From assembly GCF_018446385.1 (NCBI RefSeq), contig NC_055990.1, positions 27,241,891-27,305,890 of the forward strand: a stretch of DNA of 64,000 bases, given 5' to 3'. Of the stretch, positions 1-64,000 are shown piece by piece. A program made the translations under genes and the position numbers. How positions within the stretch are numbered: position 1 is the stretch's first letter; each line of letters opens with the position of its first letter. Under the pieces are notes generated by a model. It worked only from the letters and a program-made list of their open reading frames with translations. It had not been told where the DNA came from and searched no databases. Origin of the DNA: Zingiber officinale. Its lineage: Eukaryota > Streptophyta > Magnoliopsida > Zingiberales > Zingiberaceae.

Positions 1-571
1 CCAACAAAAATACCTTAAAACTTCCAATGTGGGACTAAAGTCTCATTCACAATGGAGTCTCTCTCCTCTTCCATTTCTTCTCCATTCACTTATATTTAAC
101 ACCAACAATAAAATTTCACTCATATCTTTCAAGATGTGTATGTCATCTTAGCCTATTTTATCATTTATTTAGAGTAACACCTATTTGCTTCATATTTTAA
201 TATAATTTTACTCAATAGATTCACAAGTCCATCTTACCATTTTTATTTTTGTTATGCTAACTCTTTGGACCTGTAGTTCATAACTACCCAACACTTTGGC
301 CACTTGTCCCATAAGCATGCGGTTATACTTTCATTTGGCAAATATCTAGTGAATATCCAAATCTACCAAACTTATTTAAGGCAAGTTTGGTACCTAATAA
401 TCAAGTTAGGTTAAATACACAGGTTAGTTTTGAGTTTGGTTAAAATTAGTCATGTAATATGCATCTTCTGGAGACTGTTACTCATGGATTTGAGTTCAAA
501 TGTACATTACACAGCGCCTATGTTCAAGTAGATTTTTTATCTAATCCTCTCAAAATACATGATATTATATT
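1..571. other. AT-rich intergenic, no gene seen
   Basis: AT-rich sequence with no convincing reading frame or RNA gene. It ends in the 8-bp target duplication ATTATATT (564-571) of the hAT element that follows. Confidence 0.5.
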
Positions 572-2807
572 CAGGGCCGGTCCTGACTTTTGGGGGCCTT
601 GGGGGAAAAGAAAAAAGAGACTTCTATAAGAAAAGAAATATTAACTTATAATTTGGATATAGTTTAATAGAAAAACTTGAAAATCAATATATTTAATTTA
701 AAATATGGTAAACTCCATACAAAATATATTTCTCAAAATTTTTCAAAAAAGTACAACAAAATATGTTTCCTAATTAAGTTTCTCCAAAAAGTATAATACC
801 TACTAATATAAAAAAAATAAACATAAAATAATTATTGAAAAAACTATATCTTCTAACATTTTGAGAAGCAAAATCATCAATAAGGTCTTCAAAATAAGTT
901 TTTCTAACAACTCATTTTCAATGCATAAATTTGTCAAGTCATTTACATTCGAATCATTATCATCATTTTATCTCAATTCTTCCTGCTCATTCATTGCATG
1001 ATTATGATCATCATTTTCTCTCGATTTTTCTTGCTCATTGATTACATGATCATTTAATTCTTCTTGATTACTCGATTGCTGCTCATTTATTACATAATCA
1101 TTTAGTTTTTCTTAATTTTCTTTTTGTAATTCATCAACTGAATCTTCAATTGAAGAGCTAGTTTTAAAAAATTTACGAAGAACACCTTTATGAGTTTTAA
1201 TAATTTGTTCCACTCTTTTTCTTTTGTTTCTTTTAATACTCCAAGATTGATATTATTTTAGAAATATATAAAAGAATATATTTGTACTATAAATTTTAAG
1301 TATAAAAATAAAACACACAAAACCAGCAACAAAACTAACAATAAAACAAATACAATCAGTGAAAATAATAGTAAAAAAATAATAAAACTTTGTTTGTGCT
1401 TGAAGCAATCGATATAATATAGGGTGAATTACATTTTACCCCCTGAGGTTTGGTTAAAGTACGAAACGATCCTCGTGGTTTCAAAAGTAACAAAAAAGTC
1501 CCTTGACTGGTCGGTGATAGTAGTCAATCGGTAAAGATAAGAAAAAGACATATATACCCCTACGTTTCAGCGGGGAAAAAAAGTAAAAAATTAAAATAGT
1601 TGAATTTTTTTTTGACATATATACTGAATGCAATATATGTCTGTTGATGTTGAATTAAGTGAAGAGGATGATATATTTGTGATAAGTGATGATGAAAATA
1701 ACCATGATTCGGTTGATGACAGTTGGTTTAACAAATATTGCATCCATGAAACCAAAAAAATTTAATGTCTTTACTTAATGTCGATGGAGACATATATACT
1801 GTCTTTTTGTACAGCTAAAAATTTAAGTACTCATTTTGGTGGAATGAAAACATCTGTGGGTTTTTAATGTCTTTGTGTGGGCTGTTGTTTAAATCATCAG
1901 GTTGTTTTGCAATTACCTTTCTTTTGTTAAAGGGTAGTATTGTCACGAATTTAAATTCACAGCATAATAAGGGTATTATTGTCCAAAAAAAAAGAATTTA
2001 TGATGACATCAGTATTTTAGTGTGCATTCCCAGCGTCAAAGAGTTATAATGTTACAATGTTACCGGTCAAGGGACTTTTTTGTTACTTTTGAAACCACGA
2101 GGATCGTTTCGTACTTTAGTCAAACCTCAAGGGGTAAAATGTAATTCACCATATAATATATTCTATGTTGATTACAATTAGGATAATTTATTTAAACTCT
2201 TTTAAATCGGTAAGAAAAATCATAAAATATTAACTCCAATATAATATTAAAAATCAATATTGAATATTGATGATAAGAAAACATATAGATAAGTAGGTAA
2301 CTTACATTGTAAGTTTATATATCGATGAATGATGATATTGAAAAAACTAAAATTTTAATTGGAGAATAAATTTTTCTAATTTAATTAGAAGAGATTCAAA
2401 GGAGAAGAAGGGAGGAAGTTAGAGTTAAGGATTCATACTTTATTCGTCTTATGATTTATGTAAATAAATTAATAAAAAAAAGTATACCAGAAATAAAATC
2501 TTAGAAAGAGAAAAAAAGATCGTTTACCTTCCTTATGTTTTTTTTTCTCTTTTTTTTTCTAGAATTCTTTTTTAATTTTTAATAGTTTTTTTTATCTTTA
2601 TTAAAACAATTCAACAAAATATATATATATATATTAAAATAATCCAATAAAATATATTTTTTTAGATTTTATTAAAACAATCTAATTATATATAATATAT
2701 ATTATATATACATGTCAAATTTGGGGCCCCTAAAAATCGGGGGCCCTTGGCCGTCGCCCCCGGTGATATGCCTCAGGGCTCGGTGACATGTCTCAAGGTT
2801 GGCCCTG
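572..2807 (-). mobile_element. decayed hAT DNA transposon (TTF/MYM-finger type)
   Basis: The ends are imperfect terminal inverted repeats: CAGGGCCGGTCCTGA on the left, and TCAAGGTTGGCCCTG on the right, which reads CAGGGCCAACCTTGA in reverse. The 8-bp direct repeat ATTATATT stands on both sides (564-571 and 2808-2815), which is the hAT signature. The minus strand at about 900-1,260 reads as a broken acidic stretch (VEQIIKTHKGVLRKFFKTS, then runs of N/D/E), resembling the N-terminus of plant hAT transposases with a TTF/MYM finger. No catalytic RNase-H-like domain is left, so the copy is internally deleted. A Mutator-like element sits inside it (1,423-2,150). Family call from TIR and TSD: fairly sure. 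Transposase subtype: tentative. Confidence 0.75.
1423..2150. mobile_element. MULE-type non-autonomous element with long TIRs
   Basis: A pair of inverted repeats about 80-90 bp long faces inward. The left one begins GGTGAATTACATTTTACCCC and the right one ends GGGGTAAAATGTAATTCACC. Both contain the same stretch on opposite strands, centred on GAAACGATCCTCGTGG. The 10-mer ATATAATATA stands next to each end (with one extra G on the left), consistent with a 9-11 bp target duplication. Long TIRs with a 9-11 bp duplication indicate the Mutator superfamily. The ~550-bp interior has no transposase. It lies inside the hAT remnant and is therefore younger than it. Confidence 0.7.
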
Positions 2808-2847
2808 ATTATATTATGTACCGCTAAAATCCACATTAAATCTCTTA

Positions 2848-3231
2848 CACCCTGTTTGGAAATAACTTAAGTCATGGAATTCAATTCATAACCATTATGA
2901 ATTGAATTCCATAAGGAATTGAATTCAATTCTCATGTTTGGAATGAATTGCAACTTAAGTTATGGAATTCTTATGTTTTACCATTTTATCCTTCTCTCTT
3001 TTTTCTTTTCTTTTTTTACAAAGAAGAGAGAATGAGGGCACAATGGACATAATATGGAGAATTGAATTCCCTATCTCAATCACACATAAAGAGGTGTGAT
3101 TTACTTTTGCCTTGTTTGATGGAATTGGAATTGAATTCCATATCAATTCTTAGCTAAAAAAGCATTCCAAAGCATGGAATTCAATTCCAATTCTAAAAGG
3201 AATTGAATTCCATATCATTCCAAACAGGCTG
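2848..3231. mobile_element. Tourist-like MITE (PIF/Harbinger)
   Basis: A 384-bp element bounded by terminal inverted repeats CACCCTGTTTGGAA (left) and TTCCAAACAGGCTG (right), with the 3-bp target duplication TTA at 2845-2847 and 3232-3234. The interior is built from repeated GGAATTGAATTCC palindromes and can fold back on itself. A TTA/TAA duplication is the hallmark of PIF/Harbinger MITEs. It has no coding capacity. Confidence 0.8.
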
Positions 3232-4463
3232 TTAAAGATTTGATTATGTAAACGAATAAGGATTAGCAACTTAATATGGATGAGAGTTTCGAAGGGAAGA
3301 AGGAAAAGTATTTGAGATTCTTCTTCTTTTTTCCCCCTTTGTTTACTTGTTGAATCTATTGAATGGTAACTGTTTTCGTTCTATTTCCGCCCATTTTGGA
3401 TGGAAGCAAACTTGAGAAGAAAAAAAATAAATCCTTTTTCACCCTCTAATTTCCATTTCATATATGTTTATTGAAGTAAATGGAGAACAGAAAACTTCTA
3501 ACCCAGTTTCTCATCCTCCCAACTTCCTCCCGTCCATTTTTCCTCAAATGGAGATAAATTTTTAACGGTTTCGAGTATAGTTCTTCCGATCCACATCCGA
3601 CTCGTTTTAAACCCTAATTACAACACACCACTCCCATCCATTATGATGTTATAGCAGGGATAAAACTGTTCACGTCATACAAATCTCCTCACCGAACCAC
3701 ATAGCTAGATCTAACAACATAACCACAAAATCAGATCATCAAACACTCGCATGAATGGACACAAAAAGGAGGAGAAAAGAAAAGCGGAAGCACGCACCCG
3801 GGCGGCGACGTTGGCCGTCGATTCGTTAGGGACAGGGGGAAACAGAGCAGGAGCCGAGGGAGGCGCTGGCCTCCTCTGGCCGCAAAAAGGAGGGTTCCGC
3901 CGCTGGAGCAGGCGGAGGAGGCCGTCAGCGAAGCCGCCCACTGACGAGGACCCGCAATCGTTGACCCAAAACGCACCCTTGACTTGTTACCCGTTAGTGC
4001 TTAAATAGGTCAGCCAGTCACCTAAACGGATCGGATCCTGGATCTCAATTATCCACCCCAATTGCTAGATTAAACCCGAATCACTAAGAATACTGAGCTA
4101 ACAAGTTAGTGTATCTTCATTAGATAGCTAATTCGATTTACCTCCTCTTAGGATCCCTGTGAGACCAGGCCTAGGGGGCGCTGGGCGGCGGACCCACCTT
4201 TTTGCATAATTAGATAGCCAATTCGGAAGAATTGCAGCACTACTCAAAAAGACAAAACTATTGATATAGCTAACAAATATACTAGTAGCTTTGTTTTTTA
4301 TTCATCTACAAATTTTGATTTTAACAAGCTACATTTGATAGCATATCAAATTTACAATAATTCTTATATATATAAATAATGCCTACTATATATTCTTCAT
4401 TTCCTTTCCGTGAATCAGTACTTTTGAATTCAACATCTTTCACTACAGCACTGAGCTTCCTCA
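3232..4463. other. intergenic, with a GC-rich first-exon-like block
   Basis: Mostly AT-rich. Positions 3,750-3,960 are abruptly GC-rich. On the minus strand this block is preceded by a TATTTAAG box (about 4,002-4,009) and followed by a GTGCGT donor-like site. It looks like the promoter and first exon of a gene whose remainder is missing, with MITE sequence found downstream. The short frames in it match nothing I recognise. A second small GC-rich patch lies at about 4,150-4,195. Confidence 0.3.
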
Positions 4464-5377
4464 TCATGAGTACAAGTATCTGAGTCGGTTCTTTCCGCTT
4501 CGGCTCCTCCTTTTATCGCTCAAAATTCTCAAACTCTGCCTCAGGATATCGATCTCCCGATCCCTTTTCGAAACCTCTTGTTCCATCACTTTGGCGCGCG
4601 ATGTCAGTGTCTCGATCGCAGCTTCCTTTGCCTTGAGCTCCTTCTGCAGGTGCTCTATCATGCCTTCTTCCTCTTCTGCTTGCTTGTATAGCCTTCCCCC
4701 TGCAATATAATTAGGTGCATTAAAATTGTTCGATTATATTATTTGCTGACGTAGGCTATTAAGTTAGAGAGAGATGTATTCAAGGGACTCACTGCACATA
4801 TTCCTCATGAAATGTGCTCGAAATAGTATGCCTAAAAAAATGTGCTCGAAATATTATTATGTTTTTTTAATGATTTTTTCCTCTTAATTTTCAGAGAGTT
4901 TCACTGTGAAATTATATATTTATACGGAGATCTTGATGAAATCATTTATTCTGGTTTAAAACAGAGTTAATTGGTTGATTAATTAATTAATTAATTACCT
5001 GGTCGAGTTCTTCGAATGAGATCGTCGAGCTCGGTTTTGATGGCAAGGTAGAGCTGCTTCCACTTCTCGACCGCCTCCTCGCGGCGCGCCTGCTCCTCCC
5101 TCATCTGCTCGACGACGAAGTAGTGGTCGTCGGCGCCGCTGCTGGCGGCGGCCGCCTCCTCCGCCGCCTCGAGGCGCCTCCGGAGCCGGCCCGCTTCCTC
5201 CGCCTGCTCCCGCCGCTCAGCCTCCCACTCCGCCTCCTTCGCCGCGAAGGCCCTCGCGTCGTGCTCCCGCGCCCGCCGCGCCTCCTTCAGCTCCTCCTCC
5301 AGCGCCGCCGCCTTGGCGAGCAGCTCCCGCCGGCGAATGGCGGCGCGCGAGCGGTACCTGCTAATGACGATTCCCAT
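4464..5377 (-). CDS. small coiled-coil protein, possible N-myristoylated membrane anchor
   Basis: Two exons on the minus strand: 5377-4999 and 4699-4464. They join in phase 1 across a GTAATT...TGCAG intron and give 204 residues. The protein opens MGIVISRYRSR. Gly2 with Ser6 fits the N-myristoylation consensus and the following basic residues would help membrane binding. From about residue 15 to 185 it is almost continuous charged heptads (AALEEELKEARRAREHD, later RAKVMEQEVSKRDREID), i.e. a long coiled coil, ending in a basic tail (RRSRSGKNRLRYLYS). No enzyme domain is visible. Exon 1 is very GC-rich, as is common for monocot 5' exons. The frame is open throughout and the start is the only sensible ATG. 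I do not recognise a named family; similar plant proteins are annotated only as coiled-coil or uncharacterised. The gene call is good and the function unknown. Confidence 0.75.
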
Positions 5378-5495
5378 GGGATTAAACTACAAAACTAGGA
5401 TGAATTAGATCGTTATGTAGCAAGAGAAAGACGGTGACAAGGCCCATGAAAGGTCGCATTCTTCCGTAGCTGTTTCCAGATCATATAATGCTCGG

Positions 5496-5496
5496 A

Positions 5497-5532
<36 letters not shown>

Positions 5533-5533
5533 T
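5496..5533. repeat. (ATA)n microsatellite
   Basis: About twelve consecutive ATA/AAT units upstream of the coiled-coil gene. Confidence 0.95.
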
Positions 5534-7578
5534 TAATTTCCAGGTTTTTTAGAAATTATTTTTTCAATATTAAAATTATATTAATTTGAAATTTAAATTA
5601 TGTGATCGTGTGTATAAAGAGGAGACAAGATGACAGATAAGGGGAGGGAGAAACGAGAATATTTGAAAGAAAATAAAAATTAAGAGATTAAGATTTATGT
5701 GTAGCAAAGCATTTGAAATTAGATAAAAACTCCTTGCGTTTGATTGACAAGACGCCCTTGAAATTGTAGTCAACCGGTCCCGCGTTCGTCTGACACTCGA
5801 ATTATTGATTCCTGGCATTTTGCAAAAGAGCACTTAAGGTTAGTGATATTAAAAGAGGCATTTCATTAATAAAATAGTTTGGCAGTTATTAGATATCTGG
5901 CTTTTAAAATTTTATAAATTATTTTTCAGTGATTTATAATTAATCAGCGAGAGTAGCAATATATGTTCTCATACCTTTTTTTTCATCAATTGTTTACTTA
6001 GACTGATAGGAGATACGAGGGGAAGGAAACGGCACTAATCTATCCATCCAAGTAAGCGTAGTATTATAAGAAGAGAAAAAATGACTTTATCGTAATTAAA
6101 AAAATTGAGAGGCCTTTTATGATTAAAGCACACTGTCGAGTGTGGACTTTTTTTCCCCGCGGCAGCATGCACACTCCCCTTGAATCACGCATCAAACACC
6201 TGCTTTGCCTACACTTTAACCGCCCGCCCCCACCCTACAACTGTGGGCCCCTGCTCAAGGAAATGAAGCCAATCCCTACCCCTTTCCCATACCATTCCTT
6301 TCCATCCGTTCCTTCTTCTTTCCCTTCTATGATCTACATAATAAACTTATAGCACGAGAAGTTTAACTTTATCGCTTTCATTTTAAACTGAAAAAACAAA
6401 TATATGAATACCTTTAGTATTGTAAAGAATGATTTTGTACGAAATTTGGACGTAAAGATTCTCGTAGTAGTGATAAGTTTTTGGTAGTAGCTGACTAGCC
6501 GTGTTCATCTCCATTGGATTCCTGCACTGATAGTGATGGGGACTCGAGCTTGTCCTGGAGCATTGAATTGGGAGGAGCCAAGAAATTGATTAGGTGGAAT
6601 ATTTCAAACCCCACTTATGCATCTTCTTTCAGTATTGGCACTCTTTGCGCATTGACTCTTTCTTCTCTCATAATTGATTGAATTAATTTGATGGATTGGT
6701 TTTTTTTGTTGGTACTCAAGTTGTTGGCTCGATTAATTTTGAGGATGGTTAGGTCAGTCCTATAAAATTTTCTATCAATCACCTAAATAGATCAGGAAAA
6801 ATATATATGAAGATTTATCTTAACTGTCAGCGTTTTTAGATCTACTATCTATTAATAAAAAATTTATCATAATATATCATAACTGAGTTTTAAACTACCT
6901 AGTGAAAAATCTAAACTTACCTAGGACCGAATAGATTCGATTGGTTGAGTTCGCATTGGGACAATAATGAACCCAATCAGCTTTCTGTAGTGCTCATAAT
7001 GTCATATGCTTCATCAGTTTTAAAATAAATCTATGCATAATTTTTGAATATATATATATATATATAAAGTTAAAATATAAAAGATATAATACTCTATTTT
7101 TGCACTGATGTGTAAATGAACGGTCGAAAGGAATTTAAGTCGAGGCAGCCCAATTAGTTTGAATAGTACTGTATGTACCTCTTTAAATTGATTCGGGATG
7201 ATCTAGTAATTAATACATGAGGTATTATTATTATGAGGTTTAGGGTTCAAATTTCGATAAAGTCGAGGTAAATACCTCCCTTATGTGGTAGTCACTATTC
7301 CAAAGGCTAGTAGTTGTCCGTCATTTATTTCCTCCGTATTGGTCCTGAGACGGATTGACGGAAACATTATGGCCGAACGTATTCACCTTTTATCATCATA
7401 TTATATTATCTACTCATTATATTAATATATTTCTTTTATTAATATATACTCATATTTATTTTAATATTAATTTTTATTTATTCTTTATATTTAAAATTTA
7501 TTAGCAATGTCATTAACTACAGTCTCACAATGATACTCTCGCGAGTTTATGACCACCCATTCTTTCTCTATCCACCTC
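5534..7578. other. intergenic, AT-rich, no gene recognised
   Basis: No supported gene. A CT-rich patch at 6,160-6,340 contains a GTGGGCCCC box of the kind common in plant promoters, but no exon follows. An (AT)n run lies at about 7,048-7,066. Confidence 0.5.
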
Positions 7579-8204
7579 TAGGGCTGTAAACAAGCCGAGC
7601 CGAGTCGAGATTTGGGGTGGTCAAACTTGTTTGATAAGATAATCGAGCCGAGCCGAGCTGAGCCGAGCTTAAAATGAACTAAGCTTTTGAAATGAGTGTT
7701 CAAGCTTGACTTGGTTTATTTTTTATGAGCTTGAGCTTGTTTGAAACTTGGCTTGAGCTTGATTCGTTTAGATGTTATCAAGCTCTCAATTCAAGCTTGG
7801 CTTGAGCTTGGTTCGAGCTTGGCTTGAGCTTGGTTTGAGTTTGGTTTGTTTATATGTTATCAAGCTCTCAATTCTAGCTTGTTTGAAACTTTTAATTGCT
7901 TGATTGATTATTAAGATTGATAATTTAAATTTATTTATTTATTTTATTGTTTATTTAGTATATTAAAAAGAATTTTATTAATAAATATTGTTCGTGAACA
8001 TTGTTCACGAATATTGTTCACGAACATTGTTCACGAACGTTAACGAGCTGAACACATATGTGTTCAAGCTTGTTTGTTTAGTTTAACGAGCTGTTCAAGC
8101 TTGTTTGTTTAATTAATCTAATGTATATTGAACGAACATAAACAAGTTCTTACCAAGCCGAACACCAAACTTGTTCACGAACACTTGGTTCATTTACAGC
8201 CCTA
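7579..8204. mobile_element. hAT-type MITE, GAGCCGAGC family, copy 1
   Basis: Terminal inverted repeats TAGGGCTGTAAA (start) and TTTACAGCCCTA (end), flanked by the perfect 8-bp duplication TCCACCTC (7571-7578 and 8205-8212). The interior is rich in GAGCCGAGC/AAGCTTGGCTTGAGCTTG and GTTCACGAACATTG repeats. An 8-bp TSD with a TA(G/A)GG-type end indicates the hAT superfamily. It has no coding sequence. The same family recurs at 55,103-55,582 and, degraded, in intron 2 of the CSL4 gene. Confidence 0.85.
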
Positions 8205-8503
8205 TCCACCTCAAGAAAACATGGGATAAAATGTTACATTTGTAACTCTTTTCTCTCAAATGTTTTTGTAATTTATGACAATGTTGGCATGCAATTGCTA
8301 AATAATACAATTTATTTTTTTTTCTAAGGTAAATGAGAAAATAAATTAGTATAAAAACAATAATTTTTTAAAAAAAAATATGCAAACGCGAAAATTACAA
8401 GTAATCCGGTTCGGTGCATATCCGGTTCGGTTCGCTTGTCCCGGCTTATTTCAATTCTCCGACTCCGAGGCGTGGTAGCGACGAGTCAAACCTGCTGGGC
8501 GGC

Positions 8504-10923
8504 ATGGCGGCGGTCGATAGCCATGGAGACGGCGATCTGGTCTCCCCCGGCGAACTCCTCGGCGATTCCCGCGATCTCATCGCCGGAAGAGGAGCCTATG
8601 TCGCCCCTAACGGCCGATCCATACGGGCTTCCCTCACTGGCACCCACCGTGTAACACCACCTCAACCCGGCGCCCCTGACCAGGTCATCTCTTCTCTCCT
8701 GTCCTCCTTCCACTGTTAGGCGTAGAGCTAATTTTGTTGTTGTTGTTAAAAAATTTCTCGGTTGGTGTGCTGCGCAGAGGTCGACGGTGGAAGTAGTCGG
8801 GCATAGGGCTCAGGGTGCCGTTCCACAGCCCGGTTCCGTGGTTATTGCTCGTGTAAGATTTCTTTTTTTCCTTTCACCTTCTTATGGCTACTGCAACATG
8901 TCCTTTCATGTGAGATTCTTTTTTTTTTCTTTTCCTAAGCCTATACCACGCGAGGTGAATTTGCATTGCCATTTATTTTGTTGTTTAGGGCAAAGTTGTT
9001 GAACCACCATGGCCTAATGTTTGTTCTTATGAGACTGATATATTAAAATTGTCACTTTGATAATATGAATGCCATAAGGCCAGCTAAATCGATGTTGAGG
9101 TGCCAACTCGAATGGTGCGTGCCATGCTAGCTAATTATCTAAAAATGATTTATCTTTCAGATAGCACTATAAGTTTGCTGAGTTTGGCTAATGCTCAAAC
9201 TTATTTGTTTATCTTATGGAGCTTGTTCAAGCTTGTTTATTTAAATCTTATCAAACTCGGGTCGAGCTTTTACCTGAGCTGAACTAATAAGATGGTTATT
9301 CTTATAATCTAGTGAAACCATTGATGCAATTAATAAAACTTAAATTAAAGCAGGAAGAACTGTGACCATCTGAGCCTAGCATAGTATTATAAATACATTG
9401 GCATATGATATTCTTATATTTTTTGATTAAAAACTGAGAACAAAAAAAATCATAAAGCTTTATATAAGTTTGTGAACAACTTTGTTCAAGACCATTCTTC
9501 ATGAACACTAACAAACCAAGGTTCAAGTATGTTTGTTTTATATAATACATTATATCAAATAGACATAAATAAGTTTTTATTGAGCCGAGATTTGATGTTG
9601 TTCTAGAACACTCTCTTGCGACCCAAATCAAAAATAGCTGATACACCAACTACCAAGTTCCAGACTTTAAAATTTAGTTGCTTGCGAGAACAAATTTGTC
9701 AACTGTAAAACCTTTGTTGTTGCTTACAATCTAGCTCATGCAGATGCACTACTTTGTTATTGATTGAAAGATCTCTTGTTGATGTGATATGTTGGTTTCT
9801 ACACTTTGGACGTTAGTGTTTCACTATAAGGGTAGTGGGGCACAAGAAATACAAGCTACATGCAGCTCTATGTATCTCTGTGATGATCATAATACACGAC
9901 ATTGTTTTGGCAGGTTACGAAGGTTATAGCCCGCATGGCATCAGTAGATATAATGTGTGTCGAGTCCAAAGCTGTGAAGGAAAAGTTTACTGGGATAATC
10001 AGGTTGATGAGTATATCATATACTCCCTACAAACTTTTTTATGTGGATTTCTGCTAGTTCACATATTTACATGATTAAATTTCCTTGTAGTATTTCCACT
10101 ATCCTAGAAACATTAAATAAGTCCTTTTTGAATTACTATATATATCCACTTAAGGGTTATTTTTCAGCTTTGGATGGTCAATATCTAGAGTGTTAGAGAA
10201 GATTAACTCAGGCATCTTTTTCCGAAAATATTTTAATATCTTATTTCTATAATACACAACAACAAGAGAATTAGGTTAGTTTGTGGAAGTTATTGATTGA
10301 TTTTACTGTCATAGGCAACAAGATGTCCGTGCGACTGAAATTGATAAGGTGGATATGTATCTCTCGTTCCGTCCTGGTGATATTGTTCGAGCTCTTGTTG
10401 TATCCTTGAGTACTTCAAGTGATATGTTATTTCCTACTGAGAATATTTTTTAAAGAGTTTTATGCCTTGACATAGTTTATACGTTACGACTTATCTGATT
10501 TACTTATCTGGGGTTATGTTGCATTGACTTAACTGTTGCTAAGCTTTCTCTTGGAGATGCAAGAGCATATTACCTTTCCACTGCAAAGAATGAACTAGGA
10601 GTAGTTTCGGCTCAAAGCATAGGAGGTATGTTTCTGAGATGGACTTCTTTGAATGTCATCCATCCCTTTTACCATTTTCTTATCTACCTGAACTATTAAG
10701 GTTATTATTTCATGTTTTTTACTTTGGTTAGCGTAAGTTTGGAACACAACAGAGAAAAGTTAAATCTTTCATTGACAAATTCTATATCAAACACTGGGAC
10801 TTTATCTACTAACTATTTCTTTGTTTCATTTCAGGTGGTAACATGGTCCCAATCAGTTGGACAGAGATGCAATGCTCCTTGACTGGCCAAATCGAACATA
10901 GAAAAGTGGCAAAGAATGCTTAA
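8504..10923 (+). CDS. CSL4: exosome complex subunit CSL4 (EXOSC1 homologue)
   Basis: A cap subunit of the RNA exosome, which degrades and trims RNA 3'-to-5' in nucleus and cytosol. Six exons join in frame: 8504-8683, 8778-8852, 9914-10002, 10315-10399, 10544-10625 and 10835-10923, giving 199 residues, the usual length for the family. The N-terminal domain reads VSPGELLGDSRDLIAGRGAY, as expected. The middle is the S1 RNA-binding domain (about residues 65-150), including KVIARMASVDIMCVES and FRPGDIVRALVLSLGDARAY. The C-terminus reads MVPISWTEMQC, the conserved end of eukaryotic Csl4, where the zinc-ribbon cysteines are reduced. The ATG at 8504 was chosen because the preceding in-frame codons lack another ATG and it gives the family N-terminus. 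All introns are GT-AG. Intron 2 (about 1.06 kb) holds a degraded MITE. Confidence 0.9.
9170..9620. mobile_element. degraded GAGCCGAGC-family MITE in CSL4 intron 2
   Basis: Contains the diagnostic pieces of the MITE at 7,579-8,204: GAGCTTGTTCAAGCTTG near 9,220, and near 9,470-9,610 a degenerate TTCATGAACACT / GAGCCGAGATTTG half. Terminal repeats and target duplication are no longer readable, so it is older than the copies at 7.6 and 55.1 kb. It lies wholly within an intron. Confidence 0.5.
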
Positions 10924-11453
10924 GATTTAAGGCTGATTCTGACTGTTGGTCACGGCAAATGTTGAAATTGAGATGTTGTTGTCGTAAATTGATGATGATT
11001 TTGTTCAGCTAGTGGGTACTTTTTCTTTTGCTTGCTATCAATTGTGAAAATTTTCATTTTACTTTCAAGGTTTATTAGTTTTCTTTTTTTCAAAGTATTT
11101 TTAGCTGCTTTTAAACAAATATATACTTTTCAAATTGTTGAATATTTACAAGTTAAAAGTTTTTTTTTAGCTTAAAAAGTGAACAATTTTAAGAATTTGA
11201 TTAAATGTAAATTGTAATAAAATAGTATAGTTGTGCAGAATCAAATAAAGAATAATATCTAATATTATCAGCTCTAACAAAATCTAAAAATTAATGGCAA
11301 TGGCAAGCCCGACAACCGTCCCAACGGTGTTTGCTAAATTTGGGTCCGGAATCGAAGCACCAAACCAGTTCCCAGCCCTCCATAATTACTCCCGTTCTTC
11401 CTCCCCTTTCCTCAACAGTCGTGCGTTAACGTAGAACTCATCTTCCCTTGGCG
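10924..11453. other. CSL4 3' flank / C2-gene promoter
   Basis: AT-rich 3' flank of CSL4, then the 5' region of the C2-domain gene. No separate feature is seen. Confidence 0.4.
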
Positions 11454-12230
11454 ATGAGCACGACGGCGGTGAAGTGTGGCTCCGTCCACCGCCCGGAGGC
11501 GATTGCCACCTTCAACGCCGCGCCGTTCCACCTCCTGGAGCTCACCATCATCTCCGCCCAGGAGCTCCACCCGGCCGCCAGGTCCACGGCCACGTACGCC
11601 TCCGCCTGGGTGGATCCGGCCCACAAGCTCCGCACTTGCCTGCTGGATACCACTGGCCACGCTGACCCCACCTGGAACCACAAGTTCCTCTTCCGCGTCG
11701 ACGACGCCTTCATCGCCTCCGACACCGCCGCCGTCGACATCCACTTCCTCCACGCCAGGCGCCTCCGCCGCGACCGCCTCCTCGGCATCGTTCGCGTCGT
11801 CCTCAGCGCCGCCCTCCCCCGCCGCGTCGTCGCGCTCCAGGTGCGCCGTCCCTCCTCCCTCCGCCCCTGCGGTATCCTCAACCTCAGCGTCGCCCTGCTC
11901 GGCCAACACGAGAAGGAGATGCTGCTCTTCTATTACGACCTCTCCTCCTCCGCCGCCTCATTCTCCTACGAAGACCTCGCTGGCTCCAAGCGCCACGGAG
12001 GCGTCTCTGCCACCGGCGATCAGGAGAAGTGGAAGCTGGAGAGGAGCAAGTCCGTGGAGAGGGAGTGTGGGCTGGAGGAGGAGGAGGAGCGGGAGAGGGA
12101 GTCTATGGAGACGAAGCTGGAGATGTGGAAGCTGGAGATGTCGCCGGTGCAGGAGACGATGGAGGAGGGCCAACCAGGGAAGAGGAAGAAGGGGACAGGC
12201 TTCATGAGATGCTTCTCATGTGGTGTGTGA
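11454..12230 (+). CDS. C2-domain protein, BAP/SRC2-like
   Basis: An intronless gene for 258 residues starting at MSTTAVKCGS. Residues about 22-150 form one C2 domain (HLLELTIISAQELHP, then TYASAWVDPAHKLRT, then DPTWNHKFLFRVDDAF, then VDIHFLHARRLRRDRLLG). The pattern is that of plant small C2 proteins such as BON1-associated proteins and SRC2, which bind phospholipid membranes, often with Ca2+, in stress and defence signalling. The region after about 185 is strongly acidic and charged (LEEEEERERESME) and probably helical. The tail FMRCFSCGV has two cysteines next to basic residues and could be lipid-modified; that is inference. Only some of the usual Ca2+-binding aspartates are evident, so Ca2+ dependence is uncertain. 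GC-rich coding sequence is typical of intronless monocot genes. An in-frame TTG lies just upstream but the ATG at 11454 is preferred. Confidence 0.85.
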   Translation: MSTTAVKCGSVHRPEAIATFNAAPFHLLELTIISAQELHPAARSTATYASAWVDPAHKLRTCLLDTTGHADPTWNHKFLFRVDDAFIASDTAAVDIHFLHARRLRRDRLLGIVRVVLSAALPRRVVALQVRRPSSLRPCGILNLSVALLGQHEKEMLLFYYDLSSSAASFSYEDLAGSKRHGGVSATGDQEKWKLERSKSVERECGLEEEEERERESMETKLEMWKLEMSPVQETMEEGQPGKRKKGTGFMRCFSCGV

Positions 12231-12552
12231 GTGATCAATTGGAAGAAGACCAAGTAGCTATTAAGTAGATTGTTTTTTTTTCCTTTCTTTGTTTCTTTGT
12301 TTCTTTCTTTCTTATTGTTTATTTCTTAAATTGTAATGAAACCATGTATATGTTCAGCTGCCTGTCTATGTTTATGAATTATTTTGTTTGAAATAGTACA
12401 ATCTACGAATCACCTTAGAAATAATGTTTTGATGAAAACTACAAAGGGAAATCATAGCTTTAAATCATTCAACAATACTTGGAACATCAAGTGCATTCAT
12501 TATCAAGGAGCAACAGAGTTAATAGTAGTCACTTACTAGTTTTATTTGATGA
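12231..12552. other. 3' flanks of two convergent genes
   Basis: Short AT-rich spacer between the C2 gene (plus) and the cytochrome c1-like gene (minus), containing a TTTCTTTG-type pyrimidine run at about 12,270-12,320. No further gene is seen. Confidence 0.4.
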
Positions 12553-12579
12553 CTAGAAGACCACAACATCCTTGCCCAT
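12553..12579 (-). pseudogene. remnant of the last cytochrome c1 exon
   Basis: The minus strand reads MGKDVVVF followed by a stop, directly after a TTCAATAG acceptor-like site. Cytochrome c1 has MGKDVVSFLSW at the start of its C-terminal anchor exon. This piece lies 62 bp beyond the stop of the cytochrome c1-like frame and is too short to supply the missing membrane helix. Confidence 0.55.
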
Positions 12580-12640
12580 CTATTGAACGTAAGATCGATG
12601 TTATCGTAGTTTGATAAGATCAAGTTGCGATGTAGAATAG

Positions 12641-14374
12641 TCAGTTGACAAAATACTGAATCATTTCCTTCTCAGGGGTAGCAGCCTTGTAGTTGTTATC
12701 TACTGCACTACCTATGAGCATCTTTGGCATTGCTGTTGCACCCTTGAAGAAGTAAGGGTTATAGTGCAGATACTTCTGATTCTGCATTTGCAGATAAAAT
12801 TAGTGAGCATTCTTACAAGCCAAAAGTAAAGCAAAATATTTAATGAAGGATAGTTTTGAGGATTATCTTTAGAAGTATATTCATAAAGCCATAGAGATGC
12901 AAGATAGGAAGCAAATGCTGAACACTTTCAGTAAATAGACACAGGTCTTAAGACGTCCACATTAATTCAATTTGGAATAGTTAGTGGCTTAGTTAAGTTG
13001 ACGAGAGCAAGTTCCTGCCATCACATAATTCAATAAGAATAAGAAATTACTATTACCCAAAAACTTCCAGTAAGATCAGGGTTCCCTGCCAATAAGGAAA
13101 GCATGCGGCTTTGTCTGTTATCTGGTGCCTGAAATTTTAGTTTGCAAGTTTGTGTCATAAAAAAGTAAGGTAAATCCGGAAAGAAGGGGGAAAAATGTTG
13201 GCAGTCGATAGAACCATTACCTTTGTGATGAAGCTCGAGTGTGCAGTATGTGCCACATTCAAAATTGTAGGTGTTCTCTCGCTTTTAAAGACTAAGTTTG
13301 GATCACATAGTTTACTAGGACACACAAAGGTTTTGCCTTCATCATTTGGTCCGTCAAACACCTCAATATCAACAATAAGATTATTGTTTACTTCTTTTGC
13401 ATCCAGTACACCATGGTCTCGGTTTGAAAATAGAGAAAACGAATGGCAAGCGGAACAAGTTTGTTGGTAAACTTGTTGCCCACGTCTGACTCTGCTCAAT
13501 TTAAGCACCCAGCTTACAACATTGAGAATGAATTCAAATCTTTGCAAAGTTCAAATCGAAAGGGTATAAATTGTAAGTAACTACAGAATTTGTCACGGCA
13601 TCATTATACTGACAAAAATCTCATTGCCAAGAAATGAGATAGATAGTAACTATCTCAACTAAATGAATATAACATTTTCTCTAGGACATTTATTTATTGG
13701 ATGCTATATAAATTACTGAAATGGTTTTCTGGCAAAGAAGTTAGTTCAATACTCACAAAGAATTGTCATTCACTAGGGAATCAAGGATGCCTTGGTGAGG
13801 CCAAGGGTAGCGAGGACATGTTTCAGCATCATCAGCAGTTGCTACAATAGTGAAGCTGAATATACCTGAGATTCCTGCTCCAATGACCATCAATGCTCTT
13901 ACAGACTTATTTTTTCCAAGTTTACTTGACTGATATGCATTAGATGCAGCCGATGGCACCAAAAGTGGGGTCTGTGGATAGAAATATCTCATTGTAGACA
14001 ATTTCAACTGTGAGGCAACTTAAACAAGCTCCTAAGAACTAAAATAGCATGATAAACGAATATATTACACTCATTTCTTTATCAGTTGGAAAAGATTGAT
14101 ATCATTTGATCATGTAACATCATGTCAATGCAATTGAAGTACAAGATATGAAGTACAAACTGAGATTTGAACCCAAGACAGAAATTCATTCCAACAATTG
14201 TAGCGCTACTTGGTACTCTTACCAGGAGAAACTATACTCTATCTGAACAAATATCTCAAGATGTTCTGAAGGTATAATATCAATGTGAGAGAAAGGATTG
14301 CAGAAGCTGCTTACACATGATTGAATCTGCCACCTTTTCCTTAGAAGCTGGCTGATAATTCTTCCAGCCGCCAT
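12641..14374 (-). pseudogene. truncated, diverged cytochrome c1-like gene
   Basis: Homologue of the haem subunit of respiratory complex III. Five exons splice in frame on the minus strand (14374-14315, 13971-13757, 13491-13221, 13128-13057, 12781-12641), giving 252 residues against roughly 300 in the family. The N-terminus is MAAGRIISQLLRKRW (presequence-like). It is followed by ALMVIGAGISGIFSF, then CPRYPWPHQGIL, VRRGQQVYQQTCSACHS (haem-binding CxxCH at 104-108), VDIEVFDGPNDEG, and LHYNPYFFKGATAMPKML with the likely haem-ligand Met at about 224. What is odd: the PPDLSL block is unrecognisable, many otherwise invariant residues are changed, and translation stops after IQYFVN. The C-terminal membrane helix and matrix tail are therefore lost. 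Intact frame and splice sites argue that it may be transcribed, while loss of the anchor argues against normal function. I call it a pseudogene or a neofunctionalised paralogue. Confidence 0.7.
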
Positions 14375-14955
14375 TTCACTTGATCTGTTGATCATTTGCA
14401 GGAAAGGACAGAAATCGATCGGGAATCAGATTTAGCAGGAAATGTAAAGAAGGCCTATAACTTTCAAGTTTCTAGCAATACATTTTCTCTAGAACGTGGA
14501 CAATTTAGCTTGGACAAAATGCAATTCACTCACTGATAAATAGATGGCTAAACTCGAGAGAAGGAAAAAAAGCTTCTCCATCACTATAATGAGTATACTT
14601 TACACATTGTATAAGTATATCTGGACTGATCTACGGACCTCGATCGACAAATTCTAACAACAAAATTCGAGAAAATGAAAAGAACTGGAGGAATGCTGAT
14701 CTAACCTGAGAATGAGATCCACCGAGAAAGACACCGAGAAGAGGGACGAGAATTTAGGGTTCTGAGATTGGGAGTAACGTCGGCAGTCGCTCCTTATCGC
14801 TTGTCTCATCCACAAGCTTCCTACGTGGATGACACGTCAACCGACCTATGTTATGTCAACTGATACTTCAGTCACTGATCGGACGGCTGAGATGAGGTGT
14901 TAGGATGGATGATATTAACGGTATTAATCATTAAGGTATTTTGAGAATGTTTTTA

Positions 14956-14975
14956 ATTTATATATATAATATTCC
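14956..14975 (+). promoter_or_regulatory. TATA-like box of the UNC-13 homologue
   Basis: TATATATATAAT lies about 140 bp before the ATG at 15,108 and is followed by a CT-rich leader (TTCCCTCTCTCTTCACC). The 14,375-14,955 stretch upstream is shared with the divergent cytochrome c1-like gene and shows no other gene. Confidence 0.45.
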
Positions 14976-15107
14976 CTCTCTCTTCACCTCCAACGTCCAA
15001 TTCCTCTGTTGCTCTGGCATCTCCAACGACGCCCTCCTCCTCCTCCTCCTCCTCTATCGACCAAACGAAGGGGGCACACCTCGTCCCCTTGCCGACGCCG
15101 CAACTCC

Positions 15108-18100
15108 ATGGTCTGCCGGCGCCCCTCCGGCGTCTCCCCCTTCCCTGTGGAGGAGACCGACGAGGAAGGCGCCGCGCTAGAATGGCCCTTGGGCCGCCTC
15201 GACGACCTCACCCGCGACGACTTCCGTGCCACCGCGTACGAGATCTTCTTCACCTCCTGCCGCTCCTCCCCCGGCTTCGGCGGCCGATCGGGTACTTGCG
15301 ACCCCCACGCAAACCAAGCCGGCCGCTCCCCCGCCTCCTCCCACGTCGCCGGCGGAGGCGGCGCGAATATGTCCGTCAACAGCCGCATCAAGAAATCCCT
15401 AGGTCTTCGCACGCGGCGGGCCACCCCGATGCGGGTCATGTCGCACCTCTCGTCGCCCGTGATGTCGGTGATGTCGCCCGCCATGGGCGTGGCCGCAGGA
15501 TTACTAGGTCTGTCCTCGGGGAAGATGAGGCAGCGCCCCATGACCTCGGCGGAGATCATGCGCCAGCAGATGGGCATCACGGAGCAGCGGGATAACTGCC
15601 TCCGGAAAACCCTTGTCCGCGCCTTCGTCGGTCAGGTACCATCTCCCTAATCCTTCCCTGTCGTCGATTTAACCTAATCGGAGCTAATCTTGTATCCATC
15701 GCGTTGTTCTTCGATTAGGGCGGGAAAAAGGTGGAAACCATCATTCTTCCCCTGGAGCTCCTTCGCCACTTGAAACCCTCGGATTTCAATGATGCACACG
15801 AGTACCACCGTTGGCAACGGAGGCAGCTCAAAATCCTCGAAGCCGGCCTCCTCCTGCACCCTTCCGTCCCATTGGACCGAATGAACTCCGCGGCCATCCG
15901 ACTGGCCGACGTCATCCGATCGAGCTCCGTGAAGCCCATAGACACCGGTAAGAACTCGGAAGCCATGCGCACGCTTGGCAACTCCGTCATGGCTCTCGCG
16001 TGGCGGTCCAATGGGGTTCCCGGCGTGGTCTGCCATTGGGCCGACGGCTACCCCCTCAACGTCTACCTCTACTTGACCCTGCTCCGCTCCGTGTTCGACC
16101 GGAAAGATGAGACGGTGGTGCTGGACGAAGTAGACGAGCTTCTCGAGCTGATGAAGAAGACATGGAGCACCTTCGGCGTCAACAGGACGGTCCACAACGT
16201 CTGCTTTACTTGGCTCCTGTTCGAGCAGTACATCACCACCGGGCAAGTGGAACCCGACCTGATCTCCGCAACGCTGGCCATGCTCGTCGAGGTGGCCAAC
16301 GACGCCAGGAGGCAACACAGAGAGCCCGGCCATGTGCGAGTTCTATCGGCTCTGCTCGGCACAATGCAATCGTGGGCCGAGAAGCGACTGCTCGAGTACC
16401 ACGCGTGGTACGACAAAGGCGCGGTCGGGGCGATGGAGAACGTGCTTGGTCTGGCACTCCTGACCTCGCAGACACTCAGCGAAGATGCTTCGACCAACGG
16501 AATCCTGGGGGTTTTCCCGCAGCGCACGCCTTCGTTTCGAACCAAATTCTCAACCGTAAGCTCCGTCGAACGCTACATCAGGTCTTCCTTGAAGACTGCT
16601 TTCACCAAGGTCAATAGTCATATTGTTCAAGTTCTTCAGCTCCATCTTTCACATCAAATGTGAAGGTTTGTGAAGGTTGTCGTCTACTTAACTGTCTTAG
16701 GTGTTCGAGAACGGAAACGGAAAGTTCGACAGCATGGTGGTAGAAGTAGACGAGAACCCAAATGACACGCTGGTTCATCTCGCGAAAGAGGTAGAAAACT
16801 TGGCCGTGTTCGAGAAGGAGAACTATAGCTCCATACTCAAAAGATGGCATCCGGTCCCGGGAGTTGTCGCGCTGATGACCCTCCACGCTTGCTACGGCAT
16901 CGTGCTAAGGCAGCATTTGTCGCGGATTGAAGGCCTGACCAACGAGTTGGTCAGGGTCCTGCACGTTGCCGGCAAGTTGGAGAAGCTGCTGGTTCAGATG
17001 GCGGTCGAGGAGTCAGCCGAGGCTGAGGCCGAAGCGAAGGCAATCTTGAGGGAAATGGTTCCGTACGAGGTGGACTCCGTCATCTTGAGCCTCTTGAGGA
17101 ACTGGATAGATGAGAGGTTGAGGATGGGGAGGGAGTGTGTTACCAGAGCCAAGGAAATTGAGGTAACATAAACTGATACTTGAAGAAGCCTCCTCGATTG
17201 TGAGTATCAGTTCCTCCGTATTGATGTTGGAAAATACACGACAGAGCTGGAACCCCAAGTCCAAGACGGAGCCATACGCGCAGTCGGCAGTTGATCTGAT
17301 GAAGGTGGCCAAGGTGACGGTGGATGAGTTCTTCGAGATCCAAGTTGGAGGAAGGGATGGCGTTGTTCAGATCCTCACGGAAAGCTTGGATTCTCTGATT
17401 CAGGATTACACTTCTTTCGTCGCATCGTGTGGTGGGTAGATTTTATTACGAGATCTAGTTCTGAGTCTTTTGCCTTCAATTCGTTTTGTTCTTCTCAGGT
17501 TCTAAACAGAGTTACGTTCCAGCCCTTCCACCATTGGCGAGATGCAACCAAGATTCCTTGGTCTTCTTCCTGTGGAAGAAGATAGCCACCCCGTGCAGAG
17601 CCGGGATCGACCCCATCCTCTTCGGTTGTAAGTCCGGGGTCAAGCCCAACGTTCTCCACGTTCGCAGAGGCGGCGGCGGCCACCGCGCCACCCACCCCGG
17701 CCCCACCGTCAGCCGCGGCACGCAGCGGCTCTACGTCCGCCTCAACACCCTCCACTACCTCCTCGGCCTCCTGCACTCCGTCGACAAGTCCCTCTCCTTC
17801 TTCTCCCGCCCCGGGCCTTCGCCTTCCCCACGCACCCCCCGGTGCACCCCGCTCCGCCGCCGCACAGGCGGACCGACTAACTTCGACCTCGCCCGCTCCA
17901 CCATCCACGGTGCCATTGCCCACGTCGCCGAGGTCGCTGCTCACCGCCTCATCTTCCTCGACTCCGCTTCGTCCTTCTACAATTCCATCTACGTCGGCAA
18001 TGTGTCCGAGTCCCGCGTCCGCCCCACCATCCGCTCCCTCAAGCAGAACCTCTCCCTCCTCGTCACCATGCTCTCCGACCGCGCGCAGCCGCTGGCGGTT

Positions 18101-18526
18101 CGCGAGATCATGAATGCATCCTTCGAGGCCTTCCTGCTGGTGTTGCTCGCCGGCGGCCCCGCCAGGGCCTTCTACCGCTCCGACTACGAGATGGTGATTG
18201 AAGACGTGGCCAACCTGAAGCGCATCTTCTGCACCTGCGGCGAGGGGCTGGTGACAGAGGAGGTGGTCCAAAAGGAGGCGGCAAGGGTTGAGGGGGTGGT
18301 ATCGCTGATGAGCCTACCGTCGGAGAAGCTGGTGGAGGACTTAACTTTCATGGCGTGCGAGACTATCGGTCTGGGGAGATCCATGGAGAGGCTGCCGATG
18401 CCCCCAACGACCGGCCGATGGAGCAGAACCGATCCCAACACGGTGCTCAGGGTGCTATGCCACCGGAACGACGACGTCGCCAACAGGTTCTTAAAGAGGG
18501 CTTTCAACTTGCCGAAGAGGAAATGA
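15108..18526 (+). CDS. UNC-13 homologue, DUF810/MUN-domain protein
   Basis: Five exons join in frame: 15108-15635, 15719-16609, 16701-17162, 17245-17431 and 17499-18526, giving about 1,031 residues, the normal size for plant DUF810 proteins (PATROL1 and relatives). These contain a MUN-like domain and act in vesicle tethering and exocytosis at the plasma membrane. The sequence follows the family throughout. Near the N-terminus it has LEWPLGRLDDLTRDDFRATA and YEIFFTSCRSSPGFGGR, then RPMTSAEIMRQQMGITEQ. The middle has ETIILPLELLRHLKPSDF, LDEVDELLELMKKTWST and VPYEVDSVILSLLRNWIDER. The C-terminal half has SRGTQRLYVRLNTLHYLL, FLDSASSFYNSIYVGNV, and finally PTTGRWSRTDPNTVLRVLCH. The ATG at 15,108 is preferred; the upstream in-frame sequence is proline-rich and has no ATG. 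Exons 1 and 5 are very GC-rich. The gene looks intact and ends about 300 bp from the convergent glutathione reductase gene. Confidence 0.93.
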
Positions 18527-18826
18527 TGCGAGGAAATTAAATAAATAAAAAATGTAGATAAAAAAAGTTGCCAGTGATCTTAGGAACCAAACCATCATTC
18601 TAATAAGCCGAGTTACATTGCCCACTGACACGAATGACCATGGCAAAGAAATAAACAGCCACCTTTATTACAATATATAGAACCAAAAATACAAAGCAAT
18701 AATTCTAGAAAATATACCCTCTTGAGATGCAGGGAAACAAATTACTTGTTTCTTAATCCGTAGAATAGTGGCAACATGGTATTCTTTTGTTCAGAATAAT
18801 AGAAGGGAACCTGCTTTTGAAGGAAT

Positions 18827-26963
<8,137 letters not shown>

Positions 26964-28174
26964 GAAGATTATCCACTGACTACGATATCAACAATACACA
27001 CACACACAAACAACAAAAAAGGTCAAAACTGCACAAAACCCTCATCCAAAGAACCAAATAACAAAAAAAAAAAAGATCGGCGAGACTTGCAGAATCACCT
27101 TACCTCCGTAACCAAAACTAAAAAACGACGACGACGAGTCTACTGATAACCAAATTGATCGGCAATCCCGCAGACTATGAAGAAGAAAGCGATGTCGCCA
27201 AAGCGAACTTGGAGACGTTCTTCCAGCGGCGGATCAATTGTTCAATTCCGAAAATAATCGCACCGCTTCTACATTACCTAATCGGTTGTGCTAACCTGCC
27301 ATTTCGAATCCAAAAGGCAATTTACTCCCAAATCGACCAAGCGCACAATTGGTTTCATACTTGACCCCACCGGTTTGGCCCGCAATGGCTCGGCCATTTG
27401 AACCAATCCCAAACAGGTAAGCAGAACGGGTGCCAAAAGAACGTGGTGAAAATGAACGAAAAATTGAACGCGGTGGGGAAGGGAGAACGTCACCAAAAGT
27501 AAACAGCATTGACGATCTTGACCATAGAGTTGTCATGATGAACGGCCAGGATGAGCCAATATCACGGATTTAGTTATTACGTTCGACCATTGGGTGCGGT
27601 CTTCTTCGTCACTAATGACGCCAGCGATGAATTTATTTATTTTTAAAACGGTTTTATAAAGGGAAAAAAATAAAAGTAACCAAAAGGAGATCTCATTTTT
27701 TAAAAAATATTATTATCATTTAAAATATATTTTGCATTGGTGACGATAATTGTAGTTATAGTTGTTAATACGTAGAATAAAATTATATTTCCAAATACTC
27801 TTATTATAATTTAATATTTTTTCAAAAAAATAGTTTCCTTTCTTCTTTATCAAAATAATAAATACATGTAAGAAATATTTACATTTGCCAAAATAATTAT
27901 GGGATTTAAGAGATAAGATACCAAAATTTGATTGTAACGGGCTTCCAAAGAATCAACTTTCCGAAATAAAATGATTTTTTTGATTGAAAATGAAAGGAAA
28001 AAAGTTGAATAAATTATAAGGTTATAAAATATGTGTATGTATCTAAACCTCAAATCTAGATCTTTAGAGGCCTTCCTCAAATTATAAGTCTTCATAATAT
28101 TCTCAAAGGAAATAAAAATAATTATAATTGTTCATGTTAGGCCGAACGTTTATTTACCTTGTTTATGCTCTTAT
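26964..28174. other. GR promoter/leader and AT-rich spacer
   Basis: Positions 26,964-27,540 are of mixed composition and should hold the 5' leader and promoter of the glutathione reductase gene. Positions 27,600-28,170 are AT-rich. Short frames here match nothing recognisable. Confidence 0.4.
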
Positions 28175-28509
28175 TTACTTTAAAACATGGATGAAGAATA
28201 GAAAGAGATCAAAGGTGAAAATTATCGTATAGGAAAGGAAAGAAAAAGGTGAAGGAAAATAAATAATATGAAAGAAACAGGGGAGGGAAAAGAATCCTTT
28301 GACAATAGTCCGTAGATTGTCACTCGTGTAGCGAAGCAGAAGAGGCCGACAGTGAAGAGGGGTGCAGCACTTATGGTGGCGAGAGGAAACAGTTTCTAGG
28401 GGTGCGAAAGCAGTCGTGGGGCTGGTGGGCAGTTCCATGAGGTGCGGAGTCAACACCGACGACACATCCTCTTCGTCTCCAGTGATGGCTGCCACATCCA
28501 GGATACAAC
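28175..28509 (-). other. unrecognised sequence downstream of the eIF3L fragment
   Basis: Continues on the minus strand from the eIF3L-like exon piece and can be read as an open frame starting MAAITGDEEDVSSVL, but it does not resemble the rest of eIF3L. It may be intron, or unrelated DNA joined when the gene fragment was moved. Confidence 0.3.
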
Positions 28510-28631
28510 CTGCAGCCTCTAAAAACTTCCCTCATACATCCAGTAGTGGATCTCGTACACGTTTTTCTCACGGATGTGGCGATACAGGTGGACGATGAAA
28601 GTCTTGACAAAATCTGGCATGAAGTTAGGAT
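28510..28631 (-). pseudogene. eIF3L fragment, second part
   Basis: The minus strand reads PNFMPDFVKTFIVHLYRHI then REKNVYEIHYWMYEGSF. This is the highly conserved N-terminal segment of translation initiation factor 3 subunit L (family form: PNFVPDSVKSFVVHLYRHI, REKNVYEIHQMYE). Relative to the family, one codon of EIHQMYE has become two (YW), and an in-frame TAG (28,519-28,521) replaces the Gln codon after GSF. Homology then ends. It is therefore a broken gene fragment. The preceding 35 codons are found 10.6 kb away at 39,207-39,311, on the other side of the Copia element. Confidence 0.75.
28627..28631. repeat. left target duplication of the Copia element
   Basis: AGGAT here against AGGGT at 39,207-39,211 (four of five identical). 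The placement is supported by the eIF3L reading frame on each side, which ends and restarts at exactly these five bases. Confidence 0.5.
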
Positions 28632-28765
28632 TAATGACATCAAATATAATAATTATGGAAAATAATCTCAAATTGATTTCGATCAATCAAAATTTATTAT
28701 ATTTGTCATTGTAATCAAAGATTAACAGGAAAAAATAATATTTTTAAATTTATTATATTCACTAC

Positions 28766-29686
28766 TGATTCTGTCTGAGAATTGAGGCGATGGACGTTGG
28801 AAGGCGTGGCGCTCCTATTGACTCTTGACGAACTCCGAGTTGAAGGGACCTGCAACCACAGCAACGTCAGTGCCAAGCCAGAGTGGGGTTCCCCGGCGAT
28901 GGCCCTCTGAAGCTCAAGTCAGCCTTCGACGGTGTATAAGTGAGGAAACGAAGAAGTAAAAGTAGCAACGTAACAGTAGCTACAATAGAGTTTCATACCT
29001 TCGTCGAATCTTGGGGGTCCTTATATAGGACTCTCGAAGAGCGCGTGCACGCTTCTCGAGGGATGCACACTTCTCAAAGCATATCCTGAAAAGATGTGTC
29101 GGAAAAGCATCTCTGACATCATACCTTAACAGCCCCGAGCATATCCTTGACAAGACGGTAGAAGTTTCCATTTGATGATCCTCTGCCTGACCATGCCGTT
29201 AAGCATGCCGCATGTTGGTGGCACTGGTTCCCAAAAGGATATCACCATCTACTCCCTTTGTTTGCTTCTGGGCCGAGCGGGAGAGCCACTCGGCTGATCC
29301 TCGTCCATTCGGACGGCTATCCCTCTTGGGGCCGAGCGGGAGAGCCGCTCGGCATGCCCTCAGTCATTCAGGAGACCTTGCCCTTGGGTCAAGTGGGAGA
29401 GATGCTCGGTCATCCTTCCACCGTCCGCTCGGCTGTGACTCCACTCTGTTGGTTTTGAGATTTCAGGCAAGTCCGAGCGAATTTGCCGCTCAGCCTCTGG
29501 ATTCACTGATACTTGATCTTTTGAGCGTCGGAAGCTCGGTCTGGAGTCGAGCTGTATTGATGTTCGATTAGGTTCTATTACTTCGGATCGGACGATGATG
29601 ATCAAGGTGTTAACCATCTTGACTTTAACCACCATCGTGTCATTGACCCTTCTACTGAGCAGGTCCGGCCTTACCATCGGATCACA
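28766..29686 (-). repeat. left LTR of the palindromic element (minus orientation)
   Basis: On the minus strand it starts TGTGATCC just after the polypurine tract and ends ACAGAATCA at the ACTAC duplication. A TATATAAGG-type box lies near 29,015-29,025 and reads outward (leftward). Confidence 0.8.
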
Positions 29687-30128
29687 TGTCTCCCCCTCAA
29701 GTCTAGTCAAAGGAGGTTGTAAGACCGACTGATTGGACAAGTAGTCTGAGTTGGATTGGCCGATCAACCGTGATACTGGTCTGGACTCCAATCGATTTGT
29801 CAAAGAGTGTCGAACGATCGTGAGACTGTTCCTTGAGGCTGCTCGGCGCTCCGCATATTTGCACTTCAAGAAATTTAATTTGTATCCTAGGGCGAGAACG
29901 GTCAATGTTGGAGTCACCCAAATCCCCTCGGAATTCGTGTAAATCAGGATCATTAAAGTCGAGCATGCACCCACGCCTGTTAATGACACCCATTAAATGT
30001 TGCCCTATAGGCGTGTGCTATGTGTCACTGCCACCGTCACCGCACGTCCGAAGCGACAGACGCCGATGTGACGTTCAGCGGTTTGAATTCAACAGCTGGA
30101 TCTGCGCTCCGGCTTCCGTGCCCTAGAT

Positions 30129-30697
30129 GGAAGGAATTTGGTATGAGCTGGGGAAGAGGAACGCGGAAGTTGTTACAAACTTCAAGAATAAAGGGATGGA
30201 TGGTAAAGCGGAGGTCGGCCACGAATTGGTCTCTGAATAGACAGATAGTATCGATCGACAGATCATTGGGCCGATCGGACGAAGAGGCTAGAATAATTTC
30301 GTGGTCAGAAGGAATTTCATAGACACTCCGGAGGCTCTCGGCGTCACCCGCGTCGAACCTGGTCTCCATGGTGGTATACCAGAGACCGGGAACGGGGTCG
30401 GACAGCTGGGAAGAATTGGCCATGATTGGAAAAGGGGAAAACAAGAGGATCGACGGAAGTGGTGGACGGAAAATGCATAGGACACTGGAAGGACGCGAGA
30501 ATCTGAAGGAACAGTAAAAGTTGCAAAAAACTTACAGAAAGAGGAGAGGAGGTGGCCGCCGAGGAAAATAGAGGGTTGTCGGAGCACTGGTTGCACAAGG
30601 AACTGCCTGCAGCTATCGGAGAAGAAGACGTGAGGCAAGAAACGGAGGTAACGCGACGGCTTTATAAAGATTGGGTTCGGCCGACCAGAGCCGTTCG
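30129..30697 (-). other. unique centre with TATA box and N-terminus of a gypsy-type ORF
   Basis: Read on the minus strand: a CTTTATAAAG box (about 30,659-30,668), a leader, then a start at MANSSQLSDPVPGLWYTT (ATG near 30,423). The sequence continues RSVYEIPSDHEIILASSS and FTIHPFILEVCN.FRVPLPQ. This pattern matches the N-terminal part of the plant 'putative gypsy-type transposon' family (PF04195). Only the beginning of that protein is present; the rest is replaced by the left arm. The promoter reads toward the left arm. Confidence 0.55.
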
Positions 30698-31139
30698 ATC
30701 TAGGGCACGAAAGTCGGAGCGCAGATCCAGTCGTTGAATTCAAACCGTCGAACATCACATCAGCGTTTATCGCTTCGGACGTGCGACAACGGTGGCAGTG
30801 ACACGTAGCACACGCCTATAGGGCGGCATTTAATGGGCACCATTAACAGGCGTGAGCGCGTGCTCGGCTTTAATGATCCTGATTTACACAAATTCCGAAG
30901 GGATTTGGGTGACGCCAGCGTCGACCGCTCTCGACCTAGAATACAAATTAAATTTCTTGAAGTGCAAATATGCGGAGTGCCGAGTAGCCTCAAGGAGCAG
31001 TCTCAGGGTCGTCCGACATTCTTCGACAAACCGATCGGAGTCCAGACCAACATCACGGTTGATCGGCCAATCCAATTCAAACTACTTGTCCAGTCAATCA
31101 GACTTACAGCCTCCTTCGACTAGACTTGAGGGGGAGGCA

Positions 31140-32060
31140 TGTGATCCGATGGTAAGGCCGGGCCCGCTCAGCAAAAGGGGCAATGACACGATGGTGGTTA
31201 AAGTCAAGACGGTCAACACCCCAATCATCATCGTCCGATCCGAAGTAATAGAACCCGATCGAACATCAATACAGCTCGACTCTAGACCGAGCTTCCGACG
31301 CTCAAAAGATCAAGTATCGGTGAATCCAGAGGCTGAGCGGCAAATCCGCTCGGACTTGCCTGAAATCTCAAAACCAACAGAGTGGAGTCACAGCCAAGCC
31401 GACGGTGGAAGGATGATCGAGCAGCTCTCCCACTCGACCCAAGGGCAAGGTCGCCTAAATGACTGAGGGCAGGCCAAGCAGCTCTCCCGCTCGGCCCCAG
31501 GAGGGGCAGCCATCCGAATGGACGAGGATCGGCCGAGTGGCTCTCCCGCTCGACCCAGAAGCAAACAAAGGAGTAGATGGTAATATCCTTCTGGGAACCA
31601 GTGCCACCGACATACGGCATGGTTGACGGCATGGTCAGGCAGAGGATCATCAGACGGATGCTTCCACTGTCTTGTCAAGGATATGCTCGGGCTGTTAAGG
31701 TATGGTGTCAGAGATGCTTTTCTGACACGTCTTTTCACGGTATGCTTTGAGAAGTGCGCATGCCTCGAGAAGCATGCACGCGCTCTCCGAGAGTCCTATA
31801 TAAAAACCCCCAAGCTTCGACGGAGGTATGAAACTCTACTGTAGCTACTGTTACGCTGCTACTTTCACTTCTCTTCGTTTCCTCACTTATACACCGTCGG
31901 AGGCTAACTTGAGCATCGGAGAGTCATCGCCGGGGAACCCCACTCTGGCTCGGCACTGACGTTATTGTGGTTGCAAGGTCCTTCAACTCGGAGTTCGTCA
32001 AGAGTCAATAGGAGCGTCACGTCTCCCAACGTCTATCACCTCGATTCTCGGACAAGATCA
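31140..32060 (+). repeat. right LTR of the palindromic element (plus orientation)
   Basis: Starts TGTGATCCGATGG after the polypurine tract and ends GGACAAGATCA at the ACTAC duplication. A CTATATAAAAA box (about 31,796-31,806) reads outward (rightward). Confidence 0.85.
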
Positions 32061-35000
32061 ACTACTATGATTATTATTATTATGATTGTATGTCATATTT
32101 AATATTTCCATTATTAATTAGATAATTTGTATAAATAAATCTTTGACTTCATCAATAAGATCATCCCAAAATAATTATTCACTATTTTCTTTATTTCTAT
32201 CATGGTATCAAAGTCATGATACATTATACTTATATCTTCCCTGAATCCCTCTTTTACTAATTCTCTTCTTTTAATTTTTTTTTATTCTCTTTTATATTTT
32301 CTCCTCCACGTTTCTTTTATCTGTTTTTCTTTTTCTTCTTTCTCTGTCTTTGTTTTTTTACCTCTTTTTCTCTCCATGTTTTTCTCCTTCATGCTTTTTT
32401 TCTCTGTCTCTATTTTCTTCTTTCCTCTGCCACTAACGCCAAATAATAATAAGGGATTTTGTCATCGCCCTTCTCCAGCCATCAAACTCTATTGGTGAAC
32501 TGCCCCATCAACGGCCTTCCTCCTCCAGTGAGATATAGGTCTCAGCGTCAATCATCACTAGGCGATTTCTGCTACCGCCCAACCAAGAAGTTGTGATCTC
32601 CTTGTATCATTGGATAGCAAGTTTCCAACCGCCGAAAATTCTTCCAGCAAGCCACAGCAGCAAACAAGGTTTATTACTATCAAAGGCCGAGTTATTTTAT
32701 TTTTGATGTGAAATACTCAGCAACATCATGGTGACCAAAAGCAAAGTTCATACCGATGTTAAATTTATCACATCATTGGTCATACTGGTATTCATTGCTC
32801 TAAAAGATTTAATTGATTTTATAGTTGAAGAATATATCAAATTTGTCTCAGAGTTGGACATATTGGTACTCAATGTCCTAAAAGATTTGGCTCAAATTTT
32901 GCTGTTGGTATTGCAGCATTAGGACAACCAACTATTTTACAAAAAGAACATGCATCTTCAAATTGACCACCACCTTCTTGGCAATCTATAACTCAGTCAT
33001 TTCATTCTGGAGCATTCTCACTTTCTTTCTCTCCTAATATAGTTTCAACGACTCCCGAGAACCCATGATGACATTCGGATTTTGGAGTAACTTATCATGT
33101 TACACCAGAGTATGATATTCTCACAGAGGCTTTGCCTTATCATGGACCCGATATGGTACAAATGGGTAATGGCTCAGGTTTGTAAATTACTCACCTTGGA
33201 AATACATCCTTTCACTCATGTGGTCGAACTTTTCGTATGCACAACACTCTTCATGTTCCTTCAATCACAAAAAATTTACTTTCTGTGCGTCAATTTGCTC
33301 TTGATAATAATGTGTCCTTTGAATTTCATCCTCATCATTATCTTGTAAAAGATCTCATGACAGTAATTATTTTACTCTAAGGAAGCATTAAAGACAACCG
33401 CTATCATCTTCAACCCACATATACTAATGTTTTTGTTGGAGAACACACTGACGAATTCTCTTGGCACGCACGTCTTGGGCATCCGTCTATACGTCTTGTT
33501 TAGAATATCATTAATCAGTATGGTTTAGCAAATTTTTAGCCTCTTCATCTCATTTATGTGAAACTTGTATAAAAGCAAAATCTCATAAATTATTTTTTAT
33601 GTCTTCTACTCACACCTCTAGTTTTCATTTATAAATTATTTACACCGATGTGTGGGGTTCTGCTCCTATTCTATAATTAAGGTTTTCTTTATTATGTTAT
33701 TTTTATTAATAATTTTAGCAAGTTTACTTGGGATTTTCTTATAAAAAGAAAGTCTTATCTCTTCGATATATTTTTTTGTTTTCAAAACTATATTGAGTGT
33801 TATTTTGATCGTAAAATACTCTCTCTCCATTATGATTGGGGAGGAGAATATCAAGCTCTTCATCGTCATCTTACCTCCTCTGGTATCCTTCATCGAGTCT
33901 CTTGTACGCACACTTCTGAACAAAATGGATCCGCCGAGAGGAAATATCGTCATATAATTGAAACTATCTTTGCTCTTCTTAGTCATGCCTCAATTCCGCT
34001 TACATTTTGGGATAACGCTGTCCAAACCTCAGTATACCTTATCAATCATTTGCCCACTCCACTACTTCAAAACAAAAGCCCCTTGAAAAGATTTTATAAT
34101 CGCTCTCCAGATTTCTCATTCTTTCGTATCTTTGGTTATATATGTTATCCTTGTTTGCGACCTTACTCTAAATACAAGTTAAACCCTCGATCTCAATAAT
34201 GTGTTTTCCTTGGTTATAGTGTTTGTATCATCGGTATCGTTGCCTAGATATATCAACTGGGCGGATATATATTTCTTAACATATTACTTTTGATGAGTCT
34301 CTCTTTCTATTTGTGTTGTTCCGTCGGACACTCCCTCAGACAATCAACACACTTTTCTAATTGCCCCTAATAGTATACCAGAACTATCATAGGTTGCTAC
34401 AACAAGACATACTCAAAGAACCAGGGAAGATGGATTTTTGGGCTCTTCTCCATCCCCACCAAATCTTGCAAACTCAATATCTAGCAATGTTTCGTTCTCT
34501 AGTCTTGATTCCCATCAATCTGACCACTCATCTCTGAGTAGTTCCAATGATGATACTTCTTGACGAATACTTCCTCTAAGCGAGATTTATGCTCGATGTC
34601 CACCAGTTTCCACCCGTTATCCTTTTCCATGGGCTTTAATTACTTTTCCAAGTTTTATTGAACCTACTAGCTTTACATAGACAGTCAAAGACCCAAATTG
34701 ACGTGTTGCAATGGCTACAAAGTTTGATGCTCTTCTCCATAATGAATCATGAACCTTAGTTCCTTGTACTCCATCTATGAATATTGTGGACTCTAAATGG
34801 GTTTACCGAATTAAGTATCAAGCAGATAGATCCATTGAACGTACAAAGCTTGCCTTATTACAAAAGGCTTTAGTCAATAACCAGGTATTGACTTCAATGA
34901 TACTTTCAGTCCAGTCGTCAAAATTACAACTATTAGATTGTTACTGTCTATAATTATTAGCTCCAATTGACCGATACAACAATTAGATATTTCCAATGCT

Positions 35001-35819
35001 TGTAAATTGGAGCAACAACCAGGTTTCATCCACCAACAACTTTCAACACATGTTTGTAAATTTCAGAAATCTTTATATGGTCTTCAACAAACACCTCGTG
35101 CATGGTTTCATCGTCTATCTAATTGGCTTCATATTTAGAGTTTTTCTGGATCAAAAATTGACTCTCGCTATTTTAAAAATGTAATGGAAATTTTACCATA
35201 TTTTTTCTAATTTACGTGAATGATATTTTAATAACTGGTAGTGATCAAGAAGACATCTCTTCATTCCTGCATATTCTTAATCAAGAGTTTCCGATTCGGG
35301 ACCTTGGCAAGACTCATTTTTTCCTTGGCATTGAGTTTCTTCCACATGCTGAAGGTTGTCTTCTCTCTCAGAGCAAATATATCACTGGACTTCTTAAATG
35401 AGCTAAAATGGATGACATGCGTCCTATCTCTACACCAATTATTAAAGGAGGTTTTAATGCTTCTTCTTTCTCTCCTTGAATGGCTGACTCCTAGATCTAT
35501 CGAAGTATTATTGGTACCCTACAATATGTCATCATTACACGACTTGACATTGCTTTCACAGTTAATCGTGTCTGTCAATTTATGTATTCTCCCACCGAGT
35601 ACTATTGGGAAAGTGTTAAGAGAATTCTTCGTTATCTTAAAGGCACGATTTTACATGGTTTTCTTTTATATCGTCAGTTCTTACTAGAGTTAAATGTCTA
35701 TAGTGATGCAGATTGGGCCGAATCTTCTGAAGACAAACGTTCGACTAGTCGATTTGCAATATTTCTTGGACGAAATCTTATTTCTTAGCTTTCAAAGAAG
35801 CAACCTATAGTCTCTCGCT

Positions 35820-38612
35820 TAGACTTGACCACGGTTTGGAATCGACAGTTGGACGGTTCGGAACCGCCGGTTCGACGGTTCCAGGCAGGTCGACCCTTAA
35901 CCTTAACCGCCTAAGACGGTTATGGTTCACGGTTCAGAACCACCGGTTCACGGTTCGTCACGGTTCGCCACGGTTCAAGATTAATATGTTACAAAAATTA
36001 AAAATTAAAAATTAAACATTAAACATTAAAAAATAGAAATTAAAATTTATTGAAAAAAGGACTTGCACTTATTTAAGTTGCCTACGTATCCCTTTAGGGG
36101 AATCAAAGCCCACATAGTTCTTTTACATTTTTATCCTTTTATATTTTCATTCACTTCCATTTCCTGTTCTTGTCGTATTTGTTCCTTCAGTATCAAAATC
36201 TTCAACTTCGTCATCTGAAAGTTGCATTCCTTGGATTATTTTCTCCGCTCTGGTCCAATCGTCCAGTAATGCTTGGGCTTCCAATGAGTCGGGAGACAAA
36301 GTTGATTGTCGTTCATCTAATATGTTGTCGCCGACACTGAACGTCTGCTCCATAGCAACAGTTGACACTAGACAAGCTAAAATTTCTTTTGCGATCACGA
36401 AGAGAACGGGAAAGCTTTGAGCCTTCTGTGACCACCACTTTAAGATATCGAAGTTTTCGCTATCTGCTTCATTAAAATCAAAAGAAGTCGTAAAATAATT
36501 CTCAAGTTCCTGTGTGGAACTTGAGGATCCTCGTGGACGTTTTGTCCGTTCTTTTAATAAGAGTTGTGCTTTTGTAAGTTTTAAATTACTACTAGTAGTT
36601 TGTTGTATTTCAGAAATATTAATTTGTGTTCTATATTTTGCATAATATTGATTATAAATATCATATAAATAAATTCTAATATTATATATAATATTAACTG
36701 GATCAGGGGAAGAAGAATCTTTAATTGGAATTAAAGCGTCATAATATAAAGTTAACATTTCTCGTAAAACTTCTAATTTAAATTTAGGATCTAAAGAAAA
36801 TGCAATTACATAAATTTCAGGAATTAAATAAAAATATTTTTCTCAATTAGTTTTCATAGCTAAGATGTAAGGAGATAAAGATTCATTATTAATATGTTCA
36901 TTTAAAACTAATACTATATTAAAAAAAAATTTAAAACTAATTGAGTAGTGGAATAATAAACATCAGAAAGTTGTTCAGTTGCATCATTAAATACTTTTAA
37001 AATTTCACAAATACTACTACAAATATTCCATTGTTGTGAAAATAAATATATATTAGTATTAGTGTTTTATGTAAAAAAAAATGAACATAATAATTCTTTA
37101 TATTGAAATGAATCTTGTAATAATTGGTATGTTGAATTCCAACGTGTTGGTACATCACGTGGAAATTTTTTAGGTCTCATTCCATTAATTTTACAAAACC
37201 TGCCCCATTATTTCATTATAGATGGATGAGACCATAAATAAGAAATTACAATTCTAATTGGTTTAATATAACCTTCTAAAATTTTTAAACCATCTTGAAC
37301 ACATAAATTTAAAACATTGCATACACAACGAATATGAAAAAAATAAACCTCCAATAATAGGTTGACAAATAAATTTTAGATCATCTATACAAGCGGTATT
37401 GGAACTAGCATTATCTAATGACATTGAAAATATTTTATGAGTTAAACCATATTTTTCTAAAATTAAACATAATAATTGTGCGATATTATGAGCATTATGT
37501 CATTCATCAAAAACTCTATAAGCTAATAATTTTTTTTGGAGGTTCCAAAAGTTATCGATCCAATGATAAGTCACACCCATATACGAATGTGTTTGTCAAT
37601 GATCACTCCAAATATCGGAACATAAAGAAACTTTATTATCTAATTTACTAAATTCATCAATTAAATTCTTTTTTCTTGTTTTACTAATTTTTTAATTGTA
37701 CGAGTAAGTGTAGTCCTAGGAACACGTTTAGCACATGGATTAAGACATTCTTTACAAAAATCTTTAAATGTGCATTTAGATCCAAAACTAAAAGAAGATG
37801 TTCGACGGAAACAAATTTAGCTAATGATTCTCTTAATTTATTATCCGAATATAAAAATAAACCGAAATCGGTACTACCGCTAGTTGAAGAAAATCTTGAT
37901 AATTGTGTTTGAGAACGGTCGAGTCCATATTCCGTCAGGTGCTTCATTTCTACATGACGACCCATAGCTGCCGCCGGCTTGGAATTTGTAGGAAGCATTG
38001 CAGTGCTTACATTTTGCACACATTTCTCCCGACGGAAGAGTGACATTCTCAAAATGTTTAGTGAAAATAGAAGACTTTAGAGGAGGAAGTTCCCGAACCT
38101 TAGAAGTAATTGCATCGGTACTTCCTTGTGTTTCGGGTGTCGGATTCAGAAGATGCTCGATCTCATCATCGGTGGATTGAATGTTGGGGTCCTCCTCCCG
38201 CGGATTCATTATTTGCTTTCCCTTCCGAGCTCGAAATGATGCACCTCTGCGGCCTCCTTCCATTGTAATTGAAAATTGACAACGAAAGCGTGTAAAGATT
38301 AGAGAATACAAAAATGAGATTAAGAGTAGAGAAGATGTGTGTGAAAAATGATGAAATGAGCTCTCTATTTATAGAGTTTTGATAGTAACAGACACTAAAT
38401 CATAGTGATTGATAAAAAAACGATCAAATGATCCTAACCGTTGAAAAAAATACCCAAAAAAACCCTCCCAACGGCTACGAACCGCCGGTTAACCTATGGT
38501 TCAAGCCGTTTAAAAAAATAAAAAAAATTTGCAGCTGAACCGCCGGTTCAACCCGCCGATTAACCAGCGGTTCGCCGGTTTTACAACCAATGAACCGGAA
38601 CCGGCCCAGCAA
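35820..38612 (-). mobile_element. hAT transposon (BED-finger, RNase-H-like) inside the Copia element
   Basis: Minus-strand transposase pieces. The N-terminal piece starts at 38,263 (MEGGRRGASFRARKG) and contains a BED-type zinc finger start (CAKCKHCNASYKFQAGGSYG). The C-terminal piece at 36,758-36,147 is an intact 203-residue frame with the hAT dimerisation region (YFTTSFDFNEADSENFDILK, FPVLFVIAKEILACLVSTVA, EQTFSVGDNILDERQSTLSP). The middle (36,800-37,870) is broken by stops and frameshifts. Subterminal regions on both sides carry repeated CGGTTCG/GAACCGCCGG motifs. The ends lie between TCTCTCGCTT and CTTGCTCTAG, which look like a diverged 8-bp duplication within the RNase H reading of the host Copia element. 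Exact ends are uncertain by about 5 bp. Confidence 0.75.
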
Positions 38613-39067
38613 CTTGCTCTAGAATTGAAGCTGAATATAAAGTTATCGCCAATGTGACATTCGAAATTATTTGGCTACAATCTCTTCTTTTGAAATTACA
38701 TTTTTTTCACCTGATATAGCCAAAATCTGGTGTGATAATACAGGAGCAATTTAACTTGTAGCAAATCCAGTCTTTCATGCTCGTACCAAGCACGTGGAGA
38801 TTGTTTTTTCATTTTGTTCATGAACATGTGGTGATTCGACAACTTTTGGTTTCTTACGTCTCTACGTAAGATGAAATTGTTGACATATTCACCAAACCAT
38901 TTTCTAGATAATGTTTTACCAAGTTAGTAATCAAACTCAATGTTCGGGTACTCTAGTTAAGTTTGTCGAGGGTAATGACACCAAAGAAAACAGTTATTAA
39001 AAATAATCTTGAATCATATTTGACATCGTGATCAAAGATTAACAGTAAAAGATAATATTTTCATATT

Positions 39068-39094
39068 ATTTATTATTATTATTATTATTATTAT
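39068..39094. repeat. (TTA)n microsatellite in the right Copia LTR
   Basis: About nine TTA units. A shorter run occupies the same place in the left LTR (near 32,072). Confidence 0.9.
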
Positions 39095-39206
39095 AATTAT
39101 ATGTCATATTTAATATTTACGTTAGATAATTTATATAAATAAGTCTTGGGCTAAATCAATAAAATCAACTCAAAATAATTATTCTTTATTTTCTTTATAT
39201 TTATCA

Positions 39207-39311
39207 AGGGTAGTAGCCGATCTCGACAGCGGCCCCACCTCCTTGGCCGGAGGAAGGAGGCAGCAGGGAGTACTTGGGCTCAGGCGAACCATCATCGTAC
39301 AAGTTCGTCAT
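39207..39311 (-). pseudogene. eIF3L fragment, first part (N-terminus)
   Basis: The minus strand starts at an ATG at 39,311 and reads MTNLYDDGSPEPKYSLLPP then SSGQGGGAAVEIGYYP, 35 codons that stop exactly at the Copia insertion. The next codons of the eIF3L N-terminus (PNFMPDFVKTF) resume at 28,631 on the far side of the element. Charged, low-complexity N-termini followed by YDPNFVPDSVK are usual in plant eIF3L. A leader-like region continues to about 39,480. Assignment rests on the continuity with the strongly conserved part at 28,510-28,631. Confidence 0.65.
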
Positions 39312-39856
39312 GCTTACAATCCGTGGGTGGATTAGGATTTGCTCTGCTTCGATTAGAGTTGGTAGGAAATGAAAGGAGAGCCCAGAGGCGATATAAGAAA
39401 CGAAAGGAGATTGGTTGTGGAGGTAGAGTGAGGGAGCTGGGAGGAGGAGGTGTATCCAGCGGAGTGCTTCGATGACATATCCAAAAAGAAGCTGAGCTGT
39501 GATATTGACATTACACGTGGCGACATGGAGGAGACTATTTTGATGTTATTTTCCTCTGCTCACTTCCATCGGATTTTAAGAGGACAAAAAATTGAGACAA
39601 AAGTAACCTACTTATGGCTGGAAAATCTATCTATCCATTATTTTGTTACATATATATAAACATGAGAAAGGATATCGATTCTTTGTAATCAGTCCTTTTC
39701 TTCATTAGCGTTCTCAAGTAAACGGCCATTAGTCACTTAAACCTATCACGTTCAGTCTACTAGTCTAGTTCGATCATCTTATCATAAGAAGGGCTAATTT
39801 AATTACAAGAATTACAATCGTCTCCCTACTTTTTTTCATCTTTAACACCTTGTTAT
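39312..39856. other. eIF3L 5' flank and spacer
   Basis: Purine-rich leader or promoter-like sequence to about 39,480, then AT-rich spacer up to the 3' end of the LRR gene. No other feature is seen. Confidence 0.35.
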
Positions 39857-41272
39857 TTACGTATTCTCTTCTCTTAAAAAAAGCGACAAAATTAACAAGT
39901 TGAATACGACAAAAACAACGCCCAGAGAAGAGAGAGTGGCATTCTCCGACGAGCGACCACCGGAGGTAAGGAAAACCGGGTGCGTAACCGCTGTCTTGTT
40001 GCAGCGTCTCAGGTATCGGCCTGCGGCGGCGGCGGCGACTTCGAGCTCCTCGCCCAGACACAGTTCGTGATTACCGGCCAACTTCAGCTTGCCGTCGAGG
40101 CGGCGGACGAAAACGGCGGAAAAAGGAACGCGGCCACGTAGCCCATTGTTCTCCAGGTTGATCTCCATGGCCGTGCTCTCCATCCGCTGGAATTGCTCCG
40201 GGAGCTCCCCTTCGAGTTTGTTATTGTCCAACGCCAGGTAGGTTACTCTTCCCAAGTAGACTCCCATCGATGCCGGAATGTTGCCGACCAGACCGAGCCG
40301 CGACATCCCGACGCCCAGGATGCCCCCCAGCTTCTCCCATATCTCTGGGATGGCACCGCCGACGGGGTTTCCGCTCAGGTGCATCTCCCGCAGGTTCTCC
40401 AGCTCTGCCAGCCATGCCGGCACGCCGCCGGTGAGTCGGTTGCCGCTCAGATCTAGAAGTTCCAGCCGTTTGAGATGACTGAGTTCAGCCGGGATCATGC
40501 CAGCTATTCTGTTGGAAGAGATGTCCAGCTTGACCAGCTCCATCAGGCTACCGATCTCGGACGGGATCGCCCCGCCGATGCGGTTCCCACTTAGATCCAA
40601 CACTTTGAGGAGGGCGAGTCGTCTTATCGAGCGAGGAATCTCGCCTCCGATACTGTTCTGCGAAAGGACTAGCTGCTCCAGGCCGCGGAGATCTCCAACC
40701 TCGGGAGGAATTATTGCGGATATCCGCGATCCGGAGATGATGAGGCGGCGCAGGCGAGACAGTCCGGTGATTCTGCCACCGAGACGGCCGCCGAGAGAAG
40801 GGTTCCGGTAGAAGGCAATCTCCTCGACGGTGGATGACAGATTCCAGAAATCGAGGGGGAGGATGGCATTCGCCGCGGTGAAGCAGTTGTAGAAGAATAC
40901 CTTTCGAAGGAAAGGGAACGAGGAGAGGGAGGTCGGGAGAGTTGCGTTCGGGCCGCACGGTGGGTTATTGGAGAAATCAGAGACGTTACCGAAGTTGAGC
41001 TCCACGACGTGAGGGGATCCGTCGTCGCCGGCGTCGTTAGAGGATGGAAAAAGATCGCAGACGAGTCCATGGGGGCCGAAGAGGCACAGATCGTCGGGGT
41101 AGAGCGAGCGCCAAGGAACAGAAGGGTTGACGGACTCGAGGGCGCGGTAGGCCGCCTCCTGCTCGAGTTCCGGCAAGCGTAGAAGCGGAAGTTCCACTCC
41201 ATCGCCGGCGACGACGATGCATCGGAGGAAGAAAACAACCAGAGAAACAAAGCAGCGACCTTCGAAAGCCAT
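39857..41272 (-). CDS. leucine-rich repeat protein, PII-2-like
   Basis: A single-exon gene for 471 residues with no interruption. The N-terminal signal peptide is hydrophobic (SLVVFFLRCIVVA). The cysteine-containing cap has PWRSLYPDDLCLFGPHGLVC and VSDFSNNPPCGPNATL, the signature of plant Piriformospora-indica-insensitive-2-type LRR proteins. About ten plant-type LRRs follow (residues ~150-400), e.g. LEQLVLSQNSIGGEIPRSI and LVKLDISSNRIAGMIPAEL. A hydrophobic C-terminal segment (LGVVFVVFNLLILSLFL) is a likely membrane anchor or GPI-type signal. There is no kinase domain, so it belongs with receptor-like proteins. Several N-glycosylation sequons (NATL, NLSS, NKTA) fit an extracellular domain. 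The known family member in Arabidopsis is needed for growth promotion by a root endophyte. The gene sits alone between transposon blocks and looks functional. Confidence 0.9.
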   Translation of the reverse strand: MAFEGRCFVSLVVFFLRCIVVAGDGVELPLLRLPELEQEAAYRALESVNPSVPWRSLYPDDLCLFGPHGLVCDLFPSSNDAGDDGSPHVVELNFGNVSDFSNNPPCGPNATLPTSLSSFPFLRKVFFYNCFTAANAILPLDFWNLSSTVEEIAFYRNPSLGGRLGGRITGLSRLRRLIISGSRISAIIPPEVGDLRGLEQLVLSQNSIGGEIPRSIRRLALLKVLDLSGNRIGGAIPSEIGSLMELVKLDISSNRIAGMIPAELSHLKRLELLDLSGNRLTGGVPAWLAELENLREMHLSGNPVGGAIPEIWEKLGGILGVGMSRLGLVGNIPASMGVYLGRVTYLALDNNKLEGELPEQFQRMESTAMEINLENNGLRGRVPFSAVFVRRLDGKLKLAGNHELCLGEELEVAAAAAGRYLRRCNKTAVTHPVFLTSGGRSSENATLSSLGVVFVVFNLLILSLFLREENT

Positions 41273-41944
41273 GGAGGAAGCAGATGAGGCAATGGCGGTA
41301 GCTTCTCACTTTTATAGCGAAACGCGAAGGAAGTTATTTCACGACAAAACCTCTAAAAATTTATACAATAACCGGATATGAATAATTGTTTCATTTTCTT
41401 AATATTGTCTAAATTACTTTAATATTCATTAAAATTATTCTCATTTTATTAAAATGTATTTTTTCAAAAAGGCAAAGTCATTACTTGTACTTTGAGGGCT
41501 TTACTGTCTTTTCGAATGGGAAGCCCAATGAGAATGTTCCGCGGACTCCGCCGATGTCTCGAGTTTCGTGCGACGAGCTCCCTCAAAGTTCTCAATGAAA
41601 GTGGCCGTCCTCCCTGATTAGGCGAGGAAGCGATGCGGTGCCGACGGGGCCTGCCGCTTTGTAGTGTTTGCAGTGTGGGCTAGACTGGTGGGAGAGTCGG
41701 GCCACGCGGCGGTGGAGAGGAGGCATAGGCTGGCGGCAGCCGCCGACAGCTGTGGGGCAGCGGCGGGCGGGGCGGTCGGGGGTTCGGGTTGCGCGCCGGA
41801 GAACGAGGGGCCCGGTGAGGATAAGTGTAGATTTACTGTTTTTCTGCCATCGCATTGCTCGGGCATGCATGCATGCTTATAAATTACTGGAATGGAATAA
41901 AATAAATAAATATAGAGTTTATATTTACTAGTTTGTTTTCCGTT
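41273..41944. other. LRR-gene promoter and flank
   Basis: The AT-rich 5' flank of the LRR gene (41,300-41,460) is followed by a GC-rich patch (41,520-41,870) whose short frames resemble no known protein. Functional content is unclear. Confidence 0.35.
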
Positions 41945-42130
41945 CGGATCCTCTCTCTCTCAATTTCTCTTTCTCCATATTTTCTTGTCGATCAGACGGA
42001 TCAGATTACATCTCAAGGATATTTTGTACATTATAAGAATACTACATACATCTTAAAGATATCATGATGTCTTAAAATATAATCTGGTCCGTCCGATCGA
42101 CAAAAGACATGGAGACAGAAAAATTTAAAA
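41945..42130. repeat. foldback / MITE-like inverted repeat
   Basis: Left arm TTTCTTGTCGATCAGACGG with its surroundings is mirrored by right arm CCGTCCGATCGACAAAAGA. The imperfect arms of roughly 80 bp can pair around a short centre near 42,030-42,045. The arms extend to CTCTTTCTCCAT on the left and ATGGAGACAGA on the right. It has no coding sequence. No certain target duplication was found, so the superfamily is open. Confidence 0.55.
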
Positions 42131-42359
42131 ATAAAAAATTTGATCTAGTTTGTTTATGTAATTCCTTTTGTATACTCATTACAATTTGTTCTCCAAAATG
42201 TCATTGTAACTCCAAATTAAAAAAAGTATGTATAAAATTATTGATGAACATTGATTTTTTTTCCCAGTTCCCCAACATTTTTCTGTTTCAGCATGTTAAA
42301 GAATATATCAATCATCGAACTCTAAATAATTTATAAAAACACTGAATATTATTTCGCAG

Positions 42360-42660
42360 GACAGAGGAGAAGGAGCTTTAATCCTCAATAAAACTCCTGT
42401 CCCAGCATCATTATGCAGTGCTGACCCAGATGGGCCCCACAAAGGCATTCGGCGGTCCCCACTCGATGATGCGGAGCAGCGGTGCTGGAGGCGGTCTCCC
42501 TGGCCATCTCCTCCACCGGGTCACGGCCAGTACAGTAACACTGAAACGCGGCCAAGTCCAGCTGGATGGCCCTATCCCTGATGCTGACGTCATTACGTGC
42601 TCGTGGGTTCCATGGTGACCTGGCATTTGCTGAGCTGGATTTATATAGACACACAATTTA
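42360..42660. promoter_or_regulatory. promoter-like GC-rich island without a recognisable gene
   Basis: Contains TATATAAA on the minus strand (about 42,641-42,648), the palindrome TGACGTCA (42,585-42,592), TGGGCCCCAC and GGTCCCCAC boxes. Short open frames cross it on both strands (for example a minus-strand frame of 71 codons from 42,626), but none resembles a protein I know. It stands out sharply from the AT-rich surroundings. It may be an orphan promoter or a small unannotated gene. Confidence 0.3.
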
Positions 42661-43931
42661 CAAGTAAATACGATGGCAAATTGTTAGTTAAGAGGTGGAT
42701 GGAGGAGGGATTAATGTTATAAAAGGACGTACTGTAGGAATAATTAATTAAATATTATTGTAATTTTTTTTACAATATATTAAAAGATGAACTTGTCACC
42801 CATCTGTGTATGTATATATTGTATTTTATTTCTTATTTTTCTATAATTAAAATAATATTATTCCTTCGTGCGAAATATTTATTGTTCTTTTTCATACTTC
42901 ACAAATTATTATTGAATAAATAATATTAGTCTTTTCTTTACAATAAAAATTCAAAACTTAATTTTATTTCTTGCAAAATTGGAGATCTCCCCTAATACTC
43001 CTCTTCTTTGTCGTAGTGATATGTCATACGCACTTAAATGGATTATAAACCCTTTCGACATGAATAATTAGTCATCTAATTACTAAACATCGTAGTTTTA
43101 CTAATTTCAACCACCACAATTGAAAGATGAAGCATGAAATTTTTAAAATGAAGTAATTAATTATTAACCCCTTTCTTGGCTAGCTTAATTAGTAAATGGT
43201 TAAAAGCTTATTTAAATATTTTTGTGCGTGGGAAAAAAAATACAAGGTCTAATATTTACATTAATTGTCGGGGACCCAATAGAGGAACTAGACATGACCA
43301 ATGAATTGAATTATTGACTCTAAGAAACAAAAACATATAATTTTTACGAAGATGTTTTTCTAAATTCTAATCCAAATATTTCGAATATTTTTGCTCTACT
43401 GATTCACGAGTTCATTATCCACTTGCCTTGATTCGTGACCATCTAATGATATTGACGCAAATAGGGATTTTGGAATACAAAACGTATATGTTTTCAATAA
43501 AAATATATATGTAGCGAGAGTGAAATGATTTACTTGAAAATTTGTATGGATCCCAATAGATCCTTTATGTGCACGATATAATCATAGATAAAAAAATGTT
43601 GTTTAGAAGCTATTTTTTTTAGATGAACAGAAATCACATAGCAAGTTTCACAAGATTTATTTTTATTAGTATCCATGTTAAGATATCTTTAAGATGACTT
43701 CATAAGCCACAAGTTACATCTTCGCTTGGTACTAGCCAAGTAGAAAAGAGGGCACAATAAGAGAAAGAGGGAGTCGTCGGCACAAAGATGAAATCAGCGA
43801 CACAAGGAGAAGACGACCAAACCTTTTGGAGGCACAAGAGTGAACAGGCCAACAAGAATTGGGCGGCCACAAGGGAAGGCCAGCCAACAAATTGGGCAGC
43901 CAAAGTAGAGCCGACTATGGCACAAGGTTGG
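42661..43931. other. AT-rich spacer; start of an unidentified repeat
   Basis: No gene is seen to 43,690. From about 43,700 the composition changes (GGCACAAG/CAAGTAG motifs), and the same kind of sequence resumes after the hAT at 48,131. The hAT therefore split a pre-existing repeat of unknown family. Confidence 0.35.
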
Positions 43932-43939
43932 GCGGCACC

Positions 43940-46900
43940 TAAAGCCGTCAAACGGGTCAACTCGTGGCAGGGCGGACCAATCTACCAAAAACCCAACATT
44001 TGACAGGGCGGGGCGGGCCGACCCACCATCCCGGCGGACTACGTACAAAACTTTCAACCCAACCCAATTCAAGACGGGCTGCGGGTTAGGTGGACCAACC
44101 CGTGAGCCTGTAAAAAATAAAAAAAATAAACTAATCAATATGAAAAATCATCACTGATAAGTGATAATTATTCTCATCCAGCACTGTTTATTTCATTACA
44201 AAACTGCAGTGGTTATTTGAAAACTCCAAAATCCAAATCCAGAAGACTAAAAAAATACAAAATTTCATATTCCACGGTCTAGACTACAATTCTACAAATT
44301 CTAAATTCTAATGCAGACTCCAAATTCCAATCCAAAACATAACAACATTACATAACAAATCAGTAAGCACTACTGCCAAAACATAACAACATTACATTTA
44401 CAGCAACTCAACATAACAAATCAGCAAATAAGCACTACTGCCAAAACATAACAGCCTTACATAGTTACATTTACAGCAACTCAGCAAGCTGTAAGCACTA
44501 CTCCACCACAGGCACCGCAGTTCGTAGGTTCAGCAAGTCAACAATGCTGCCAAAACATAACAACATTACATTTACAGCAACTCAGCAAGTACTGCCACTA
44601 CACCACAGCCACAGTCCACAGGTCCACAGCAGACCATAGCAATCAGTAAGTCAACATTACTGTCAAAACATAACAACATTACATTTACAGCAAGTTGTAA
44701 GTAAGCACTAAGCACTACTAGTCTACTACACCACAACCATAGTCCGCAGATCGACAGACTAGTAGACCATAGCAATCAGCAAGTCAACAATACTACCAAA
44801 ACATAAAATAAAACTGAAACGAAAAATTCAATAACTCTAACACAATATTTTTTAAATTTCATCAATAACATCATCCACATCAATTTCTTCTGATCCTCCT
44901 TTACCTCATTTCTCTTCATTAATATCCTCTTCTAGAGTATTTGATTCTTGCTTAGAGAATGTTATTTTTATATTTGCATTGTCTTCATTATCTTTATCTG
45001 CATATAAAATATACAAGGCTGAAGATAGTTAAAAAATAAAATAACAATAAAATAATATATCAACTAAGTTAAGAACATAACTAAAATAAATAAAATTACC
45101 AATAGCATAACCATGTAACTAATTGCGAGTGCAAATAAGAGCTTGCACTTTTTCATGAAGGGTGCAACTTCTATACTTGGTAAGCACACGAGCACCAATG
45201 GAAAAAGCTTATTCTGATGCAACAGTACTTATAGGAATAGCTAAAACATCATATGCCATTAGTGCAAGGGTTGGATACCGATGCTTTTGATTCTTCCAAT
45301 GCTCCAAAATATCCAAATCTTGATAATAAGTAAATTCAAGTTTTGGCTCCTCCAAATAGAGATCCAATTGAGATTTTCCAGCATTTGTAATTGTTTGGCT
45401 CTCATATGCCATCATTTCCTGCATTAATTGAAATAGTAGTGACCAAAAAAATTATAAATCAATCAGAGAATACAAGGAAAAAAATATTATAGTACTTACA
45501 TCAAAGATTCTTTTGTTCTTTCCTTTAACTCCTACACTTTGTGAATGTGTATGTATGGTAAAAGATTGTGGTTGTGAAGAACTTGTATTGTTCATATTAG
45601 AATACTGGTCAAAAAGCTTATACAATTTTGTCTCCACAAGATCCATCTTCTTTTGGCATTTAAGAGCATCACTTTCAACCTTCGAATAAAAAAACTCCAA
45701 CATTGAAAGTTTTATTCTTGGGTCAAGAATAGCTCCAAATGCAAGCACCATGCTATATTGAGTCCAATACTTGTCAAACTTCTCTATCATTTTTTTACAC
45801 ATACAACTTATCACCTCATCTTCATTCGATAAGTTTTCCTTTAACAAAACTTCAATTTTCCAGACTTGCATAAAATATAAATTTGATGTAGGATAAGAAG
45901 AACTAGAGATCAAATTGGTAGTGTCATAAAATGGCTTAGGGAACTCACATATTTTCTCTCCTCTTTTCCACTCTTCACTTGAAGGACAATATTTATAATT
46001 CTTGTCATTGAATTAAAGAGATGCAAAAGTTTTTTTATATTTGATGGCACTATCCAGCATTAAATATGTTGAGTTCCAACGAGTAGATACATTCAATCGC
46101 AAGCCAATACTAGTATCAATGTTACCAACTGCTTGCACACACTCTCCAAATTTCTTCATCCTAATCTTTGAACCTTTAACATACTTGACCGTCTCTCTAA
46201 TTTTATTCAAAGCTACAGTAGCCATTTTCAAACATTCTTGGACAATGAGATTCAATATATGAGCAGAACAACGAACATGAAAAAATTCACCGTCACATAA
46301 TAAACTATCATGCAAAAAGAGTTGCTCTTTCAAATGAACTTGCATGTTATCGTTACTAGATGCATTATCCAATGTCAAAGAGAAAACCTTTTTCTCAATT
46401 CCCCATTCCTTCAAATATTCAAATAATTTTGCAGCTAATTCAACTCTTGAGTGTGGAGGGGGAATATGAGAAAAACTAAGTATTTTACTATTCAATTTTC
46501 AGTCATTATCAACAAAATGGGCAGTCAAGCAAATATAACCCTCACTTGTGCACGCCGTCCATAAATCTGAAGTTAAACAAACTCTATTCTGAATAGTTGT
46601 CAAAACATACTTGAGTTTTTATTTCTCCTTCAAGTAGATTCGGTTAATATCAGAAACAAGAGTATTTCTAGAAATGCAAGCAACATCAGGATTTATATAC
46701 TTCATCCAAGTTCTAATACCGTCATACTCAACAAATGAAAATGGTAAATCATGTCTGATGATTGCATAAGCCAGTAACTCACGTGACAACTTTTGATTTA
46801 TTTTCTTAGATCTCATCTTCCCATCTTGATCAAGAATCATTTGTCCTACATCATTAAACTTTAATTTGTCACAAATTTTAAAATGACGCCACAACGTAGA

Positions 46901-48122
46901 AGTTCCATATTGTTTACCCCCACACTTGTACTATTTTTTTAACATCCAATACATTCAGCTTTATCTATACTATCAACACCTTTGATTTTCTTAAAATACA
47001 CTTAAATATCAGAAGTTTCTTTGGACCTTTTAATTGACCCCTTGTCATGCTTAGCACTTTCCAATTCATCATCTAAAATAATAGTTTGCTTTTGAGAAGT
47101 AGAGTCCATTATAAAATCAATCTGAAATATAATAAATAAATTTAGTTTCTAATAAAACCAATCAAACAAAACTCTAAATGTCAATAGCAGAATAGCATAA
47201 ATTCATTTTTGTATTAGCCCTCTGGACTGTAGAACAAATCATGAAATCAATCAAAATTCAAAACACAACAGCAGAACAATCAACAAATGCTAAAACATTA
47301 GAGAATACTAGAATAGGGACTGCAGATTACTAGCAAATAGAATGAAATTAGGAAAGGAAGCCAAAAATCTTACCTCAAAGTCTCAAACAAGAGCTTGGAG
47401 AGTCGGAGATTGCCGAACTTGGATTCAAGCTTATTGTCTATTGAAATCGGACTACCTTCTTTAAGCACTCTGCTCTTTGCATTCTACAGGTTCACGCGTC
47501 TACGGGGAGATGTTGAGGCAGACGCGCACGAGGCAGAATGTCGTTCTACTCCATGGACCACAACCACGGCCCATGGCATCGAGGAGGCGCTGGGTGCTGA
47601 TGAGTGATGCGTGCGGCTGTGCTAGCACGAGGTAGGCGGGGCGATTCGACGGCAGGTGCTTGCAGGTTGCAGCGTGTGCGCCTACAGCTACGACTTTGCA
47701 AGTGCGAGTGCCGAGTGTGGACGACAGACGACAGTGGATCTGTGGAGGTAGGTGGCGGTGAGCCGGCGATTCGATGAAGTCTGTCGAAGCGGTGGGAAAT
47801 AGGGTTTACTGGTTTACAGGTTTAGGAATTAGGACTTTAGGTATTTCCGTCTTTAGCTTTTATGTCACTGTAGCTACAGTGATAATTGAAATCTCAACCT
47901 TGAATATCTAGTTTTAACTTTTAAATATTGCTTGATTTTTTTAATCAAGCCAGCGGGCCAACCTGAGCCCACCACGGGTTGGCCCGCCTGGACCCGCGAC
48001 CTGTGCAGGCTGACCCATTTAGGCCCGCCAGATGATGGGTTGATAAATTTTCAACCCAACCCACTTAAATTCTTTGGTGGGGTGGGCCAACCCGACAGGC
48101 CTGACCCAAATTGACGGCTCTA
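43940..48122 (-). mobile_element. hAT transposon, RICESLEEPER/BED-finger type
   Basis: Terminal inverted repeats TAAAGCCGTCAAACGGGTC (left) and GACCCAAATTGACGGCTCTA (right), with the perfect 8-bp duplication GCGGCACC at 43,932-43,939 and 48,123-48,130. Transposase lies on the minus strand, starting near 47,109 (MDSTSQKQTIILDD). Then come the blocks KMRSKKINQKLSRELLAYAI (46,894-46,619), LTLDNASSNDNM and FHVRCSAHILNLIVQECLK (46,495-46,013), AILDPRIKLSMLEFFYSKVE (45,913-45,452) and the dimerisation segment near 45,424-45,150 (YPTLALMAYDVLAIPISTVA). These are in the order expected for plant hAT transposases. Stops and frameshifts separate the blocks, so the copy is not autonomous, yet the ends are nearly perfect. 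GGGTTGGCCCGCC-type motifs fill both subterminal regions. Confidence 0.9.
44325..44810. repeat. subterminal tandem repeats of the hAT element
   Basis: About five irregular copies of a unit containing AAAACATAACAACATTACAT followed by TTACAGCAACTCAGCAAG, spaced about 70-130 bp, between the left end and the transposase 3' end. Such subterminal repeats are typical binding sites for hAT transposases. Confidence 0.7.
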
Positions 48123-48130
48123 GCGGCACC

Positions 48131-48430
48131 AAGGGGAGCCAGCCAAAACCAAGAGGAAATAAAACTCTTATCTTTTTATTCCATGAAGAGGTCTTTTTAT
48201 ACCTCTTCATTAAGGCTTGAGGAACAAGCACAAGATCATATCATATGTGTAAGCCCAAACTTGCTTGTAAGAAGCGTGAACAAAAACCCAAACCCATGTC
48301 ACATGAGTAGGCTCAACTCACATGCAAGAGGTGTGGCCAAGAGCGCTTCCAGTGCGACAAATACTTTCTATATTTGCCCTTTTTATGGTCTAACCAAACT
48401 TAATCTCTCTATTTGAGAATCTTTATGCAA
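48131..48430. other. right part of the unidentified repeat split by the hAT
   Basis: Continues the sequence type seen at 43,700-43,939. No coding frame is recognised. It ends near the start of the first SIRE-type element. Confidence 0.3.
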
Positions 48431-50884
48431 AGAGCACTAGACGATCGAACCTGAGTTTTAATAATGGCAAAGGGTTCTAAGTTAAGTGTTATTGTTGTTC
48501 TAACAAGTTAAACCGAGTGTGCAGGAAAGTTCTAAGTGATCTTAGGTAAAGGGAAAGTCCTAGCTGCGATTAAGCAATGAAGTCTTAGTCCGGGGGGCTG
48601 AGCAAAGTCTTGGCAAGTCGAGGGCGTTAGACGAAATCCTAGAGTCGAGAATGCTAGGTGAAAATCCTAGGGGTCGCAGACACCATGTGAAAGACTAGAC
48701 GAGTCGGTGATCGAATGTCCAGCATTAAGTCTTGAAGTCTCGGACGCTGAGCAAAAGTCCAGACGGTCTCGAGGACCGATCTAGCACAAGGTAATCTCTC
48801 CTGAGAGGAGTAAATGATGACGTGTTCCCCGAAAAGGGAACAGTAGGTGTCAGTTCAATCTAGAGTTTCAGCGAAACTCAAAGTCAAGATCGGATAGTCC
48901 AGAGGCTGTCAAATTCATACTTTGTGTATTATTTATTATCTGGACTAACTCTTTTTTAAGGAAAATTTACCTACACTAACTCTTTTTTTTAGGAAAACCA
49001 AGGATGGAAAAAACATGGTCCGAGCGCCTGGGAGGGCTTTAGGCACCTAAACTCCTAGTGCCCGAGAGTGGTCTAGGAGACCGAGATTGAAACGATTAGG
49101 TGCCCTTAGGTGGTGAGTTGGCGCACTCCGATTAGTTGGCCTACGTCACAGTCCAGGTGCCCGGGGGTGGTCCAAGCACCCGGAGGTGGATAAGTTTTAC
49201 CAGATCAAGTTTTGATAAGAGCACACCGCGTCAGTCCTATAAGGGCGCCCGGGAGAGGTTCCAGGTGTCTGGAGTGGGCTATAAAAGGAGGATTCGACCA
49301 GCACCGTAATAATATCATTCCTTACATCTTCCTTTTCTACGTGTTGCTCTGATAAAGCCTCTACGACACCCAAAAGCTACTTTGATGACGACTACGTTCG
49401 AGATCTACTTTTAAATTGTCGGTATCATTTAAATTCAAAGTTACTTGTACTTGAAGTGTAATTTATCTTTGTAACTTTCTGAATTGATTAATGATTATCC
49501 AACGAAAGCACTCTCACGTGTAGACCTTGGAGTAGGAGTCGTCATGAGCTCCAAACTAAGTAAATCTTGGTGTGTTAGCGATTGCTTGTTTTTCTTCTCT
49601 TTATTCTGCTACTTCTTATCTCTCTGAGTTTTTTTAAAGCAAAACACGTGAAAGCCATGAACGCTATTCACCCCCCCTTTAATGCAATGATCTTACAATT
49701 GGTATTAGAGTGGGGCCATTTCAAATCGGTGAAATCATCATTCAAATAATTCTTTTCTCGTTGTATTATTTTTAAGTTTTTTTGTAATCGATCAAAATTG
49801 GTACAATTACCCCTTCTGATCAATTTTTTACAATCGAGTTTTTTATTTATTTCTCAAAGTTGGTGCAATACCACTCAAGTTCTTTTAGTTTTTCATAAAG
49901 TTCTTTATTCCGCACTGCTAATCTAAGAACAAGTCTTGGAACAAGTCTCCTTGTTTTATTGTGTGCAAGGTTTGTTTTTCAAATGACATACCAAGAAGGC
50001 TACAGTGCCACATGTCCATCACTATTCTCCGATAAAAATTTTGGCTACTATAAAAGCCGAATGGAGTACCACCTTAAAACACAAGTCGAAATGTGGATCA
50101 TCATCCAAACCGGCTTCGCACTTTCACTCGACAACACTGAAAAATTAGTATCATGCAAAAACTAGCACCAAAACGTATGAAGAACATCAAATTCAATGTA
50201 AAGGTAAGTCAGCCCCTCCAATGTGGCTTAACCAAAGAAGAGTTGAACCGGGTCGACCTCTTGAACAACGCCAAGGAATTATGGGTAAAGCTAATTGAGC
50301 TGCATGAGAGCACCTCCGACACTAAGATAAGCAAACAAGACTTAATTCTAAATAAGCTATACAATATTAAATTCAAGATGGTGAGTTGGCGAGTCAACTC
50401 CATGCTCAAATCCAAGATCTGCTCAATGGTCTCCACGCAATTGGTCAAAAGGTAGAAAATCATGATATTATAAGGTATGCCCTTAACACTTTTTCAAAGA
50501 ACACTTTGTGGGCATCTATGATGGATGCTTACAAAGTTTCTAAGGATCTCTTTTTTATTACGTTAGATTAATTGTTCTCTAAATTTGAACTTCATGAACA
50601 GACTATTGCACTTCTAGTCAAGAAAGATATTACTTGGTTGTAAGTACAAGCTAAACAAAGGAGTCTAGGAAGAAGTACCAAATCAAGCACAAGTCTGAAG
50701 GCGAAACCGACTTAGAAGAAGATGACAAATTACCACTAAACTCGTGAACCCAGTTCGGAAACTATACAAGAAGAAGAAGGGTTTCACTAAAAGAGATATC
50801 AAGAAGGCGATTCAGTCAAATATGATGCAACCAAGTCCAAAATCAAACGCAAAGGCCAAGTTCGAAGTCACCTACTATGGCTGT
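48431..50884 (+). mobile_element. SIRE-type Copia fragment A (LTR, primer site, gag start)
   Basis: A left LTR of about 48,431-49,697 is followed by a tRNA-Met-type primer site (TTGGTATTAGAGTGGGG, about 49,699). Gag traces follow from 49,984 (MTYQEGYSATCPSLFSDKN, then LIELHESTSDTKISKQDLI). The reading is broken in several places. It is truncated at 50,884 by the left LTR of element B. The rest of A must lie beyond the window or be lost. The LTR has a GGCGCC-rich cassette upstream of its TATA box (CTATAAAAGG, about 49,281) and a conserved late module, CCTTGGAGTAGGAGTCGTC (49,526-49,545). Confidence 0.7.
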
Positions 50885-50994
50885 TGTTGGTGCGGTTAGC
50901 ACTAACGGTCTAACTCAGATTTTGATGAATGACAAAGTAGGTTAAGTTAGTTTTGATGTGATCTAACACTTTAACTGAGTATGCAGGAGAAATC

Positions 50995-51235
50995 CAGCTA
51001 GGTTGACGGGCCGACTGGATAGTTGGTGTGAAGCACAACTAGGTCGACGGGCCGACCGGATAACTAGCACAAAGCCCAAATAGGTCAATAGGCTGACTGG
51101 ATATCTGGTACGAAGCCCAGCTAGGTCGACGGACCAACCAGATAGCTGGCACGAAGCCCAGCTAGGTCGACGAGCTGACTGAATAGCTGGCACGAAGTCC
51201 AGACTGGTCGACAGGCTGACCAAATGTTTGGCAAA
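50995..51235. repeat. ~46-bp tandem repeats in LTR of element B
   Basis: About five copies of a unit built on AGGTCGACGGGCCGACTGG followed by ATAGCTGGCACGAAGCCCAG. Shorter versions of the same unit occur in the LTRs at 53.85, 59.0 and 62.93 kb. Confidence 0.8.
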
Positions 51236-54200
51236 AGGTAAGTAGGGTAAGTCACTGGAGCGGAGTTACTTGGTGAGGACACGTTTCTAGTTAGGGAACT
51301 TAGACATCGATCCAATTTAGATCCATTTTAAAAATCTAAGTTGAGATCGTGACTAGATTCTTGTTTCGTGGATACAGAATCTAATTACTACTCTAAACTG
51401 TTATAATTGTGCTAACACTTTGTTTTGCATGGTAGTATAAGTTTTATTTGCCTCAGACTGACTTTGTCTTACAGGAAAAGCAGCCTGCTGGAAAAAGAAG
51501 GTCCGGGCGCCGGGGAGTGGTCCGGGCGCCCGGAAGGCAAATTTTATCTCGACAACTTGGAGTGTGCCGATTGGTTGGCTGACATCACGGTCCAGGCGCC
51601 CGAAGCACTCCTATAAAAGGAGCTTTTCACTAGAGCTTCGTAGAACACCTTTTCTCTGCGATTGCTCTCGTGCATGCTGCTTCCAAGACGCTCTTGCTAC
51701 ACTGTGAAGCTTCTCCGACAACCAACGATTCAGTCCTTATTTTCTTGTTGTCGGTAATTCCATTTTACAAGTTCTTGTACTTAATCTGTAATCCTTTTTG
51801 CGAACTACTAGTGATTGCCCAACAAAAGCACTCTCACGTGCGGGCCTTGGAGTAGGAGTCGACGAAGGCTCTGAACCAAGTAAAATTGGTTTTGTTAGCG
51901 TTATGCTTGTTATTTTCGCTGCGTACTAGATTTGATTTTTGAATTCTCGATGAATACTATTCACCCCTCCCCCCCTCTCACTCTAGCGAAATCTACGATC
52001 CAACAAGTAGTATCAGAGCGGGTACCATTCTGATTTGGTGCAACCACCAATCAGGCAAAGGGGGTAAAAGTCTTTTTCTTTTCTCATTTCTTCGGTTTTT
52101 AAGTTTTGCGAAATAATCCAGATTGGTATCATTGCCTCTTTGGAAATTTTTTTTTTTCTAGCAATTTAAACTAAACTGGTGCAACACCAATTCAGTCTTA
52201 AATTTTTACTTTTTCTCCCACACTGCTAAATCAAGACCAAGTCTTGGGATCCTCTTCTTTGTTTTTTTGTGTGTAAGAATTATAGCCCAAATTGAGGGAT
52301 TCAGCACCGTCCGTCCTCCTCTATTCAACGGTGACGACTTCCCGTACTGGAATAAGCGAATGGAGATTTATCTAAAGAACAACTTCGACCAGTGGTTCAG
52401 CGTCACCAGAGGCTACAAGGCTCCGGTTGGCAACTCCGGAAATCCAATGAACCCGAAACATTGGAATCCATAGATGAAGAAGAAAGCTTAGACGAACTTC
52501 AAAGCCCTAAACACATTACAATGCAGGCTAACAAAGGAAGAGCTGAACCGAGTGTGCCCACACGAAAATGCGAAGGAACTGTAGAAAAAGTTCATCAAAC
52601 TTCATGAGGCAACCAGCGATGCTAAGGTAACCAAATGAGATCTTTTCTTAAATAAATTATTTAATATTAAAATGCAGGAAGGAGAATCTGTAAGTCAACT
52701 CAACGCGAAGATCAAAGACATCCTGAACGGGCTTCACACTATCAGCCACCAAATGGAGAACCACGATTTAATAAGGTACACCCTGAATTTGTTTCCTCGA
52801 AATGCATTGTGGGCATCCATCGTGGATGCCTACAATATTTTGAAGAATCTTTCAAAATTAAAATTAGATGAATTATTTTGTGAATTTGAGCTACACGAAC
52901 AAACTAACGCCAGAACCGACAAAGGTGTTATTTTTTTTTGCAGGTTCCTCCAAAGAAAAGTCAAGAACCAAGCCTGAATCTGAAGGTGAGTCTGACCAAG
53001 ACTCAGAAGATTGTTGGATCATGAAATTCGATAGGGGGGGGTGAATATCGATTGAAAAATTCATAGTCGAGTGCACAGCGGAAAAGTAAAAGAACAACGC
53101 TAATAAGAACCGGTTTTACTTAGTTCGGAGCCTTCGTCGACTTCTACTCCAAGGTCCGCACTCGTTGAGTGTTTTCGTTGGGCAATTCACTAGAAGTTCG
53201 TAAAAGATTACAAATGCAAATACACGAACTTAAATAAACAAATACTGACAACAAAATAAAGTAAAGAAAAACTCTTAGTGGCACGTTGTCGGAGGAGCTT
53301 CGCAGCTTTGTAGCTTCGTAGTTTCACAGGAGTACAACGCAATAGAGCAGATGCCGTTGTTGTTCTTTCCTTCAGGGCTCACCCTCCTTATATAGGAGGC
53401 TCCGGGCGCCCAGATCCTTCTGGGCGCCTAGACTGTGACGTAGCCCAGCCAACCAGTGAGTTCCATGTTACAACGACTTGCGGGAATAACATTTGTCTTT
53501 TGGGCGCCCGGACCAATTTCGGACACTCGGGCCAACTCCGGGCACCCGGATCCCTTCCAAGCGCCCGGACCACCTTTCTCCAGAAAGTCCTTCTCCTGCA
53601 AGAAAGAGTTAGTCCGAGGCAAAATAATAGCTAAACTACCCTGTAAAACAAAAGTTAGCACAATTATAGTAAAATTGAGTAGTAATTAGATTCCGTCTCC
53701 TCGAGACCGGAATCTAATCACAATCTCAACTTAGATTTTCGAAATGGATCTAAGTTGGATTGACGTCTAAGTTCCCTATCCGGGAACGCGTCCTCATAGT
53801 CACTCTCCTCCAGTGACTTACCTTAACTTACTTGCCAGACGTCCAGTCAACCCGTCACCTGTCTGGACTTCATGCAAGCTACCCGGTTAGCCTGTCGACC
53901 TAGCAACACTGAGTTAGGACAATAGATAAAAATAGTACAGTAAACCTAGGGTTACCTCCCTAAGGTTGCCTAGCTTCACTCACTAGGATTTCTATTGCCC
54001 GACTTCACTCACCAGGACTTTTGATAACTAGTATTTTGTGTATTATTTTGGCTCTTATTATTGATATTTTTACCTTCTCACATACTTAATTTGGTGTTTA
54101 TACTATGTGTTGTAAGTAGGAACTTATTTTGGGCTTAATTATAAATTTCCTACAAATTGTGAAATTTAATTTCATTTTTTTATGTGGTTTTGTAGGAAAT

Positions 54201-55102
54201 TTAAAGAGCCATGGATTAGGATCGAGCCGGATCGAATTTGGCTTGATTTAGAGATTAAACGGAGGAGATCAAGCTAAAGCAGTGTGGACCGTTGATCTAG
54301 ATCAAGAGAGATCTTGCTGTTTTATTCTGATTTAAGCATCCTGCCCTTGATCCAGATCTAAAATGATATAGATCATTGGATCCAAGAAAGAATTCAACTT
54401 GATCCGGACCACTCATCTCTTCATTAGCAAGATCAAACGGTTATATCTTCATCCACCTCCTTCATCAAGATGGACGACCCAGATCGCAAGAGAGAAAAGC
54501 TCCCCTTATTCACTCACGCACACAACACAGTAGCATCACGCCCGATTCCTCTCTGTTCGCGACTTCTTCCGCGGGCTAGGGCACACAACTCTCCCCACAC
54601 CACCGGCCCGCGACTCTTTCTTCTCTTTACTGTCGCCGGCCGACCATCCACAATCCATCCTTCTTCTTCTTGATTCCAGTGGCGAGTGACAACAGTATTC
54701 TCAGCGGTGGTTGCAAGCGAGGACGACGATTCCATCGGTCAAACTCAACTCACCGGAGGGGTTCTCCGGTGTTTATCTTCTTCCCTCGAATCCTAGAGGC
54801 CTACCACAGCGGGTTGCAAAAGCTAGGTCTTCAAGGTTTGGTGGTGGCAGTGAGTTCCGACCAAATCCACCTCGTCGGAGAGGGTTTCTCCGGTGTGACA
54901 TCCACTTCCAACTCCCTTCCGGTAGCTTCTTCCTACTGGGGTTCAAGCGGTAGCGGTAGAGGTAGAGGAGCGGAGGCGGTTCGTTCCATTTCACAACCGA
55001 CAGCCCATCCATTTCCAGTGAACTTCCAGCGGAGGGGTTCCTCGTGGGAAGATTGTGTTCATCTACATCAGTGTCGAAGCAAGCAACAACTAACAGAGTA
55101 CT

Positions 55103-55582
55103 TAGGGGTGTAATCGAGCCGAGCCGAGCCGAGCCAAACTCTTGAATGTTTGAGCTTGACTCGTTTATAATCGAGTCGAGTTCGAGCTTTATTTAACAAT
55201 TATATTTATGGCTCACGAGTTTATTCGAGCTTAATAAATATAAATTATAAATTTAAATATTCATTAAAAACTAAATTATATATTTAGAGAAAATTATAAT
55301 ATTCGTATTAAAATTTATAATTTTATTCTAATAAATAAATTTAATATATTTGTCTATATTTTTCATAAGTAGAGTGTAAAATCTATAAATTTAATATCAA
55401 AACTATTATTATTTTTATTTAAAAGTTGATTCATGAGTTTAACGAATGTGTTCACGAGTTAACGAGCCTAGTATTGTGAAGCTTGAGCTTAGCTTGTTTA
55501 TCTTAACGAGCCTAATTAAACGAGCTTTTATCGAATCGAACTTCGAATAGCTCACGAGAGACTTGGTTCATTTACATCCCTA
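55103..55582. mobile_element. hAT-type MITE, GAGCCGAGC family, copy 2
   Basis: Ends TAGGGGTGTAAT and TTTACATCCCTA, with the perfect 8-bp duplication AGAGTACT at 55,095-55,102 and 55,583-55,590. The interior begins with GAGCCGAGCC repeats, like the copy at 7,579-8,204, but the AT-rich middle is different and shorter. It is the innermost insertion of the nest. Confidence 0.88.
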
Positions 55583-56261
55583 AGAGTACTACTATTCACC
55601 GACCTTGGGGGTTCCGGAGCTGGGTCTTTGTGTGACGACGAGGGTAGTCGTTGGTAATCGGAAGCGGAAGTGTGGATTGTGGTTCGAATAGTTAGAGTTT
55701 TCTTGTTTAGTTGACTTAGTTTAATTTTGTTCATTGCTTATGCTTACTTGTGTTGATATTTTGTGGTTGAATGCTTGTATTAATATGATTTTCCATGTTT
55801 AAATTGCACTTACTATGCTTAATTAGTTACACGCCTACAATTTGTTCGATGAAATGCTTCAACCAATAGTTAGGTTCAATTTAATGCATTTTAGTTTGTT
55901 TAATTCTTGTTTTGTCTTGTTTTTTTAATTTAATTAAGTTCTAGTTTTGATTAAATGCAATTAGGATAGATTAGTTTAGATTTCTTTAATACTTTAGGTT
56001 TCGTTCCATGCTTAGTTTTGTTAATGTTTTACTTCACGTTGTCTTTTATTTTCTTAAATTGCAGTTAGGATAGACTTAGATGTTATTACTTGTATTGTCT
56101 TTTATTTACTAGATTAACTTTCATTTAATGCTTTGTCATTTCATTTCTTAGTTTAATTGTGTTGATAGTTAATCCATAACGTAGTGTGACAATACGTTGT
56201 GGATTAATTATTCACACTTAGTTAGATTTCATTTCAGCACTAGATTAGATTTCATTTCAAC

Positions 56262-56716
56262 ATTAGATTTAATTTTTAATTTAATTTAATTTAATTTTTA
56301 ATTTAATATTAATTTAATTTAATTTGATATTAATTTAAGTTAATTTAATATTAATTTAATTTAATTTAATTTAAGTTAATTTGATATTAATTTAATTTAA
56401 TTTAATTTAAGTTAACTCAATTTACTTTAAGTAAATTTAATTTAATTTTATTTTTAATTTAACTTAATTTTTAATTTAATTTAATTTAATTTAATTTAAT
56501 TTTTAATTTTAATTTTTATTTAATGTTAATGTTAATGTTAATGTTAATGTTAATGTTAATTTTATTTTTTAATTTAATTTAAATTTAATTTAAATTTAAT
56601 TTTTAATTTAATTCAATTTAATTTAATTTTTAATTTTAAAATTTTAATTTAATTTAGTTTTTAATTTAATTTTTAATTTTAATTTAATTTAATTTTAATT
56701 TTAATTTTAATTTAAA
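56262..56716. repeat. TTAATTTAATTT microsatellite with a (GTTAAT)n patch
   Basis: About 450 bp of degenerate TTAATT and TTTAAT units. A regular (ATGTTA)n run of about seven units lies at 56,520-56,560. It is not the plant telomere repeat. Confidence 0.9.
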
Positions 56717-59700
56717 ATCCTTATTCATCTCACCCGATCTACGTTTTCAATCAGAGAATTTTATAATTTTTGTGAGATGAGTTAAGTTCAATTTTAGGAT
56801 TCGGTTTAACTTTGTGTTAGATTTAAGTTTAGCTTTGGTTCAACAAACAGACATTTTCTGGATAAACTTCTGGGCTATGGTGAGTCACTTGAACATCATT
56901 AGAGTAACCATGCCTTCGAGGTTTTCCAAATAGTCCTATCCATTGAACTTAATACAAAACCTTGGTCTAACTAGTTAGGATCCGTAAGGGGTAGGTTCGG
57001 TTAGTTCCACTAAGCCAAATGCACCAGGTCGAAGCCATATCTTCCTAGACATGCATGGACAGAGTTTTCCTAACGTACTATCATCTAAAACTTCACCAGT
57101 ACTGTATGTCAAGTTAAACTTTTGTCCCTTTTCAAGCTGATCCTAATTACCCTGCGGGGTAGTTTATTTTTGGTTACCCAATCGGGTAGATTATTTTTGG
57201 AGATACCAACTAGTTTGGAGCCTCCCCTGAATTATTGATAAAAAATTTTAAGTTTTAGTTTTTATTAGTTTTTAAATTCAAATTGGTTGAATTATATTTG
57301 TTGATTAATTTCATAATCAAAAGATACTTGATTATATCTTAGATTTGGTTTAGACTTGTAATTGAAGTCTAGATTTAATGATTTAATTATCTGTTCTTGT
57401 TTATGAATTTTGTTTTCCAAAAGATTGATTTATTTTTATAATTTCCTAAACCTTGAATATGAAATTTTAAAGATTAAAGAATTGTTTTCTAAATTGTTAT
57501 TTAGTTTTTTATTAGTTAATTTATTTGGTTGAGCATGCATATCTAATTGTTGAGGTAAATCCAAACTAGAGCAATGATGATTATCTAATTTACTAACATG
57601 TGTAGAAAAAAAATTAGATTATCATGTATAGTAAACTTACTAACCTTTGCTCCCCCTGGATGCTTGGGTCTTCTTTCTGGGCATTGAAGTTTGTAGTGAC
57701 CCATCTTTTTACAATTGAAGCATTGGATATCCTCCTTCCCTTTTTGAACTTTAGGTGTCGACTTCTCCTTTACGTCTGGCTGTGTGGTTCGAGTCTTATA
57801 GGTGGGACACTTACTTTTGTAATGCCTTCTTTCACTGCATTTAAAACATATTAAATGATATTTGAATTTTGAATTTACAAATTTACCTTTAGAATTCTTG
57901 TTAGGATTCTCCTCCTTGTCCATCGTCGTCTCATATTCGAATTCTGACTTTTGTTCTAACTCTGATTCATATCCTTTTACCTCTCCTTGTGCCATTAAGG
58001 GCATAAAGCTGGTTTGGTCTGATTTTGAGGATGACTCTAGAGATTCAAACTCAGATTCAAACTCTAGTTCGACTTGATCTTTTAGTTCCATCGGCTCCTC
58101 GTGAAGCTTGATCAACTGGGTCCAAAGCTCATATACATTCTTGTACATTTCTAGTCTGCATATAACATTGTTAAGTAAAACATTACAAATTAATTTACTT
58201 GCATTTTTGTTTAATTCTTAATCCCGAGAAGGCTTTTTCAATATCAACACATTATCAAAATTTAGACTTCCTAAGAATCATTCCATTCCTCACCTCCAGT
58301 AGTTGAAATCTTCTTGATCATATGGTGGTGGTTCGTGGATGCTCCGTCCTTCTTGAATAGACATTGGTATATTTACAAAAAAAATAGATAAGAAACAATT
58401 TCCAAGACTTTGTCTTGGGGTAAGCAATGTGGGAGATAAAGAAATATGCGTGAGAAAATATTTTTTTTAAAATAATAAAATATTAAAAAAATATTATTAC
58501 AAATTTTGTTAAACGCGATATTTTGTCAACACTAGCCAACGGTGAAAAAATGAAAATGAATTTTTCAAAAATATTTTTGGAGGGAAAAAACGAAAGGTGT
58601 ACGCAGCGGTACCTGCTCTGATACCACTTGTTGGATCATGAAAATCGATAAAGGGGGAGGGGGTGAATATCGATTGAAAAATTATCGTAGCGAGTACGCA
58701 GCGGAAAAGAAAGAGAACAACGCTAACCAACTCTGAGCGCCCGGACCACCTTTCTCCAGAAAGTCCTTCTCCTGCAAGAAAGAGTTAGTTCGAGGCAAAA
58801 TAATAGCTAAACTACCCTGCAAAACAGAAGTTAGCACAATTATAGTAAAATCAAGTAGTAATTAGATTCCGTCTCCTCGAGACTGGAATCTAGTCACAAT
58901 ATCAACTTAGATTTTCGAAATGGATCTAAGTTGGATCGACGCCTAAGTTCCCTACCCGGGAACGCGTCCTCACAGTCACTCTCCTCCAGTGACTTACCTT
59001 AACTTACCTGCCAGACGTCCGGTCAGCCCGTCGACCCGTCTGGACTTCATGCCAGCTACCCGGTCAGCCTGTCGACCTAGCAACACTGAGTTAGAACAAT
59101 AGATAAAGATAGTACAGTAAACCTAGGGTTACCTCCCTAAGGTTGCCTAGCTTCACTCACTAGGACTTCCATTACCCGACTTCACTCACCATGACTTCCT
59201 CCACCTAGCTTTACTCACTAGGGCCCAACTTCACTCATTGGGACTTCCACCGCCTAGCTTCACTCACTAGGACCCGACTTCATTCACCGGGACTTCCACC
59301 ACTTTACCTAATCTTTCGTTAGAACTTACCTTTGCTAGTCATCTAGTCCTGACTAGACTTCTCTCTCCCAAATATCAAGTCCTGTTTGGGTCAACCCTTG
59401 CTCATATTGTCAAACATCGAAACCCTAGAAGTCGATTGCACCAACAAAGACGAAAAAACCTGGTGAACTTGGTAAGAAAAATATTCACTAAGAGAAAGAA
59501 GAACTTCAGCAGAAATGACCTGCAGAAGATCAACTCCACTACTGAACCAAAGAATGTGACCTGCTTCGGATGCAACAAGAAGGGTCACTACAAGAACGAG
59601 TGCCCGAAGTTGAAGAACGACAAAACCAGGGCAACCAAAAAAGAGGCACTCAAAGTAACGTGGGACGAATCGTCTTCTGATGAATCGGATGCCGAAGATT

Positions 59701-60196
59701 AGAAGCACCGAAGCCACCTCGCACTGATGGCCCGCGAATCAGAATCGGAGGATGAATTAGAAGACGGGTTCAAACCTAAATCGAGCCATGAGTCCGTACT
59801 CATTTTTGAAAGTTCCGATGAGGTATATTTTAATTTAAGCAAGAAGTTCTTTAAAGTAATTACATGCTTAAATAGAAAATTAACCGAACACGAAAATCAA
59901 AATAAAATGCTCCTTGAGAAAAACCAACACCTCAAGGAACAAATTAAAAAATCTAATCTAAATCAAGTTGTAAAATTTGAGGAGGAAAATTCAACGCTAA
60001 AAATCAAAATTAACAAACTTACAGGTTTGTTAGAAAATTTTACAACTAGATCTAAAAATTTGGATCTAATATTAAATAATCAAAAAGGAGTATACAACAA
60101 ATCTGGGTTTGGATACAAGTCCAGCTCAACAAATAAATCATTTATGTCACTTGTAACTAAAAAAAAAACACAAACTAAAGCTTGGGTTCCGAAAGT

Positions 60197-61032
60197 GTTG
60201 GGGACCTTGGTGGTCGACTATCGGAGTGTTGAATAACACTGCAAAAATAAAAACCAAAATACCCTTCTCGGACTTTTAAAAGAACACTTGCGTAAATTAA
60301 ATAAAGAAATAAACTAAAAAGACGAGGCTCACAAGTTTGACTTGGTTACAACCAGGGACATTGTTAATCCAAGGAATAGATCGCACTAAGTATCTCTTTC
60401 AGGCGGAGAAGCCTCTTACAACAGTGAAAGCACAGAAATGAGAAGCTAAACTAAAAGAAGAGCACACAAGTGTTGTTACAGTGATTGCTTGATTGATTGA
60501 AAAGCTTCTGGACAAATGCTGTATTTATAACCTTGGCCAGGGCGCCTGGAGTGTTTCAGATGCCTAGAAGGGGATAAAACTTTATCCCCTTCGTAGTGGA
60601 TCACGATCAAACGTGATCTGATCAAAGTCGGGTTCCAGGTGCCCAGAATCGCTCCGGGCACCCGGATTGGGTCCGGGCACCCGGACCACTAAAGTCAACA
60701 TGGTTGACTTTTTTCGGTTCGAGCCCTCTGCTCCGGTGCTGCTCGCATCGGTCTGGGTCTTCCGCTCCGAGCGCCCGGACCACTAAAGTCAACATGGTTG
60801 ACTTTTTCCGATCCGAGCCCTCTGCTCCGGTGCTGCTCGCCTCGGTCTGGGTCTTCCGCTCCGGCTCCGCTCGCTTGGGTGATTTCGGCCAACCGAAATA
60901 AGCCTCATCCGAACCCAATTTTGGTCTTCTCGAGCAACCTTCTGCTCTGACTCCTCGTCCCTCGGAAACGCCGCGCGCTTCCTTCTCGTCCGCCCACGTA
61001 CTCTTCAGCAACACCCCGTCCCTCAGACACAA
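60197..61032 (-). mobile_element. LTR-like segment E inside element B
   Basis: Starts TGTTGGGGACCTTGG in the middle of the gag reading of B and ends near CCTCAGACACAAC, where RNase H-like sequence resumes. GGCGCC-rich motifs, a GTATTTATAACC box (about 60,520) and general layout indicate an LTR read on the minus strand. No internal coding part accompanies it, so it is a solo-LTR-like remnant. Confidence 0.5.
60676..60866. repeat. tandem duplication (two copies, ~90-100 bp)
   Basis: The block CGGACCACTAAAGTCAACAT to GGTCTGGGTCTTCCGCTCCG occurs twice in a row with few differences. Confidence 0.8.
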
Positions 61033-61139
61033 CTAATGTAAAAAGAATATTTAGATACATTAAGGGGACACTAAGTGTGGGATTTTGGTACCCTAGGACT
61101 AGCACATTCGACTTAGTTGGGTTCTCAGACTCAAACTAT

Positions 61140-61933
61140 ACTGGATGCAAACTAGCACATTTAACTTAGTTGGGTACCCTACTCACTATATCGGGTTTCA
61201 AAATCATGCTTGGGTTAAATCTTTATACATGTTTTAATTTTAATTTTCTTTAAATATTTTCGTTGCATGCTTAAAATTGTCTAAAATTTTCAAATAAATT
61301 GTTTCGTATTCTTTCTATTGTAAATTAATTAGATCTTAATTTTTTCGTAAAAAAAGATTTTATTATTTATCTGTAGAAAATTTTTAGAATTTTTAATATT
61401 AAAAAATTATCAAAAATTTAATCCTTGAAAATATATTTATTTTGTATATATGCTTCTTATTTTACATACTAAAAAAATTTTACAAGAGTTTTCCAACTCA
61501 AAATATATTTTAAAACATTTTTTAAAGAAAATATATCTCTTTGTATAAAATAATTAATTACTGCTTATATTAATTTTATTTTTTCATAATAATTTTATCA
61601 CGGTTTTGGATTATTATACTTAATAGTGACAAATTTTTTTAGAATATTTCAAGAATTAAAAAAATTAAAATTATTTTTATAAAAACATATTTTTAAATCT
61701 TAAAAGTTTAGTTTTTCAAAAACTAATTTCCACATTATTTTTAAGTCTTAGTCACTATTTAGCTAACCCTTAGAATCTTTTTTTCAATATTCACCCCTAT
61801 GTTTAATGTGATAAATGGGGAGAGAAAAGATTAAGTGTAGGGGGAGATATACATTTTTTTTATTAACTATTAATTTTTTGTATTAATTGTTTCAATTTGC
61901 ATATTAAATGCTTTAAGTTGCAAATGTATTTAC
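61140..61933. other. AT-rich tail of element B
   Basis: Very AT-rich, without recognisable coding motifs; probably decayed retrotransposon sequence between the RNase H trace and the next LTR. Confidence 0.35.
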
Positions 61934-63001
61934 TGTTGGATCGATATGCACGTGAGAGGGGGGGTTGAATCACGTGGTTTTGAAAAACTTGTTTTATTAT
62001 TTTAAAATACGAGCGCGCGTAGTAGAAAGTACTTACGAAATTGAAAAATAACGAACATAAGAAAACACAGTTGGTTTACTTGGTTTGGAGTTTTCGACGA
62101 CTCCTACTCTAAGACTCATGTCTAGCAGACCTATCGACGGGTAATCTACTAAAAGCCTCTTCCGGTATCTTCGGAAGAGGAAATCAAGTACAGAAAAATA
62201 TCGGAGCAAGTGCAACACCCTGCACTTGTTCTATTGCAAATAGTTAAATACACAAATTATAGCTTGTTACCCAACACCTTCGAAGATTGTCAGCTTAGGC
62301 TTGGTGTTGATCGGTTCCTCGGCAGTAGTCGGGCACAACAGTGTTATAGTAGAGTCACAGCAGTAGGCCGGAGCAGTTAAAACCTCAATCGGATACGTAG
62401 AAGCTTGTATGTGAGTTATTGTTTAAGCTTTGGGTGAGCAGGCTTATAAAGAGCATAGAAGGCGCCTTCCATAGGCATTGAAGGCGCCTCCAATGGGATA
62501 AAGTTTATCCTGTAAATGTTGTGCCTTATCTGCTTCGATCGCCAAACTTCATCCTTTGAAAGATGCCTTCCATAGCCAAAGAAGGTACTTTCAATGAGCA
62601 GTACGAATGCACCTTCAGCTGCTTGAAGGTGCATTCAGACACTGTTCATCCAAAGGCAAATTTGCTCCTTTGTCCCGCAAAACAACGTTAGTCCAACAAA
62701 CCTAATAATGACCTGCAAGACAATTCTTAGCATAATAATAATGAGCGGTAGTAATTAGTTCCTATCCACCCAAGACCCGGAACTAGTCAAGGTCTCAGAT
62801 TAGGGATCCGAAATAGACCTAACATAGACTGACGCTTACTGCCCCTTAATTGGGGCGCACTCTCACTTAGTCGCTCTCTTCTAGTGACTTACCTTTACTT
62901 ACTAGTTTGCTAGATATCCGATCAGCCTGTCGACCTATCTGGACTTCCTGCCAGATATCTGGTCAACCCGTCGATCTATCTGGACTTCGCACCAGCTATC
63001 T
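61934..63001 (-). mobile_element. LTR-like segment F (SIRE-type, minus orientation)
   Basis: Starts TGTTGGATCGATATGCACG, the reverse of the GATCCAACA end seen in elements B and C. It contains the conserved module (CGACGACTCCTACTCTAAG, near 62,095), a CTTATAAAGAG box (about 62,443) and GGCGCC cassettes (AGAAGGCGCCTTCCATAGG). It ends with two GTCGA(C/T)CTATCTGGACTTC repeats, where segment G interrupts it at about 63,002. Confidence 0.6.
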
Positions 63002-64000
63002 GTTAGTTAGAGTCCTAGAGTCAATCATATGATGATTGTTGTATGGACTCGATGTATCATATTCCTATATACTTATAAAGGTATTTCTTTATAGTTATTA
63101 TACTTACTTGTATTTGTGCCAAATAACTAAGTATAATAGCGTCCTTGAGTAGAAGGTTCTTATCTATATCAATCGATTGGTTGAATTGATAGTGAGATGA
63201 TATAGGGAACACTACTCTTAATCATTCCTTGTTAAGTATTAACATTCAGGGGCAATGTTAATGCGATGAGACTAGCATGTAGGTCAACTCGATGACTTGA
63301 TCTCACAAGTCATGGATGTAGAGATATCAAGTTGACACATGGGTATACATTGGAGAATGTATACTGAATGACCCGCCATGAGAAAGTATCATGGATCGTT
63401 ATATGAGTGTCATATACTTACTCATGTGACTATTAGTATGACTATCAGTTCTTGGACCTGAAGTCACCATGGTTCCCTACATAAGGAGTTACATACTTTG
63501 GCTTCGTCAAACGTCACCCGTAACTGGATGGACTATAAAGGCAATTACTGGGTATGTAACAAATTATGCGGAGGGATGTGAGTGATGTAGATGAGATCTA
63601 TCCCTCCTATATGACGGGAGAGACATCATGATTCTTGATAGAGTGAGACCACTAAGTGCATAGCCATGCCCAAATGAGTCAATATGAGATATTGAGCTCA
63701 TTTGATTAGAGTGAGTCTACTTGGAGTTGAAGATATAGATTGATTAGAGGATGACACGGTCTATGCCTCATTTGATCAATCTAGATGTCAATGATAGAAG
63801 GACATTGTCACATATTGTGAGAGTCACAATTAGTAGTCACAAAGGTGATGCTGGATCTCAACATTCTTGTAACTTGGGTAGTAATGATGTGTTACTAGAT
63901 ACCGCTCATTACTTATGCTTCTAAATGGGTTTAGGAGCATTGCCAACGTTACAAGAACCTATAGGGTCACATATAAAGGATAATTAGATGGAGATTAGGT
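63002..64000 (+). mobile_element. LTR-like segment G, cut by the window end
   Basis: Begins TGTTAGTTAGAGTCCTAG within segment F and continues to the end of the window without coding motifs. The sequence style (ATGGACTCGATGTATCAT; TGGGTTTAGGAGCATTGCC) resembles an LTR-region repeat common in plant genomes. Family and end are undetermined. Confidence 0.45.

Follow-up and report, generated by a model that had tools for sequence, protein, structure and literature searches.

Within a stretch of 64,000 nucleotides from the Zingiber officinale genome (hereinafter the window), a fragment of a provisionally Retand-like LTR retrotransposon lies at 28766-32060 as a palindrome with two inverted LTRs. We consider it probable that this is a dead insertion made in a single event, that the DNA was already palindromic at the time of integration, and that it arose by the joining of two unfinished cDNAs, each ending in U5. 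A copying error before insertion is the most likely source of the mirror-image structure, and we rate the finding as a faulty product of cDNA synthesis that integration has captured. It looks like a natural record of a plant retrotransposon integrase that apparently can insert DNA with two U5 ends, in which both the target duplication and an uninserted relative of the target are visible.

Arms, LTRs and the interrupted antisense ORF

Comparison of the window with itself agrees to the base level with the arms, LTRs, polypurine tracts, internal parts, centre and target duplication delineated in the preliminary description of this DNA. The left arm (28766-30128) repeats the right arm (30698-32060) in inverted orientation, a relation that BLAST recovers as a single inverted match of 1,369 columns with 89.9% identity extending to 30132 and 30694, and a repeat search as four collinear inverted blocks of 89-91%. 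Arm identity continues through CCCTAGAT (30128 / 30698) with divergence beyond, and the junction was set at this point, where the agreement of the arms stops, rather than at the end of the BLAST match. Each arm combines an outer LTR of 921 bp (left, 28766-29686, minus strand; right, 31140-32060, plus strand) with an internal copy of 442 bp (left, 29687-30128, minus; right, 30698-31139, plus) that has a polypurine tract at its end. The left tract, TTGAGGGGGAGACA (29687-29700, minus), abuts the left LTR at its inner, U3 side, and the right tract, TTGAGGGGGAGGCA (31126-31139, plus), lies on the inner side of the right LTR. The orientation of these tracts, together with the TATA-type motifs of the left LTR (CTATATAA, approximately 29021, minus) and of the right LTR (TATATAAA at 31797, plus), places U3 inside and U5 at the outer end in both LTRs, which thus read outward. 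The element is, in other words, composed of two 3' ends and zero 5' ends; neither the repeat search nor BLAST found the pair of LTRs in direct orientation that a complete LTR retrotransposon has. The equality of the arms, also noted in the preliminary description, holds at 1,363 bp each but carries no evidential weight by itself, because a head-to-head join of unequal 3'-end fragments always yields equal arms and a centre unique to the longer fragment. The middle 931 nucleotides fold far more strongly than shuffled sequence (z -27.5, 20 shuffles), as is inherent in any long inverted repeat. Each LTR also contains three diverged copies of a GC-rich motif of 40-41 nt at a spacing of 57-59 bp (29270-29426; mirror 31401-31556).

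The unique centre of 569 bp (30129-30697) holds a candidate antisense promoter, a leader and the start of an ORF. The candidate promoter is a TATAAAG-type motif (30662-30668, minus) upstream of the ATG at 30423, from which an antisense ORF of 128 codons runs (30037-30423, minus). Of these codons 98 are native and 30 are read from the left arm, as the ORF is broken after residue 98 by the head-to-head junction (30128/30129) and fused to that arm. A Pfam scan of 10 proteins of the window, 4 of them within the element, matched this ORF to positions 1-38 of the 69 in the Transposase_28 profile (PF04195) with an E-value of 0.0074 and a score of 16.9 bits, below the curated cut-off of 26.2. The match terminates at residue 98 (codon 30132-30130), adjoining the junction, and the 98 native residues alone give a similarly weak, half-length match (profile 1-37, E 0.0059). 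In the accessible part of PMC11963269, 97% of Retand clusters are recorded with antisense ORFs bearing the Transposase_28 domain between pol and the 3' LTR; the accessible text of PMC7264820 locates antisense ORFs of Grande, RIRE2 and Retand in this position too, and describes that of maize Grande as transcribed from a promoter of its own. As antisense TRP28 ORFs in this position are typical of Retand, the centre and the right arm together would represent a normal Retand-like 3' end, to which the left arm is a foreign join. The place and strand of the ORF relative to the polypurine tract and LTR are as in Retand, with a PF04195 match that is half-length and sub-threshold. None of the 4 scanned ORFs of the element matched pol, and the reverse transcriptase and integrase on which lineage classification is based are absent from it. 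Because of the sub-threshold match and the absent pol, the Retand-like (Ty3/gypsy) assignment, predicted from sequence, is a provisional one. A pair of mirrored 197-codon ORFs (29360-29953, 30873-31466) was also considered as a possible protein and rejected, having no Pfam match and no synonymous bias: differences number 8, 23 and 21 by codon position, with 18 synonymous and 30 non-synonymous codons.

Target site and origin of the palindrome

The outer ends of the element are those of an LTR retrotransposon: they show TG...CA and a 5-bp target duplication, in addition to the polypurine tract beside U3. The duplication, ACTAC, is found at 28761-28765 and 32061-32065; among 200,000 randomly drawn pairs of flank 5-mers, 0.2% match by chance. 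The insertion splits a host repeat (28635-32202, plus), leaving about 130 bp on the left and about 140 bp on the right. Its TG...CA ends (28635, 32202), followed by a PBS-like TGGTATCAAAG, suggest that it is probably the LTR of another retrotransposon. A related copy of this repeat lacking the insertion is present at 38973-39209 (plus) and matches both flanks across the site. When joined at the duplication, the flanks yield an alignment with 39013-39209 that runs across the site (210 columns, 80%); when they are aligned separately, the left match stops at 39073 and the right match starts at 39074. Unaligned AT-rich simple sequence in the related copy takes in 9 bases to the left of the site and 2 bases of the duplication, so that the target bases themselves are unreadable from this relative. 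The duplication and the uninserted relative spanning the site together point to a single integration of a ready-made palindrome, and speak against a pair of insertions or a subsequent inversion. Next to the insertion is a fragment (28522-28641, minus) for which we make no claim to its possible resemblance to the translation factor eIF3 subunit L; it gave no matches in Pfam or PDB, and there were no Rfam matches over 28000-33000.

Several other features were observed elsewhere in the window. A direct repeat pair (53560-54020 / 58736-59197; 462 columns, 94.6% identical, starts 5.2 kb apart) encloses a zinc-knuckle gag-like ORF (57585-58148, minus), and probably represents another retrotransposon, with matched edges lacking TG...CA. 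Two pieces of hAT transposase correspond to the dimerisation region (36147-36758, E 1.9e-19) and the RNase-H-like domain (45452-45913, E 4.6e-29), the latter with a neighboring ORF (46013-46495) that weakly matches DUF659 (E 0.068). An open 471-aa ORF with leucine-rich repeats is found at 39857-41272 (LRR_8, E 2e-25). Overlapping self-matches of about 79-83% identity cluster in a tandem-like manner at 56244-56718, and a 100-bp inverted pair (1412-1511 / 2062-2161; 94% identical, 550 bp apart) is possibly a small inverted-repeat transposon.

Three observations support the earlier proposal of a palindrome that predates integration and consisted of DNA with a 3' (U5) end on both sides, namely the duplication bordering each outer U5 end, the related uninserted site in the window and the junction that cuts the TRP28-like antisense ORF. 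As set out in the accessible text of PMC3187697, synthesis of the minus strand begins next to U5 and, once transfer has taken place, proceeds through U3 and the polypurine tract and beyond. Given this order of synthesis, unfinished minus strands have the U5 end in common. In the route that we propose, two minus-strand cDNAs would have started at U5 and halted after 1.4 and 1.9 kb, both containing the LTR, the polypurine tract and the antisense-promoter region, with the start of the antisense ORF in addition in the longer one. The unfinished 3' ends of the two could then have united through mutual priming or end joining, to produce linear double-stranded DNA that had a U5 attachment end at each extremity and, by necessity, equal arms, and that integrase would have put into the older AT-rich repeat. 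At most TTC is common to the two sides of the junction, with no clear microhomology, which makes cross-priming and end joining indistinguishable here.

The same arms, centre and ends are also predicted if a single minus-strand cDNA snapped back and copied itself up to its U5 end, to form a hairpin with a 569-nt loop that was opened or replicated before integration. The closed form of such a hairpin would, however, possess one attachment end, with the second calling for an extra opening or replication step, and the junction offers no clear microhomology from which the strand could have primed; we therefore think this route unlikely. A rearrangement that followed insertion, or a pair of independent insertions facing opposite ways, would be in keeping with the frequency of nested and rearranged elements in plants and with the approximately 10% difference between the arms. 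Against this, the outer ends bear matching 5-bp duplications of the low chance frequency given above and one related copy matches both flanks across the site, and an inversion would require a breakpoint exactly at the end of an LTR, all of which leave this scenario decidedly improbable.

Decay of the arms and fate of the insertion

The preliminary description had also envisaged a non-autonomous family propagating in this palindromic, inverted-LTR form. Such a family would account for the integrase-type ends and the clean target duplication, but otherwise finds no support, and we regard it as very improbable. The TATA motifs of both LTRs face outward, BLAST self-comparison revealed no second copy within the 64-kb window, and the mirrored 197-codon ORFs are free of synonymous bias. 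As the U5 ends abut host DNA and its duplication on both sides, no primer binding site follows an LTR. The best 12-mer of the tRNA-Met type, the one type searched for, has 2 mismatches and lies inside the right LTR. With outward LTR transcription, no primer binding site and no direct R repeats for strand transfer, an ordinary route of self-copying would be unavailable to the element. Viral contigs yielded 0 exact matches to one 30-mer and 9 pattern matches, none of which encodes a relative of the antisense ORF. Overall, the element has the appearance of a dead, one-time insertion and not of a member of a spreading family.

With a palindromic insertion of this kind, a 1.36-kb inverted repeat enters the genome in a single step. 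Read-through transcription starting at an external promoter would turn this repeat into a long hairpin RNA directed against the parent family, which is a possible route to silencing loci. It is conceivable, albeit a long shot, that palindromic cDNAs with two U5 ends are a recurrent, integration-competent by-product here, and that their insertions act as hairpin-transcribing loci that supply small RNAs targeting the parent Retand-like family, or even propagate as a family of their own. Insertions with two U5 ends would probably be overlooked by annotation software designed to find direct LTRs.

Among 1,364 ungapped columns (ending at 30131 in the left arm, 3 columns beyond the junction), the two arms show 134 differences, comprising 117 transitions and 17 transversions. 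Sorted by the context of their own neighbors, the transitions occupy 39 CG, 37 CHG and 41 CHH sites, compared to 149, 112 and 381 unchanged sites, such that CG and CHG are enriched relative to CHH (odds 2.4 and 3.1; p 4e-4 and 1e-5). The left arm carries the T/A state at 65 sites, the right arm at 52. Transitions biased towards CG and CHG are the pattern left by decay of methylated cytosines in plants. We infer that the arms started out identical or almost identical and decayed mainly via C-to-T changes at methylated sites. If they were identical at insertion, the K2P distance of 0.108 between them corresponds to an age of about 4 million years at an assumed rate of 1.3e-8 per site per year. 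Double-hit CpG dinucleotides (CA versus TG), a further potential sign of decay, lend no support, with 3 seen where 1.4 are expected and chance gives up to 6. The LTR part (28771-29686) differs at 79 of 914 columns, versus 54 of 445 in the internal part (29687-30131, including 3 columns past the junction; p 0.051); by context CHG alone reaches p 0.050, with no comparable difference in CG and CHH. This slight gap counts against a simple history, as a single origin does not predict it. Palindromes are a recognised class of artefacts, and a fold-back read in the assembly or library could in principle generate one, but arms made in this way are expected to be near-identical rather than to carry the above differences with their methylation-decay pattern; such an artefact is hardly credible.

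Comparison with known systems

Our literature search, which left subscription literature mostly outside its reach, found no case of a plant element integrated with its LTRs inverted and a target duplication outside them. In the accessible part of the triticale report, the "LTRs in opposite orientation" refer to PCR between separate elements. The classic structure of the locust Gypsy-25 element is said to include an inverted LTR pair (PMC8786324, accessible part), a wording that may be loose. This is an insect element compared by description only, and the accessible description gives no junctions, duplications or two-U5 build. Foldback and other long-TIR DNA transposons are similar in that long inverted arms flank a unique centre. 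Unlike them, the arms here consist of LTR and polypurine tract, with integrase-type ends and duplication. A Foldback DNA transposon was ruled out by these ends, by the polypurine tract and by the lack of a DNA-transposon transposase match among the 4 scanned ORFs of the element.

DIRS-like elements are not known to make a target duplication, whereas ACTAC flanks this element on both sides. The inverted orientation of the LTRs is shared with DIRS-1, which according to the accessible text of PMC5633606 uses a tyrosine recombinase and circular intermediates; the 5-bp duplication and TG...CA ends of the present element instead suggest an integrase. A region that could encode a tyrosine recombinase is absent from the fragment.

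The Retand lineage shares with this element a polypurine tract and LTR that adjoin a region containing an antisense TRP28-like ORF (a sub-threshold match here), as well as TG...CA ends and a 5-bp duplication. Unlike Retand elements, the present one lacks pol, a 5' LTR and a primer binding site, and possesses two inverted 3' ends. Aberrant forms of retrotransposon cDNA, including autointegration products and end-joined circles, have reportedly been described by Garfinkel (2006) and Yang (2023). These are likewise faulty cDNAs joined before or instead of normal integration; those forms are circular, whereas the one found here is a linear palindrome with two U5 ends that became integrated.
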